DNA from: Limnohabitans sp. Rim8
GTDB taxonomy: Bacteria > Pseudomonadota > Gammaproteobacteria > Burkholderiales > Burkholderiaceae_C
NCBI GenBank assembly: GCA_945901045.1
Contig: CAMDKK010000007.1
Coordinates: 1-64,000 of the forward strand
Length of the DNA stretch: 64,000 bases
Direction: 5' to 3'
Position 1 is the stretch's first letter. Each line of letters opens with the position of its first letter. The translations under genes were made by a program, and so were the position numbers. Positions 1-64,000 of this stretch are shown here, in pieces. The notes beneath the pieces are model-generated. The model was not told where the DNA came from, made no database searches, and saw only the letters and a program-made list of their open reading frames with translations.

Positions 1-143
1 CGTTCATGAGCATCTCCAGGTGATTGACCCCTTAGAGCATGCCTAGTGCGCAAAATAAAATTCAAATCGTGGACACCCATGAAACCTCTGAAACCCTTGC
101 AGTTACTCGCTTGCAGCGAGTTGGCTATCAAATAAACCGGACA

Positions 144-839
144 CTACTGCTGCTTTATATATCCTGAGTAGTATGGTTCAGACTGCCAGACTGAGTTTGA
201 ATAGGAAAGCGGAAATAAATTTTCCCCTGTCAAGTAAAAAGCGACTTCTCCGCTGCTTGCTTCCGATGTCGTATTGGATTCGCATACAGATGCCTGCACA
301 TTACCTGCATTGTCAAGTGAATTGTAACAACCTTTGATTAATTTTGGACCAGATAAACTTTGGGTAATTTTTGGGATGTTCGCTGTTGCAAATTCGATAG
401 AGAGATTTTGAATTTTAGAGGCTCTATCAAAATTTAAAAGAGCTGGAGTGATACTTGTATTTTTGTAATTCAGAAGAATTGGCGATGAGAGTTTCAGCGA
501 AGCAAAGGGTGCACCTGAACAATTATTGTTTTCAAAATAATCTTGGGTAAAATCAACATTTGCTTGATTATCGCCGGCTAATTTAAAAATATATTTTTCC
601 AGAATTTTTTCTTTGCTTGATTCAATACTTAAAGAATTATTACCTGATGAATATGTTTCCCATAAATTACGGCATCTTATGTATGTACCTGCATACTTAC
701 TCCATATGTTTGGTTTTCCAGTTTCACAGAAAGCTAATCCGAAGACTGCTGAATTGGCGCCGCAATCAACTGACCCCACTCCGCATGATGTTAAAAATAC
801 AGAGGTTAAAAGTACGGGGATAAGTTTTAAATTTTTCAT
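144..839 (-). CDS. Putative lipoprotein, function unknown
   Basis: I do not recognise this protein. The ATG at 839 gives a short hydrophobic signal ending in a lipobox (LTSC at about residues 15-18), so it is probably a lipoprotein acylated on that Cys and anchored in the envelope. An in-frame start at 872 exists, but it would put 11 residues in front of the signal and overlap the upstream gene. The mature part (about 210 aa) is Ser/Asn rich with several Cys and no motif I know. The stretch is clearly AT-richer than the PGC to its right, suggesting a different origin. The stop codon lies in a TAGTGTCCGG string near the window edge, so the C-terminus may have been reshaped by a rearrangement; that is a guess. 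The gene upstream ends just before it. Confidence 0.6.
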   Translation of the reverse strand: MKNLKLIPVLLTSVFLTSCGVGSVDCGANSAVFGLAFCETGKPNIWSKYAGTYIRCRNLWETYSSGNNSLSIESSKEKILEKYIFKLAGDNQANVDFTQDYFENNNCSGAPFASLKLSSPILLNYKNTSITPALLNFDRASKIQNLSIEFATANIPKITQSLSGPKLIKGCYNSLDNAGNVQASVCESNTTSEASSGEVAFYLTGENLFPLSYSNSVWQSEPYYSGYIKQQ

Positions 840-840
840 C

Positions 841-1245
841 TCATTTGATAAAGCTACAGATTTGTGGCTCAATATTTATTGAGTTAGGATATTCGTATGT
901 ATGTGAGTTCTGTAGATCAATAATTGATCCGAATACTCCTCCGAATATTATGTTTCCTGCAATTAATGCTCCAGGTTTGGATTTTATGTTTTTACTTGCA
1001 TTATTGAATGAGCCGCTGTGGCATGTTATATTTAAAACTGAGGAACTCTTTTTTATTTTTATAGTATTGGGTGTAGTGAACCTGGTACTGCCTTCGGCAT
1101 TTGTTGCGATGCAATAATTTATAAGATTTTTATTTTTGCAATTTGATGTTATTTGGATATTTTGTTCATTGGATGCAGTCAACGTAGAACACCCAGATAA
1201 TATTAAAATGGATGAAATAAAATAAATAAATTTATTATTAATCAT
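841..1245 (-). CDS. Small putative lipoprotein, function unknown
   Basis: A 134-aa protein with an N-terminal hydrophobic segment and the lipobox LSGC at about residues 16-19, so a secreted lipoprotein is likely. It has a short hydrophobic, Gly-rich stretch near residues 90-110 that could be a second membrane-associated segment. It lies directly upstream of, and on the same strand as, the next lipoprotein gene (start at 839), so the two are probably co-transcribed. Base composition is AT-rich, unlike the photosynthesis genes. No function can be assigned from sequence. Confidence 0.6.
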   Translation of the reverse strand: MINNKFIYFISSILILSGCSTLTASNEQNIQITSNCKNKNLINYCIATNAEGSTRFTTPNTIKIKKSSSVLNITCHSGSFNNASKNIKSKPGALIAGNIIFGGVFGSIIDLQNSHTYEYPNSINIEPQICSFIK

Positions 1246-1724
1246 ATGCAGATACTAATTTTTACATTTTAATTATTAAAACTATTTAATATAAATAAGT
1301 GCCGGGATTTTAAGAACGTAATAGGATCATTCTCAGTATCGTCACCAAGACCCAAAACTTGATCTAAAAGCCGGCCAAATGAGGGCGTGCTAGAAAAGCA
1401 ATAAAATTGGCAGTCTTTAGAACCGCATGATCACAGGTGTTGTGAACAAACGAGTGTATCGGATCGATTTCGGCTTTTGGCACCTGTATCCATGCGGTTT
1501 CAAGCACATAGATTGACTGGAAGCCCCATTTTTCTGACCTAGAGCATTGCCCGCATTTGGGGATGCAAATTTTTCCACTGATCCCAACAACAACCCATTT
1601 TTAGATTAACCTTGGGGCTGAGTACAAGTCATTAATCGTTGGTAAGCCGGACCGGGCAGTTTCTCTGCCCCTGAGTTTATTTGGTTCATACTGTGTTCTT
1701 TAATTTTTAACCGGAGGAAACACC
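1246..1724. other. Intergenic stretch before the HiPIP gene
   Basis: No convincing gene in either strand. The right end carries the ribosome binding site of the HiPIP gene (GGAGG at about 1712). A short inverted repeat, GGGCAG/CTGCCC with a 5-base loop at about 1655-1671, is followed by a mixed sequence rather than a T run, so I do not call it a terminator. The composition shifts here from AT-rich (left) to the more balanced composition of the PGC. I see no PpsR-type TGT-N12-ACA palindrome. Confidence 0.5.
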
Positions 1725-2045
1725 ATGAGTTCGAATCTGTCCAGCACCCGTCGCGTCTTCATGATGCACACTGCTTTGGCTTGCGCCACCACTTTGCTGG
1801 CGGCCAATGCGCAAGCACAAAGCTTGGTTGCTGAAACCGACCCGCAAGCGTCGACACTCGGCTACAAAGCTGATGCCAGCAAAGTTGATAAAACCAAACA
1901 ACCCAAATTCGCAGCTGGCCAGATCTGTGGAAATTGCGCCCTGTACCAAGGCGCTGCAGGTTCTGCCGCTGGCGCTTGTCCTTTGTTTGCTGGCAAGCAA
2001 GTGGCAGCTAAAGCATGGTGCAGTGCCTGGGCCAAAAAGGGCTGA
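1725..2045 (+). CDS. High-potential iron-sulfur protein (HiPIP)
   Basis: Periplasmic [4Fe-4S] electron carrier of about 106 aa as precursor. An N-terminal twin-arginine signal is visible (TRRVFMM, then a hydrophobic stretch ending near ANAQA at residues 28-32), as expected for a cofactor-loaded Tat substrate. The four cluster ligands are Cys68, Cys71, Cys85 and Cys99, the usual CxxC...C...C order of HiPIPs, with a conserved Gly-Tyr (residues 46-47) ahead of them. In several purple bacteria HiPIP carries electrons from the cytochrome bc1 complex to the reaction-centre-bound tetraheme cytochrome; its place at the edge of this PGC, which encodes PufC, fits that role, but the link is inferred. 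GGAGG lies 8 bases before the ATG. Confidence 0.93.
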   Translation: MSSNLSSTRRVFMMHTALACATTLLAANAQAQSLVAETDPQASTLGYKADASKVDKTKQPKFAAGQICGNCALYQGAAGSAAGACPLFAGKQVAAKAWCSAWAKKG

Positions 2046-2099
2046 TTTCAAGCTACGGATCGCTTGACCCTGAAATACTTGACAACGCAGGAACAATTT

Positions 2100-2276
2100 A
2101 TGAGTGATGATGTTCGATGTTGCGGCACTGGCACTTGTCTCATCAATCAAGAGGGTTATTGCTGGTGCGGCCAGCGCTGGGACGGGGAGAAAATGTGTTT
2201 CCCTGATCCAAAAGTCTCTCTTGAGCAAGAACCTCAGTCTTCTGAGACTCTAGCGATGGTGAAGAAAAACCAGTAA
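2100..2276 (+). CDS. Small cysteine-rich protein (58 aa)
   Basis: A 58-aa protein starting at the ATG at 2100, with AGGA about 8 bases upstream. The first 35 residues contain six Cys (positions 7, 8, 13, 21, 23 and 33) in the pattern CC-x4-C-x7-CxC-x9-C, with Trp22 between two of them and Trp27 close by; the tail is hydrophilic. There is no signal peptide, so it should stay in the cytoplasm. The Cys pattern suggests metal or Fe-S binding or disulfide chemistry, but I do not recognise the family. It follows the HiPIP gene by 54 bases and precedes a shared terminator, so the two are likely one transcript. A role in HiPIP cluster handling is possible but unproven. Confidence 0.7.
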   Translation: MSDDVRCCGTGTCLINQEGYCWCGQRWDGEKMCFPDPKVSLEQEPQSSETLAMVKKNQ

Positions 2277-2291
2277 GCCTCCAAGGCACTG

Positions 2292-2321
2292 AAAAATCCG
2301 GCTTGATGCCGGATTTTTTTT
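2292..2321 (+). terminator. Rho-independent terminator after the HiPIP pair
   Basis: Stem AAAAATCCGGC / GCCGGATTTTT around the loop TTGAT, running into a T tract. It sits 15 bases after the stop of the 58-aa Cys-rich gene and closes the HiPIP unit. Because the stem is A/T-flanked on both sides it could also work for transcripts of the minus-strand bchC paralog that ends at 2386. Confidence 0.85.
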
Positions 2322-2385
2322 CAGATAAGAATATGTATGGTGAGGAGATGACACTTCCTGATGAAATGAGTGTCAAAGAGCCAGC

Positions 2386-3336
2386 TTATTCAGCCCAGTC
2401 GATGACCATCTTGAGGCATTGCGGATCACCAAAAGCGATTTCGTAGGCATGCTGTGCCTGCGCAGCTTTCTGCGTATGCGTAATCAAACCATCGAGGGGC
2501 AGACTTCCATCGTGAAACATGGTTACAACGGCATCCAGATCGTGTTTTTTCCATTGCGCAGCGACACGAATGGTGGCTTCGCGCATGAAGGCAGGTGCAT
2601 AGGCAAAAGACAGGTCTTGTTTGTAAAAACCCGCCAAAATTACTTCGCCAGCCGGTGCCATTTTGGGAATCACATGATTCAAAATGCCAGCGTCACCACT
2701 CACATCACAAATGCAGCGGTAATTTTTGCGCGTATCTTGGTCGGGATGTATCACCTCATAGCCCATGGCACCGGCTTGTCGAATGGCTTGTGTTTCCCAA
2801 ACCACCGGTGCGGGCTTTCCAGCAGCAAGCACCATGCGGGCCAACAGTCGGCCCATGATGCCGTGGCCAATGATCAAGTCTGGGTAGGCCAAAGATTCGC
2901 CTTCACGACCCACGGTGAAAACATGGTGTGCAGTTGCGGCCAAAGCCAATAACACGCCTTTGTTGCCCAAAGAGGGGTCCAATTTGACGGCGCGATCATG
3001 CGGAACGACCAAACGTGAGCCTGAGCCGCCAAATAGGTTTTGAACGCCTTGAAAAGCGTAAGAGCCCGGTATAAAAACCAGATCTCCTTTGTGCAATCCA
3101 GATACTTCTGCGCCCAGGTCTGCGATCACGCCAACGGTTTCATACCCCGGAACCAAGGGATAAGACAAGCCAGGAAAGGGGGGCATGGTGCCCTGCCATA
3201 ACAAGCGCTCAGTTCCTGTACTGATGCCACTGAAAGAGACGGCAACGTCTAAATCGAGTGGGCCCATGGGTGCAAGTTCGAGTTCTCGAACACACAAGGA
3301 TTTAGGGGCTTCAAAAACAATGGCTTTGGCTTTCAT
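2386..3336 (-). CDS. bchC: BchC paralog (bacteriochlorophyllide dehydrogenase), extra copy
   Basis: A 316-aa protein of the BchC family, which oxidises the 3-hydroxyethyl group of bacteriochlorophyllide a to 3-acetyl. The family is a zinc-free relative of medium-chain dehydrogenases. It shares with the second BchC of this window (8112-9065) the N-terminal SGIST..ER.LW block, the YPL(V/I)PG(Y/F)ETVG block, the nucleotide-binding stretch DLIIGHG(I/V)MGRLLAR and the C-terminal CLKMV(I/L)DW, so it is a true paralog and looks intact. It stands alone on the minus strand, outside the crtEF-bchCXYZ operon. No PpsR-type palindrome is visible upstream, which suggests different control from the operon copy. 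Which copy supplies the activity, or whether this one has another substrate, cannot be told from sequence. Confidence 0.88.
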   Translation of the reverse strand: MKAKAIVFEAPKSLCVRELELAPMGPLDLDVAVSFSGISTGTERLLWQGTMPPFPGLSYPLVPGYETVGVIADLGAEVSGLHKGDLVFIPGSYAFQGVQNLFGGSGSRLVVPHDRAVKLDPSLGNKGVLLALAATAHHVFTVGREGESLAYPDLIIGHGIMGRLLARMVLAAGKPAPVVWETQAIRQAGAMGYEVIHPDQDTRKNYRCICDVSGDAGILNHVIPKMAPAGEVILAGFYKQDLSFAYAPAFMREATIRVAAQWKKHDLDAVVTMFHDGSLPLDGLITHTQKAAQAQHAYEIAFGDPQCLKMVIDWAE

Positions 3337-3496
3337 GAGGACAATTCTGAATTAAATAAAAGTGGACCTTGTTACAGTCTGCGAAAAGTTCATGGCTTAA
3401 AAGTTAAAACTTTCACCCACGCTGCCAGCACAGTTGTGTCCAAGGTTTGGCTTTCATAATATGATCATGTCATTGAGTTTGCAAGTCCGTGATCGT

Positions 3497-4447
3497 ATGA
3501 ATAAATTCCTAGATTGGGGTGGCGTTTTGTTGGCAAGTGCGTTTTTATCTGTGGGCGTTCTGTACGGTTTGTGGGCACCTGATTTGACGTTGTCCGAACT
3601 CAGGCAGCGTTATGGTTCTGCTTCCCAGCAGGTCGTGGATGTTGATGGACTGCAGATTCATTACAAAGATACAGGCCCTAAAGATGCGCCCGTTCTACTG
3701 CTGTTGCATGGGTTTGGTTCAAGCCTGCAAACTTGGGACGCTTGGTCTGCCCAGTTGGAGCGGCATTACAGAGTCATCAGGCTCGATTTACCTGGCTTTG
3801 GGCTGACCGGCCCTAGCCCGGTTCATGATTATTCAGAGCAAAACGATCTGGCCACATTAACGCATTTTGTGGACAAGTTGGGCTTGTTGAACTTTTCAAT
3901 CATCGGCCACTCGATGGGTGGAAAAATGGCCTGGAGCCTGGCTGCCTCAGTGCCAGATCGCGTCAAGGCCTTGGTTCTGATGGCCCCTGATGGTTTCCCT
4001 GATACCAAAGACATTGGCACCAAGCCTTATGCAATGCCTTCGATCATGGGGGTGATCAAGTATTCTTTGCCTAAATACTTGGTTCGAAAATCAATTGAGC
4101 CCGCTTTTTTTGATGCCAAAGCTTTGGATGACAATCTGGTTAACCGTTACTACGACATGCTCAGAGCGCCTGGTGTTCGTGCCGCCATTTTGGAGCGGGC
4201 GAATCAAACGATTTATACAGATCCAGTGCCGCGTTTAAGAAAAATTACAGCACCCACCTTGCTCATTTGGGGTGAACAAGATCAGATGATTCCCAGCAGC
4301 AATGCCCAAAGCTATTCAAATGTACTGGCGCTTTCTCAAACCATGCTGCTGCCCAATTTAGGCCACTTGCTTCAGGAGGAGCAGCCTGATGTGGGTGTGA
4401 AACTCGTGACTGATTTTTTAAATGCAACGCTGAAACGGACAAATTAA
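3497..4447 (+). CDS. Membrane-anchored alpha/beta hydrolase
   Basis: An alpha/beta-hydrolase-fold protein (316 aa from the ATG at 3497; ATGs at 3461 and 3467 are alternatives). Residues 8-26 form one hydrophobic N-terminal helix. The fold signature is clear: oxyanion-type LLLHGFGSS near residue 70, nucleophile Ser139 in GHSMGG, likely acid Asp262 (WGEQDQ) and His290 (NLGHLL). Substrate unknown. PGCs often carry bchO, a hydrolase-fold accessory of Mg-chelatase, but this protein has an N-terminal membrane helix and a generic hydrolase sequence, and I do not see BchO-specific features. It may be a lipase or esterase-like enzyme that happens to lie here. Confidence 0.8.
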   Translation: MNKFLDWGGVLLASAFLSVGVLYGLWAPDLTLSELRQRYGSASQQVVDVDGLQIHYKDTGPKDAPVLLLLHGFGSSLQTWDAWSAQLERHYRVIRLDLPGFGLTGPSPVHDYSEQNDLATLTHFVDKLGLLNFSIIGHSMGGKMAWSLAASVPDRVKALVLMAPDGFPDTKDIGTKPYAMPSIMGVIKYSLPKYLVRKSIEPAFFDAKALDDNLVNRYYDMLRAPGVRAAILERANQTIYTDPVPRLRKITAPTLLIWGEQDQMIPSSNAQSYSNVLALSQTMLLPNLGHLLQEEQPDVGVKLVTDFLNATLKRTN

Positions 4448-4464
4448 GAACACCACAAGCCGCG

Positions 4465-5793
4465 TCAAACATCCTTCAATCGGACATGAATGTGTTGAAT
4501 AGTCTTCCAAGAAATGAACAAGACCACCGGCGTGCAAAACCCCGCCAGCAATTCTGGATTGATGTTAAGTCCTGCTGCTTTCAGGGCTTTACCTATGAAC
4601 AGGGCCAGGCTGACTACATAGTAAGTAATGGCGGCGATGGACAGGCCTTCAACGGTCGCTTGAAGTCTGAGTTGCAGTTCTTGCCCGCGTGTCAGCTTTT
4701 CTAAAAGTTGTTGGTTGTGCGCTTCGGCAGCTATCTCCACACGGGTTTGCAACAGTCCGCTTGCTCTGGCCACTCGCTCAGCCAAAGCCGCCAATCTTTC
4801 TGACGTGACTTTGACCGTGGCAATCGCTGGGGCTAAACGACGCTGCATGAATTCGCCAACGGTTTGCATGCCAGACAAAGGCTGTTCGCGCATTTCGGAA
4901 ATGCGTTCGCGAACAATCGCATCGTAGGCCAACGCAGCGGAGAAGCGGTAACTGTGCTCGGCAGTTAAGCTTTCAACCTGCGTCGCCAAAGTGGCCAATT
5001 CGTTCAGTAACACGTCGTCACTGTCTTTCTTTTTTTCAAGCCGCTCGGTAATTTCTACCAGCTGAACTTCCGTTTCCCTCAGCTTGGCAGCGAGTTTTTT
5101 GGCCACGGGCAAGCTCAGCAAAGACATGATCCGATAGGTTTCTAATTCAAGCAGCCTTTGCACAATTCGCCCCGCACGATTTTCGGAGGTTTCAGGTGCG
5201 GCGAGCACCAAAATTCGTTCAAAACCGTCTGCCCCAATTTTCAAGTTGGTCATCAGGTGCGAGTGCGATTGATGGTCAAACGTTCGCCCCATTTTGGAGC
5301 CAATAAGCGTGCCATTGCCCAGCCATCTTTTGGCTTTGTAAAACGCGTCTGGGTCGTTTATGCCTTCATTCAGAATTCCCAAATGAATGGCCGTGATGGT
5401 TTTTCCTGGAATCTTTCTCAACCATTCGTTGCCGGTTGCTGCATGCTCGGCAAATTCGGGTAACTCGCTTCCCCATTGGGCATTTGCAGGCAGGGATTGG
5501 ACAATGGTGTAGCGCGTGAACTCTGAATGTCTTTCCCAAATCACCTTGTAGCCGGGGCACTCAAGTTGTAAAAAATTACCGGTCATTTGCTCAAGCGCCA
5601 ACGATTGCGTTTGAGGCAGCAGCTTGAGGTGGTCTAACTCCTCAGAGGCAGATACTTTTGAATTCAATACGGCGACATAAATAACCAATGCAGGGAGGCG
5701 AAAGGTTGCAGAAGGGCGCATGTGAATTTCGTTATGGAGCAAGACTCTCTGTACGTCATCCGCAGGTAAATATTGACTGATCGTTTCGTGCAT
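4465..5793 (-). CDS. DUF3422 family membrane-anchored protein
   Basis: A 442-aa protein of the DUF3422 family, recognised by the N-terminal HNEIHMRP motif (about residues 20-27) and the overall layout: a soluble N-terminal domain, a long helical middle region with heptad-like stretches (about 210-380) and two hydrophobic segments at the C-terminus. The start at 5793 was chosen because GGGGAA lies just upstream; an upstream in-frame ATG (5832) would run into the operator region. The function of the family is unknown. It is divergent from crtE and shares the intergenic region with two PpsR-type operators, so it may be co-regulated with photosynthesis genes. That is inference. Confidence 0.85.
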   Translation of the reverse strand: MHETISQYLPADDVQRVLLHNEIHMRPSATFRLPALVIYVAVLNSKVSASEELDHLKLLPQTQSLALEQMTGNFLQLECPGYKVIWERHSEFTRYTIVQSLPANAQWGSELPEFAEHAATGNEWLRKIPGKTITAIHLGILNEGINDPDAFYKAKRWLGNGTLIGSKMGRTFDHQSHSHLMTNLKIGADGFERILVLAAPETSENRAGRIVQRLLELETYRIMSLLSLPVAKKLAAKLRETEVQLVEITERLEKKKDSDDVLLNELATLATQVESLTAEHSYRFSAALAYDAIVRERISEMREQPLSGMQTVGEFMQRRLAPAIATVKVTSERLAALAERVARASGLLQTRVEIAAEAHNQQLLEKLTRGQELQLRLQATVEGLSIAAITYYVVSLALFIGKALKAAGLNINPELLAGFCTPVVLFISWKTIQHIHVRLKDV

Positions 5794-5826
5794 ATGGTTT
5801 CCCCTAGGTATGAAAAAGCGAAACAG

Positions 5827-5870
5827 TGTCAATTCATGTTGACATTATTTATTGTAATGTTATATTTACA
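5827..5870. promoter_or_regulatory. Pair of PpsR/CrtJ operators and crtE promoter
   Basis: Two TGT-N12-ACA palindromes, at 5827-5844 (TGTCAATTCATGTTGACA) and 5853-5870 (TGTAATGTTATATTTACA), are separated by exactly 8 bp. This is the arrangement known for cooperative binding of CrtJ/PpsR at photosynthesis promoters. A good sigma-70 promoter for crtE is embedded in them: TTGACA at 5839-5844, a 16-base spacer and TATATT at 5861-5866. The bound repressor would cover both boxes. The same DNA lies upstream of the divergent DUF3422 gene. Confidence 0.85.
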
Positions 5871-5918
5871 TCTGCAACTGTTCATCTTACCTTTGCAGAT
5901 TCCTTAAAAGGGGACGTT

Positions 5919-6866
5919 ATGAGTCTATTGAAGCGGGCCGAAGAGGCGCTGAGCTCACACTTTGCGGCGGCCGCCGGCTTTGGGGCACCGCCCCTGTTGC
6001 AATCTTCAATGCGTCACGCTGTTTTTTCAGGCGGTGCCCGAATCCGCCCGCAACTGTGTCTGGCGGTGGCGGTGGCGTGTGGCGATGATGCGCCTGAGTT
6101 GACCAATGCCGCAGCGGTCGCACTGGAATTAATGCACTGTGCGTCATTGGTGCATGACGACATGCCGGCTTTTGACAATGCCGATTTTCGAAGGGGATTG
6201 CCCACGGTGCATAAAGCCTTCAGTGAGCCTTTGGCGCTGTTGGCCGGTGACGGTTTGATTGTCATGGCCTATCAAGTTTTGTTAAACGCCGGAAGACATT
6301 ACCCCGATCGATTGATTGCACTGATGGACAACCTGTCGCAGGGTGTTGGCTTGCCCCACGGTATTGTGGCAGGGCAAGCATGGGAATGTGAAACCTCCGC
6401 AGACTTGGCCCAGTATCAGCGATCCAAGACAGGTGCATTATTTGTATCTGCGACATCTGCTGGTGCCATTGCCAGCGGCCAATCGCCTCAGCCTTGGGTG
6501 TCATTGGGTGCCTTCTTGGGGGAGGCCTACCAAGTTGCCGATGACATTCGTGATGTGTTGGGTGACATTGCGATGTTGGGAAAACCTGTCGGACAAGACA
6601 AACTTAACGAGCGTCCCAGTTCAGCACAAGCCTTGGGTTTAGAGGGCGCAATTCAGCATTTTGATTCACTCATTGCACAAGCGGGAAGTTCCATTCCAGA
6701 CTGCGCTTGCAAGGACATGCTCAAGCATTTGGTTTTGCTGGAGTCGCAGCGCTTGGTGCCGAAATCTATGTGTGAAGACTATCGAAAGCGTGCTGCCTTC
6801 ACGAAGCCCGTTAAGACGCGTGCCACAAGGAGTCAAGCCACGCAACAACAGCAGAGCGTGCAATGA
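5919..6866 (+). CDS. crtE: Geranylgeranyl diphosphate synthase CrtE
   Basis: Trans-prenyltransferase (315 aa) that makes GGPP for carotenoids and for the bacteriochlorophyll tail. Both Asp-rich motifs are present: DDMPAFDNADFRRG at residues 80-93 and DDIRD at 208-212. GGARIRP (residues 38-44) is the usual diphosphate-binding Arg/Lys region. The start at 5919 has AAAAGGGGA just upstream; a longer in-frame reading back to 5826 would translate the operators and is rejected. The stop overlaps the crtF start (ATGA at 6863), so the two are translationally coupled. The PpsR-type pair just upstream predicts aerobic or high-light repression of the whole crtEF-bchCXYZ-puf unit. Confidence 0.95.
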   Translation: MSLLKRAEEALSSHFAAAAGFGAPPLLQSSMRHAVFSGGARIRPQLCLAVAVACGDDAPELTNAAAVALELMHCASLVHDDMPAFDNADFRRGLPTVHKAFSEPLALLAGDGLIVMAYQVLLNAGRHYPDRLIALMDNLSQGVGLPHGIVAGQAWECETSADLAQYQRSKTGALFVSATSAGAIASGQSPQPWVSLGAFLGEAYQVADDIRDVLGDIAMLGKPVGQDKLNERPSSAQALGLEGAIQHFDSLIAQAGSSIPDCACKDMLKHLVLLESQRLVPKSMCEDYRKRAAFTKPVKTRATRSQATQQQQSVQ

Positions 6867-8050
6867 GCAAGCCCATGGACGCCGCCAGATTGCCCAATCC
6901 ACTTATGGAAGTTACCACTTGGCAAGACAGTTTTCTGCAGTGGCTAGAGCGTCTTTATGCAAGTCCTCGCTTGTACCAGTGGTCATTGAGCAACCCGCTG
7001 ACTCGCTGGATCACAAAACGGCGAACCCAACAAATCTTCGACTTGATGTCGGGTTTTGTCTACTCTCAAGTCTTGTTGGGTTGCGTTCGCTTAGACCTGT
7101 TCAAAATGCTTTACCAGAAGCCGCTTGACCTTCAGCAAATTGCACTTCAAACGAGGGTGTCTGAGCAAGCCTTGCAACGTTTGTTGGTGTCGGCAGTTTC
7201 TTTGGGACTGCTGGAATCTCGCAGCCATCAAAGATTTGGTTTGGGTGCTTTAGGTGTTCCTTTGGCCATGCATCCCGGAATAGGTGCCATGGTTGAGCAC
7301 AACCATTTGTTGTACCGCGACATGCAAGACCCATTGGCTTTTTTAAACAACGCGTGGCAAGGCCATATGGCCGAATATTGGCCATATGCCCACGATGCGC
7401 AAGCAGCAGAGCGAGTGGCCCAAGAAAAGTTCAGCCGCTATTCTGATTTGATGGCTTCATCGCAAGAGTTTGTGGTTCAAGAAATTCTCAAATCCTATTA
7501 TTTTGAGGAGCATCGCTGCGTGTTGGATGTCGGCGCTGGCAAGGGTCGATTTGCCAGTGAACTGGCCTTGCACGCCAAGCATTTGAAACTTCAATTGTTT
7601 GATTTACCCCCTGTGCTCGAGTTGGCAAAGGCTACTTTTCAAAGCAAAGGCTTGACCGATCGCCTGAGCTTGTGTCCCGGTAATTTCTTGCACGATCCCT
7701 TGCCTCAAGGCGCCGATTTGGTCACTTTGGTGCGCGTGGCGCACGATCACCCTGATGAGGTGGTTCAGCAATTACTTCAAAAAATACACGATGCATTGCC
7801 GGTGGGCGGGATCTTGCTCTTGGCTGAACCTATGGCGAAAACCTACTCCCAATGTGCGGATGGGCCTACCCAAACAGATGTTTACTTTCATTTTTATTTA
7901 CTTGCCATGGGCGCGGGCCGTCTTAGAACGCCGGAAGAGCTGATGCTGATGATGAGCAAGGCCGGTTTTGTGGGTCTCGAACTGCTGCCTAACAACATGC
8001 CGATTCATGCGCGAATTCTTTTGGGCCGAAAGCCTAAGTGTTTGCCCTAG
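6863..8050 (+). CDS. crtF: Hydroxyneurosporene O-methyltransferase CrtF
   Basis: SAM-dependent methyltransferase (395 aa) that puts the 1-methoxy group on demethylspheroidene-type carotenoids in the spheroidene pathway. An N-terminal helical dimerisation-like domain (about 50-150) precedes a class-I methyltransferase domain, with the SAM loop DVGAGKG at residues 222-228 and an acidic end of the following strand (LFDLP). Length and layout match CrtF. Its place between crtE and bchC is the classic order of purple-bacterial clusters. The start codon overlaps the crtE stop. Confidence 0.93.
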   Translation: MSKPMDAARLPNPLMEVTTWQDSFLQWLERLYASPRLYQWSLSNPLTRWITKRRTQQIFDLMSGFVYSQVLLGCVRLDLFKMLYQKPLDLQQIALQTRVSEQALQRLLVSAVSLGLLESRSHQRFGLGALGVPLAMHPGIGAMVEHNHLLYRDMQDPLAFLNNAWQGHMAEYWPYAHDAQAAERVAQEKFSRYSDLMASSQEFVVQEILKSYYFEEHRCVLDVGAGKGRFASELALHAKHLKLQLFDLPPVLELAKATFQSKGLTDRLSLCPGNFLHDPLPQGADLVTLVRVAHDHPDEVVQQLLQKIHDALPVGGILLLAEPMAKTYSQCADGPTQTDVYFHFYLLAMGAGRLRTPEELMLMMSKAGFVGLELLPNNMPIHARILLGRKPKCLP

Positions 8051-8064
8051 TTTTCACGAAAAAC

Positions 8065-8108
8065 TGTAAATAAAGTTTGACACATTGAACTGTAAGATTA
8101 AAAATACA
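8065..8108 (+). promoter_or_regulatory. Pair of PpsR/CrtJ operators and bchC promoter
   Basis: Palindromes TGTAAATAAAGTTTGACA (8065-8082) and TGTAAGATTAAAAATACA (8091-8108), both TGT-N12-ACA and exactly 8 bp apart, lie between crtF and bchC. TTGACA at 8077-8082 serves as a -35 box, with an A/T-rich -10 candidate (TAAAAA) at about 8099-8104. The second palindrome ends only 3 bases before the bchC ATG, and no Shine-Dalgarno sequence is visible there, so a transcript from this promoter would be leaderless or nearly so. The layout copies the bchC operator pair described in Rhodobacter. Confidence 0.85.
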
Positions 8109-8111
8109 CCC

Positions 8112-9065
8112 ATGAAATCTACAGCCGTTGTTTTTAGCAGACCCAAGGAATTGTCCTTACAGGCGCTCGAACTGCCCCAGGTGCAGGCAGGTCAATTGGA
8201 GTTGGCTGTTCAGTACAGTGGTATCAGCACCGATGCCGAACGCATGTTGTGGGATGGGAGCATGCAAGCCTTTGCAGGCGTGGGTTACCCACTGATACCC
8301 GGTTTTGAAACTGTGGGCCAAGTGGTTAAGGCACCTCAGGGGGCCAAACTCAAAGAAGGCGACATGGTTTTCGTGCCAGGTGCCAATTGCTTTTCCGGTG
8401 TCAAAAGTATGTCTGGAGGGGCCGCATCTCGATTGGTGGTGTCGGATCAAATCGTTGTGCCGGTGTCTGATGTGCTGGGTGTGGACGCCGTATTGTTGGC
8501 CCTTGCCGCAACTGCTTATCACGCTGTTTCAGGCGGGGGTATTGATGCGCCATTCACGCCGCCCGACCTGATCATTGGTCACGGCGTGATGGGCAGATTG
8601 TTGGCGCGTCTCACGGTAGCCGCAGGATGTCCTGCGCCGACCGTTTGGGAAACACAAGCCGAGCTGGCCTCAGGCGCCCAAGGCTACGAAGTTATTCGTC
8701 CAGAGGACGACTCTCGCAAAGACTACAACGCCGTTTACCACATGAATGGCGATACCTTTGATTTGGATCAGTTGATCCAAAGAATTCGGCCTGGTGGCGA
8801 AGTGGTGTTGGCAGGTCTTTACAAACATGGACTGCAGTTCTCTTACTCGCCAGCATTCAGCAGGGAGGCGCGAATTCGTGTTTCCTCCGAATGGAAGAGG
8901 CCCGATTTACTGGCTGTGAATGAACTGGTCAACCGCGGTCAGCTTTCTCTCAAAGGCTTGGTCACACACGTGCAAGCATTTCAATCTGCTAACGCTGCCT
9001 ATGAGACGGCGTTTGGAGATATTTCTTGTCTCAAGATGGTTCTGGACTGGAGCGCTCACGCATGA
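8112..9065 (+). CDS. bchC: 3-hydroxyethyl bacteriochlorophyllide a dehydrogenase BchC
   Basis: The operon copy of BchC (317 aa), which makes the 3-acetyl group in the last steps to bacteriochlorophyllide a. Nucleotide-binding stretch DLIIGHGVMGRLLAR, N-terminal SGISTDAERMLW and C-terminal SCLKMVLDW are shared with the paralog at 2386-3336. The ATG at 8112 is supported by alignment with the N-terminus of the paralog (MKxxA(V/I)VF..PK.L). It sits in the standard crtEF-bchCXYZ order and its stop overlaps the bchX start (ATGA at 9062). Its own operator pair lies immediately upstream. Confidence 0.94.
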   Translation: MKSTAVVFSRPKELSLQALELPQVQAGQLELAVQYSGISTDAERMLWDGSMQAFAGVGYPLIPGFETVGQVVKAPQGAKLKEGDMVFVPGANCFSGVKSMSGGAASRLVVSDQIVVPVSDVLGVDAVLLALAATAYHAVSGGGIDAPFTPPDLIIGHGVMGRLLARLTVAAGCPAPTVWETQAELASGAQGYEVIRPEDDSRKDYNAVYHMNGDTFDLDQLIQRIRPGGEVVLAGLYKHGLQFSYSPAFSREARIRVSSEWKRPDLLAVNELVNRGQLSLKGLVTHVQAFQSANAAYETAFGDISCLKMVLDWSAHA

Positions 9066-10072
9066 AAACACAATCAACATCAACCGAACAAGCCATTCAA
9101 TTTGTGGATCGTCTTCGCAAAGAGGCGGCCTTGCCTACAGAGGCTGTCAGCACGCAGCCCGTCACCAAAGAAACGCAAATCATTGCCATTTATGGCAAGG
9201 GTGGTATTGGCAAAAGCTTCACGCTGGCCAACCTGAGTTACATGATGGCGCAACAAGGCAAAAAGGTTTTGTTGATTGGTTGCGATCCAAAGAGTGACAC
9301 CACCAGTTTGTTGTTTGGTGGCCGCGCATGCCCCACCATCATCGAAACTTCTTCGAAGAAAAAATTGGCGGGTGAAGCGGTTGCCATTGGCGATGTTTGC
9401 TTCAAACGCGATGGTGTGTATGCCATGGAATTGGGCGGACCCGAAGTGGGACGTGGTTGCGGTGGCCGCGGCATCATTCACGGTTTCGAGTTGCTAGAGA
9501 AACTCGGTTTTCACGAGTGGGGCTTTGACTACGTGCTGCTCGACTTCTTGGGTGACGTTGTCTGTGGCGGCTTTGGTTTGCCCATTGCACGCGACATGTG
9601 CCAAAAAGTGATTGTGGTGGCCAGCAACGATTTGCAGTCCCTGTACGTGGCCAACAACGTGTGCTCGGCAGTTGAATATTTCCGCAAACTGGGTGGCAAT
9701 GTGGGTGTGGCCGGCATGGTGATCAACCGCGACGACGGCACTGGCGAGGCTGCCAACTTTGCCGAAAAGGTCGGCATTCCGGTGTTGTCCACCATTCCTG
9801 CCAACGAAGACATTCGCAGAAAAAGCGCAAGTTACGAAATCATTGGTCGCCCCGAATCCGTGTGGGGCCCCATGTTTGCCGAACTGGCCGCCAACGTCCA
9901 TACATCAGTGCCGATTCGTCCCAACCCTATGACGCAAGACCAGTTGTTGGGCTTGTTTGCAGCTTCAGCTGTGGGGCGCGATGTGGTGCTTGAGCCTGCC
10001 ACCCAATTTGACATGTGCGGCAAGACTGACACCAGCAAGCCCACCCTCGAAGTTGTGTACGACGAAGTTTGA
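9062..10072 (+). CDS. bchX: Chlorophyllide a reductase iron protein BchX
   Basis: The NifH-like ATPase (336 aa) of chlorophyllide a oxidoreductase; it reduces BchYZ, which saturates ring B of chlorophyllide. P-loop GKGGIGKS at residues 45-52, switch regions DPKSDTT and [10 protein letters not shown], and the two bridging Cys ligands of the intersubunit [4Fe-4S] cluster, Cys133 (GRGCGGRG) and Cys168 (VVCGGFG), are all present. A roughly 40-residue N-terminal extension precedes the fold, as in other BchX. Coupled to bchC by an ATGA overlap and followed by bchY after 4 bases. Confidence 0.96.
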   Translation: MKTQSTSTEQAIQFVDRLRKEAALPTEAVSTQPVTKETQIIAIYGKGGIGKSFTLANLSYMMAQQGKKVLLIGCDPKSDTTSLLFGGRACPTIIETSSKKKLAGEAVAIGDVCFKRDGVYAMELGGPEVGRGCGGRGIIHGFELLEKLGFHEWGFDYVLLDFLGDVVCGGFGLPIARDMCQKVIVVASNDLQSLYVANNVCSAVEYFRKLGGNVGVAGMVINRDDGTGEAANFAEKVGIPVLSTIPANEDIRRKSASYEIIGRPESVWGPMFAELAANVHTSVPIRPNPMTQDQLLGLFAASAVGRDVVLEPATQFDMCGKTDTSKPTLEVVYDEV

Positions 10073-10076
10073 CACC

Positions 10077-11642
10077 ATGATCAAAACGATCCCTATCGTC
10101 CCTGTTTCAGAAGCTCCGGCGGGCATGAGTACCGCTTTGGAAGGTGACGGCATGGGCTGCCACTCAGGCGGCGAAAAAATGCTGGCTGCGGCCAAAGCCT
10201 CGGGCAAGTCTGAAGTGCTGGCGCAATATGCCAAAGACTATCCTGTAGATCCCAAAGCAGGCCCGCACGATCAGCCGCAGAGCATGTGCCCTGCCTTTGG
10301 CTCCTTGCGCGTGGGTCTTCGCATGCGCCGCACTGCCACCATTTTGTCGGGTTCTGCTTGCTGTGTGTATGGCTTGACTTTCACTTCCCATTTTTATGGC
10401 GCTCGGCGCAGTGTGGGCTACGTTCCTTTTAACTCTGAGTCGTTGGTCACTGGCAAATTGTTTGAAGATATTCGCGAGACTGTTTTCGACCAGGCCGATC
10501 CTGAAAAATACGACGCCATCGTGATCATCAACTTGTGCGTGCCCACGGCCAGTGGTGTGCCATTGCAATTGCTGCCCAAAGAGATCAATGGTGTTCGCAT
10601 CATTGGCGTCGATGTGCCAGGTTTTGGGGTGCCCACGCACGCAGAAGCCAAAGATGTGTTGGCTGGCGCCATGCTGAAATATGCACGTGAAGAAATTGTG
10701 GCGGGTCCCGTTCAAGCGCCTCGCACAGGCCGCTCTGACAAGCCCACCATCACCATGATTGGTGAAATGTTTCCCGCCGACCCGATGATCATTGGCCGCA
10801 TGCTCGAGCCCATGGGCATTGCAGCCGGCCCTGTGGTGCCCACACGCGAATGGCGCGAGCTTTATGCAGCACTCGATTGCGCAGCGGTTGCCGCCATTCA
10901 CCCGTTTTACACCGCCAGCATTCGCGAATTTGAATCAGCGGGTCGCCCCATTGTTGGTTCTGCCCCAGTGGGCCATGACGGCACAGAAGCTTGGTTGCAA
11001 GCCATCGGCAACGCGGCCAATGTGCCTCAAGCCAAAATTGACATGGTTAAAAACATCATGCTGGGTGCCATCAAAGCCGGCTTGGCCAAGTCACCCATTA
11101 AAGGTCGCATCACGCTCAGTGGCTATGAAGGCTCTGAGTTGTTGGTGGCGCGTTTGCTGGTGGAGAGCGGTGCCGATCTGCGCTACGTTGGAACGGCCTG
11201 CCCAAAAACGCCTTGGAGTGCTGCTGACTGTGAATGGTTGCAAGCACGTGGTGTGCATGTGCAATACCGCGCATCGCTTGAACAAGACATGGCTGCCATG
11301 CACGAGTGGAAGCCCGATTTGGCCATTGGGACCACACCGGTGGTGCAAGCGGCCAAAGAGCTCAGCATTCCCAGCCTGTATTTCACCAACCTCATTTCTG
11401 CACGCCCCTTGATGGGTCCGGCTGGTGCAGGTTCTTTGGCACAGGTGATCAATGGCGCGATTGCCAACAAGTCGCGCTTTGATGAAATGAAAGCTTTCTT
11501 TGGTGACACCGGCACAGGCCATGCAGCAGGCGTTTGGGAAGCCTCACACGGTGTGCCGCAAAATCGCCCTGAATTTGAAGCCGAAACGCGCAGGCAGCTT
11601 GAAAAGCTCGCCAAAAAACGCAAAGCGGAGGCCATGATCTGA
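10077..11642 (+). CDS. bchY: Chlorophyllide a reductase subunit BchY
   Basis: NifD/BchN-like subunit (521 aa) of chlorophyllide a oxidoreductase. Conserved Cys that can hold the NB-type cluster are seen in [17 protein letters not shown] and GSACCVYG in the first 100 residues, and the catalytic fold continues with the usual nitrogenase-like Gly-rich stretches. The start at 10077 gives the expected N-terminus; a longer in-frame reading would overlap bchX. The TGA stop shares bases with the bchZ ATG (11640-11644), so BchY and BchZ are made in a coupled way. Confidence 0.95.
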
Positions 11643-13108
11643 TGCTAGTTCTTGACCACGATCGCGCTGGAGGCTATTGGGGGGCGGTGTATGTGTTCAC
11701 CGCCATCAAAGGCTTGCAAGTTGTCATTGACGGCCCAGTGGGCTGCGAGAACTTGCCTGTCACTTCGGTGCTGCATTACACCGATGCCCTGCCGCCCCAC
11801 GAGCTACCGATTGTGGTGACCGGTTTGGCAGAAGAACAATTGGGTCGCGAAGGCACCGAAGGCGCAATGCGCCGTGCGCACGCGACGCTCAACCCTGACT
11901 TACCCTCTGTGGTGGTCACGGGTTCGATTGCTGAAATGATTGGTGGTGGCGTCACGCCCGAAGGCACCAACCTGCAACGCTTTTTACCCCGTACCATCGA
12001 CGAAGATCAATGGCAATGCGCGAACCGCGCCATGTACTGGCTGTGGCAACAGTACGGTATCAAGCATGTGCCTAAGCGCGAGCGCAAAGAGGGCGAGCGT
12101 CCTCGTGTCAACATCATTGGACCCAGCTACGGCACCTTCAACTGCCCAAGCGATTTGGCTGAAATTCGCCGTTTGGTCCAAGGCATTGGCGCAGAAGTCA
12201 ACATGGTCTTCCCATTGGGTTCACACCTTGCAGATGTTTCGCGTTTGGTCGAAGCCGATGTGAACATTTGCATGTACCGCGAGTTCGGTCGCATGCTCTG
12301 TGAAGCCTTAGAGCGCCCCTATTTACAAGCGCCCATTGGCTTGCACAGCACCACCAAATTTTTACGGTCCCTGGGTGAATTGCTTGGCCTGGATCCAGAG
12401 CCTTTCATCGAAAGAGAAAAGCACAGCACCATCAAACCCATCTGGGATTTGTGGCGCTCGGTCACGCAAGACTTTTTTGGTACCGCCAACTTCGGCGTTG
12501 TCGCCAATGAAACCTACACGCGCGGCATTCGCCACTTCTTAGAAGACGAAATGGGCCTGCCTTGCAACTTTGCCATCTCACGCATAGCGGGTGCCAAAAC
12601 GGACAACGCAGAAGTGCGCAGACTGGTCACCGAAAAAACACCGCTTATCCTGTACGGCAGTTACAACGAGCGCATTTATTTGGCCGAGTGTGGTGGCGGC
12701 GGCATGATGAAAACCAGTTTCATACCGGCCAGTTTTCCCTTGCCCATCATTCGTCGCCATACCGGTACGCCTTTCATGGGTTACGCCGGCGCCACTTACA
12801 TCATCCAAGAGTTTTGCAACGGCCTGTTCGATGCCCTTTTCCACATCCTGCCATTGGGCACGGAGATGGACAAAATCGAGGGCACCCTGGGTCGCTCTGC
12901 GCCCAATACCACTGTCCCGTGGGAGCCTGAGGCGCAAGACATATTAGAAGCTTTGCTGGAACAACAACCGGTATTGGTTCGAATTTCAGCAGCGAAGCGA
13001 ATGCGCGATCAAGCGGAGCGAGATGCACGGGAAACCGGCCGCTCTCATGTTGAAGCGGAAAGATTCACAGAATTGTTCGGTAAAGCGAATGAAGGAGCAC
13101 ATGCATGA
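11642..13108 (+). CDS. bchZ: Chlorophyllide a reductase subunit BchZ
   Basis: NifK/BchB-like subunit (488 aa) forming the BchYZ catalytic component with BchY. It begins directly with the typical [18 protein letters not shown] block, and contains [12 protein letters not shown] and a C-terminal proto(chlorophyllide)-reductase-type helical end. The stop (13106-13108) overlaps the start of a 41-aa ORF and leads into the puf genes, as in other purple bacteria where bchZ runs into puf and superoperonic transcripts are common. Confidence 0.95.
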
Positions 13109-13230
13109 AAGATGTGCACTTGATTTTGTTGGACCGACAATCCTTCGGCCTGGCCGAGGGTCCACCTGTTGCGGTGTCAAAGCCACAACAGTCCGTCCTG
13201 AACCCGCAAGGGTTCAGGGAGTTGCCGTAA
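13105..13230 (+). CDS. Small ORF between bchZ and pufB (41 aa)
   Basis: An open frame of 41 codons whose ATG overlaps the bchZ stop (ATGCATGA), with GAAGGAG upstream inside bchZ, so it could be translated by coupling. There is no membrane helix, and it does not look like PufQ, the small protein found at this place in Rhodobacter, which has one. Its last codons form the descending arm of a perfect hairpin (13197-13218). It may be a leader peptide whose translation affects that hairpin, or simply an untranslated spacer. No recognisable family. Confidence 0.4.
13197..13218 (+). other. Perfect hairpin upstream of pufB
   Basis: CCTGAACCC-GCAA-GGGTTCAGG: a 9-bp perfect stem closed by a GNRA-type tetraloop, 36 bases before the pufB ATG. 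There is no T run, so it is not a terminator. In purple bacteria, structured intercistronic RNA around puf genes sets segmental mRNA stability; this hairpin would form a stable 5' end for a processed puf transcript after separation from bchZ. That role is inferred. Confidence 0.7.
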
Positions 13231-13254
13231 GGCATTTAGAAAGAGGCACAAACT

Positions 13255-13398
13255 ATGACTGATGCAGCTAACCCTTCAGGGCTGACAGACGAAGAAGCCC
13301 AAGAGTTTCACCAGTACTTCATACAGGGCTACCTGTTGTGGGCTGTGGGAGCTTTCTTCGCCCACAGCTTGGTGTGGATCTGGCGTCCCTGGTTCTAA
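13255..13398 (+). CDS. pufB: Light-harvesting 1 beta polypeptide PufB
   Basis: A 47-aa LH1 beta chain. It has the typical beta layout: an acidic, hydrophilic N-terminus (TDEEAQEFHQYF), one membrane helix, the bacteriochlorophyll-ligating His37 in FFAHSLVW, and the aromatic C-terminal end WIWRPWF whose Trp residues bond to the BChl acetyl group. A second conserved His sits at residue 19. AGAGG lies about 10 bases before the ATG. The gene is flanked on both sides by perfect hairpins (13197-13218 and 13390-13406). It forms the LH1 ring with PufA around the reaction centre. Confidence 0.95.
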   Translation: MTDAANPSGLTDEEAQEFHQYFIQGYLLWAVGAFFAHSLVWIWRPWF

Positions 13399-13406
13399 AA
13401 GAACCA
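13390..13406 (+). other. Hairpin over the pufB stop codon
   Basis: TGGTTCT-AAA-AGAACCA: a 7-bp perfect stem with a three-base loop that contains part of the pufB TAA stop. It separates pufB from the 74-aa membrane ORF, whose ribosome binding site GGAGGT follows at 13413. It could slow 3'-5' decay of the pufB segment or tune translation of the next gene. No T tract follows. Confidence 0.6.
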
Positions 13407-13422
13407 TTCAATGGAGGTATGT

Positions 13423-13647
13423 ATGACAAATTTGAACGACAGCAAAATAACCCATGACCCGATTGATCATTATGAAGGTTATTGGATGATTTTTGTATTG
13501 CTTTTCGTGCTGTTCATCGCAATTGCTTTAGTTGGCCAAATGTTCTTTATTGATTGGCGCATTTGGCTTCCTGGAGCAGAAAAATCGATGACTCTGCTGG
13601 ATGGCGTGAGTTCTTCTGTACATACCGTTATTTCTCAAGTGATTTAA
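13423..13647 (+). CDS. Unrecognised single-helix membrane protein between pufB and pufA (74 aa)
   Basis: A 74-aa protein with a strong ribosome binding site (GGAGGT at 13413-13418) and ATG at 13423. It has a polar N-terminus with two His and Asp/Glu, one membrane helix (about residues 22-44) ending in FFIDWRIWLPG, and a C-terminal tail of about 25 residues. In the usual puf operon pufA directly follows pufB, so an inserted membrane gene here is unusual. The WRIW end after the helix recalls the WRPW end of PufB, but the BChl-ligating His is absent (a Gln falls there by position) and the spacing from the N-terminal His differs. It does not resemble PufX or PufQ. By context it is likely a minor LH1-RC subunit or assembly factor; the function is unproven. 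Confidence 0.8.
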   Translation: MTNLNDSKITHDPIDHYEGYWMIFVLLFVLFIAIALVGQMFFIDWRIWLPGAEKSMTLLDGVSSSVHTVISQVI

Positions 13648-13661
13648 GAAAGGAATTTACT

Positions 13662-13859
13662 ATGTGGCGCATGTGGCGTGTAATAGATCCCCGCAAGGCA
13701 ATTGTTCTGACCGGACTCATGATTGCCTTTATTTCAACATCGATTCATCTGATTCAAATCAGTGGCGATCGGTACAACATCAACAGCTGGCATCCCGATA
13801 CGGCCAAAGCCGCAGCGGCGAGAGTTCAGCCACAAAATGCGGCTTTGCCGCAAAAGTAA
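13662..13859 (+). CDS. pufA: Light-harvesting 1 alpha polypeptide PufA
   Basis: A 65-aa LH1 alpha chain. The N-terminus MWRMWRVIDPRKAI is the typical alpha start (membrane-interface Trp and Arg, then Asp-Pro-Arg), followed by one membrane helix with the BChl-ligating His in STSIHLIQIS and a hydrophilic Ala/Gln-rich C-terminal tail. AGAAAGGA lies just upstream. It is separated from pufB by the 74-aa ORF. Downstream lies a stem-loop that probably protects the pufBA part of the message, then pufL. Confidence 0.95.
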   Translation: MWRMWRVIDPRKAIVLTGLMIAFISTSIHLIQISGDRYNINSWHPDTAKAAAARVQPQNAALPQK

Positions 13860-13879
13860 GGACCCTTGGTCTTTATTCA

Positions 13880-13918
13880 GGCAGACGTACGTCGCTCAAT
13901 TTGAACGCTACGTCTGTC
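13880..13918 (+). other. Intercistronic stem-loop between pufA and pufL
   Basis: GGCAGACGTA at 13880-13889 pairs with TACGTCTGTC at 13909-13918 (10 pairs with one G-U), with a loop of 19 bases. A short T-rich stretch follows (CCTTTTAATTTT). Stem-loops in the pufA-pufL gap are known in Rhodobacter to stabilise the pufBA segment, so that light-harvesting chains are made in excess over reaction-centre subunits; this is the likely role here. It may also end some transcripts. Confidence 0.75.
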
Positions 13919-13984
13919 CTTTTAATTTTCTGAAATTAAGCCCACAAGACCTCGAAAACAGCCATTTGGTCGGAGGATGCCAGT

Positions 13985-14812
13985 ATGTCCATGTTAAGTT
14001 TTGAACGCAAATACCGTGTACGCGGTGGTACTCTTTTTGGAGGCGACCTGTTTGATTTTTGGGTCGGTCCTTTCTACGTTGGATTCTTCGGAATCACAAC
14101 CCTGTTTTTTGCACTTTCCGGCACCATGATGATTTTGTGGGGCGCTGCCATGGGCCCCACTTGGAACGTCTGGCAAATCAATATTGCCCCGCCCGACATT
14201 GCTTATGGCTTGCGTTTTGCACCCATGATGGAGGGGGGATTGTGGCAACTGATCACTGTCTGCGCCATTGGTTCTTTCGTGTCCTGGGCATTGCGCGAAG
14301 TTGAAATTGCCCGCAAGCTAGGCATGGGCTTGCATGTCCCGGTCGCCTTTGGTATGGCGATCTTGGCGTATGTCAGTTTGCAAGTGATCCGTCCCGTGCT
14401 GATGGGTGCATGGGGACATGCATTCCCCTACGGCATCTACAGCCATCTTGACTGGGTCAGCAACACTGCTTATCAGTACTTGCACTTTCACTACAACCCG
14501 TGGCACATGATTGCTGTGACTTTGTTTTTCGCAGCCACCCTCGCGCTCTCGATGCACGGCGGCTTGGTGCTGTCTGCTACCAACCCAGGCAAAGGTCAGG
14601 TGGTCAAGACACCTGAACATGAGGACACGTTCTTCCGCGACCTGATTGGCTACTCCGTGGGCACTTTGGGCATTCACCGCTTGGGCTTGTTCTTGGCGCT
14701 GGCAGGTGTTTGGTTTGGCATAGTTTGTATTGTGGTGAGTGGTCCGTTTTGGACTGGCGCTTGGCCTGAATGGTGGAGCTGGTGGCTCAACATGCCCATC
14801 TGGCGTACCTAA
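13985..14812 (+). CDS. pufL: Reaction centre L subunit PufL
   Basis: L subunit (275 aa) of the type-II reaction centre; five membrane helices bind the special pair, accessory BChl, bacteriopheophytin and quinones with PufM. Recognised by [17 protein letters not shown] at the N-terminus, [14 protein letters not shown], and the His-rich [11 protein letters not shown] stretch; MHGGLVLSA carries a conserved His that with GIHRLG contributes to the non-haem iron site. The length is normal. GGAGG lies 8 bases before the ATG at 13985. Confidence 0.97.
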
Positions 14813-14831
14813 TTAAAGAGAGGAAATTGAA

Positions 14832-15806
14832 ATGGCCGAATACCAAAATCTTTTCACCTCGGTGCAGCCCGTTGGGCCTTTGCACCACGGCATAGACTTA
14901 CCGCGCGGTGACGACAAGCGCACGGGAGAACCTTTTCTGGTGCACCTGTTTGGTCGCATTGGCAATGCGCAAATTGGACCCGTCTATCTCGGATCACTCG
15001 GTGTAGCCTCCCTGATTTTCGGCATCGCTGCGTTCAACATCATTGGTTTCAATATGTTGGCCTCTGTGGACTGGAACCCCATTCAGTTGATTCGACAGTT
15101 ATTTTGGCTGGCGCTAGAGCCACCGCCGCCTGCTTATGGCTTGAATTTCCCCCCCCTTGAACAAGGTGGATGGTGGCTTATCGTTGGCTTCATGCTGACC
15201 ACTTCCATCTTGCTTTGGTGGGCTCGCACTTACCGGCGAGCACGTCAATTGGGTTTGGGAACGCATGTGGCTTGGGCTTTTGCGGCTGCTATTTGGCTCT
15301 ACTTGGTCTGCGGTTTTTTCCGCCCCATCATGATGGGCAGTTGGTCTGAGGCGGTACCCTTCGGGATCTTTCCGCACTTAGATTGGGTCTCGGCCATCTC
15401 GCTGCGCTACGGCAACTTGTTCTACAACCCGTTCCATGCCTTGTCGATTGTGTTCTTGTATGGCTCGGTGCTGTTGTTTGCAATGCACGGTGCCACCATC
15501 TTGGCCGTCGGACGTTACGGCGGTGAGCGTGAGATTGAACAAATTGTAGACCGCGGTACGGCTTCTGAGCGTGCTGGCTTGTTCTGGCGCTGGACCATGG
15601 GCTTTAATGCCAGCATGGAATCCATTCACCGCTGGGCTTGGTGGTTCGCAGTGCTGTGCCCCTTGGTTGGCGGTGTCGGTATCTTGCTCACAGGAACCGT
15701 CGTTGACAACTGGTACCTCTGGTCTGTCAAACACCATGTTGTGCCTGCCTACCCATTGGGCAGCCCTGTTGTGGTCGATCCAGCTATTCTGGGAGTGAAA
15801 CCATGA
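14832..15806 (+). CDS. pufM: Reaction centre M subunit PufM
   Basis: M subunit (324 aa) of the type-II reaction centre, partner of PufL. Five membrane helices; recognised by [30 protein letters not shown] and SIHRWAWW, which supply chlorophyll and iron ligands. The extra C-terminal residues compared with PufL are usual for species with a bound tetraheme cytochrome. GAGAGGAAA lies upstream of the ATG at 14832, and the stop overlaps the pufC start by four bases. Confidence 0.97.
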
Positions 15807-16825
15807 AAATTATGCTTAAAACTGCACTTTGCTTGATGGCAGTTGTGATGTTGGCGGGTTGTGAAAGACCGCCCATTGAAACGGTTCAAACTGGTTTTCG
15901 TGGCACGGGTATGGAGCAAATCTACAACCCTCGCACCCTCGCCAAGCAGGCGTCTCTGAATACCGCACCCGCTGCCGCAGAGGCCGCCTCAGAGGATGGT
16001 CCCAAAGCCAAGGACGTTTACAAAAATGTTCAAGTTTTAGGCGATCTGAGCGTGGGCCAGTTCAACCGCCACATGGCAGCCATTACCCAATGGGTTGCAC
16101 CAGAAGCGGGTTGTGCTTATTGCCACAATGTTCAAAATTTTGCAGACGATGACAAGTACACCAAGGTGGTGGCCAGGCGCATGATCGAGATGACCCAAAA
16201 AGTGAATCAAGACTACAAAGCGCACGTAGCTGAAACCGGTGTGACTTGCTACACATGTCACCGAGGCAACAACATCCCGACGCAAGTTTGGACAGCTCCA
16301 AAAGACCGACTTTATGCAAACAGCTTATTGGGCGATTTGGCAGGTCAAAACATGGCCACCAAAGCAGCCGGTTTGACGTCTTTGCCATCTGATCCTTTTT
16401 CGCCTTACCTCATGAATGCACAGCCAATTCGTGTCAACAGCAACACAGCCATGACCGGTGTGGGCGCGAATGCCAATCGCGCATCGACCAAGCAAGCTGA
16501 GCACACTTATTCGCTGATGGTGCACATGTCGGAATCTCTGGGTGTGAATTGCACGTATTGCCACAACACACGCAACTTTGCCTCTTGGGAAGAGTCAAGG
16601 CCAGAACGGGTGACGGCATGGCACGGCATTCGGATGGCACGGGATTTGAACAATGAATACATCATTCCGCTCACCGATCAGTTTCCGGCAAATCGCCTCG
16701 GACCCAAGGGCGATGTCGCCAAAGTCAATTGCAGCACTTGCCATCAAGGCGCCTACAAACCGCTTTATGGTGCAAAAATGGCCAAAGACTTTCCAGAGCT
16801 TCAGACTCTTGCGGCAAAGCCTTAA
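15803..16825 (+). CDS. pufC: Reaction-centre tetraheme cytochrome c PufC
   Basis: Periplasmic electron donor to the special pair (340 aa). The lipobox LAGC puts the lipidated Cys at residue 20. Four haem sites CAYCH (104-108), CYTCH (149-153), CTYCH (250-254) and CSTCH (310-314) are all intact, and Met residues that can be sixth ligands lie in the preceding helices. It is translationally coupled to pufM (ATGA at 15803). It probably receives electrons from the HiPIP or a soluble cytochrome c, and needs the Ccm system encoded at 55933-62966 for haem attachment. Confidence 0.97.
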
Positions 16826-16840
16826 ACTCTGAAAATCACC

Positions 16841-16873
16841 AGGCCTGCATCCTTTGCGGTGCAGGCCTTTTTT
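16841..16873 (+). terminator. Terminator of the puf operon
   Basis: AGGCCTGCA (16841-16849) and TGCAGGCCT (16860-16868) form a perfect 9-bp stem with a 10-base loop, followed by a T run to 16873. It lies 15 bases after the pufC stop and ends only 15 bases before the crtA start, so crtA-crtD-crtC need read-through or a promoter inside the region. Confidence 0.92.
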
Positions 16874-16888
16874 AATGGCAATTCGCAA

Positions 16889-17599
16889 ATGAGCAAAACA
16901 CCACAAGCGGATGTTGACGACCAAACGGCCGTTCTCTTGCTGGCCGACATTGCTGATGCCTCCAGGCTGTGGGGTTGGTCGCGTATTGTGCGAGGACCTC
17001 GGGCTTTACAAGGAATCCCTGGATTGCTGTTTTCAAAAGTATTGGGCAGTGGCTTTGAGGGCGGGTTTGACCTGCGGCCCAGTCGCTCGCGTCAAGGCGT
17101 CTTTGCCTTGTTTGAATCTTCTCAGACAGCGCAAGATTTCATAGCGCACTCGCCCCTTGTTCAAACGTATCAAAGCCGATCGGATGAGTTTTGTTGTGTG
17201 ACGCTGAAAACATGGTCATGCCGCGGCAGTTGGGACGGCATTTCTTTGCAAGTCGCTTGCGACCCCCCCGTGCAAGGACCTGTGGCAGCGCTGACCAGGG
17301 CTTCTATCAAGTTCAACAAAGCGCATGCTTTTTGGCGGCATGCGCCACCCTCACAAACTGCGTTGAAGGACGTTGAAGGATGCCGGTTGGCTGTGGGTTT
17401 GGGGGAGGCGCCTTTTTTCCGGCAAGCCACGTTCAGCATCTGGGACAGCGTGACCGACATGAACGCTTACGCTCGAACAGGTTCGCACCTTAAGGCTATT
17501 CAAGCTGCCCATCAACATGGTTATTTTGCTGAATCTATGTTTGCGCGTTTTGTGCCTTTGAATGTTCAAGGCCAATGGTTGGGCAAACACTATGCATAA
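16889..17599 (+). CDS. crtA: Spheroidene monooxygenase CrtA
   Basis: CrtA (236 aa) adds a keto group to spheroidene with O2, giving spheroidenone, the usual carotenoid of aerobic purple bacteria. The sequence shows the family features: LLLADI near the start, LWGWSRIVRGPRAL, and TRASIKFNKAHAFWRHAPPS, with the later GLGEAPFFRQATFSIWDS. The ATG at 16889 follows the puf terminator directly; no strong ribosome binding site is visible, and a GTG reading from 16859 would translate the terminator stem. The stop overlaps the crtD start (ATGCATAA). Confidence 0.92.
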   Translation: MSKTPQADVDDQTAVLLLADIADASRLWGWSRIVRGPRALQGIPGLLFSKVLGSGFEGGFDLRPSRSRQGVFALFESSQTAQDFIAHSPLVQTYQSRSDEFCCVTLKTWSCRGSWDGISLQVACDPPVQGPVAALTRASIKFNKAHAFWRHAPPSQTALKDVEGCRLAVGLGEAPFFRQATFSIWDSVTDMNAYARTGSHLKAIQAAHQHGYFAESMFARFVPLNVQGQWLGKHYA

Positions 17600-19145
17600 A
17601 TCTACGCGAACGCCTCGCGTGGTGGTGGTGGGTGCGGGCATTGGCGGTTTGGTCAGTGCCTTGGTCTTGGCGCACCACGGTCTCGATGTCACACTCATCG
17701 AAAGCGCCAATCAGCCGGGCGGAAAAATAAGACAAGTGCAAGTCGATGGTGTGGGCGTGGACAGCGGCCCCACGGTCTTTACGATGCGCTGGGTGTTAGA
17801 CCAAATGCTTGAAAACCTAGGAACCTCGCTCGAGGATATTTTGCAATTGGAACCCATAGGTGTTCTTGCCCGACATGCCTGGGATGACAGTTCGCAAACC
17901 CTAGATTTATGTGCTGACACAGTGCGAACGGCAGATGCCATTGCACAATTCAGCAGCCCCCAAGAAGCACGTCGATTTTTAAGCTTTTGTCAGCAAACAC
18001 GTGCCTTGTACGACACTTTAGAAAAGCCCTATATCCGCAGTGAACGTCCGAGTCTCTTCAGCATGGTGAATGACTTGGGCTTGAATGGCATGCTCACTTT
18101 GGGTGGCTTGGGGCCTTTTGCCAGTTTATGGCGCAGCTTAGGTCGACATTTTCACGATCCTCGTTTACAGCAATTGTTTGGTCGCTATGCCACCTATTGC
18201 GGTTCATCGCCTTGGTCTGCACCTGCGACGCTGATGTTGGTAGCGCAGGTGGAGTTAGACGGGGTTTGGTCAGTGACTGGTGGCATGCTTCAAGTTGCAA
18301 CGGCCTTGTCCAACTTAGGCCTCAAGCATGGTGTGAAATCTCGCTATGGGGTTGCATGTTCTGAGATCATGACATCGCAAGGGAGCGTGAGTGGGGTGGC
18401 GCTTTCTACCGGCGAAGTGATAGAAGCTGACCATGTGATTTTTAACGGGGACGTGGCTGCTTTGGCCAGTGGCCTACACGGCACATCGATCACCACAAGT
18501 TTCGAGCCTGTGCTTCCCATACAAAGATCACTCTCTGCGTTTACTTTGTCAATGCACGCAAAAACCAGCGGGTTTCCATTGGTCAGGCACAACGTGTTTT
18601 TCAACCAAGATTATCGAGCCGAGTTTGAGGATATTTTTCATAAGCGCCAATTGCCTTCACAAGGGACTGTTTACGTTTGTGCCCAAGATCGCAGCGACGA
18701 CGGACTGGCCCAACCGGGCTTGGAAAGACTTTTATGCCTTGTCAATGCACCTGCTGACGGCGACACTCATTCATTCAATTCATCGGAGATACACGCATGC
18801 GAATCGAGCAGTTTGGCGCTGATGCGCCGCTGTGGCCTAGAGATCAAGGCCTCATCGCAACAAGTGGTTCGAACGCTGCCACAGGACTTTGCCCGTCTCT
18901 TCCCGGGCAGTGGGGGAGCGCTTTATGGTCAGGCGACCCACGGTTGGATGTCAGCCTTTCGTCGTCCCTCTGCGCGCAGCAGAGTGCCGGGCCTTTACAT
19001 GGCGGGGGGCAGCGTCCACCCGGGGCCGGGCGTGCCGATGGCCGCCATGTCGGGACGTTTGGCGGCCGCGACGCTGATGGCGGACCTCGGTTTGACCAAA
19101 CAGTCCCGCCGGGTGGTTATCTCTGGTGGTATGTCGATGCGTTAA
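17592..19145 (+). CDS. crtD: Hydroxyneurosporene/methoxyneurosporene desaturase CrtD
   Basis: FAD-dependent carotenoid 3,4-desaturase (517 aa) acting on the hydrated end of neurosporene or lycopene derivatives. The dinucleotide motif GAGIGG is at residues 14-19, GGKIRQ and VDSGPTVFTM follow, and the C-terminal FAD block GGSVHPGPGVPMAAMSGRLAA is complete. It differs from CrtI (37743-39326) in lacking the Gly-rich N-terminal stretch. Start chosen at the ATG overlapping the crtA stop. Its 3' end overlaps crtC out of frame. Confidence 0.93.
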   Translation: MHKSTRTPRVVVVGAGIGGLVSALVLAHHGLDVTLIESANQPGGKIRQVQVDGVGVDSGPTVFTMRWVLDQMLENLGTSLEDILQLEPIGVLARHAWDDSSQTLDLCADTVRTADAIAQFSSPQEARRFLSFCQQTRALYDTLEKPYIRSERPSLFSMVNDLGLNGMLTLGGLGPFASLWRSLGRHFHDPRLQQLFGRYATYCGSSPWSAPATLMLVAQVELDGVWSVTGGMLQVATALSNLGLKHGVKSRYGVACSEIMTSQGSVSGVALSTGEVIEADHVIFNGDVAALASGLHGTSITTSFEPVLPIQRSLSAFTLSMHAKTSGFPLVRHNVFFNQDYRAEFEDIFHKRQLPSQGTVYVCAQDRSDDGLAQPGLERLLCLVNAPADGDTHSFNSSEIHACESSSLALMRRCGLEIKASSQQVVRTLPQDFARLFPGSGGALYGQATHGWMSAFRRPSARSRVPGLYMAGGSVHPGPGVPMAAMSGRLAAATLMADLGLTKQSRRVVISGGMSMR

Positions 19146-20017
19146 GTGATGACGGTGACTATGGCTTGTCCATCATTGCTTTTGTGGGAAGCGTTTTTTC
19201 GCCTTACTACGCGCTGGCCCGAAGCCTTCAAGGTGGCGTGGCAGATCCAGAAAATTATTGTGCCCTGAATGTGGCTTTGTATGGGAAAGGCGGTAAGCGT
19301 TGGACCATGACCGAGCGAGGCCGTCAGCGCATTCATCGCAATGCCAAAAACTTCCAAATTGGTCCTAGCAGTTTGCAGTGGAATGGTCAAGAATTGGTGA
19401 TCGACATCGATGAGATCAATGTGCCATGGCCCCAGCGGGTGCGTGGCCGAGTGACGGTTCGCCCAGAGGGACTTTGTGATTTTGTGACAGCCTTGGACAA
19501 CGATGGTTTGCATCGCTGGGGCCCCATTGCACCGTGCTCACGCGTTCAAGTTGAGATGGACAGCCCGGGCTTAAGTTGGCGAGGTCACGCCTACATGGAC
19601 TCCAATGAAGGCGATGAACCCGTGGACCAAGGGTTTTCGGATTGGGACTGGGCTCGGGCCGAAATGAACAATGGAGACACCTGCGTGGTGTATGACGTCA
19701 GGCCCAAAAATGGACCCAACCGTGTGGTGTCGCAAAGATTTTCTCCAGATGGAAGTTACAGCCCTTTTGAGGCACCCGGACGTCACCAATTGCCAGCTTC
19801 TGCGTGGCGGATTCAGCGCGCCATGTGCAGCGAATCTAGCGTTGCCCCCCAAATTGTGAGCACCCTGGAAGATACGCCGTTTTATGCACGCTCATTGCTG
19901 AGAACGCGCCTTCTGGGAGAAGACTTGACTGCGGTTCATGAAAGCTTGAATATTCCAAGACTGGTCTCATGGCCGGTGCGATTGATGTTGCCTTGGAGAA
20001 TGCCAAGGCGGGCTTGA
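18797..20017 (+). CDS. crtC: Hydroxyneurosporene synthase (carotenoid 1,2-hydratase) CrtC
   Basis: CrtC adds water to the terminal double bond of neurosporene or lycopene, opening the spheroidene branch. Clear family sequence begins near 19090 (FDQTVPPGGYLWWYVDALSDDG) and goes on through IIAFVGSVFSPYY and GHAYMDSNEGDEP. The nearest ATG in this frame is far upstream at 18797 and a TTG lies at 18944, so the first 75-100 residues would be read from inside crtD and look unlike a selected protein. The true start is therefore uncertain; I give the longest frame. At least part of the 349-base overlap with crtD must code in two frames. The gene is convergent with the AerR-like gene ending at 20033. 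Confidence 0.88.
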   Translation: MRIEQFGADAPLWPRDQGLIATSGSNAATGLCPSLPGQWGSALWSGDPRLDVSLSSSLCAQQSAGPLHGGGQRPPGAGRADGRHVGTFGGRDADGGPRFDQTVPPGGYLWWYVDALSDDGDYGLSIIAFVGSVFSPYYALARSLQGGVADPENYCALNVALYGKGGKRWTMTERGRQRIHRNAKNFQIGPSSLQWNGQELVIDIDEINVPWPQRVRGRVTVRPEGLCDFVTALDNDGLHRWGPIAPCSRVQVEMDSPGLSWRGHAYMDSNEGDEPVDQGFSDWDWARAEMNNGDTCVVYDVRPKNGPNRVVSQRFSPDGSYSPFEAPGRHQLPASAWRIQRAMCSESSVAPQIVSTLEDTPFYARSLLRTRLLGEDLTAVHESLNIPRLVSWPVRLMLPWRMPRRA

Positions 20018-20032
20018 TTCAAGGCTGCAGGC

Positions 20033-20851
20033 CTATTTGGCAGCAAAACTCTTGAGCAATGACACGACTTCCTGCGCGTTATTAGAAATCGCGTCAGCGT
20101 CAAACATATCGGGCGTCGCTTTAATCAACATGAAAATGGGACCGCCTAAGAGCACCTTGACATTGGGATTGCCTGAACTCATTTTGAGCTCTTTAACCAG
20201 CGATTTCAATTCAAGCAATTGAGATTCAATGGCGACAGAAATGCCAATCACATCAAACCATTCGTTGGCAACAGCGCGAACAAGTTCTTCTTGGGTGGAT
20301 GAAACTTCAATCACCACGCTTGCACCCTCTCTTCTGAATAAATCCCCCACAATGGTGGCACCCAAAAGATGCGATGAGCCCGGCGCGCAGCACATCATGA
20401 CATTGGTTTTATCACCCTTGCCGTGTTGGCCCTCACGAAACTCATAGCCCAGGCGGTATATAACTTGGTGCATGACGGCCAGGCCACAAGTGACCTCTGC
20501 GAAGCTGCACAAGTCCTTGTCCCAAAGCGAGCCCAAGTGTCTGGCTGCTGGGCTGATCAATTCTAAAAAGATTTTTTCTTGTGCAAATCCTTGTGCGATC
20601 AGAGTGTCCACAATGTGGTTCACACGCAAAGAATCGCCATTCCGACAGGCATCAGTGAAGTCACTGAATTCAGGTAAGGCTACTGCATCGGCGCCTGAAA
20701 CCTCTGGGGAGGCCAATCGTTCGTTGTAATGTTGGGAATTCAAAAGCCTGGGAATGAGTTGCTTCCCAATCACATCCTCAAGATACTCTTTGCACTCATC
20801 ATTTGCGGATTCTTGAACACTTAATCTATGCAAGCTATTCAATTTAGTCAT
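20033..20851 (-). CDS. AerR/PpaA-like B12-binding regulator (copy 1)
   Basis: A 272-aa protein with a helical N-terminal half and a C-terminal cobalamin-binding Rossmann-like domain (about 148-270). Family features are LGSLW (106-110) followed by Glu119 and His128, the PGSSHLLG loop with His161 in the cobalt-facing position, a beta-strand GISVAIES and the LLGGP loop near 235. Members such as AerR and PpaA use B12 to sense light and modulate the repressor CrtJ/PpsR. No DNA-binding domain is seen. The gene lies directly downstream of ppsR on the same strand, which supports this job. A second copy (22583-23404) lies on the other side of ppsR. Confidence 0.85.
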   Translation of the reverse strand: MTKLNSLHRLSVQESANDECKEYLEDVIGKQLIPRLLNSQHYNERLASPEVSGADAVALPEFSDFTDACRNGDSLRVNHIVDTLIAQGFAQEKIFLELISPAARHLGSLWDKDLCSFAEVTCGLAVMHQVIYRLGYEFREGQHGKGDKTNVMMCCAPGSSHLLGATIVGDLFRREGASVVIEVSSTQEELVRAVANEWFDVIGISVAIESQLLELKSLVKELKMSSGNPNVKVLLGGPIFMLIKATPDMFDADAISNNAQEVVSLLKSFAAK

Positions 20852-21056
20852 GCAAAATTCCTAAAGGCTAATCAGCGTGCCTTCTAAGTGAAGGGCGATC
20901 GGGGTAGTTCTTCTCCAGCAAAATAGCATACCGATCCGCTAATGTGTTTATTCTGAACACTTTTCAGATTAAACGCCACTGCCAATTACCCTTGGTTTTC
21001 AAGGGAAAAATAATGCAAACGAAAGTAGGGATTCTGATTATCAGGCCATGCCCTGT

Positions 21057-22457
21057 TCAGGCGCTGGCGTCTGCGTCGGCATCGTTTTCTGATAAAACTC
21101 CGAATCTTCTGAGCTTGACATACAGACTTTGGCGCGAAAGTCCCAGCATTTCGGCCGCAGAGGCGCGGTTGTTGTGCGTCAGCTCGAGGGCCGCCTCGAT
21201 GCACATGCGTTCAATCGTATCGACGGTATCGCCTACGATATCTTTTATGGGCCTGCGGCCCACCAATTGCGACAATTCAAAAAACGGATTGGGCACTGCC
21301 GCAGAGGCCTGCACAGATGACTGTGAACGCCTATTTAAATCTCTCACGAACATCACAAAGAGTGGCTCTGGCTTGGCCAAAAAGACGCCGGAGATTTCAA
21401 CGGGCAGCGTCATGCCTGACAGTGTCCTCACTTCTGTGGCAAAGTTCCTGACTGGCTTTTGTTGTTTCAATGAGGTGTTGAGTACACCCCAATCCACTGC
21501 ACCTCGGATCAACCAACGTTCCAAGGGTTGGCCCACCACTTGTGACGCCGCCGTCAAGCCCAGTAGCGCCATGCCTTCTTCATTCACACTTTTCACAGTA
21601 CCAGAAAGGTCTGTCAGCAGCCATCCATCGGGGAAGTGCTCCATGGCTTCACTCAAAACCACGGTAGCGTCTGTATTCAGTTGAGAGGCGGCGGAGGGCT
21701 CGCGCTGGGTCAGGCGAACTAAAAATTGCGCCCCACCTTCTTGCCTGAATACATTGGCCGATACCGTCATGGGGGAGGGGCCCCCCAGAATGGTCGCCGA
21801 ACACATTTCAATTCTGCCGGTCGCGAGAGCGGTTTTGAGCAGGGATTGAACCTCGCCTTGACTTTCGGGCTTGAAGCACTCTCGGAAATCCCGACCTACC
21901 AGTCGTTTGCCAGCGTCTTTGAAAAGCGATTGGGCGCCTGCATTGGTTTCAATCAAACGGTATGAATGCGTATCCACCACCAACACTGCTTCGGGCGAGG
22001 TTTCGAAAAGGACGCGGTAACGTGCTTCAATGTGCCTGAGCCTCAGAAAATCACGCTCCATAGACTGCTGCGTTTCAACCAAGCGCCGTTGTAGTTCTGC
22101 AAGGCGCTCCAGGTTTCGTCCTAAGGCCAGTAGTTTGTTGTCTTTAAGCGCAACAGTGATGTATTGGATAGCCGCCTCACCGCCAGAGGGCAGGGGGTGA
22201 TTGACATGGCGCCAAAGTAGGCTTTGAGGTTCCGGTTGGATGACCAGTAAATCTTGAATTTTCCTTTTGCTTTCGGTGGTCACAGTGTCTATCCAACGCT
22301 TACCGAGCCAGTTATGGCAAGCCAAGGTCGCCATAGTGTCTTGTCCAGTTGACACATCCTCGATGAAGCCTTTGTCGCTGATGACCAGACTGACGTCCGA
22401 AACTAATCCCAATAGTTTGTTGAAATTAACATCATCAAGATCGGAAAAGTTCATCAT
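21057..22457 (-). CDS. ppsR: Photosynthesis repressor PpsR/CrtJ
   Basis: A 466-aa transcription regulator with an N-terminal PAS-like domain (about 10-115), a linking helix (115-145), further PAS domains (about 146-250 and 270-385) and a Fis-type helix-turn-helix at the C-terminus (about 421-455: NNRASAAEMLGLSRQSLY). Length and order match PpsR/CrtJ, which represses bch, crt and puf genes under oxygen by binding TGT-N12-ACA. Cys419 stands just before the helix-turn-helix, the place of the redox-sensitive Cys of CrtJ; I find no Cys around 249-251 to form the described disulfide. It has its own promoter with one operator, so autoregulation is likely. In some betaproteobacteria PpsR can also activate. 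Confidence 0.95.
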   Translation of the reverse strand: MMNFSDLDDVNFNKLLGLVSDVSLVISDKGFIEDVSTGQDTMATLACHNWLGKRWIDTVTTESKRKIQDLLVIQPEPQSLLWRHVNHPLPSGGEAAIQYITVALKDNKLLALGRNLERLAELQRRLVETQQSMERDFLRLRHIEARYRVLFETSPEAVLVVDTHSYRLIETNAGAQSLFKDAGKRLVGRDFRECFKPESQGEVQSLLKTALATGRIEMCSATILGGPSPMTVSANVFRQEGGAQFLVRLTQREPSAASQLNTDATVVLSEAMEHFPDGWLLTDLSGTVKSVNEEGMALLGLTAASQVVGQPLERWLIRGAVDWGVLNTSLKQQKPVRNFATEVRTLSGMTLPVEISGVFLAKPEPLFVMFVRDLNRRSQSSVQASAAVPNPFFELSQLVGRRPIKDIVGDTVDTIERMCIEAALELTHNNRASAAEMLGLSRQSLYVKLRRFGVLSENDADADASA

Positions 22458-22497
22458 TTTGTTGAATTTATTAAGGTAATTTATATTTTATATAATT

Positions 22498-22538
22498 ATA
22501 TTATGATTGACTCGTCGCAGTGTCAATTTTATTAGACA
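22498..22538 (-). promoter_or_regulatory. ppsR promoter with PpsR operator
   Basis: On the minus strand: TTGACA (22526-22521), a 17-base spacer and TAATAT (22503-22498), an almost consensus sigma-70 promoter ending about 40 bases before the ppsR ATG. The -35 box is inside the palindrome TGTCAATTTTATTAGACA (22521-22538), a single TGT-N12-ACA operator. Binding there would block the polymerase, predicting negative autoregulation. It also shows that ppsR need not depend on transcription from the AerR-like gene upstream. Confidence 0.82.
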
Positions 22539-22582
22539 TATTGAAGTCATAAACAATGATGAAGAGATCTTATGGGATGAGA

Positions 22583-23404
22583 TCACTCCGCCATAGAGGG
22601 AGCCGAAGCACGTGCAGCTTGGGTGACAATTTGAACGGTTTGGGCTGCGTCTTTATCCAGTAATGAAGTGCCAGTCCAATTCAGCGCGTCTGGCGAAAGG
22701 CAAGCCATTGGGCCGCCCACATATATTTTCAAATTCGGGTTGACCGTTGCTTTTCGCAATTCAGACACGGTCTTGTAGACGGCCTCTATTTGGCGGTCTG
22801 TTGAAATTGACAGCGCAACAGCATCAAACCAATCAGAAAGGAACATTCTTTTGAAATCTGCAATGTCTTGGGGGGCAGCGAGCATGACCCGCCAGCCGGC
22901 CTGACGGAAGAATTCACTCAACATAAAAGCACCCATCCCATGCTGCGAGCCAGGTTCAGTCATCAACAGCAGGCTCAAGCCATTCGATTTGCTCCCCCCT
23001 TCGGCCAAGAATTCTGTGCTGAAGTCGTGCAACGCGCGATGCAGGCGAGAAAAAGCGATGTTGATGTTGACAAAGTCCAACTCGTCCGTGGTCCAAAGTT
23101 CACCGATCAGTTTGGCGGACTTCGCAACGCCTTGGAGGTAAATATCCGCCAGGCTATGGCCTTGTCGACGCCAATTCATCATGATTTTGCGCGTCTCTTC
23201 CATGCTGTGAACAGCCGCTTGTGAAAGCAGTTTCACTTGGTTTTGATCGAGAACGGCTGGCTTGGCAAAGCTTTTGCCACCCACCAGGCGAGGGCCAGAG
23301 CCAAACCCGAGTTTGAGCCTGGTGTCCAGTGACCCCGAATTCCAATGTTTTTCTATTGAGGTATTCAATTTTTCAAATTTAAACTGAGCCACAGCGACCC
23401 CCAT
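22583..23404 (-). CDS. AerR/PpaA-like B12-binding regulator (copy 2)
   Basis: A 273-aa paralog of the gene at 20033-20851. It has the same architecture: helical N-terminal half, LIGELW (99-104) and LH at 121-122, then a cobalamin-type domain from about 143 with PGSQHGMG (His155), ALSIST and VGGP. Where copy 1 has Glu119 this copy has Asn113, so the cofactor pocket differs. It is divergent from bchF and upstream of ppsR on the same strand. This is the position of aerR/ppaA relative to crtJ/ppsR and bchF in Rhodobacter, so copy 2 is the better candidate for the classic AerR role. No strong ribosome binding site is visible before the ATG at 23404. Confidence 0.87.
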   Translation of the reverse strand: MGVAVAQFKFEKLNTSIEKHWNSGSLDTRLKLGFGSGPRLVGGKSFAKPAVLDQNQVKLLSQAAVHSMEETRKIMMNWRRQGHSLADIYLQGVAKSAKLIGELWTTDELDFVNINIAFSRLHRALHDFSTEFLAEGGSKSNGLSLLLMTEPGSQHGMGAFMLSEFFRQAGWRVMLAAPQDIADFKRMFLSDWFDAVALSISTDRQIEAVYKTVSELRKATVNPNLKIYVGGPMACLSPDALNWTGTSLLDKDAAQTVQIVTQAARASAPSMAE

Positions 23405-23453
23405 CTTTAAACAGATAACTCAGTTTCTTACAAGTTGAACTGATACGCACTAG

Positions 23454-23519
23454 TGTAATCCCTAATTAACACATATATTGTCAATTTTTATTGACACTTT
23501 CTTTTTTAAGCTTTAAAGT
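23454..23519 (+). promoter_or_regulatory. Pair of PpsR/CrtJ operators and bchF promoter
   Basis: Palindromes TGTAATCCCTAATTAACA (23454-23471) and TGTCAATTTTTATTGACA (23479-23496), both TGT-N12-ACA, with a gap of 7 bp rather than the 8 bp seen at crtE and bchC. The promoter TTGACA (23491-23496), 17-base spacer, TAAAGT (23514-23519) follows, 31 bases before the bchF ATG. This should control the long bchFNBHLM-lhaA-puh unit. The region is shared with the divergent AerR-like gene. Confidence 0.82.
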
Positions 23520-23550
23520 GGCCTCAGTTGATTTGAAATAAAGGCACGCC

Positions 23551-25340
<1,790 letters not shown>

Positions 25341-26926
25341 AGGAACCAGCGCCATGCAACTCACACTCTGGACTTATGAAGGCCCTCCCCATGTGGGTGC
25401 GATGCGAATTGCCACGGCCATGGAGGATGTGCATTACGTCTTGCATGCCCCACAGGGTGATACCTACGCCGATTTGTTGTTCACCATGATCGAGCGTTTG
25501 CAAAAGCGCCCACCCGTCACTTACACCACGTTTCAAGCCCGTGATTTAGGCGGTGATACCGCAGAGCTGTTCAAGACTGCAGCGCGCGAAGCCTTTGAAC
25601 GCTTCAAACCCAAAGCGATGTTGGTCGGTGCATCTTGTACAGCTGAATTGATACAAGATGATCCAGGCGGCTTGTGCAAAGCGCTCAACCTGCCCGTGCC
25701 TGTGGTGGCCTTGGAATTGCCTTCGTATCAGCGCAAAGAGAATTGGGGCGCATCGGAGACGTTTTATCAATTGGTTCGCAAATTGTCTTTGCCACTCGAT
25801 CAAATTGAAAAGACACAAAGCAGCAAACCGCGTTGCAATATTTTAGGCCCCACCGCTTTGGGTTTTCGACACCGTGATGACCTGACAGAAATTCGTAAAT
25901 TGCTCACGGACATGGGCGTCGAGATCAATGTAGTAGCGCCTTTGACTGCCACACCTGCAGACTTGGTTCGCTTGGCAGATGCGCAATTCAATGTGGTGCT
26001 TTATCCTGAAATAGCCAATTTGAGTGCACAGTGGCTACAACGACAACATGGACAAGCCTTTACCAAGACCATTCCGATTGGCACAAATGCGACGCGCGAC
26101 TTTGTTCGCGAAGTTGCCCAGTTGGCGGGATTGGCGCCCGAAATCGCCTTAGCCAACCTGGAATCTCGCGCTGCTTGGTATACCCGCTCCGTTGACTCCA
26201 CTTACCTCACGGGTAAACGTGTTTTTGTGTTTGGAGACGCGACACATGCAGTGGCTGCAGCCAAAGTGGCAGCGCAGGAAATGGGTTTTACCGTCGTTGG
26301 CATTGGCACATACAGTCGCGAGTTTGCCCGAGAGGTGCGTGATGCAGCCGCACTGTATGGCGTTGACGCTTTGATCAGTGACGACTATTTAGAAATTGAA
26401 GCACGGATCACAGAGTTGAATCCAGAGTTGGTGCTTGGCACCCAAATGGAGCGGCACATTGCAAAACGCTTAGGCGTTCCTTGCGCCGTCATTTCGGCCC
26501 CAGTGCATGTACAAGATTTTCCAGCACGCTATTCGCCTCAAATGGGATTTGAGGGTGCCAATGTGCTTTTTGACACTTGGGTTCACCCCCTGATGATGGG
26601 CTTGGAAGAACACCTGATTGGCATGTTTCGAGGTGACTCAGAATTTCACGAAAATGCCGCGCCTTCGCACTTGGGCGGTGGTGTGCATCAGCAATTGCCT
26701 CAGCTTGAAAGAGACATTCCAACGGTTGAACCTGTGCTGGTGGACGTGCCATCACAGCAGCAGGCAAAGAGCCAAAGTGCACCGAGCAACGCGGTTGCAG
26801 GGTGGGATGCAGGTGCTGAAAAAGAACTTAAAAAAATACCATTTTTTGTTCGGGGAAAGGCCCGCCGAAACACCGAACGCTATGCACTAGAACGCGGCGT
26901 GACGGTCATCACTACGGAGACTCTTT

Positions 26927-31629
<4,703 letters not shown>

Positions 31630-31640
31630 GGTTTTGAATC

Positions 31641-32339
31641 ATGAGTGAAATCAGTTACGAGCAACGGCGCGGACAAATCGAAAACTATTTCGATCGGACG
31701 GCCGCCGCCGCTTGGGCCACATTGACCTCCGATGCGCCGGTGGGCCGCATTCGAGCCACCGTGCGTGCAGGACGCGATCAAATGCGTTCCAACTTGGTTT
31801 CTTGGTTGGGGCAAGACCTCAAGGGAAAGCGCATTCTGGATGCCGGCTGCGGTACGGGTGCTTTGGCCGTAGAAGCCGCACGGCTGGGTGCACAAGTGGT
31901 GGCCATTGATTTGTCGCCCACATTGGTTAATTTGGCACGGGAACGAATTCCGGCCGATGTGGCGCACTTGGTTGAGTTTCACAGCGGTGACATGCTCGAC
32001 AAACGCTTGGGTCACTTTGACCACGTGGTGGCCATGGACTCCATCATTCACTATGACACGGAAGATGCTGTTAACGCACTGGCGCAGTTGGCTGAGCGCA
32101 CCAGCAAGTCCATTGTGTTTACGTTTGCGCCTCGCACACCCTTGTTAGCGCTCATGATTTCAGTGGGTCGTTTGTTGCCCCGTGGCGATCGTGCGCCCTG
32201 GCTAGAGCCCATGGCAGAAACCCGCATTGCTGAGCTCATGAAGACACACGAATCATTGAACGACTGGCAATGCGCTCGCATGCACAAAGTGTCCAGTGGT
32301 TTTTACAAATCCAAAGCTATGGAGTGGGTACGCTCATGA
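31641..32339 (+). CDS. bchM: Mg-protoporphyrin IX O-methyltransferase BchM
   Basis: SAM-dependent methyltransferase (232 aa) that esterifies the ring-C propionate of Mg-protoporphyrin IX, making the substrate of AcsF. The SAM loop DAGCGTG is at 67-73, and the family stretch YFDRTAAAAWATLTSDAPVGRIR at the N-terminus is clear. The stop overlaps the lhaA start (ATGA at 32336). Confidence 0.96.
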   Translation: MSEISYEQRRGQIENYFDRTAAAAWATLTSDAPVGRIRATVRAGRDQMRSNLVSWLGQDLKGKRILDAGCGTGALAVEAARLGAQVVAIDLSPTLVNLARERIPADVAHLVEFHSGDMLDKRLGHFDHVVAMDSIIHYDTEDAVNALAQLAERTSKSIVFTFAPRTPLLALMISVGRLLPRGDRAPWLEPMAETRIAELMKTHESLNDWQCARMHKVSSGFYKSKAMEWVRS

Positions 32340-33772
32340 GAGCCAAAACGTTTTCCAAATTTGCAAAACAAATGCCAGTCAGCTGGCTGCCGTTTGCCGA
32401 TGTCGCCAGCCCTGGTTTGCCGCTGGCCCGTTTGTTGCGTTTGTCCTTGTTCAAGTTCACCATGGGCATCACGACTGCCTTGATGATCGGCACCCTTAAC
32501 CGCGTGATGATTGTTGAATTGTTGGTGCCAGCTTGGCTGGTTTCAATGATGTTGGCGCTTCCCTTGTTGGTCGCCCCGTTTCGTGCCGTCACGGGCTACC
32601 AATCAGATATCCACATCTCTGCATTCGGGTGGCGAAGAGTCCCCTACATGTGGGGTGGCACCTTGATACAGTTCTTGGGACTTGCGGTCATGCCCTTTGC
32701 ATTATTGGTCTTGTCGGGCGGGGGGCAAGTTCCTGTGCCCGATTGGGTCGGGCAAGGTGCTGCTGCCATCGCATTCTTGATGGTGGGCGCAGGCCTGCAA
32801 ACATCCCAGACCGCTGGGCTGGCTTTGGCTACTGATCAAGCCAGTCAAGAAACTCGGCCACGCGTTGTAGCCTTGATGTACACCATGCTTTTGGTTGGGG
32901 CCGTGTTTGGAAGTTTGGTTTACAGCTTTTTACTGGCCAACTTCACACCTGAAATTTTGGTTCAAGTCGTACAGGGCACGGCTTTGGTGGTGCTGCTGCT
33001 GAATGGTGTGGCGCTCTGGAAGCAAGAGCCTCGTAATCCTGAACGTGTGAAGGCATTGAAAACCGAAATTCGTCGCCCATTCAAAGAAGTTTGGGCCGAA
33101 TTCATTGCTTTACCCAACGCAAAGCGCTTTCTCTGGGCCACGGCCTTAGGGACCATGGCTTTCAATATGCAAGACATTATTCTCGAGCCCTATGGCGGTG
33201 AAATTCTGCGTTTAAGTGTGGGTGCCACCAGCGCACTGACAGCCATGTTGTCTGTGGGTGGTTTGTTGGGTTTTTATGCTGCAGGCCGGCAACTGGCCAA
33301 AGGCAAAGACCCTATGCGCTTGGCAGCTTACGGTGCATTGGCAGGTTTGCCGGCATTTGCAGCCGTGATTTTTTCAGCACCACTGGATGCGGGATGGCTA
33401 TTCAGGTTTGGCGCCTTGGGTATTGGTTTTGGCGGCGGCTTGTTTGCGGTAGGCACTTTGTTCACGGCCATGCGCTTAGAGGCGGCCTTTGTAGGCTTGG
33501 CCTTAGGTGCTTGGGGCGCGGTGCAAGCTGCTTCTGCGGGTCTGGCCATGTTTTTGGGTGGTGCCTTGCGTGATGCGGTCAATACGCTCACCTCACAAGG
33601 TTCCTTGGGCACGGGTTTGACTGATCCCTCGGTGGCGTACAGCATGGTCTACCACGTCGAAATGCTTTTGTTATTTGTAACCCTGATTGCTGTAGGACCC
33701 TTGGTCAAGAGCAGTACCTCTTTTTTACCCGCTGTTCCCCAAACTCTCGGCTTGACCGAGTCACGTATTTAG
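32336..33772 (+). CDS. lhaA: LhaA-type LH1 assembly / BCD-family MFS protein
   Basis: A 478-aa membrane protein with about twelve hydrophobic segments, of the PucC/LhaA (BCD) family within the major facilitator superfamily. Family marks are GTLNRVMIVEL, FRAVTGYQSDIH..FGWRRVPYMWGG and NMQDIILEPYGGE. LhaA helps assemble the LH1 ring, probably by handling bacteriochlorophyll. Its place between bchM and puhA is the standard one. A related protein is encoded at 49346-50749. Confidence 0.94.
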   Translation: MRAKTFSKFAKQMPVSWLPFADVASPGLPLARLLRLSLFKFTMGITTALMIGTLNRVMIVELLVPAWLVSMMLALPLLVAPFRAVTGYQSDIHISAFGWRRVPYMWGGTLIQFLGLAVMPFALLVLSGGGQVPVPDWVGQGAAAIAFLMVGAGLQTSQTAGLALATDQASQETRPRVVALMYTMLLVGAVFGSLVYSFLLANFTPEILVQVVQGTALVVLLLNGVALWKQEPRNPERVKALKTEIRRPFKEVWAEFIALPNAKRFLWATALGTMAFNMQDIILEPYGGEILRLSVGATSALTAMLSVGGLLGFYAAGRQLAKGKDPMRLAAYGALAGLPAFAAVIFSAPLDAGWLFRFGALGIGFGGGLFAVGTLFTAMRLEAAFVGLALGAWGAVQAASAGLAMFLGGALRDAVNTLTSQGSLGTGLTDPSVAYSMVYHVEMLLLFVTLIAVGPLVKSSTSFLPAVPQTLGLTESRI

Positions 33773-33793
33773 TTATCACAAGGAGAAATCGTT

Positions 33794-34555
33794 ATGCAAA
33801 CCGTAGGAAACATTACTGGCTATGTCGATCTAGCACAAATACTGTTGTATGTGTTTTGGATCTTTTTCGCTGGCCTCATTTATTATCTTGTTCAAGAAGG
33901 TCATCGCGAGGGCTACCCCTTGGAGTCCAGTAGCAGTGGGCGCGCAGTGGTCAAGGGTTTTCCAATCCCTGAGCCTAAAACTTTTTTGTTGGAAGGTGGA
34001 AAAAGTGTCACTGTCCCTGACCTGATGCGCAAAGAGCCTGCTTACAACGCTGTAGCCACCAGCCCCACTTCTGGTGCGCCTATCGAACCCAAGGGTGATG
34101 CCATGTTGGCAGCTGTAGGCCCAGGTGCTTACGCCAGCCGTGAAGATGTGCCAGAAATGACATCACATGGCAAGCCACTGATTCAGCCACTTCGCGTGGT
34201 CAGTGATTACACGGTGGCCAAACAAGATGTGGACCCGCGTGGTCTGCCAGTGATGGCGGGGGACGGTAAACAAGGCGGTACTGTCAAAGACATTTGGATT
34301 GATTCGGCTGAGATGATGTTTCGTTACTTGGAAGTGGAAATTGCCGGTGGCCGAAGCGTTTTACTGCCCATGATGTTTTCCCGAATTCGCAGAAATCAAG
34401 TTGAAGTGCATTCAGTCTATGCGCGTCATTTTGCAGATGTACCTGCCCTTAAAAACCCTGACCAGATCACCAAATTGGAAGAGGAGAAGATCAGTGCTTA
34501 TTACGGCGGCGGTACGTTTTACGCTGATCCAAAACGAAGCGAACCGCTGATCTGA
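33794..34555 (+). CDS. puhA: Reaction centre H subunit PuhA
   Basis: H subunit (253 aa) of the reaction centre: one N-terminal membrane helix (about 13-33), then a cytoplasmic beta-rich PRC-barrel domain that caps L and M and guides protons to QB. Family stretches include YLVQEGHREGYPLE after the helix, GRAVVKGFPIPEPKTF, and DLWIDRAE-like DIWIDSAEMMFRYLEVE. AAGGAGAAA lies 8 bases before the ATG. Confidence 0.97.
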   Translation: MQTVGNITGYVDLAQILLYVFWIFFAGLIYYLVQEGHREGYPLESSSSGRAVVKGFPIPEPKTFLLEGGKSVTVPDLMRKEPAYNAVATSPTSGAPIEPKGDAMLAAVGPGAYASREDVPEMTSHGKPLIQPLRVVSDYTVAKQDVDPRGLPVMAGDGKQGGTVKDIWIDSAEMMFRYLEVEIAGGRSVLLPMMFSRIRRNQVEVHSVYARHFADVPALKNPDQITKLEEEKISAYYGGGTFYADPKRSEPLI

Positions 34556-34609
34556 CATACAGGTTATTGTCAATTGAAGTTGAATTGAAAATGTGTTGAG
34601 GAAAAGAAA

Positions 34610-35290
34610 ATGGCGATCGAAAATCTAGGTCATGAACACGAGTTTGAACCGCAGTTTGGTCTTCCCGAACGTCTTCCAAGTGACGAATTCATTGTCTGGC
34701 AGGGCGCACCCGATGTAGCAGCCTTGGCCTACTCAGCCTTTCACTTCAAAAAATTAGCGCTGTATTTCGCAGTCTTGATCGCAGCCTGTGCTTGGCCTGC
34801 TTTAGAGGAAGGTGCTGGCTTCACCGCTGTTTTGTTGGCGATTAAATGGATTGTGCCCTTGGCCATCATTGCCATGGCCACTGTCTGGATGTTGGCCTAT
34901 TTCACAGTTCGCACAACGGTCTACACCATCACCAACAAACGTGTGGTGATGCGCTTGGGCATTGTATTGACAGTTTCGTTCAACCTGCCGCTGATGCAAC
35001 TGGCTTCTGCCGATGTGCGTGTACTGCAAAACGGCTATGGCGATATTACCTTGGCCCTGAAAGGTGCTGACCGTATTGGTTGGGTGCATTTGTGGCCCAG
35101 CGTGAGGCCGTGGCGAATTGCAAAGCCTGAGCCTACTTTGCGTGCAGTGCCTGATGTGCAAATGGTGGCTGCTAAATTGCGTGACGCATGGACGCACAAC
35201 ACAGGCCTTGCTGCCAATGCGGTTGAAGTTACAGGCGCTTCTCCAAATGCGCGCCTTGAGGGTAGCTTCTTGCAAGTGAGTGCAACATGA
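34610..35290 (+). CDS. puhB: Photosynthetic complex assembly protein PuhB
   Basis: PuhB (226 aa), a membrane protein needed for efficient reaction-centre assembly. The N-terminal part contains LPSDEFIVWQGAPD, followed by two or three membrane helices (about 45-110) and a PH-like domain with TITNKRVVMRLGIVLT. AGGAAA lies before the ATG. The stop overlaps the puhC start by four bases. Confidence 0.92.
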   Translation: MAIENLGHEHEFEPQFGLPERLPSDEFIVWQGAPDVAALAYSAFHFKKLALYFAVLIAACAWPALEEGAGFTAVLLAIKWIVPLAIIAMATVWMLAYFTVRTTVYTITNKRVVMRLGIVLTVSFNLPLMQLASADVRVLQNGYGDITLALKGADRIGWVHLWPSVRPWRIAKPEPTLRAVPDVQMVAAKLRDAWTHNTGLAANAVEVTGASPNARLEGSFLQVSAT

Positions 35291-35766
35291 CCCAAGCTCA
35301 AATTGCTCAGTCTTCTCAAGCCCGCGTGCCACTGGCACCTGACAGCTTCCCACGTTGGATACTGTATTTCTCCGCTGGCATCATTGCGTTTTCACTGATC
35401 TCTGTAGGCCTGATTCGCATCACAGGGAATGGTCCAGACCAACGGGCAGCCGCCCCCACAGTGCAACGTTCACTTGTTTTCCAAGATCAAAAAGATGGTG
35501 GCGTCCGAGTAGAAGATGGCCTGACGGGTGAAACCTTGACGGTATTGCACGGAGAGCAAGGCTTTGTTCGCGGGTCTCTGCGAGCTTTGATGCGAGAGAG
35601 GTATTCACGGGGTATTGGTTCTGCAGCACCATTTGATTTGATTGCCCGTGTGGATGGCCGTGTCACTTTGTTTGATCCCAGTACAGGCCAAAGGGTGGAC
35701 TTGGAGTCTTTTGGCCCTACAAATACAGCTGAATTTTCAAGGTTTTTAGCCATGCGACCTGAATAA
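35287..35766 (+). CDS. puhC: Photosynthetic complex assembly protein PuhC
   Basis: PuhC (159 aa): one N-terminal membrane helix (about 20-42, ending SVGLIRITG) and a periplasmic domain with FQDQKDGGVRVED and FVRGSLRALMRER, the core of the family. It supports LH1-reaction-centre assembly or reorganisation. It is coupled to puhB by an ATGA overlap and followed by acsF after 45 bases. Confidence 0.9.
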   Translation: MTQAQIAQSSQARVPLAPDSFPRWILYFSAGIIAFSLISVGLIRITGNGPDQRAAAPTVQRSLVFQDQKDGGVRVEDGLTGETLTVLHGEQGFVRGSLRALMRERYSRGIGSAAPFDLIARVDGRVTLFDPSTGQRVDLESFGPTNTAEFSRFLAMRPE

Positions 35767-35811
35767 ATAACAGTAACGTGTATTATTTTAAAAAATTCTG
35801 AGTAAGCTTTT

Positions 35812-36888
35812 ATGCAACCCACCTCAACCATTGACAGTGCTGAAAAAGCATCCCAAAAAGCAGTCGAGAGCACCATGCTCAGTCCCCGCTTTTACACCAC
35901 AGATTTTGCGGCTATGGACAAGCTGGACATGTCCCCCATGCGAGCCGAGTGGGACAAAATGATGGCGGAATACGAGGGTGACAATAACCACGACCATTTC
36001 CAGCGTGACGCAGAATTTACCAAGGAAGTTGCCGAAAGATTTTCTCAAGTCAGCCCTGAAATGCGCCAAGAGTTTTTAGACTTTTTAATTTCTTCGCTCA
36101 CCTCTGAGTTCTCGGGTTGTATTTTGTACAACGAAATTTTCAGAAACGTTGAAAATCCCGATATCAAGCAATTGATGCGTTACATGGCACGCGATGAATC
36201 GCGCCACGCCAGTTTCATCAATCAGTCTCTTAAAGACTTTGGTCTGGGCATTGACTTGGGGGATTTAAAGCGCACCAAGGCCTACACTTATTTCAAGCCC
36301 AAATACATTTTCTACGCCACTTACTTGTCCGAAAAAATTGGCTATGCCCGTTACATCACCATTTACCGTCAATTGGAAAAAAACCCAGACAAGCGCTTTC
36401 ATCCTATTTTTCGTTGGTTTGAGCGCTGGTGTAACGACGAGTTTCGCCACGGCGAATCATTTGCATTGATCATGCGCGCCAATCCGCATTTGCTGCGCGG
36501 TGGTAATGTTTTCTGGATTCGGTTTTTCTTGTTGGCCGTTTACGCCACCATGTACGTGCGTGACCACACGCGCCCCATGCTGCACCAGGAGATGGGTTTG
36601 GAGTCGTCCACCTACGACTACGAGGTGTTTCGCATTACCAATGAAATCACCAAACAGGTTTTTCCGGTCAGCTTGGACATTGACAACCCTGTTTTCAGGG
36701 ACGGCTTGGCGCACTTGTTCCATGTGCAAACTCAAATGACTGCCGCCAAAGCCCGTGGTGGCTTGGTGGGCAACCTGCAGCGTGTGCGTTGGGCTATTTC
36801 AGGTGGCCTCACTTTCCTTCGCTTGTACTTTTTACCGGTCAAGCACCACGCGCTGCCAGTTGATGTTCGCATGGTGCCTGCTTGGTAA
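35812..36888 (+). CDS. acsF: Oxygen-dependent Mg-protoporphyrin monomethyl ester cyclase AcsF
   Basis: Di-iron oxidative cyclase (358 aa) that forms ring E of (proto)chlorophyllide using O2. The ferritin-like metal ligands lie in two helix pairs: E..E in [15 protein letters not shown], then [10 protein letters not shown], and [11 protein letters not shown]. The N-terminal [12 protein letters not shown] region is typical (here [14 protein letters not shown]). No gene for the anaerobic cyclase BchE is seen in the window, so ring E formation here seems to need oxygen. Confidence 0.96.
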
Positions 36889-36919
36889 TTTTGCGACCCA
36901 CTTAAACTTAAAGCCTAGA

Positions 36920-37768
36920 ATGACCGGCACCTTTGTTGCGTTGGGATTTGCGATTTTTATCTGGTGGTTCAGCACCGGTATCGTGATTCTTTTAAATCGC
37001 ATGTCGCGCACGGCAGTTACCATGAGTTTGGTTACTTCCTCTTTGCTGGGACTTGGTGCCTTGGTAGGTTTATCCCATACAGCGCAGCAAACGGGCGTCT
37101 TGGGCGCTTATTGCGCTTTCACATGTGCCTTGTTGGCTTGGGGTTGGAATGAGTTGAGTTTTCTCACGGGGTGGATCACAGGCCCTCAAAAAACAGCCAT
37201 CTTGAAAAGCACAACAGGGATGCCGAGATTTGTGGCGTCCTTTAATGCTGTGCTTTGGCACGAGTTGGCGATTCTCATGGTGGGCTTGACGATAGTGGCC
37301 ATCACTTGGGATGCCCCAAATCAAGTGGGCACCGGCACGTATTTGGTCTTGTGGATCATGCGCACCAGTGCCAAATTGAATTTGTTTTTTGGCGTCCGCA
37401 ATTTGAGTGAAGAATTCTTGCCTGCCCACTTAGCCTATTTGGAAAGCTTCTTCAAGCGCCGGCGTATGAATGCATTTTTTCCATTTGCTGTGGCCTCAGC
37501 CAGTGCCTGTTTGTGGTTGTTGGTGGATTTCGCCAACCAACCCATGACAACACCTGCGCAGACTGTGGGAACGGTCTTGGTGGGCACCATTTTGGCTTTG
37601 GCCATTGTCGAACACCTGATGTTGGTACTGCCCTTAGACACCACTGCCTTGTGGCGCTGGGCCATTCGCAAGCATCAATCAGAAAAGCCTGCAGCCTACG
37701 AGGGCCATGTGGCTCCGGTTTTGCCTGCCCACTTGGACTCCCATGACAAATCTCTACAAGTCAATTAA
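36920..37768 (+). CDS. puhE: PuhE, putative photosynthetic complex assembly protein (DUF3623)
   Basis: A 282-aa protein with about seven hydrophobic segments. The stretch LFFGVRNLSEEFLPAHLAYLESFF.RR (about 155-185) is the family core. PuhE influences reaction-centre and bacteriochlorophyll levels in Rhodobacter; its biochemical role is unknown. The start at 36920 follows acsF by 31 bases; a longer in-frame reading would run back into acsF. The 3' end overlaps crtI by 26 bases. Confidence 0.92.
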   Translation: MTGTFVALGFAIFIWWFSTGIVILLNRMSRTAVTMSLVTSSLLGLGALVGLSHTAQQTGVLGAYCAFTCALLAWGWNELSFLTGWITGPQKTAILKSTTGMPRFVASFNAVLWHELAILMVGLTIVAITWDAPNQVGTGTYLVLWIMRTSAKLNLFFGVRNLSEEFLPAHLAYLESFFKRRRMNAFFPFAVASASACLWLLVDFANQPMTTPAQTVGTVLVGTILALAIVEHLMLVLPLDTTALWRWAIRKHQSEKPAAYEGHVAPVLPAHLDSHDKSLQVN

Positions 37769-39326
37769 CACAGACGGTGGATCGGGAGGCGGGGGAAGCG
37801 CTCAAAACCACCGCACGGGTTCAGCCTCTGAACTCGGTGATCGTGCGCCAACCGCCATTGTGATTGGCACTGGCTTTGGTGGCTTGGCCGCAGCCATTCG
37901 TTTGAGCGTGAAAGGTTATCGCGTTCAAATGCTGGAAAAACTCGACGCGCCAGGTGGCCGTGCGTATGTGCACAAGCAAGATGGTTTTACCTTCGATGCA
38001 GGCCCCACCATCATCACCTTGCCGCACCTTATTGCTGAGCTTTTCACACTGTGTGGCAGAGAGATGAAAGACCATGTCGACTTGCGCTTGATGTCGCCTT
38101 TCTACCGCATTCGGTTTGACGATGGCTCGCACTTTGACTACAGCAACAACGATGCGCAAATGCTCGAGCAAATTGCAAAATTCAGTCCTGAAGATGTGCA
38201 AGGTTTTAAGAACCTGATGGTGGCCTCAGAGAAATGTTTTCAGCTGGGCTTTGTAGAACTGGGCATGGTGCCCTTTGAGACGATTGGCGATGTGTTAAAG
38301 GCCATGCCCAATTTGGTCCGTATGCAAGCTTGGCGCTCTATTTACAGTTTGGTGGCACAGCACATCAAGCACCCAAAATTGCGCATCGTCATGAGCTTTC
38401 ACCCCTTGCTCATTGGTGGCAATCCTTATTCTGTCACATGCATTTATTCCCTCATCCATTCATTGGAGCGTCGCTGGGGTGTTCACTCGGCAATGGGTGG
38501 CACCGGTGCCATTGTGTGTGAACTGGTGAAATTGCTGGACGAACGGCAAGTGCCCATTCGGTACAACGCACCCGTCACACGCATTCGGGTGGAGAATGGC
38601 CGAGCCAAAGGCGTCGAGCTCGCCAATGGTGAATACTTGCCTGCCGACATTGTGGTGAGCAACGGCGACGCATCTTGGACTTACCGCCACCTTATTGAGC
38701 CCCAGCACCGCAAGCATTGGACCGATAAGCGCATTGCCAAAGGCAAGTATTCATCGGGGTTATTCGTTTGGTACTTTGGTACCAATCGGAAGTACGAAGA
38801 TGTGCCGCACCATATGATGGTCTTAGGTCCACGCTACAAAGGCTTGTTGCAAGATATTTTCAAAAATCACAAACTATCTAAAGATTTCAGTTTGTATTTG
38901 TACCGCCCAACCGCCACCGATCCCTCTTTGGCACCTGAGGGCTGCGACAGTTTTTATGCACTTTCTGTGGTGCCCAACCTGAGCAGCGAAACCGATTGGC
39001 CGGCCATCACCGAGCAGTACCGCGATGCCATTGCCACGGTTTTGCAAGAAAGTGTTCTTCCTGATTTGAAACAGCACGTGGTCTCTTCCAAAATCACCAC
39101 GCCGCAAGATTTCCAAGACCGCCTATGGTCTTACAAGGGAGCAGGTTTTGGTCTTGAGCCCATCTTGGTTCAAAGTGCATGGTTCAGGCCGCACAACAGA
39201 TGCCAAGATGTGGATGGTTTATTCATGGTGGGTGCCAGTAGCCAGCCAGGCGCTGGCGTGCCCAGTGTCTTGATGTCCGCAAAAATGCTTGAACAGGTGG
39301 TCCCCGATGTCAAATCCTTTGTCTGA
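37743..39326 (+). CDS. crtI: Phytoene desaturase CrtI
   Basis: FAD-dependent phytoene desaturase (527 aa), which converts phytoene to neurosporene or lycopene. FAD motif GTGFGG at residues 42-47, then PGGRAYV and FDAGPTIIT; the C-terminal block GASSQPGAGVPSVLMSAK is complete. The first 36 residues are an unusual low-complexity stretch (GGSGGGGSAQ) before the fold; the ATG at 37743 is the only plausible start, and it overlaps puhE. Whether it does three or four desaturations decides between the spheroidene and spirilloxanthin lines; the presence of crtA points to spheroidene. Confidence 0.95.
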   Translation: MTNLYKSINTDGGSGGGGSAQNHRTGSASELGDRAPTAIVIGTGFGGLAAAIRLSVKGYRVQMLEKLDAPGGRAYVHKQDGFTFDAGPTIITLPHLIAELFTLCGREMKDHVDLRLMSPFYRIRFDDGSHFDYSNNDAQMLEQIAKFSPEDVQGFKNLMVASEKCFQLGFVELGMVPFETIGDVLKAMPNLVRMQAWRSIYSLVAQHIKHPKLRIVMSFHPLLIGGNPYSVTCIYSLIHSLERRWGVHSAMGGTGAIVCELVKLLDERQVPIRYNAPVTRIRVENGRAKGVELANGEYLPADIVVSNGDASWTYRHLIEPQHRKHWTDKRIAKGKYSSGLFVWYFGTNRKYEDVPHHMMVLGPRYKGLLQDIFKNHKLSKDFSLYLYRPTATDPSLAPEGCDSFYALSVVPNLSSETDWPAITEQYRDAIATVLQESVLPDLKQHVVSSKITTPQDFQDRLWSYKGAGFGLEPILVQSAWFRPHNRCQDVDGLFMVGASSQPGAGVPSVLMSAKMLEQVVPDVKSFV

Positions 39327-40386
39327 TCCAGGCTTGAATTCACCGCCCGTGTCCTTGCCTTACGACTTAGAGGCTTGCACCGAACTCATGCGCGGGGGTT
39401 CAAAATCTTTTTTTGCCGCCTCCAGATTGCTACCGACTCGTTTGCGTCCTCCCGCTATCGCCCTGTATGCTTTTTGCCGCTTGGCAGACGACGCCATTGA
39501 CGAAGGCGATGACCCGGTTTTGGCCATGGCCGATTTAAAGTCGCGCTTAGCTGCTATCTATGCAGGGCGTCCTGGTGCCGAAGACGCTGACCGCGCGCTG
39601 ACCATTGTGGTTCATCGCTATGGCATTCCCTGCGGCTTGCTTGAGGCCTTGCTGGATGGTTTCTTGTGGGATTCCCAAGGCCGCCGCTACGAAACCTTGG
39701 CCGATGTGGAGGCCTATGGTGCCAGAGTTGCTGGCACCGTGGGTGCCATGATGTCCATCATCATGGGCGCGAGCACAGACACCGCCATAGCACGCGCAAG
39801 CGAGCTGGGGGTCGCGATGCAACTGACCAACATCGCCAGAGACATTGGGGACGACGCGCGTATGGGGCGCTTGTACATTCCCCGGGCTTGGTTCCGTGAA
39901 ATCGGCATGGATGCAGATGCCTGGTTGGCCGATCCGATTTTTGATTCGCGCATTGCGGGTTTCACGCAACGTTTGTTGTTGCGTGCAGACGCGCTTTACC
40001 GCAGGGGCGAATTTGGTTTGGCTGAGCTGCCTTGGGACTGTCGGCCTGCTATTCAAGCCGCTCGCTTGGTTTATGCGGAAATCGGTAAACAATTAGAGCG
40101 AGAAGGTCTCAATTCTGTTGGCCACCGCACGGTGGTTTCAACAGCGCGCAAACTGGCCCTGATTGCCCGTGCTACTGCAGTCGCGGTCAAGGCGCCTGCA
40201 ATACCTGCAGTCCCCTTGAGTCCTGTGCCTGCTATTCATTATTTGGTCGATATCGTCAGCAGTGAGCGACATCCCTTGGTCCAGCAACTGCCCTGGACGG
40301 TTCCTTCGCGAAGTTTCGATGAGCGCGTGGAATGGATGGTAGATTTATTCGGTCGTTTGGAGCAACGCGAAAGAATCAACCGTTAA
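39307..40386 (+). CDS. crtB: Phytoene synthase CrtB
   Basis: Squalene/phytoene synthase family enzyme (359 aa) that joins two GGPP to phytoene. Asp-rich motifs ADDAIDEGDD (near 60) and NIARDIGDDARMGRLYIP (near 180) are present, as is the SKSFFAASRLLP opening. The ATG at 39307 lies within the end of crtI (20-base overlap), so the two enzymes are co-translated. The C-terminus is about 40 residues longer than the shortest homologs. Confidence 0.95.
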   Translation: MSNPLSDPGLNSPPVSLPYDLEACTELMRGGSKSFFAASRLLPTRLRPPAIALYAFCRLADDAIDEGDDPVLAMADLKSRLAAIYAGRPGAEDADRALTIVVHRYGIPCGLLEALLDGFLWDSQGRRYETLADVEAYGARVAGTVGAMMSIIMGASTDTAIARASELGVAMQLTNIARDIGDDARMGRLYIPRAWFREIGMDADAWLADPIFDSRIAGFTQRLLLRADALYRRGEFGLAELPWDCRPAIQAARLVYAEIGKQLEREGLNSVGHRTVVSTARKLALIARATAVAVKAPAIPAVPLSPVPAIHYLVDIVSSERHPLVQQLPWTVPSRSFDERVEWMVDLFGRLEQRERINR

Positions 40387-40394
40387 CCATCGTG

Positions 40395-40583
40395 ATGTTG
40401 AAAATTATCGAGGTTGTGGTTTTGATCGTCGCTGGAATTTGCTTTGTGAGCTGGCAGTTTCGCGATCTGAGGCGTGCCCGTGAGATCACACGCAAGCAGC
40501 GCGAGGCAGAACAATCAGAATCCATGAAGAGCAGCCTAGGGCCTTCTGACACCTTTGTGAAAAGAGGTCCGCATGGGGGCTAA
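40395..40583 (+). CDS. Small membrane protein (62 aa) downstream of crtB
   Basis: A 62-aa frame starting at the ATG at 40395, 8 bases after the crtB stop. It has one N-terminal membrane helix (about 3-21, IIEVVVLIVAGICFVSW) and a charged, Arg/Lys/Glu-rich cytoplasmic tail. It overlaps the next gene by 11 bases, typical for a coupled operon gene. I do not recognise the family. It may be an accessory of the DUF2269 protein encoded next. Confidence 0.65.
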   Translation: MLKIIEVVVLIVAGICFVSWQFRDLRRAREITRKQREAEQSESMKSSLGPSDTFVKRGPHGG

Positions 40584-41025
40584 CCTGAAAATAATTCACT
40601 TGGTCTGCGCTTGTTTATTTTTAGGCAATGTGATTGTCAGCGGCATATGGGCATTGTTGGCCGAGCGAACGGGCAACCACGCCATCATTCAATTCAGCAA
40701 TCGCATGGTGCTGATCACCGACGGGCTTTTTACCTTGCTTGGATCAATCGGGATCGTTTGGACAGGTCATGGCTTGGCTGAAAACATCGGAGGTGCTGAA
40801 GGGCATCCATGGATTCAATGGTCCTATGCTTTGCTCAGTTTTTCAGGTTTGATTTGGTTGTTCATCTTGGTGCCCATCCAGCTCAAGCAGCGTGCCTTGC
40901 TGCAAAACACCGACAAGGTCTGCGAAGACTATTGGCGGCTGTCCCGGATCTGGCAAATTGCGGGCGCAATCGCCACGGTGCTACCCTTGCCCATTGTGTA
41001 TTTCATGGTCACCAAGACCCTGTGA
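40573..41025 (+). CDS. DUF2269 family integral membrane protein
   Basis: A 150-aa protein with four hydrophobic segments. It fits the DUF2269 family: HLVCACLFLGNVIVSGIW near the N-terminus, GSIGIVWTGHGL and WSYALLSFSGLIWLFILVPIQ. The function of the family is not known. In the operon it follows crtB and a small membrane protein and precedes an SDR enzyme, so a part in carotenoid, quinone or membrane redox metabolism is possible; that is inference. Confidence 0.8.
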   Translation: MGANLKIIHLVCACLFLGNVIVSGIWALLAERTGNHAIIQFSNRMVLITDGLFTLLGSIGIVWTGHGLAENIGGAEGHPWIQWSYALLSFSGLIWLFILVPIQLKQRALLQNTDKVCEDYWRLSRIWQIAGAIATVLPLPIVYFMVTKTL

Positions 41026-41038
41026 GTCAGGTCCTTTG

Positions 41039-41983
41039 ATGACGGGCGAATCTCTTCGTAAATCGAACACCTTGCCGCTCAAAGGGCTTGTTGTTTTGAT
41101 CACGGGCGCTGCTTCTGGTATCGGCGCCGCAACAGCCATCGAAGTTGTGAGCCATGGCGGCATCCCTGTTCTGGTCGATTGCGACGCAGAACCGCTGGCC
41201 CTGATGGCTCAGCGTTGCGGTCAAGACACCCTGCATTTTGTTGCGGACGTCACAGAACTGACGGCGATGCTTGACGTGGTTGCGCGAACGCTGTCTGTGT
41301 ATCACCGCATTGATGTGGTTTTTGCGAATGCGGGCGTGGCAGCTTTTGGGCCTGTGGCCTATGTGGACCCGCAAGCGTGGCAACGCTGTGTGGAGGTGAA
41401 TATCTTCGGCGTTTTCAACACGGTTCGATCTGCGCTTCCCGCTTTGAAAGAGCAGCGTGGTTATGTCTTGATTAATTCTTCTGTTTCCTCCTTTGCCCAT
41501 CCCCCCGCGATGTCTGCCTATGCGGCCAGCAAGTCTGCAGTGGAAGCCATGGGCAATGTGCTTCGCATTGAACTCGCGGCCCACGGGGTCGGAGTCGGTG
41601 TGATGTATGCAGGTTGGGTCAGCACACCGCTTGTGACAGAGGGTGCGCTGCATCCTGGCTTTGTTCGACTGCGTGCCACCATGCCAGCAATTTTGAACAG
41701 GGAAATTTCTGCGCAAGAAACGGCACGAGCCATTGTTCACGCAATGATTCAACGCAAACGCAGGATTTTCTTGCCCAGTTGGTTGCGAATTTTGTTTGGT
41801 CTGAGGGCCTTGCTGCACTTGCCATTTGCTGAGCGCGAACTGGTCAAAGCAGCGCCTGAAATTGAGAAGTCTTACCTCGAGGGTTTGGCATCAGAAGGCG
41901 CCTTGGCATCCAGCTTTGGTCCCAGAGAGCGCGAAAGGACATTGGCTCGCGCTCGACAAAAAAATGAGGACAGTGTCTTGTAA
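41039..41983 (+). CDS. Short-chain dehydrogenase/reductase
   Basis: Classical SDR (314 aa) with the NAD(P)-binding TGAASGIG (about 20-27), the NAG stretch (ANAGVAAFG), catalytic Ser in INSSVSSF and YAASK. An extra C-terminal segment of about 60 residues, hydrophobic then basic (LRILFGLRALLHLPF), suggests membrane association. Substrate unknown. It ends the long bchF...crtB run and is convergent with bchD, 11 bases away. It differs clearly from the LPOR at 53729-54724, which has POR-specific sequence. Confidence 0.85.
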   Translation: MTGESLRKSNTLPLKGLVVLITGAASGIGAATAIEVVSHGGIPVLVDCDAEPLALMAQRCGQDTLHFVADVTELTAMLDVVARTLSVYHRIDVVFANAGVAAFGPVAYVDPQAWQRCVEVNIFGVFNTVRSALPALKEQRGYVLINSSVSSFAHPPAMSAYAASKSAVEAMGNVLRIELAAHGVGVGVMYAGWVSTPLVTEGALHPGFVRLRATMPAILNREISAQETARAIVHAMIQRKRRIFLPSWLRILFGLRALLHLPFAERELVKAAPEIEKSYLEGLASEGALASSFGPRERERTLARARQKNEDSVL

Positions 41984-41994
41984 TTTTGAATCGA

Positions 41995-43917
41995 TCATGC
42001 GGTAAGTCGCCTTATATTGTCCATCGCCGCGGCCATGCGTTGCGCTTGAACTTGGGGCATGGGCATGTAACTCCCTCCCATGATGTGAGCCATGTTTTGC
42101 ACTTGGGCGTCGGGCTGAAGTGAGGTGTCAATCCACAAAGCGCGATGCCCGGTTTGTCGCCATTGGGCAGCCCACAGTTGCGCATCTGCCTGCGCTTGTG
42201 GACGGCCCCCTAATCCTTGCAGGTTCACGTTGGCGCGACCATCACTGAGCACCACCAAGATGGGTGTCACGCCTTGGCGCTGAAGCTGGGTGGCTTGTTC
42301 GCAAGCCATTTTCAAGGCCAGTGCCAAGGGCGTTCCACCGCCACCTGGCAGACCTGTCATGGCTCGTTTTGCGCGCACCAATGACCGTGTCGCGGGCAAC
42401 AGCAATTGGGCCTGCGCGCCCTTGAAAGCCACAATGCAAACACTGTCACGCCGAGCGTATGACTGTTGCAGTAAAAGCTCCACCGCCCCTTTGGCTTCGG
42501 CTAATCTTTGAAGCGCGGCTGAGCCTGAGGCATCGAGCGCCAAGATGAGGCAGCTCGAACTGTGCTGCTGGTAGCGATGCACATGAAAGTCCTCGGCTCG
42601 AATGGCGACGCGCCCTTGTTGAGCGCCAGACCTCAAGCGTTGTTTAGGCGCTGCGGCGCGCAAGGTGGCCAAAATGTGCAAGCGAGCGTGCCCGCCAGGT
42701 CGTCCAGGTCTTGGGGGCAAAGGTCTACCGCGTTGCGTGCCCGTGCGGAATTGTCCAGACCTTCCGGCCGTATTGCCTTGGCTGCGACCTGGTTTCGTCA
42801 GCAAGCCGGCCAGTACATCGGGCGGCAAACTGGCCAATGCAGCCGCAATCATCATTTCTTGCAGGTTTTCAGACAAAGGCGTGTTGGGCGAGTCCTCTTC
42901 TGCAGTGCCAGGATCTTCTTCAGACTCATCCGTTGACGAAGCCTCTTCTGCGTCCCTGCTTGGTTCTTGCGGTGAAGGGGGCTCTGGAGGGGTGGCCGCG
43001 TGAGGGTCATCAGGGGCTTGATCGGGCTCTGAATCAGAATTGGCGCTGTTTTCAGCTTCCGTGTCTGAAGCATTTTCAGCAGGTGCAGGCAATTGGGTGG
43101 CACGGGGCGCCAAGACGCGACGCGCAGCAAATGCCAAATCTTCGTCATTCACTTGCTTGCGTAAATGCAAAGCGGCATGGCAGCTGGCTACGCGCAGTGC
43201 CAAGGTCGGGATGCGCAAGGACTCAATACCTAAGCCTTGTGCGGTGATGCAAACGGCCAAGGCTTGATCGTCGGTCCATTCAACCTGAGACCGGGCCTGT
43301 TGCATACCAGCCAAGGCATCGGCTGCAATTCTGATATTGACAGTCTCTTGAGCGTTATGCGGTTTGAGTGTGTCCAAAGAGACCCCTGTGATGTCTGAAG
43401 GCACGAGGTCTTCCAGGTCAAACCACAAGCCAAGTCGCTCTTGAAGTGCTGGGCTGACAGGGGGATCGTCTTTCATGGATTCATCCAGGGCCACCACGCC
43501 AAACTGCGTGCGAATTGGGAATTCTTCGTGGGGGGTGAATTTCAAAGGCGGCAATGATTGCGTGTCCATGGCCTGTGTCATGGGGGCAACCAAGGCCGTT
43601 GCAAAACGTTCCGCCATGCTGATTAAAACCAAGCCTTGGTCTGCTTGCTGAAGCAAACCCGGTTGCATGTGCAAACGGCCAGATTGAAGCGTGAGCGACA
43701 AATCAATGCCTCCCAATAAGCGTTCAATATCGATATTGCCGGGCAATTTCACGGTGTTCAAACCCGCTTGCAACAGATGTTGCAACCAGTGTTCGCGCAC
43801 GGGCCCAAATGGCGCACGCAACCAAACTCCCCCAAAGCCGTGCGGATCAATTTGCAGCAGCTGCAACGATGTCATGGCATCGTTCCAAGTTTCAAGTCCT
43901 TTCAAGTCATCTGCCAT
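41995..43917 (-). CDS. bchD: Magnesium chelatase subunit BchD
   Basis: BchD (640 aa), the AAA+-like and integrin-I domain subunit of Mg-chelatase. The N-terminal AAA-like part has lost clear Walker motifs, as usual in proteobacterial BchD. A long acidic, Pro-rich linker (about 280-345) separates it from the C-terminal von Willebrand A domain, whose metal site is complete: DASGS, GGGTPL and LSDGRANV. It forms a double-ring platform with BchI. It starts 9 bases after the bchI stop. Confidence 0.95.
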   Translation of the reverse strand: MADDLKGLETWNDAMTSLQLLQIDPHGFGGVWLRAPFGPVREHWLQHLLQAGLNTVKLPGNIDIERLLGGIDLSLTLQSGRLHMQPGLLQQADQGLVLISMAERFATALVAPMTQAMDTQSLPPLKFTPHEEFPIRTQFGVVALDESMKDDPPVSPALQERLGLWFDLEDLVPSDITGVSLDTLKPHNAQETVNIRIAADALAGMQQARSQVEWTDDQALAVCITAQGLGIESLRIPTLALRVASCHAALHLRKQVNDEDLAFAARRVLAPRATQLPAPAENASDTEAENSANSDSEPDQAPDDPHAATPPEPPSPQEPSRDAEEASSTDESEEDPGTAEEDSPNTPLSENLQEMMIAAALASLPPDVLAGLLTKPGRSQGNTAGRSGQFRTGTQRGRPLPPRPGRPGGHARLHILATLRAAAPKQRLRSGAQQGRVAIRAEDFHVHRYQQHSSSCLILALDASGSAALQRLAEAKGAVELLLQQSYARRDSVCIVAFKGAQAQLLLPATRSLVRAKRAMTGLPGGGGTPLALALKMACEQATQLQRQGVTPILVVLSDGRANVNLQGLGGRPQAQADAQLWAAQWRQTGHRALWIDTSLQPDAQVQNMAHIMGGSYMPMPQVQAQRMAAAMDNIRRLTA

Positions 43918-43926
43918 GCATAAGAC

Positions 43927-44967
43927 TCACCGGGCCAGAATATCTTGAAGGCATCTGTTGACGCGTTGACCCGAGTCGGTATCGTCCAGCGGGTTGCGTC
44001 TTAAGCGATGGCGCAATGCCAGGGGCGCGATGGCCGTCAGGTGCTCGGTTTTGACGGCCTTGTGGCCTTGCATGGCAGCGAGTGCGCGTGTGGCTCTGAG
44101 CAGTGTTAGCTCCGCGCGCAAGCCATCGGTGCCAAGTTGTTGACACAGCGTTGCGCACAGGGTGAGCATGTCATCGTCGACCACCACCGATGCCAGCAAT
44201 TTACGGGCTTTCACAATGCGTTTTTGAAGTTTGTCACTCTCGCCTTGCCACTGGGCTTTGTAGGCAGAGGGGTCTTTGTCGAAGGCGTCTCGTCGCTTAA
44301 TGACTTGCACACGCAGTGCGATGTCTTGGGGCGTTTTGACTTGTACCGATAAACCAAAGCGGTCCAGCAGTTGCGGGCGAAGTTCTCCTTCTTCGGGGTT
44401 GCCGCTGCCGACCAGTACAAAACGAGCAGGATGTCGAATGCTTAATCCTTCGCGTTCAACCAAATTTTCGCCCGATGCAGCAACATCAATTAAAAGGTCC
44501 ACCAAATGGTCATCCAGCAAATTCACTTCGTCAATGTACAAAAAACCGCGGTGCGCCTGGGCCAATAAGCCGGGTGCAAACTCTTTGATACCTTGGGAGA
44601 GGGCTTTTTCTAAATCGAGCGCACCCACAATGCGGTCCTCTGTTGCGCCCAGTGGCAAGTCCACCACACTCACGGGCCTGAGCTCTGTCAGTAATTTGCG
44701 CGTTTGACCTGAAGGCAAGTTCATTTGCGGTTGGCACACGGGGCATGCTTGAGCGGGTTTTTGGGGATCACATTTGTAAGGGCAACCCTTGACGACCTGA
44801 ATCGGAGGCAGCAAGTCCGCTAAAGCCCTGACCGCGGTTGACTTGCCCGTACCCCTGTCACCCAAGACCAACACGCCGCCAATGGAGGGATCAATGGCGA
44901 CGATTTGAATGGCCAGCGTCATTTCATCTTGACCGACGATCGCTGCAAAGGGAAACGTAGTTGCCAT
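43927..44967 (-). CDS. bchI: Magnesium chelatase ATPase subunit BchI
   Basis: AAA+ ATPase (346 aa) that powers Mg2+ insertion by BchHID. Walker A GDRGTGKST (about 37-45), Walker B GFLYIDEVNLLDD, sensor stretch FVLVGSGNPEEGELRPQLLDRFG and the Cys-containing insertion (KCDPQKPAQACPVC) are all present. First gene of the bchID unit; a PpsR-type operator lies about 62 bases upstream at 45029-45046. Confidence 0.96.
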   Translation of the reverse strand: MATTFPFAAIVGQDEMTLAIQIVAIDPSIGGVLVLGDRGTGKSTAVRALADLLPPIQVVKGCPYKCDPQKPAQACPVCQPQMNLPSGQTRKLLTELRPVSVVDLPLGATEDRIVGALDLEKALSQGIKEFAPGLLAQAHRGFLYIDEVNLLDDHLVDLLIDVAASGENLVEREGLSIRHPARFVLVGSGNPEEGELRPQLLDRFGLSVQVKTPQDIALRVQVIKRRDAFDKDPSAYKAQWQGESDKLQKRIVKARKLLASVVVDDDMLTLCATLCQQLGTDGLRAELTLLRATRALAAMQGHKAVKTEHLTAIAPLALRHRLRRNPLDDTDSGQRVNRCLQDILAR

Positions 44968-45028
44968 AACTGATTTCTATTCATCGACTGAGTTCGCTGA
45001 AATGCATCATCCATGAGTGACCGCTAAC

Positions 45029-45046
45029 TGTCAATTTAAATTTACA
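45029..45046. promoter_or_regulatory. PpsR/CrtJ operator upstream of bchI
   Basis: TGTCAATTTAAATTTACA, a perfect TGT-N12-ACA site. Read on the minus strand it contains TTGACA as a -35 box for bchI, with a weak -10 candidate (GATGAT) 17 bases on. No second perfect palindrome lies 7-8 bp away, so binding may be weaker than at crtE or bchC. Confidence 0.75.
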
Positions 45047-45196
45047 CTTTAAGGTTTTTCGGGTCACCCAAACAAGGTTTTAAATTTTTTTACACCCCTT
45101 AATTTTCTCCTGCAAATATTAAAAACAGCTTTTGTTCTTATCAGGAAGGCAAATAAAGAGCGGTTGAACCTAGGGAAAACCAGAATTTCTCAAGAC

Positions 45197-45262
45197 TGTC
45201 AATTAAATATTTTTTAAAAAGTGTCAATTTAACTTGACGTATTTTTAAATCCCGTTAAATTA
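45197..45262 (+). promoter_or_regulatory. Degenerate PpsR-type site pair and dxs promoter
   Basis: TGTCAATTTAACTTGACG (45222-45239) matches the operator except for the last base, and a half-site TGTCAATTAAAT starts at 45197, 7 bp ahead by the same spacing rule. TTGACG at 45234-45239 with TAAATT at 45256-45261 (16-base spacer) is a candidate promoter for dxs. The departures from consensus fit weaker repression of a precursor gene also needed for housekeeping. Confidence 0.5.
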
Positions 45263-45293
45263 AAGCCTCGTCAACCCTTGCTTGAAGTCAATC

Positions 45294-47171
45294 ATGGACG
45301 CATTACTGGAACGGATTCAATCACCTGCTCACTTGAGACAGCTCTCGCCTGCAAGTTTGCAAGGATTGGCGGTTGAACTGCGCGAGCGTTTGATAGAAAC
45401 AGTTTCAAAAACGGGTGGTCACTTCAGTTCGAATTTAGGGACTGTCGAATTAACCATTGCCTTGCACTATGTTTTCAACACACCTGAAGACCGACTCATA
45501 TGGGATGTGGGGCACCAAACCTATGCGCACAAAATTTTGACGGGCCGAAACTTGCGCATGGGCAGTTTGCGTCAGCAAGGGGGCTTGAGTGGCTTTCCAC
45601 GCCGCGAAGAAAGTATCTATGACGCATTCGGTACCGCGCATTCCTCAACCAGCATATCTGCCGCCTTGGGGATGGCCGTGGCGGCCCAACTGACGGGCAG
45701 TCAGCGCAAAGCAGTTGCGATCATTGGTGATGGTGCTTTGACAGCCGGTATGGCTTATGAGGCCTTGAACAATGCAGGTGCAAGCAATTGCGATGTGCTT
45801 GTGATTTTGAATGACAACGACATGTCGATCAGCCCGCCTGTCGGTGCCTTGAACCAATATTTGGCAGAGTTGATGTCCGGTCGCTTTTATGCACAGGCTA
45901 AAAAAATAGGTGAGCGGGTGCTCCGCAACGCGCCGCCGCTGTTTGCTTTAGCCAGGCACATAGAACAACAAACGCAAACCCTGATTCAATCAAATACTAT
46001 TTTTGAAAAACTAGGTTTTACCTACACAGGCCCCATAGATGGTCATGATGTGGATGGCTTGGTGGATGCGCTTGAGAAAATTTCCAAGGCAAAAGGACCT
46101 CAGTTTTTACATGTAGTCACTCGCAAAGGCAAGGGCTATGAAAAGGCCGAAATAGACCCTGTGACTTATCACGGCCCGCCGAAATTCAATCCTTCTTTAG
46201 GGGTGGTGGGTGCTGCCAGCAGCAAAGTCACATTCACGCATGTCTTTGGTCAATGGCTGTGCGATATGGCGGCAAAAGATCCACGCGTGATAGGCATCAC
46301 GCCAGCCATGCGTGAGGGGTCTGGCATGGTGGAGTTCAGTCAGCGCTTTCCGAATCGTTACCACGACGTGGGCATTGCCGAGCAACATGCAGTTACTTTT
46401 GCGGCAGGCTTGGCGTGTGAGGGCCTCAAGCCTGTGGTTGCCATTTACTCCACATTTTTACAGCGCGCCTATGACCAACTGATTCACGATGTGGCCTTGC
46501 AAAATTTACCCGTAGTGTTTGCACTGGACCGGGCTGGCTTGGTCGGCGCAGATGGGCCGACGCATGCCGGCATGTTTGACATTGCTTTTACGCGTTGTAT
46601 TCCCAACATGAGCGTAGCCTGCCCCGCAGACGAGAATGAGTGTCGCCAGTTGTTGAGTTCGGCCTACGCGCAAGATCATCCCGTTACCGTTCGCTACCCC
46701 AGGGGCGCTGGCGCTGGGGTCGAGGTTGAAAAGTCTTTAACTCCGCTGCCATTGGGCCAAGCCAAGATTGTGCGAGAGGGAGAAGGCTTGGCAATTTTGT
46801 GCTTTGGACCTTTGCTTTACGAAGCACTCAAAGTGGCGGAACCATTGAATGCAACCGTGGTAAACATGCGTTGGGCCAAGCCACTTGATTTGAAAATTTT
46901 GCAAGAGATTGCCCAATCGCATGACCGACTGGTCACGCTAGAGGACGGGACGCGAATGGGCGGTGCGGGCTCAGCAGTTCTTGAGGCTTTGCAAGATATG
47001 GGAATCTCTCGCCAAGTGCTGATTATGGGCTTTGAAGACCAGTTCACTGAGCATGGTGACCCTGGGTTGTTAATGCAGCAATACGGGCTCACTGCAAGCG
47101 GGATACAACAACGCATTGAAGCGCTTTGGCCGGTGGCCCAGGTCACATCTGTTCTCAGAAGGGTTGTTTAA
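45294..47171 (+). CDS. dxs: 1-deoxy-D-xylulose-5-phosphate synthase
   Basis: Thiamine-diphosphate enzyme (625 aa), first step of the MEP pathway, supplying isoprenoids for carotenoids, the bacteriochlorophyll tail and quinones. The ThDP motif [15 protein letters not shown]...ND is visible near residues 150-185, and [18 protein letters not shown] holds the catalytic Glu. It starts at the ATG 45294; an in-frame TTG lies four codons upstream. It abuts hemA with no gap. A second housekeeping dxs may exist elsewhere in the genome. Confidence 0.95.
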
Positions 47172-48425
47172 ATGGCTGTCTGGACATTAGGGCTGAATCA
47201 CCGCACCGCACCAATTGATTTGCGGGAGCGGTTTGCTTTTGCTTCAGAAAAATTAGAGCAGTCCTTGCAGGGTCTACGCCAAAAATTTGAAACGCACAAA
47301 GAAGTCACGATTCTGTCGACCTGCAACAGAACCGAAATCTATTGCGCAGGCGACCAGTCGCACTTACCCCAAACACTGGCATGGCTGGCAGAAACAGGCA
47401 AAACCCAAGTCGACATTTTGGCTTCTCATACCTATCGACTTGAGGGAGATGCTTCCGCACGCCATGCCTTCAGAGTGGCCAGCGGCCTCGACTCTATGGT
47501 CTTGGGCGAGTCGCAAATATTGGGGCAACTTAAAGATGCAGTGAAGTTGGCCACAGACACAGGCGCTTTAGGCACCACACTCAATCAACTCTTCCAACGC
47601 TCCTTTGCAGTTGCCAAAGAAGTTCGAACCACCACTGAAATCGGTGCCCACTCCATCAGCATGGCGGCAGCTTGCGTTCGATTGGCGAGTGGTATTTTCG
47701 AAAATATCAAAGACACCCGCATTTTGTTTGTGGGTGCAGGCGAGATGATTGAATTGTGCGTGGCGCATTTCGCTGCCAAGTCGCCACTGTCCATCACCAT
47801 TGCGAATCGATCTGCGCAACGGGCGGAGGACTTGGCGTCTTTGCATGGCGCAACCTGCATTGCATTGGCTGACCTGCCCAAAAAGCTGCACGAATTTGAT
47901 ATCGTGATCAGTTGTACGGCAAGCACTTTGCCCTTGATTGGTTTGGGGGCCGTGCAAAGTGCACTTCGCGCGAGAAAAAATCATCCCATGTTCATGGTCG
48001 ATCTCGCCGTTCCAAGAGACATTGAGCCAGAAGTCAAAAAGCTAAATGATGTTTATTTGTACACCGTAGACGACCTCAATGAGATTATCCAAAGCGGCCA
48101 GGCACATCGGCAGGCCGCAGTCCTTGATGCGGAGGTGATCATCGATGAGGGCGTTCAAAAATTCATGTCTTGGCTTGAGCACAGAAGACACGTGCCTTTG
48201 ATTCGCGAATTGAATTTGCAAACTGAATCCTGGCGACAAACTGAATTGAACAAAGCGCGAAGACAAATTGAAAAGGGCGAAGATCTCAACGCCGTTTTGG
48301 ATTCGTTGTCTATGGGATTGATGAAAAAAATGTTGAACGGACCTCTGCGAGAACTCCACCACGCTGAAGGCAGGCAAACGGACAAAACGCACGCTGCCAT
48401 TCGCCAAATGTTTTTGAGAGCCTAG
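47172..48425 (+). CDS. hemA: Glutamyl-tRNA reductase HemA
   Basis: NADPH-dependent glutamyl-tRNA reductase (417 aa), first committed step of C5-pathway tetrapyrrole synthesis. Catalytic Cys51 lies in [25 protein letters not shown] is the family core, and the NADPH site GAGEMIELC follows. The ATG is directly adjacent to the dxs stop. Placing the precursor genes dxs and hemA in the PGC couples pigment flux to photosynthesis control. Confidence 0.97.
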
Positions 48426-48461
48426 CACCTGACATTCAAGGTGCCGTGAAAAAATTTGCAC

Positions 48462-49349
48462 ATGCAACGCCCTCAACTTTCAACTGTCGCTGAGCTTCTC
48501 AAGCCCATCACATGGTTCCCCCCTATGTGGGCGTTTTCATGTGGTGTGGTGTCTTCGGGAAAATCACTGGCTGACAATTGGATTTTGATCGTCTGGGGTG
48601 TTTTGTTGGCGGGCCCTTGGGTCTGTGCCAGCAGTCAAGCCGTGAACGACTGGTTTGACCGGCACGTCGATGCCATCAATGAGCCCAATCGACCCATACC
48701 CTCGGGACGAATGCCGGGTCGATGGGGTTTTTATATCGCTGTCTTGTGGACTTTGCTGTCCCTGCTTTGGGCTTGGCCGCTCGGAACTTGGGGTTTCGCG
48801 GCGACGGGCTTAGGCTTGTTGTTGTCATGGGCCTACAGCATGCCGCCGATTCGCTTGAAAAACAATGGCTGGTGGGGTAACTCGGCCTGTGCATTGAGTT
48901 ATGAAGGTTTGGCTTGGGTCACTGGGGCTGCCGTGATGCTGGGGGGTGAGATGCCCGCTGACAAGATCATTTTGCTGGCTTTACTTTACAGCTTTGGTGC
49001 CCACGGCATCATGACTTTGAATGACTTCAAAGCTGTAGAAGGCGATGCACAGATGGGCGTGCGCTCTTTGCCCGTTCAATTGGGCGTGACCCGAGCGGCC
49101 TGTTCAGCCTGCAGCTTCATGTTGGTGGCGCAATGGGCTGTGGCCATCTTGTTGTTGGCTTGGGGCTCGCCCATTTCTGCTTTTGCTGTGCTGGTTTTGA
49201 GTATGTGCCAACTGCCTTTGATGATCCGCTTTGTAAGAAGTCCTGTGGACAAGGCACTGAGTGTCAGTGCTTTTGGCGTGCCTTTGTTTGTGAGTGGAAT
49301 GATGGTGAGTGCCTGGGCCTTAAGAGCGCAACAAGAGGGGGCTTTATGA
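48462..49349 (+). CDS. bchG: Bacteriochlorophyll synthase BchG
   Basis: UbiA-type prenyltransferase (295 aa) that attaches geranylgeranyl or phytyl diphosphate to bacteriochlorophyllide a. About eight membrane helices; the two Asp-rich motifs NDWFDRHVDAINEPNRPIPSG and NDFKAVEGD are complete. ATG at 48462; a TTG two codons upstream is possible. The stop overlaps the next start (ATGA at 49346). Confidence 0.95.
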   Translation: MQRPQLSTVAELLKPITWFPPMWAFSCGVVSSGKSLADNWILIVWGVLLAGPWVCASSQAVNDWFDRHVDAINEPNRPIPSGRMPGRWGFYIAVLWTLLSLLWAWPLGTWGFAATGLGLLLSWAYSMPPIRLKNNGWWGNSACALSYEGLAWVTGAAVMLGGEMPADKIILLALLYSFGAHGIMTLNDFKAVEGDAQMGVRSLPVQLGVTRAACSACSFMLVAQWAVAILLLAWGSPISAFAVLVLSMCQLPLMIRFVRSPVDKALSVSAFGVPLFVSGMMVSAWALRAQQEGAL

Positions 49350-50749
49350 GCCCATTGCCCATGTTCGGCTGGCTGCATATTGCTCGCTTGGGCCTGGTTC
49401 AGGCTTGTATGGGGGCCGTGGTGGTGGTCACCACATCAACACTCAACCGCATCATGGTGGTCGAGTTGGCGCTTCCTGCCATCCTGCCAGGCTTTTTGGT
49501 CGGCTTTCATTACCTTGTTCAAATGGTGCGCCCTCGTATGGGCTTTGGCGCTGATCAAGGCAGGCGTTGCACGCCTTGGATGATGGGCGGCATGTTTGTT
49601 TTGGCATTGGGTGGCTTTTTGGCAAGCCTTGCCACGGTGTGGATGGGCCAAGAACTCAGCCACGGCATTGCCTTAGCGGTCTTGGCATTCACCTTGATTG
49701 GCTTCGGCGTGAGTGCTTGCGGCACATCTTTGTTGGTTCTGATGTCTAAGCGCGTGGCTGATGCGCGGCGTGCGCCCGCTGCTACCGCAGTCTGGATGAT
49801 GATGATTGTGGGTTTTGCCGTGACAGCCATCACAGTGGGTAAGTTGTTAGACCCCTATTCACCAGCGCGTTTGTTGGAGATCAGCGGCGGACTGAGCTTG
49901 TTGGTGGTGTTGATCTCATGCCTCAGCCTCTGGAATTTAGAAGGTCCTGTCGACTCGGCAGTTTCAGCAGCCACCGATTTGCCCCATTCTCTCGAAATGG
50001 CTGCCGTACCTCTTCAGAAGCAGCAAGAAAAGAGACAAGGGTTCAAAAAAACCTTGCACATGGTTTGGTCAGAGCCGCAGGCCAAGGCCTTCACCGTGTT
50101 TGTTTTCCTTTCGATGTTGGCCTACAGCTCTCAAGACTTGATTTTAGAGCCCTTTGCAGGCGCTTTGTTTGGACTCACACCAGGTGAAACCACCCAGTTG
50201 TCAGGCCTGCACCACAGTGCTGTTTTGTGTGGAATGTTGGCTGTTGCGCTGGCCGGAAGTGGGCGTGTGGCGGGGCGCCTAGGGTCGATTCAAAGTTGGA
50301 TGGTGGGCGGTTGCGGGCTCTCCGCCCTGGCGATGTTGGGCTTGTGCTTGGCCGCTGCTTACGGGCCGCCTTGGCCATTGAAGCCGAATGTTTTTTTGCT
50401 GGGTGTTGCCAATGGCGCTTTTTCTATTGCAGCGATCGCCACCATGATGCGATTGGCGACGCAAGGCGGTGAACAGCATGCGGGCACCCGGATGGGATTA
50501 TGGGGTGCCTCACAAGCCATTGCCTTTGGCTTGGGGGGCTTACTTGGCACCGCTGCGAGTGACTTAGCCTACTTCGTGTTGGGCGAGCAAGGTACTGCCT
50601 ATGCCTTCGTGTTTGGTTTTGAATGTGTCATGTTTGTGATGGCCGCCGCGTGTGCTGTTTGGGTAGGTCGGTATGACCTCCAAAAAGCACTGCAACGCCA
50701 TCCTTCCCCCGTTGTTAGTTCAAGAAAGGATTTAATCCATGAGTACTGA
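49346..50749 (+). CDS. BCD-family MFS protein (PucC/LhaA-like)
   Basis: A 467-aa membrane protein with about twelve hydrophobic segments, related to lhaA (32336-33772): TSTLNRIMVVELALPA, GFGADQGRRCTPWMMGG and SSQDLILEPFAGALFG match the family. In other purple bacteria a gene of this kind lies between bchG and bchP and is often called bch2 or orf428; it probably handles bacteriochlorophyll or aids light-harvesting assembly. A roughly 25-residue polar loop (about 215-240) splits the two halves. It overlaps bchG by four bases and bchP by 11. Confidence 0.92.
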   Translation: MSPLPMFGWLHIARLGLVQACMGAVVVVTTSTLNRIMVVELALPAILPGFLVGFHYLVQMVRPRMGFGADQGRRCTPWMMGGMFVLALGGFLASLATVWMGQELSHGIALAVLAFTLIGFGVSACGTSLLVLMSKRVADARRAPAATAVWMMMIVGFAVTAITVGKLLDPYSPARLLEISGGLSLLVVLISCLSLWNLEGPVDSAVSAATDLPHSLEMAAVPLQKQQEKRQGFKKTLHMVWSEPQAKAFTVFVFLSMLAYSSQDLILEPFAGALFGLTPGETTQLSGLHHSAVLCGMLAVALAGSGRVAGRLGSIQSWMVGGCGLSALAMLGLCLAAAYGPPWPLKPNVFLLGVANGAFSIAAIATMMRLATQGGEQHAGTRMGLWGASQAIAFGLGGLLGTAASDLAYFVLGEQGTAYAFVFGFECVMFVMAAACAVWVGRYDLQKALQRHPSPVVSSRKDLIHEY

Positions 50750-51950
50750 AACATATGATGTGGTCGTAATTGGTGGTGGACCTTCTGGTGCCACTGCCGC
50801 AGATGACCTTGCTGGCCGAGGATGGAAAGTTTTGTTATTGGACCGTCAAGGCAGGACCAAGCCTTGCGGAGGTGCGATACCACCACGCTTGATCAAAGAC
50901 TTTGAAATACCTGATCATTTGTTGGTAGCCAAAGCACGCTGTGCAAGAATGATTTCACCCAAAGACAACAAAGTGGACATTCCAATTGAGAATGGCTTTG
51001 TGGGCATGGTCAACCGCGATGAGTTTGATGAGTGGTTGCGTGAAAGAGCACGCTCGCACGGGGCTCATCGTCTGAGGGGTTCATTTGAAAAAATAACCCG
51101 CGACGACGATGGCGTCGCACGCATTCATATCGCATTGCAATCGTCTTCCTCCTCTGGTGCACATTTCTCCGCCCCTGAAACCAAGAGTATTCGGGCGCGT
51201 TTTGTGGTCGGTGCAGACGGTGCCAAGTCTGAAGTGGCTCGACAAACTGTCAAAGGCGCTGAGCGCACCAAGTATGTGTTTGCTTACCACGAGATCGTGC
51301 GTGCGCCAACGCACCAAGCGGATTACGATGCTGACCGATGCGATGTTTACTACCGTGGTGCCTTGTCACCCGATTTTTACGGCTGGGTATTTCCACATGG
51401 CAACACCATGAGCATTGGCACTGGCAGCGCAGATAAGGGATTTTCTTTGCGAAGTGCAGTGACAAGGCTGCGCGAAACTGCAGGCTTGCAGAACGCTGAA
51501 ACATTGCGTCGCGAGGGTGCGCCAATACCCATGAAACCATTACCCTATTGGGACAATGGGAAGGATGTTGTGTTGGCTGGCGATGCTGCAGGTGTTGTAG
51601 CGCCGGCTTCAGGTGAGGGCATTTACTATGCCATGGCATGCGGTCGGATGGCGGCTGATGCGGTCGAAGAGGCCTTGACAACCGGCAACGCGTCTTGCCT
51701 CAAGAAAGCACGAAAAACATTCATGAAGCAACATGGAACGGTGTTTTGGGTGCTCGGCATCATGCAGTATTTTTGGTACCAGAACGACAAGCGACGTGAG
51801 AAATTTGTCACCATTTGCGAAGACAAGGATGTGCAGCAACTCACGTTTGAGTCTTATATGAACAAAGTACTGGTGAGAAAAAAACCAATGGCGCACGTAC
51901 GCATCTTTTTCAAAGATCTGGGGCACCTGTTTGGCTTTGTGAGGACATGA
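50739..51950 (+). CDS. bchP: Geranylgeranyl reductase BchP
   Basis: FAD-dependent reductase (403 aa) that reduces the geranylgeranyl tail of bacteriochlorophyll to phytyl in three steps. The dinucleotide motif GGGPSGATAADDLA is at about 10-23, KPCGGAIPPRLI follows, and GDAAGVVAPASGEGIYYAM is the second FAD block. AAGAAAGGA lies upstream. It overlaps tspO by four bases. Confidence 0.96.
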   Translation: MSTETYDVVVIGGGPSGATAADDLAGRGWKVLLLDRQGRTKPCGGAIPPRLIKDFEIPDHLLVAKARCARMISPKDNKVDIPIENGFVGMVNRDEFDEWLRERARSHGAHRLRGSFEKITRDDDGVARIHIALQSSSSSGAHFSAPETKSIRARFVVGADGAKSEVARQTVKGAERTKYVFAYHEIVRAPTHQADYDADRCDVYYRGALSPDFYGWVFPHGNTMSIGTGSADKGFSLRSAVTRLRETAGLQNAETLRREGAPIPMKPLPYWDNGKDVVLAGDAAGVVAPASGEGIYYAMACGRMAADAVEEALTTGNASCLKKARKTFMKQHGTVFWVLGIMQYFWYQNDKRREKFVTICEDKDVQQLTFESYMNKVLVRKKPMAHVRIFFKDLGHLFGFVRT

Positions 51951-52432
51951 TCATTTCAAATCGATTGTTCGGATTGACAATCGCATTGGGGTGTAGTTTT
52001 TTGGTCGCTTCTGTCGGCGCTTCATTGACAGAGATAGGGCCTTGGTACCTGGCCCTGAAGCAGCCGTCTTGGAAACCGCCTGATTTTGCCTTTGGCATCA
52101 TTTGGTCGGCTGTTTTTACATTGTGTGCTTTCAGTGGCTGGGGCGCATGGCAAGTTTCGAAAAACAGCGCACAGAAGTTTCGCATTGCTTTTTTATTTGC
52201 ACTGAATAGCCTGTTGAACATTCTTTGGAGTTGGTTGTACTTCAACCAACACCGACCAGACTGGGCCATGACGGAGTTGTATTTCTTGTGGGCCTCTGTA
52301 TTGCTGCTCATCGCAGGTTTGTGGCGCATTTCCAAAATTTCCAGTGCGCTGCTTGTGCCTTACTTGGTGTGGGTCACAACAGCGGGCTTCTTAAACGCTG
52401 CGACGGTTGAACTCAACGGACCCTTTGCGTAG
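51947..52432 (+). CDS. tspO: TspO/MBR family protein (CrtK)
   Basis: A 161-aa five-helix outer-membrane-type tryptophan-rich sensory protein. Typical residues are WYLALKQPSWKPP near 28-40, the WGAW and NSLLNILWSWLYF helices and NAATVELN at the end. In Rhodobacter TspO exports or senses porphyrin intermediates and tones down photosynthesis gene expression under oxygen. It ends the dxs-hemA-bchG-bchP unit. Confidence 0.94.
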   Translation: MIISNRLFGLTIALGCSFLVASVGASLTEIGPWYLALKQPSWKPPDFAFGIIWSAVFTLCAFSGWGAWQVSKNSAQKFRIAFLFALNSLLNILWSWLYFNQHRPDWAMTELYFLWASVLLLIAGLWRISKISSALLVPYLVWVTTAGFLNAATVELNGPFA

Positions 52433-52662
52433 GCTTGCAGCGCAAAATTGGGTTGATTTGGATGGATGAATTTCAGCGGTATGTCCCTTTCTTGCAGATC
52501 GTTTTCTAAGTGAGGGCGATAAACTGAGCCTGTGACATCTTCTCCCAAATCGCTGTCTGGATGACTGCCATTCATTCGTCCTTACAGAACGCAAGTCTCC
52601 ACGCGTTGGCTTGTCTGCCAGTTTGGCTGCGGCGCACTTTGCGGGATAAATATTGACAGACA

Positions 52663-53709
52663 ATGGAATACGACCACACCATGTTAGCGAATGACTTTTC
52701 TGCGCCTGAGACAGTTGGCCCTTCTTTGCGAGTGCTCTTGCTGGGTGCCACGGGCACGATCGGTTTGGCTACGGCGCAGGCATTGATAAAGCGTGGGCAT
52801 GAGGTGGTTTGTTTTGTGCGGACTCGCAAAGGTGGAGAGAAGAGATTTGGGGGAGACCTCAAGGCATCGCCTTTACACGGGACAAGGATTCGTTATGGTG
52901 ACCCCACCAACCCTGAGTCCTTGACGCGCGATGGTTTCGCACAGGAGGGTTTTGATGCGGTGATTTCATGCATGGCCTCCAGAACCGGTAGCCCTCGAGA
53001 TGCCTGGCGGGTAGACCATCAAGCCCATGTTGATGCACTCGAAGCGGCTCAAGCTGCAGGGGTCAAACACTTTGTATTGCTCTCGGCGATTTGCGTCCAA
53101 AAACCATTGCTGGCCTTTCAGCATGCCAAGCTCGCTTTTGAAAAAGCCTTGATAGAGTCAGGACTGACCTACTCCATCGTACGTCCGACAGCCTTCTTCA
53201 AATCTTTATCAGGTCAATTGGAACGGGTGAAAAAAGGCAAACCCTTTTTAATCTTTGGTGATGGTCAGCTCACCGCTTGCAAGCCGATCAGTGACCATGA
53301 TTTGGGTGATTTCATCGCCAGCTGTTTGGATGACCCGGGTCGGCATAACCAAGTCTTGCCGATTGGCGGCCCAGGCCCCGCCGTTACGCCGCGTCAGCAA
53401 GGTGAGTATCTGTTTCAATTGCTGGGAAAAGAGCCCCAATTCAAAAGCGTGCCTGTTGGTTTTTTAGACTTTATCATTGGTACTTTAAGTTGGATTGGCA
53501 AACTCATTCCCGTCGTTGCGGACAAAGCGGAACTGGCCCGCATTGGTCGCTACTACGCAACGGAGTCCATGCTGGTGTGGGATGCCTCATCGAATCGTTA
53601 CGACGCCCAACTCACGCCATCGCATGGCACGCAAACATTATTTGAGGCCTATGAAATGTGGGTGAGCGGGCAAGCTGCGCCAGACAGAGGCGAGCATGCT
53701 GTTTTTTAA
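52663..53709 (+). CDS. bciA: Divinyl (proto)chlorophyllide 8-vinyl reductase BciA
   Basis: NADPH-dependent 8-vinyl reductase (348 aa) of the atypical SDR (NmrA-like) type. The Rossmann motif LLGATGTIGLATAQAL is at about 23-38, and the family block SRTGSPRDAWRVDHQAHVDA...KHFVLLSAICVQKPLLAFQ is unmistakable. It reduces the 8-vinyl group of divinyl (proto)chlorophyllide, so the F420/Fe-S type BciB is not needed. ATG at 52663 without a clear ribosome binding site; ATG at 52681 is an alternative. It is convergent with the LPOR gene, with 19 bases between the stops and no terminator visible. Confidence 0.93.
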   Translation: MEYDHTMLANDFSAPETVGPSLRVLLLGATGTIGLATAQALIKRGHEVVCFVRTRKGGEKRFGGDLKASPLHGTRIRYGDPTNPESLTRDGFAQEGFDAVISCMASRTGSPRDAWRVDHQAHVDALEAAQAAGVKHFVLLSAICVQKPLLAFQHAKLAFEKALIESGLTYSIVRPTAFFKSLSGQLERVKKGKPFLIFGDGQLTACKPISDHDLGDFIASCLDDPGRHNQVLPIGGPGPAVTPRQQGEYLFQLLGKEPQFKSVPVGFLDFIIGTLSWIGKLIPVVADKAELARIGRYYATESMLVWDASSNRYDAQLTPSHGTQTLFEAYEMWVSGQAAPDRGEHAVF

Positions 53710-53728
53710 GACGGGCCATTGACGCAAG

Positions 53729-54724
53729 TTAATCTGCCATGCCTACAAGCTTGTTGCTGAGTTCCCACAACCGAATGCCCATCGTCAACTGAGTCGCTTT
53801 GGCAGACAAAGGCTGGGCAAACGCCTGGCGACCGGGGACTTGGCGGTTGCCCCAGCTCCAATGCACACCTGATGCGCAGAAATCCTTGTCAACCAGTACT
53901 TGTGCCACGCGCTGCCCAGCCAAGGTTTGGGTGACGTAGCCCTTGGTGATGTTTTTTTGAAACCAAGGAAAGATGGTTTGAAAAGCCTTGGGTGTGTCGC
54001 GAAACAATGCCGTATCTGCCACGCACCCAGGATAAACCGTGCTGAAGATAATGCCGGTGTTGTCGTGGTAGCGACGGTGCATTTCACGGCTGATGATCAT
54101 GTTGCACAACTTGCTGTCTTTGTAGGCCTTGCCGGCTTTGAAAGTCTTCCCATCAATCATCGCAATGGGATCATGAAAGCCTTGTTCCAGACCTGCGAGA
54201 TCCCCCAGATCGGCGGGTGCGGGAATCGGCACCTTGCCACCAAATTCTTCAGAATTGGCCGTGACTGTGCCCAAGGTCACCAGTCTTGATTGAAAATTTG
54301 GCTTGAATTCTTGTTCAGAAGTTTGTGTTTGGATGAGCAAGGGCATGAGCAAACGGCTTAGCAAAAAATGCCCCAAGTGGTTGGTTGCAACGCTGAGTTC
54401 AAAGCCCTCTGGTGACCTGGCGGGTGTTTTCAAGCGCGGCTGATAACTGGCTGCGTTGTTGAGCAGTGCGTGCAGTGCAAAGCCCTTGGATTCAAAGTTT
54501 TTCACAAACTCGCGAACGCTTTGCAAAGAGCCCAAGTCCAATTGCATGATGCTGAACTGTGTGGGATTCAATTGCAGTTCAGATGCAACCCGCCTTGCTT
54601 TTTGTGAATCTCGGCAGGCCATGACAACATGCCATCCCTGTTGGATGAGGGCCTCAGTGGCGTAAAGCCCTACGCCTGAAGAAGCGCCCGTGACGATGAC
54701 GTGGGGTTGTTGAGTGGTTTTCAT
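53729..54724 (-). CDS. por: Light-dependent protochlorophyllide oxidoreductase (LPOR)
   Basis: SDR-family enzyme (331 aa) with sequence specific to light-dependent POR, which reduces protochlorophyllide to chlorophyllide with NADPH and light. NADPH site [15 protein letters not shown] (12-26), NNAA (89-92), the catalytic pair Tyr201 and Lys205 in YKDSK, and Cys234 in YPGC, placed 33 residues after the Tyr exactly as the active-site Cys of cyanobacterial POR. The C-terminal blocks [13 protein letters not shown] and [11 protein letters not shown] and [11 protein letters not shown] are POR hallmarks not found in ordinary SDRs. The PGC also encodes full DPOR (BchLNB). LPOR is standard in cyanobacteria and plants but rare in purple bacteria, so horizontal origin is likely. 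No PpsR site and no clear ribosome binding site upstream. Confidence 0.92.
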
Positions 54725-54792
54725 ACAGTGATTCTGACGTCCATTTTATGTGCGAGATCGATCCAAGAGTTCATCAGCTTTAGCCAAACTTT

Positions 54793-55470
54793 TCAGTGCT
54801 TTCTTTGGGCACGGGAATAGCTGTGCACTGCGTCTACCACTACAGCCGCATGATCAGGGGGTGTGAACTGACTGATGCCATGGCCGAGGTTGAAAATATG
54901 CGTGGGGCCAGAGCTGTTGGGGTCTGTATGGGGCGTTCCAAAGCTGTCAAGAACTTTGAGTACCTCTTGTTCAATGGCAGAGGCATGGGCAAACAACACA
55001 TTCGGGTCTAAATTACCTTGTAGCGCTTTGCCAGCTTGACCCGCCAAACCGCCAACAACTTGCCGTGCCTTCGCAAGATTGACGGTCCAATCGAGGCCCA
55101 AGACGTCTCAGTCCAGTCTGTTCATGTCTTCCAGCCACAACCCGCCACCTTTGGTGAACACAAGACGGGGGACCGTGTGACCTTCATGGCTGCGAATCAA
55201 TTGGTCGAGCACCCGCCGGGTGTAAGCCAAACTGAATTTTCGAAACGCGCCTTCTGCCAGGACGCCGCCCCAACTGTCAAACACCATCATCACTTCGGTG
55301 GCAAAGTCGACATTGGTGGCCAGTCCCATGAAACTGCCCGCCTTTACACGCGTAGCGCAGTATTCAGGCAAGTAGCGTCCCGATTGCCGCATCAGCCAAA
55401 AGGGGGTGTGGTTGGTGGCTTGCCGCATGCAAGCCTTGAGGAATGTGTTGTTTTGAAGAGGTGTGACCAT
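54793..55470 (-). pseudogene. hemE: Decayed uroporphyrinogen decarboxylase gene (hemE remnant)
   Basis: Reads as UroD over 225 codons, against about 360 in intact enzymes. Residues 1-60 match the N-terminus ([11 protein letters not shown]), then at the join near 55290 the frame jumps to VFDSWGGVL of the C-terminal half; roughly 140 codons, including the catalytic Asp region, are missing in frame. A TGA at 55108-55110 then interrupts the frame at a position that is normally Cys (next residues DVLGLDWT). The end, HIFNLGHGI, is intact. Both lesions would abolish activity, so a working hemE must lie elsewhere. It lies behind LPOR on the same strand. Confidence 0.88.
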
Positions 55471-55932
55471 GCGATCTGAAAAATTTTAGAGTTTGGATCA
55501 GAGGCGGCGCGCTGGTATGGTGGCATGCCATTGGGCAAGACGGCTTTCTCGTGTGGCAATAGTCAGTTGTGTTGTCGTGAAATGAGATGGATTTTTCAAG
55601 GCATTTTACAAATGGAAGAAGGCGAAATGTCATTGTTTCATTTTTTTCTGTGGCATCGCTTACACAGCAGGTCAGTCAAAATCTAGCCATCAGGGTTTGA
55701 GGCTTATTGATCGCATGGCTTTTTGAGGTGAGCACTCTCAAACGGTTTCGCAGCAGAGGTAAACAAGCCCTTCACGGAGAAGTAAAATACCGTATTCATT
55801 CAAGCGATCCGCCACCACCCACAAAAGCGCTTAAATCCCTATCAATACTGGGTTTTAAGCTGATGCACAATGCTCATATCTCTCAAATAGATATCCAATA
55901 AGTTCATTTCTAACGTTGACGATTTAAATCTT
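55471..55932. other. Intergenic stretch between the hemE remnant and ccmA
   Basis: No gene is supported. A 64-codon frame on the plus strand (55707-55901) has no ribosome binding site, no recognisable family and a start in unremarkable sequence. The right end must hold the ccm promoter; A/T-rich DNA at about 55880-55930 is the best place, but I cannot name boxes with confidence. No PpsR-type palindrome is seen. Confidence 0.5.
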
Positions 55933-56547
55933 ATGTTGTCTGTGACTGGTCTTTCATGTACGCGTGGTGAACGCCAACTCTTTTCAGGCGTTGATTTCCA
56001 ATTGAAAGTGGGAACTTGCTTGCATCTGCAGGGAGACAACGGGGTAGGGAAAACAAGTTTGCTGCGCCAGGTCAGTGGTTTGTCCCCTGTGGCTGCAGGC
56101 CATATTTCTTGGTATGGGCAGCCTGTTGCGGACAACGAATCCTTTCGTGCACAGCGCATTTATCTGGGGCATGAGCTGGCCATGAAAGACGATCTCTCGG
56201 CCATGGAGAACTTGCAATTTGATGCATCCATTGCAGGTCGAACGGTCACCGCTGAAACTCTACGCAGCGCTTTGAAACGATTGGGGCTGAGAGGACGTGA
56301 ACATCTGCCCATGCGGGTCCTGTCGCAGGGCCAAAAACACCGTGCCGCATTGGCCAGGTTGCTGGTCCGTCAAGCCACTTTATGGATTCTGGATGAACCG
56401 GTGGTCGCGCTCGATGTGCCAGCCCAAGCGGCTGTAGGGCAACTGCTGGAAGCACATCTGAACGAAGGCGGCATGGCCTTGGTCACCAGCCATCAACCCT
56501 TGCCCATACCCCATGCGCTTATCGCTTCTTACAGGTTGCAGGGATGA
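55933..56547 (+). CDS. ccmA: Cytochrome c maturation ABC ATPase CcmA
   Basis: ABC transporter ATPase (204 aa) of system I cytochrome c biogenesis. Walker A GDNGVGKTS (about 37-45), signature LSQGQKHRAALARLL and Walker B LWILDEP are present. With CcmBCD it uses ATP to release haem-loaded CcmE. First gene of the ccmABCDEFGHI operon; it overlaps ccmB by four bases. Confidence 0.95.
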   Translation: MLSVTGLSCTRGERQLFSGVDFQLKVGTCLHLQGDNGVGKTSLLRQVSGLSPVAAGHISWYGQPVADNESFRAQRIYLGHELAMKDDLSAMENLQFDASIAGRTVTAETLRSALKRLGLRGREHLPMRVLSQGQKHRAALARLLVRQATLWILDEPVVALDVPAQAAVGQLLEAHLNEGGMALVTSHQPLPIPHALIASYRLQG

Positions 56548-57209
56548 ACCCCTACATGGCGGTCCTTCGCCGGGATTTGTCGCTCGCCTTACGTCGCAAA
56601 AACGAAGTCATGACTTCGGTCTTTTTCTTTGTCGTGGTGGCTGCTTTGTTTCCATTGGGGATTGGCCCTGAAATGAACACATTGCGCCTGATCGCTCCTG
56701 GCGTCTTGTGGGTTGGGGCGTTGCTGGCCAGCATGCTTTCGCTGGGGCGCTTGTTTGCGAGCGATCACCAAGATGGCACGCTGGAACAAATGGTGTTGTC
56801 TTCTGCTTCATTGCCGGGTTTGGTGGGGGCCAAAATCCTGGCCCATTGGTTGTTGTCTGGTTTGCCCTTGGTGGTGTTGTCACCGGTGCTGGCGCTGCAA
56901 TTTGATTTGAATGCCCAAGCCATTGAAGTGCTCATGGCCACCTTGCTTTTGGGCACACCCTTGTTGTCATTGATCGGTGCCGTGGGGGCTGCTTTGACGC
57001 TGGGCGTGCGGGGCGCAGACGTTTTGTTGTCGCTCTTGGTTTTACCTCTTTACGTACCTGCACTCGTTTTTGGTGCGGGCGCAGTACAAGCACAAACCGC
57101 CGGTTTGGGGGCCTCGGCCCATCTGTCTATTTTGGCGGCTATGCTGCTTGTAGCCGCCGTGTTCAGCCCTTGGGCGTGCGCGTCGGCTTTGCGCATTGCA
57201 CTTGAGTAA
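56544..57209 (+). CDS. ccmB: Haem exporter membrane subunit CcmB
   Basis: Membrane subunit (221 aa) of the CcmAB complex, with about six helices. The opening AVLRRDLSLALRRKNEV and LGRLFASDHQDGTLEQ are typical of the family. Coupled to ccmA by an ATGA overlap. Its stop precedes the ccmC ATG by 13 bases. Confidence 0.94.
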   Translation: MNPYMAVLRRDLSLALRRKNEVMTSVFFFVVVAALFPLGIGPEMNTLRLIAPGVLWVGALLASMLSLGRLFASDHQDGTLEQMVLSSASLPGLVGAKILAHWLLSGLPLVVLSPVLALQFDLNAQAIEVLMATLLLGTPLLSLIGAVGAALTLGVRGADVLLSLLVLPLYVPALVFGAGAVQAQTAGLGASAHLSILAAMLLVAAVFSPWACASALRIALE

Positions 57210-57222
57210 GTTTTTGATTGTC

Positions 57223-57981
57223 ATGACTCAGCATTCCAACCTCTTATTTCGATTCGCTGCACCTCAGGCCTTTTACGGCTTGGCAGGGCGCCTGTGGCCG
57301 TGGTTCGCTGCTTTGGCGTCCGTCTTGGGTGTCTGGGGTTTGTGGATGGGGATGTTTGTCGCGCCTGCTGATTTTCAGCAAGGGCAGGCGTACAGAATTA
57401 TTTATGTGCATGTGCCTGCTTCCTGGATGTCGATGATCATTTACCTGGCCATGGCGTTTTGGGCCTTGCTGGGTTTGACCTTCAATACCCGCTTGTCCGG
57501 CATGATGAACCGGGCTCTGGCGCCAACGGGCGCGATGTTCGCATTTTTGTCTCTGTGGACGGGTGCACTTTGGGGCAAGCCCATGTGGGGAACATGGTGG
57601 GTCTGGGATGCCCGGTTAACCTCTGAGCTTATTTTGTTCTTTTTGTATTTGGGCTTCATGGGCTTGACCGCATCGATTGATGATCCACGCCGCGCAGACA
57701 AAGCGGGTGGCTTGCTGGCCCTGGTCGGCGCCATCAATGTGCCTGTCATTTACTTTTCGGTGCGCTGGTGGAACACCTTGCACCAAGGCGCCTCGGTTTC
57801 GGTGACGCAGGGCTCCAGCATGGCGCAAACCATGCTTTGGGCCATGTTGCTGATGGCTCTGGCATTCTGGTTGTATGCCATTGCCATCGCTTTGTACCGC
57901 ATTCGCACCCTTATCCTTGAACGTGAAAAACATACGCTTTGGGTAAAGGCTGAACTCCGCTCTGAAGGAGGAGCATCATGA
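57223..57981 (+). CDS. ccmC: Haem lyase/transfer protein CcmC
   Basis: Six-helix membrane protein (252 aa) that loads haem onto CcmE. The tryptophan-rich WWD signature WGTWWVWDARLTSELILFFLY is complete and conserved His residues flank it (YVHVPASWM; the later WWNTLHQG). The ATG at 57223 was preferred over an upstream TTG at 57196 because it follows the ccmB stop. It overlaps ccmD by four bases. Confidence 0.95.
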   Translation: MTQHSNLLFRFAAPQAFYGLAGRLWPWFAALASVLGVWGLWMGMFVAPADFQQGQAYRIIYVHVPASWMSMIIYLAMAFWALLGLTFNTRLSGMMNRALAPTGAMFAFLSLWTGALWGKPMWGTWWVWDARLTSELILFFLYLGFMGLTASIDDPRRADKAGGLLALVGAINVPVIYFSVRWWNTLHQGASVSVTQGSSMAQTMLWAMLLMALAFWLYAIAIALYRIRTLILEREKHTLWVKAELRSEGGAS

Positions 57982-58181
57982 TTTGGAACAGCGCCAGTGA
58001 ATTTTGGGCCATGGGGGGCTATGGCCTCTACGTTTGGGGCAGCTTGGGTGTTACAGCCCTGTTGATGGGGGGTGAAGTCATACTGGCCGCGCGGCGTCAT
58101 CAGCACACCCGCGAAAGCTTGCAAATGCAAGTGACGACAATAGATTCTGATCAGGACACGGCAAAGGATTGGCAACCATGA
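57978..58181 (+). CDS. ccmD: Cytochrome c maturation protein CcmD
   Basis: Small one-helix protein (67 aa): [22 protein letters not shown] near the N-terminus is the typical CcmD start, followed by a charged tail ([11 protein letters not shown]). It stabilises the CcmABC complex and helps release holo-CcmE. Overlaps ccmC and ccmE. Confidence 0.92.
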
Positions 58182-58624
58182 AAGCACGGCACAAACGCTT
58201 GATTGTGATCATGGTGGGATTGCTGTTTTTGTCTGCAGCCGCAGCGCTGGTGCTCAGCGCCTTTCGCAGCAATTTGGTTTTCTTTTTCACGCCCACGCAG
58301 GTGGCCGATGGTGAGGCGCCTCGGGGCACCGCGTTCCGTGTGGGCGGCATGGTCAAAGTAGGCAGCCTTTTGCGCGATTCAGAAAAAGGTTATTTCGTGG
58401 TGACCGACACCCAAAAAGATATTGTTGTGAAATACAAGGGTATGTTGCCTGATTTGTTCAAAGAAGGGAGCGGCGTGGTCGCTCAAGGCCAGCTCAATGC
58501 ACAGGGTGATTTTGTCGCCAGTGAAGTGCTGGCCAAGCATGACGAAAACTACATGCCACCCGAAGCCAAACACGCTATGGACCAGGCGGCTGCGCGCAAG
58601 GCGGCCGAAACAGTCAAGCCGTGA
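58178..58624 (+). CDS. ccmE: Haem chaperone CcmE
   Basis: Periplasmic haem chaperone (148 aa) anchored by an N-terminal helix (about 8-30). It has the OB-fold stretch [12 protein letters not shown] and the covalent haem-binding His in [12 protein letters not shown], with the accompanying Tyr. Start at ATG 58178 overlapping the ccmD stop. Carries haem from CcmC to CcmFH. Confidence 0.95.
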
Positions 58625-58654
58625 AACTTGTTGATTGATTTGAAAGAACGCTGA

Positions 58655-60613
58655 ATGATTCCCGAACTTGGGCACTATGTCTTGATCCTGGCTTTTTGGA
58701 TCGCTTTGGCGCAGGGCGTGCTCCCCTTGGTGGGTGCGGCTACGGGACACCTGGGATGGCAGTCCATGGCCAAGCCAATGACCACACTCCACTTTGGTTT
58801 GGTGCTGTTGGCATTCCTGGCCTTGACGTGGTCCTTCGTGATCAACGATTTTTCGGTGCTCTACGTCAGTCAGCACTCCAATTCGCTGCTGCCCACGGTT
58901 TACCGAGTAGCCGCAGTTTGGGGTGGGCATGAGGGCTCCTTGCTTCTGTGGGCATTTTTGCTCGCCTTGTGGTCGGTTGCTGTGGCTGTTTTTTCGCGCA
59001 CGCTGCCGCTGGCCATGTCGGCCAGGGTGCTGGGCGTTTTGGGCTTGGTTTCCACCGGCTTTCTGGCTTTCATACTGACCACCTCCAATCCTTTTGATCG
59101 CTTGCTGCCCGCTGCAGCCGATGGGCGAGATCTGAACCCTTTGTTGCAAGACGTAGGTCTGATCATCCACCCCCCCATGCTGTACATGGGCTATGTGGGG
59201 TTTTCGGTGGCCTTTGCTTTTGCCATCGCGGCCTTGTTGTCCGGGCGTTTGGATGCGGCCTGGGCCAGGTGGTCTCGCCCTTGGACTTTGGTGGCATGGG
59301 TCTTCATGACTTTTGGCATTGGCTTGGGCTCTTGGTGGGCTTACAGCGAGTTGGGTTGGGGCGGGTGGTGGTTCTGGGATCCTGTTGAAAATGCGTCTCT
59401 CATGCCTTGGTTGTTCGGTACCGCATTGATCCATGCCCTGATGGCGACAGAAAAGCGCGGCGGCTTCAAAGCCTGGACTGTGTTGTTGGCCATTGGTGCC
59501 TTTTCTTTGTCTTTGCTCGGCACATTCCTGGTGCGTTCCGGCGTATTGACTTCCGTACACGCTTTCGCCTCTGATCCCAGTCGTGGTGTGTTTATTTTGA
59601 TTTTTTTGGTGGTGGTGGTCGGCAGTTCACTCACGCTGTTTGCCTGGCGCGCGCCCAAGGTCAGCGTGGGGGGCCGGATGGGCTTGATTTCCCGCGAGTC
59701 TTTTTTGTTGGCCAACAGTGTTTTGCTGGTTGTGGCCACCGGCGCTGTGCTCTTGGGCACCATTTACCCTTTGGTCATTGATGCCTTGAACATGGGCAAA
59801 CTATCGGTGGGAGCCCCGTACTTCAATGCCGTTTTTGTACCCTTGCTCTCACCGCTGCTGTTCTTGATGGTGCCCGGGGTCGCGGCCTCCTGGAAAGAAG
59901 CCCAGATCAGCCAGTTGGTCAGCCGTCTGCGTTGGGTGGCTTTGGGCTCCTTGCTGCTGGCTTGCGGTGTGCCCGCACTCTTGCAGGAGCTTGGCCAGGG
60001 CGAGTGGCTTTGGAGCACATCGCTCGGCTTGTTCTTGTCCGCATGGATCGTTCTCGGATCTGTCAAACACGCCGTCATGCGCTTACGCCAACCCGGGCGC
60101 ATTGCCTTGTCGTATTGGGGAATGCAAACAGCGCATCTTGGTATGGCGGTGTTGGTGGTCGGCATCACCATGGTCAAGGGCTATGAACTCGAGCGAGATG
60201 TGCGCATCGGCATTGGCGAGACGGTCACGCTCAGAGATTTCACCTTTGAGTTGAAGCGCATGGAAGACGTTGACGGCCCTAATTACAAAGCCTTGCGTGC
60301 CACGCTGGAAGTGACAAAAGACCAACGCGTCGTGGCGCAACTGACGCCAGAAAAACGGCGTTATTTTTCAACGGCCATGCCTATGACTGAAGCGGCCATC
60401 GATTCGGGATGGATGCGTGATCTTTACGCATCCTTGGGGGACCCCGTGGAGCCTCACCCTCAAACACGCGCACCTCGCTGGAACTTACATGTCTATGACA
60501 AGCCGTTTATTTCTTGGCTCTGGGCCGGTGCGTTGTTGATGGTTTTGGGGGGGGTGATCGCAGCACTGGACAAACGTTATCGCCGTGCCGCATCGCCTGC
60601 GAAGCTGGCTTGA
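58655..60613 (+). CDS. ccmF: Cytochrome c haem lyase subunit CcmF
   Basis: Large membrane protein (652 aa) of the haem ligation complex, with about fifteen helices. VWGGHEGSLLLW, the WWD motif GWGGWWFWDPVENASLMPW and the periplasmic domain before the last helix are typical. It attaches haem to apocytochromes with CcmH and CcmI. A client likely to matter here is the tetraheme PufC. Confidence 0.96.
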   Translation: MIPELGHYVLILAFWIALAQGVLPLVGAATGHLGWQSMAKPMTTLHFGLVLLAFLALTWSFVINDFSVLYVSQHSNSLLPTVYRVAAVWGGHEGSLLLWAFLLALWSVAVAVFSRTLPLAMSARVLGVLGLVSTGFLAFILTTSNPFDRLLPAAADGRDLNPLLQDVGLIIHPPMLYMGYVGFSVAFAFAIAALLSGRLDAAWARWSRPWTLVAWVFMTFGIGLGSWWAYSELGWGGWWFWDPVENASLMPWLFGTALIHALMATEKRGGFKAWTVLLAIGAFSLSLLGTFLVRSGVLTSVHAFASDPSRGVFILIFLVVVVGSSLTLFAWRAPKVSVGGRMGLISRESFLLANSVLLVVATGAVLLGTIYPLVIDALNMGKLSVGAPYFNAVFVPLLSPLLFLMVPGVAASWKEAQISQLVSRLRWVALGSLLLACGVPALLQELGQGEWLWSTSLGLFLSAWIVLGSVKHAVMRLRQPGRIALSYWGMQTAHLGMAVLVVGITMVKGYELERDVRIGIGETVTLRDFTFELKRMEDVDGPNYKALRATLEVTKDQRVVAQLTPEKRRYFSTAMPMTEAAIDSGWMRDLYASLGDPVEPHPQTRAPRWNLHVYDKPFISWLWAGALLMVLGGVIAALDKRYRRAASPAKLA

Positions 60614-60635
60614 GGCCACATTAAAAAATTTTTTT

Positions 60636-61223
60636 ATGAAAAAATTTTTAATTCCACTGGGCTTGTTTTTGGGTTTGGCCATTTTCTTGGCTTTGGGATT
60701 GCAGCGCGACCCCAAAGAAATTCCTTCGCCACTCGTGGGTCAAGCGGCTCCTGCATTCAAACTTTTCACTTTGGCAGCAGACAATCAAACCTTTGAGCCG
60801 AAAGACATGCAGGGTCAAGTTTGGATGCTGAACGTGTGGGCCACTTGGTGCGTGGCTTGCCGGGAGGAGCACCCCCTGTTGGTTGAATTCTCCAAACAGC
60901 ACAGTGTGCCCATTGTGGGCCTGAGCTACAAAGAGGTTCAAGCCCAGGATGAGCCACCTGGCGCCAAGTTGAGCCCAGAGGACAAGCGCCTTTTGGCCCG
61001 ACAGCGCAGTGAAAAATGGTTGCGAACCAGAGGCAACCCTTATGTCGTGACGGCCTTGGATCTGGATGGCCGCGTGGGCATTGATTACGGCGTTTATGGC
61101 GTGCCCGAAACTTATGTCATCGATAAGCAAGGGGTGATTCGTTACAAACTGGTGGGCGCCATCACGCCAGAGGTTTTGGCGAAAAAAATCTTGCCTCTGG
61201 TCAGCGATCTTCAAAAAACCTGA
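60636..61223 (+). CDS. ccmG: Thioredoxin-like protein CcmG/DsbE
   Basis: Membrane-anchored periplasmic thioredoxin (195 aa) that keeps apocytochrome Cys reduced for haem attachment. N-terminal helix at about 4-22; active site CVAC in NVWATWCVACREEHP near residue 75; GVYGVPETYVIDKQG carries the cis-Pro. ATG at 60636 is chosen because the signal anchor MKKFLIPLGLFLG begins there. Confidence 0.95.
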   Translation: MKKFLIPLGLFLGLAIFLALGLQRDPKEIPSPLVGQAAPAFKLFTLAADNQTFEPKDMQGQVWMLNVWATWCVACREEHPLLVEFSKQHSVPIVGLSYKEVQAQDEPPGAKLSPEDKRLLARQRSEKWLRTRGNPYVVTALDLDGRVGIDYGVYGVPETYVIDKQGVIRYKLVGAITPEVLAKKILPLVSDLQKT

Positions 61224-61230
61224 GTCTCCC

Positions 61231-61722
61231 ATGCAGCGATGTTTTTCTCTTTTCTGTCGGCCATCGGTGCTCGTGGCCTTGCTTTGGATGTGCCTGGCTG
61301 GCTCCTTGATGGCCAGGGAGGCAGAACCCAGCGCCCAGGACCCCGTGGTCGAGGCCCGGATGGTGCATATTTCTGAAGAGTTGCGTTGTATGGTGTGCCA
61401 AAACGAATCCTTGGCGTCATCGCATGCTGAGTTGGCCGGAGACTTGCGTGAAGAGGTGCGCAGCCTGATTCGGCAAAACAAAACGGATGACGAAATCAAG
61501 GCGTTTTTAATCACACGGTATGGCGATTTTGTGCTGTACCGTCCCACGGTCAAGCCCATGACGTGGGCTTTGTGGTTTGGCCCATTTGTTTTGTTGTTGC
61601 TGGCCTTGACGGCCATGGTGATGTATTTGCGACAGCGGCAAAGGCAAACACCCCAGGCCGGCTGGACTGACGAAGAGTTGAAAAAAGCAGAACGGCTGCT
61701 GAAAGACGGGGAGTCTGCGTGA
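61231..61722 (+). CDS. ccmH: Cytochrome c maturation protein CcmH
   Basis: A 163-aa periplasmic redox protein with an N-terminal signal, the active motif LRCMVCQNESLASSHAELAGDLR-type (LRCxxCQ near residue 52) and a C-terminal anchor helix (about 110-132). It reduces apocytochrome disulfides and is part of the ligation complex with CcmF. It overlaps ccmI by four bases. Confidence 0.94.
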   Translation: MQRCFSLFCRPSVLVALLWMCLAGSLMAREAEPSAQDPVVEARMVHISEELRCMVCQNESLASSHAELAGDLREEVRSLIRQNKTDDEIKAFLITRYGDFVLYRPTVKPMTWALWFGPFVLLLLALTAMVMYLRQRQRQTPQAGWTDEELKKAERLLKDGESA

Positions 61723-62966
61723 ATTCGAATTTTGTATTTATCTTGATCGCCTTGGCCCTGACGGCGGTAGTGGTGGTGGTGTTGATGTGGGGTTTGCTGC
61801 GCAGCCGTTTGACGCCAGAACACAAGCATGAACAGGCCAACACCAAGGTCTACCGCCAGCAGCTGCTGGACTTGGAAAAAGAACACGCGGAAGGCGTGAT
61901 CAGCGCATTATCTTTCGAGCAGACCCGTGCCGAGTTGTTGGGCCGCATGCTGGAGGACACGGCGCAAACCGAAAATGCTGCAGGCTCAAAATCACCCCGC
62001 GCCTTGGTCAGCGCTATGGTCCTGGCGGTTTTGTTGCCTGTGGCTGCCATGTCCACTTATGTGTGGTTAGGTCAACCGCAAGGACTTGATCCGCAAATGA
62101 CTGCGGCCGAGGCGTCTCAACAGCCTGATCTGCAAGCCATGGCGGACAGCTTGGCGCAAAAACTGCAGACCGATTCGAGCGACCCCCAGCGGTGGGTCAT
62201 GCTGGGCCGTACCTACCGGGCACTGAATCAGTATGACAAAGCACTTCCCGCCTACCAAAAAGCATTGGATTTGAGGGGGGACGATGACATTGCCTTGGAG
62301 CGTGCGGAAGTTCTGGCGCTGCGCCGTGGTGGGGATTTCTCTGGCGAACCTTGGGCTGTGATTCGGCAGGTGCTGGCCAAGAATGCCCGTCATTTCAACG
62401 GCTTGGCATTGGCCGGTAGCGCATCGTATGCACAAGGCGATTACAAGAAAGCCATTCAATACTGGCAACTGGCGCGCAGCGAATTGAATGAAAACGACGA
62501 AGAGTTGAAGGGCTTGGATATCGCCTTGAACACGGCGCGTGAAAAAGCGGGAGAACCTGCGATGGCTCCAAAACAGCCTGCGCCATCGCAAGCTTCCGTT
62601 GCCTCGACCGTGTCTGCGTCGGGTGCAGCGCTCAGCGGCCGCGTGTCGATCGATCCGAGTGTCAAAGCACAGATTGCGCCCACGGACGTGGTCTTTGTCT
62701 ATGCCACGCCCACAGACGGCCAGAAGATGCCCTTGGCCATTCTGCGCAAGACGGTAGACAATTTGCCCTTTGATTTTGTACTGGACGACAGCATGGCTAT
62801 GAATTCTGCAAGCAAACTCTCTTCGCAAACCAAAGTCATGTTGAAGGTGCGCATCTCCAAATCCGGCGAAGCCATGACACGCCCAGGCGACTGGATGGGC
62901 GTGCTGGAGAACGTGGCCGTGGGTTCGCGCAATTTGAAGTTGGTTGTCAACCAGCAGGCCCCGTGA
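61719..62966 (+). CDS. ccmI: Cytochrome c maturation protein CcmI (TPR)
   Basis: Apocytochrome-binding chaperone (415 aa). GTG start at 61719 overlapping the ccmH stop. Two membrane helices at about 3-25 and 95-115, a TPR region (about 140-260: WVMLGRTYRALNQYDKALPAYQKAL) and a C-terminal beta-rich domain that binds apocytochrome C-termini. Last ccm gene; no clear terminator follows. Confidence 0.93.
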   Translation: MNSNFVFILIALALTAVVVVVLMWGLLRSRLTPEHKHEQANTKVYRQQLLDLEKEHAEGVISALSFEQTRAELLGRMLEDTAQTENAAGSKSPRALVSAMVLAVLLPVAAMSTYVWLGQPQGLDPQMTAAEASQQPDLQAMADSLAQKLQTDSSDPQRWVMLGRTYRALNQYDKALPAYQKALDLRGDDDIALERAEVLALRRGGDFSGEPWAVIRQVLAKNARHFNGLALAGSASYAQGDYKKAIQYWQLARSELNENDEELKGLDIALNTAREKAGEPAMAPKQPAPSQASVASTVSASGAALSGRVSIDPSVKAQIAPTDVVFVYATPTDGQKMPLAILRKTVDNLPFDFVLDDSMAMNSASKLSSQTKVMLKVRISKSGEAMTRPGDWMGVLENVAVGSRNLKLVVNQQAP

Positions 62967-63200
62967 AGGGATGTTTGGGGGGGTGAACAGGGTGTTTAGT
63001 GTCATAATGAACATGGTTTTTTGTTCTTTTTTAACACCACTTGCCGTTGCAAAAATCCTTGCATGACGAATTTTTCAACACGCTAACCCGCATAAAAACA
63101 TGACTCCAGCAGTGGTTACGCTTTTCTTGAAATCTGCCGATTCTCGAGAGAATGCGTGTCGGTTCGGTTCCGCCGCGCAGCTTCATCGAATGAGGACACC

Positions 63201-63836
63201 TTGAGCTCATACAACACCCCTTTCGAAATTCATGTGCATGGTGATGTCTTGCTCCGCAGTGACGTCGACCTGACTGCGCTGCAAGAGGCACTGAAGCCGC
63301 TGTGGAAGTATGCCGGTGCCCGTTCTTTGTCGGAGGGTGCAAAAAGCCTTTACGAAGAAGAGCCCGGGATCGTTTTCGAACATTCAGAGCATCGCTTGCA
63401 GTTGTGCTGGACGGTTCGTGGCAGCGAAGATTTTCGTCAGGTCTTGGACGACATGTGCATGAACATCAATGAGGTGTCGGCTACAGGTGCGCAAATCGAA
63501 GTCACTTTTTACGACACAGAATACGACGACGAAGATGAAGAGCACGGCACCGAGTCCCGCGACGACTTCTTGATTTTGTTCGTTGGCCCCGACCCCGCGT
63601 CCATCATGCAGGCGCAGCGTAATTTGCTGGTGCAGGATGTGGTCAGCCTGATGGAGCGACATTTTGATGGCGCAGAGTTGGGCGGCGTTGTGGCTGAAAT
63701 TGACAAGCTCTTTGGCCAACGCTTTGAAGACTTGGTGAGCTCATTGGAACTCGGCAAGCCGCCACGCGGAGGTATGGGGGGCTCCGGTCCGCAGGGGCAT
63801 GGTGGTGGCGGTCGCCGGCCTCGCCATTTGCATTGA
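63201..63836 (+). CDS. Conserved hypothetical protein
   Basis: A 211-aa cytoplasmic protein from the TTG at 63201, which has a good ribosome binding site (TGAGGAC) just upstream; a GTG at 63156 would add 15 residues with no such site. An acidic stretch (YDDEDEEHG near residue 105) and a Gly/Arg/His-rich C-terminal tail are notable. The opening YNTPFEIHVHGDVLLRSDVDLTALQEAL reads as a compact alpha/beta domain. I do not know its function. It belongs to the region beyond the ccm operon, not to the PGC. Confidence 0.75.
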   Translation: MSSYNTPFEIHVHGDVLLRSDVDLTALQEALKPLWKYAGARSLSEGAKSLYEEEPGIVFEHSEHRLQLCWTVRGSEDFRQVLDDMCMNINEVSATGAQIEVTFYDTEYDDEDEEHGTESRDDFLILFVGPDPASIMQAQRNLLVQDVVSLMERHFDGAELGGVVAEIDKLFGQRFEDLVSSLELGKPPRGGMGGSGPQGHGGGGRRPRHLH

Positions 63837-63854
63837 TTTCACTGACTGTTCGGC

Positions 63855-64000
63855 ATGGCCTTGTTTTCTGCTGATGCGCTGAACCCCGGGGTTCGCAAGC
63901 GGGAGGTTTTTGGCTGGGCCATGTACGACTTTGCCAACTCAGGTTACACCACGGTGGTTATCACCGCGGTGTTTGCGGCTTATTTTGTGGGCGGTATTGC
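63855..64000 (+). CDS. MFS transporter (UMF1-like), truncated by the window end
   Basis: Only the first 48 codons are in the window. The stretch FGWAMYDFANSGYTTVVITAVFAAYFVGG is typical of UMF1/Atg22-like major facilitator proteins. ATG at 63855, 18 bases after the previous stop. Substrate unknown. Confidence 0.75.
   Translation, partial: MALFSADALNPGVRKREVFGWAMYDFANSGYTTVVITAVFAAYFVGGI

Follow-up and report, generated by a model that had tools for sequence, protein, structure and literature searches.

The locus studied here encodes two enzymes for the reduction of protochlorophyllide, which raises the question of what the light-dependent one is, where it came from and whether it still matters beside the other. 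NADPH:protochlorophyllide oxidoreductase (LPOR), familiar from plants and cyanobacteria, uses light to reduce the C17=C18 bond of protochlorophyllide, to which it transfers a hydride taken from NADPH together with a proton. In the 64,000-nucleotide stretch of DNA from the lake bacterium Limnohabitans that was analysed as a whole (hereafter the window), its gene lies in the same photosynthesis gene cluster as bchL, bchN and bchB, the genes of the customary dark enzyme DPOR, which is sensitive to oxygen (Table 1). In the available part of their paper, Chernomor et al. (2020, PMC7947762) count 36 LPORs outside oxygenic phototrophs, naming Limnohabitans sp. 15K among those previously reported. The first-pass annotation of this DNA, according to which LPOR occurs in "a few" aerobic anoxygenic phototrophs (AAPs), was thus an understatement. 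For 10 of the 11 AAP LPORs examined, the same text reports activity in one or both of two assays; it adds that the Burkholderiales LPORs still await testing, none of them being assayed in the part available. The pairing of LPOR with DPOR is already published for the genus, and the window LPOR is a further member of that published set. What is new here is the history of the gene, namely the company of a second bchC and the decay in close relatives.

Table 1. Features discussed in the text, with their positions in the window and the evidence for each.
Feature	Position	Strand	Evidence or remark
bchC2, second divergent bchC, opposite end of cluster from LPOR	2386..3336	minus	TIGR01202 387 bits (cut-off 291); tree; neighbours
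alpha/beta hydrolase, BchO-like	3434..4447	plus	TIGR03056 102 bits, below cut-off 172.55
bchC1, ordinary bchC ahead of bchXYZ	8085..9065	plus	TIGR01202 370 bits
ppsR/crtJ regulator	21057..22457	minus	TIGR02040 394 bits
bchN (DPOR)	24051..25340	plus	TIGR01279 505 bits
bchB (DPOR)	25240..26958	plus	TIGR01278 620 bits; model match starts at 25354
bchL (DPOR)	30721..31629	plus	TIGR01281 445 bits
acsF, oxygen-dependent Mg-protoporphyrin monomethyl ester cyclase	35812..36888	plus	TIGR02029 465 bits
tspO	51947..52432	plus	PF03073 121 bits
probable bciA (C8-vinyl reductase)	52663..53709	plus	convergent with LPOR, ORFs 19 bp apart; NAD_binding_10/NmrA
LPOR, light-dependent NADPH:protochlorophyllide oxidoreductase	53729..54724	minus	331 aa, intact; TIGR01289, 6l1h, fold match to PORs
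hemE2, 3' piece, broken, TGA in frame	54796..55295	minus	DNA alignment to G014 hemE2; TIGR01464 119.9 bits
hemE2, 5' piece of the same gene, middle missing	55290..55451	minus	DNA alignment score 192 (no shuffles of its own); TIGR01464 51.4 bits
hemC2, remnant of start, ~73 nt	55518..55590	minus	DNA alignment to G014 (15K) hemC2

The coordinates of the LPOR frame and its length of 331 aa had been given exactly, but the minus strand had gone unmentioned; frame 1 of the plus strand contains several stops across 53729-54724. In a profile search, the protein scored 446 bits against the equivalog model TIGR01289 (cut-off 331.35), with the second-best NCBIfam model 320 bits lower and the runner-up protein of the same genome at 77 bits, below the cut-off; a match of this strength is well outside what chance would give. 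The POR of T. elongatus (6l1h) matched the protein with an E-value of 6.8e-125. Tyr201, Lys205 and Cys234, the last lying 33 residues past Tyr201, are present as claimed, and so are the two blocks described as specific to PORs ([13 protein letters not shown] from residue 252 and [11 protein letters not shown] from residue 285). These three residues align with Tyr193, Lys197 and Cys226 of 6l1h (numbering counted on the alignment) and, together with the TGxxxGxG NADPH motif (Thr12, Gly13, Gly17 and Gly19), are identical in 84 of 84 LPOR rows. An AlphaFold model of the protein (mean pLDDT 87.1, pTM 0.90) was compared to the PDB with Foldseek. The best ten matches were all PORs (E 2.4e-41 to 1.1e-33, TMt 0.91-0.96) and general SDRs started only at E 1.5e-13, so that the predicted fold is closest to solved PORs. 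As judged from its sequence, the window gene is a genuine LPOR standing beside a complete DPOR.

The likeness to the T. elongatus enzyme in fold, Tyr/Lys pair and Cys226 is accompanied by two differences. The four cysteines highlighted for LPORs are taken here as T. elongatus residues 37, 89, 199 and 226. Three of them are retained in the window LPOR (as cysteines 37, 207 and 234), but the Cys89 position is occupied by Asn, leaving the four-cysteine set of cyanobacterial and plant LPORs incomplete. This Asn is found in 11 of 11 genus rows and in 12 of 49 other non-cyanobacterial rows, against Cys in 24 of 24 cyanobacterial rows. Secondly, the loop at about residues 131-145 exceeds that of T. 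elongatus and of the two cyanobacterial rows compared by 8 residues. Both differences would fit an LPOR-derived SDR acting on another substrate. However, the available text of PMC7947762 states merely that the four cysteines are "supposed" to take part in substrate binding. Because of this wording and the recurrence of Asn in other non-cyanobacterial rows, Cys89 was not counted as defining an LPOR. A change of substrate is also argued against by the conserved catalytic positions, by a score far over the LPOR equivalog cut-off, by the location of the gene in a bch cluster and by the counting of genus-mate 15K as an LPOR in the available part of PMC7947762, and is considered very improbable.

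Next, the origin of the gene was assessed in a tree of 84 LPOR rows without an SDR outgroup (a distant SDR that was tried had an end branch of length 10). For this tree, row L014 was trimmed from 621 to 335 aa and a stop in L019 was read as X; its 24 cyanobacterial rows are those among the matches listed. Seven duplicate loci were merged. With respect to placement among LPORs or general SDRs, the window protein is nested among the LPORs in this tree without outgroup. It groups with G052, G014 and G074 (100/100) within a genus clade of 11 rows (100/98), whose neighbours are two Gemmatimonadota rows and one row each of the Comamonadaceae and the Burkholderiales. The nearest LPORs, from a Burkholderiales MAG (89% identical) and from Limnohabitans sp. 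15K (88%), both belong to the genus of the window. According to the part of PMC7947762 that is available, AAP LPOR as a whole is held to derive from picocyanobacteria, which would speak for a recent, direct gain of the window gene from a cyanobacterium. Such a gain is contradicted by the tree, in which the 24 cyanobacterial rows form one side (100/97) and the window sits inside the genus LPORs, and is scarcely credible. The acquisition by transfer put forward in the first-pass annotation could therefore apply to the distant past only, as the window protein is placed among proteobacterial and Gemmatimonadota rows, next to other Limnohabitans and not beside a cyanobacterium.

Among the better-known systems, Dinoroseobacter shibae also carries an LPOR as an aerobic anoxygenic phototroph, and this DsLPOR is reported as active in the available part of PMC7947762. 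Unlike the window, its host is alphaproteobacterial, and the two are set side by side by description, not by sequence. The Polynucleobacter LPORs are likewise betaproteobacterial and located in a bch cluster (beside bchL-bchB-bchN in L063 and L067), but they form a separate LPOR branch, 61-63% identical to the window protein, with one bchC over the cut-off in the L063 genome (G099, the sole genome examined).

As claimed, bchL, bchN and bchB are located in the same cluster, each scoring over at least one equivalog cut-off (TIGR01281, TIGR01279 and TIGR01278, respectively). BchB exceeds the TIGR01278 cut-off of 490 and falls below those of two other BchB models, NF002790 (804 against 912) and NF002789 (440 against 509). 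In addition, bchX, acsF, bchH, bchG and bchP of the window each exceed at least one curated cut-off, and two further genes, presumably pufL and pufM, were named without a model. The genetic rule for AAPs given in the available text of PMC7947762 comprises DPOR, a type II reaction centre, AcsF and/or BchE, and the lack of RuBisCO and/or PRK; DPOR and AcsF were matched by model. No BchE over the cut-off was found in the window's own genome (94% complete), the single match reaching 61 of 481 bits. Since AcsF is present, the step before protochlorophyllide probably needs O2, and the isocyclic ring would probably be closed by the oxygen-dependent AcsF alone. The absence of bchE is described as common among AAPs in the part of PMC12654162 that is available. 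The proposed formation of chlorophyllide in the dark at low oxygen is thus limited by the probable oxygen need of the AcsF step.

The protein encoded at the end of LPOR matched no NCBIfam model over its cut-off; Pfam assigned NAD(P)H-binding, epimerase and NmrA domains, and the PDB gave weak matches to other reductases, with no BciA model or structure matched. It is listed as probable BciA. Within 2.5 kb of LPOR, an alpha/beta hydrolase gene was the commonest of 17 genes sought, occurring in 17 of the 42 non-cyanobacterial loci among the matches listed. In the genus, this hydrolase gene is divergent from bchC2 or from LPOR.

To follow the fate of the gene, 90 genomes of the genus were searched. 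LPOR is present in 11 (E 1e-60) and bchB in 60 (E 1e-100), of which 59 are over the cut-off. Nine of the 11 LPOR genomes carry bchB, the other two, G052 and G063, being 89% and 82% complete. A draw of 399 family genomes gave matches to LPOR at E 1e-90 in at least three, the own genome included; this is a lower bound, since at most five candidates were scored per genome. Ten genomes of the genus carry bchC2. Six of these have an LPOR without stop, G058 has one in-frame TGA, and remnants are left in G042, G071 and G072. In G042, 134 nt of the start of LPOR are fused to about 180 nt of its end, beside bciA. Between bchC2 and bciA, two LPOR pieces are found in G072 and one in G071, with local alignment scores of 35-49 against shuffle maxima of 24-30. 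A second remnant in G071 was dropped, as 772 of 1000 shuffles reach its score, and the 5' remnant alone counts. A 32-nt match in G053 was also rejected as chance, since it falls within a transporter-like frame and is not surrounded by LPOR sequence. The four genomes with a stop or remnants all retain bchB without stops; of the two enzymes, it is therefore LPOR that is lost in the set examined. Limnohabitans thus provides a natural series of intact, stop-bearing and deleted LPORs beside the same DPOR for asking what LPOR is worth.

These losses would also suit an LPOR, active now or once, that no longer matters in the window, DPOR doing all the work and the gene being on its way out. The state of the genes before LPOR points in the same direction. 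In Limnohabitans sp. 15K (G014), which resembles the window in having bchL, bchN and bchB in the same cluster and LPOR between bciA on one side and hemE, followed by ccm genes, on the other, hemC2 and hemE2 are whole, unlike in the window, where both are broken. In both 15K and G052, the whole hemC and hemE precede LPOR on its strand, and each genome has second full copies elsewhere; G074 retains a remnant of hemC2 and a hemE2 divided between two frames. Compared to 15K, the 3' piece of hemE2 in the window gave a DNA alignment score of 560 (maximum of 100 shuffles, 27) and the hemC2 remnant a score of 67 (maximum of 100 shuffles, 35). The two wrecks stand between LPOR and the ccm genes (54796-55590). 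A single complete copy each of hemE (C40) and hemC (C92) is present in the own genome. The window LPOR outlived these neighbours. Against a gene on its way out, the window copy is intact, 10 of the 11 genus copies (E 1e-60) carry no stop, and dN/dS towards the three nearest relatives is 0.11-0.14, a blunt measure that misses recent decay, with the stop-bearing LPOR of G058 giving 0.14-0.15 as well. Overall, an LPOR that has ceased to matter is regarded as somewhat unlikely.

The order of the genes differs between genomes. In G024 (2KL-51), bciA, LPOR, bchC2 and the hydrolase gene are continuous, whereas the window has bchC2 and the hydrolase gene at one end of the cluster and bciA and LPOR at the other. 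Circular permutation of the photosynthesis cluster was rejected as unneeded. G000, G014, G074 and G052 agree with G024, G071, G072 and G058 in the end of the cluster that is flanked by the ccm genes, so that moving the bciA-LPOR pair suffices; the ccm genes are turned round in G042. At the other end of the cluster, G014 and G042 have flanks in common, the four G024-type genomes share others and G074 matches neither well. No paper on circular permutation of photosynthesis gene clusters was found in the open-licence literature.

The second bchC is associated with LPOR within the genus, all 10 bchC2 genomes found there carrying LPOR or its remains. BchC1 and BchC2 of the window are 52% identical and both exceed the TIGR01202 cut-off; the bchC of 21 other Limnohabitans loci is 67-72% identical to bchC1 and 56-58% to bchC2. 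Nine of the 10 genus copies of bchC2 are full-length (83-100% identity) and that of G068 is partial (82%). Among the 60 bchB genomes, full-length LPOR occurs in 7 of 10 with bchC2 and in 2 of 50 without (stop-bearing G058 counted; Fisher p 1e-5, which ignores kinship and genome incompleteness). Outside the genus, two bchC over the cut-off were present in six of 10 LPOR-bearing genomes, one in three and a partial one below the cut-off in one, the 10 non-cyanobacterial loci being hand-picked and all chosen for having LPOR. A BchC tree was constructed without an outgroup; some genes are in it twice with different ends (e.g. L190), none of them in the bchC2 clade, and the partial G068 copy (175 aa) was omitted. 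One clade (100/96) unites the nine full-length genus bchC2, one copy each from five of the outside genomes with two bchC, and both copies of G090. Among the titles listed from the open-licence literature, none concerned a second bchC accompanying LPOR or the loss of LPOR from AAPs.

The link between LPOR and bchC2 may simply reflect the shared descent of one lineage of photosynthesis clusters, having no functional meaning. The bchC2 genomes of the genus constitute two related clades, so the Fisher test overstates independence. Distances of LPOR and bchC2 in 12 genomes correlate strongly (r 0.88, reached by none of 5000 permutations), yet plain vertical co-descent would also give such a fit. 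Moreover, bchC2 persists after the loss of LPOR in G042, G071 and G072, and in the window about 50 kb separate the two genes. On the other hand, kin of bchC2 are located 103-104 bp from LPOR, in divergent orientation, at L029, L037 and L039, all three outside the genus, and bchC2 and LPOR share a strand in G024, with 2 nt between them if the first ATG is the start of LPOR. On balance, shared descent is a fairly probable account of the link. The link names a second gene to test alongside LPOR.

Regulation by PpsR was considered from its binding motif. The plain motif TGTN12ACA has 25 matches in the window against 18.8 expected, a number reached by 10 of 100 shuffles, and therefore the plain count proves nothing. 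Two of these matches lie near LPOR, at 53752 (inside the gene) and at 55649 (upstream of the hemE2 wreck and less AT-rich). AT-rich versions occur at nine positions (5827, 5853, 8065, 8091, 22521, 23454, 23479, 23675 and 45029), compared to a mean of 2.2 and a maximum of 6 in 50 mononucleotide shuffles, which is a weak control. None of these nine sites in the window is beside LPOR, and a weak PpsR-like site with one mismatch is found at 55593. It is a guess that the window LPOR may escape PpsR. An exact AT-rich site precedes bchC2 in Limnohabitans sp. 15K (828387), and another is located between LPOR and the hydrolase gene in G027 (2873); therefore, PpsR is not without a hold on the module taken as a whole. 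The ppsR gene itself is flanked by two genes for proteins with B12-binding domains, at 22583-23404 and 20033-20851 (minus), which we take to resemble AerR/PpaA regulators.

Based on these data, it is highly probable that the window gene encodes a working photoenzyme beside DPOR, shares its inheritance with the LPORs found in other freshwater Burkholderiales, in which it was accompanied by the second bchC, and is a conditional and dispensable extra, intact here and decayed in some sister genomes, each of which retains bchB. The enzyme would bind NADPH and protochlorophyllide, and once the pigment has absorbed light, the hydride and proton would be transferred and the resulting chlorophyllide would go to BchXYZ. 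DPOR would perform the same step in the dark with ATP and iron-sulfur chemistry. LPOR would most likely be used in light and air beside DPOR, and from sequence data we infer that it is active, expressed and beneficial in lit, oxygenated water. Against this explanation stand the broken hemC2 and hemE2, the relatives that have lost LPOR and the replacement of Cys89 by Asn. According to the available part of PMC12654162, light is reported to inhibit bacteriochlorophyll (BChl) synthesis in AAPs, which counts against LPOR working in light and air; continuous pigment production in light is noted there for D. shibae and two other species. Some AAPs thus keep a light-only enzyme even though their BChl synthesis is reportedly light-inhibited.

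A broader reading would be that LPOR spreads in freshwater Burkholderiales as a small "light module" that brings along a BchC isozyme (bchC2), frequently bciA and, in this lineage, duplicates of hemC and hemE. In the lineage of the window, LPOR would have moved away from PpsR-governed promoters, hence allowing BChl synthesis in light and air at times when the ordinary route is closed. This reading is unlikely, the PpsR sites of 15K and G027 counting slightly against it. If it were true, the decay of LPOR beside an intact DPOR would be the sign of lineages that had abandoned daytime pigment synthesis.

Two observations were made in the wider set of loci. In the Baikal-deep-G100 MAG (L023/L014), the LPOR frame lacks a stop and extends over about 290 further aa, which resemble, by eye, an intradiol dioxygenase; this may be a fusion, a lost stop or an assembly error. 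In the Polynucleobacter-type loci L063, L067, L070, L072, L074 and L078, LPOR is located 25-50 bp from bchL, followed by bchB and, where the locus is long enough, by bchN, and in the picocyanobacterial loci L091, L094, L098 and L099 it lies 1.5-1.9 kb from a bchL homologue. The similarity of these neighbourhoods is perhaps due to convergence.
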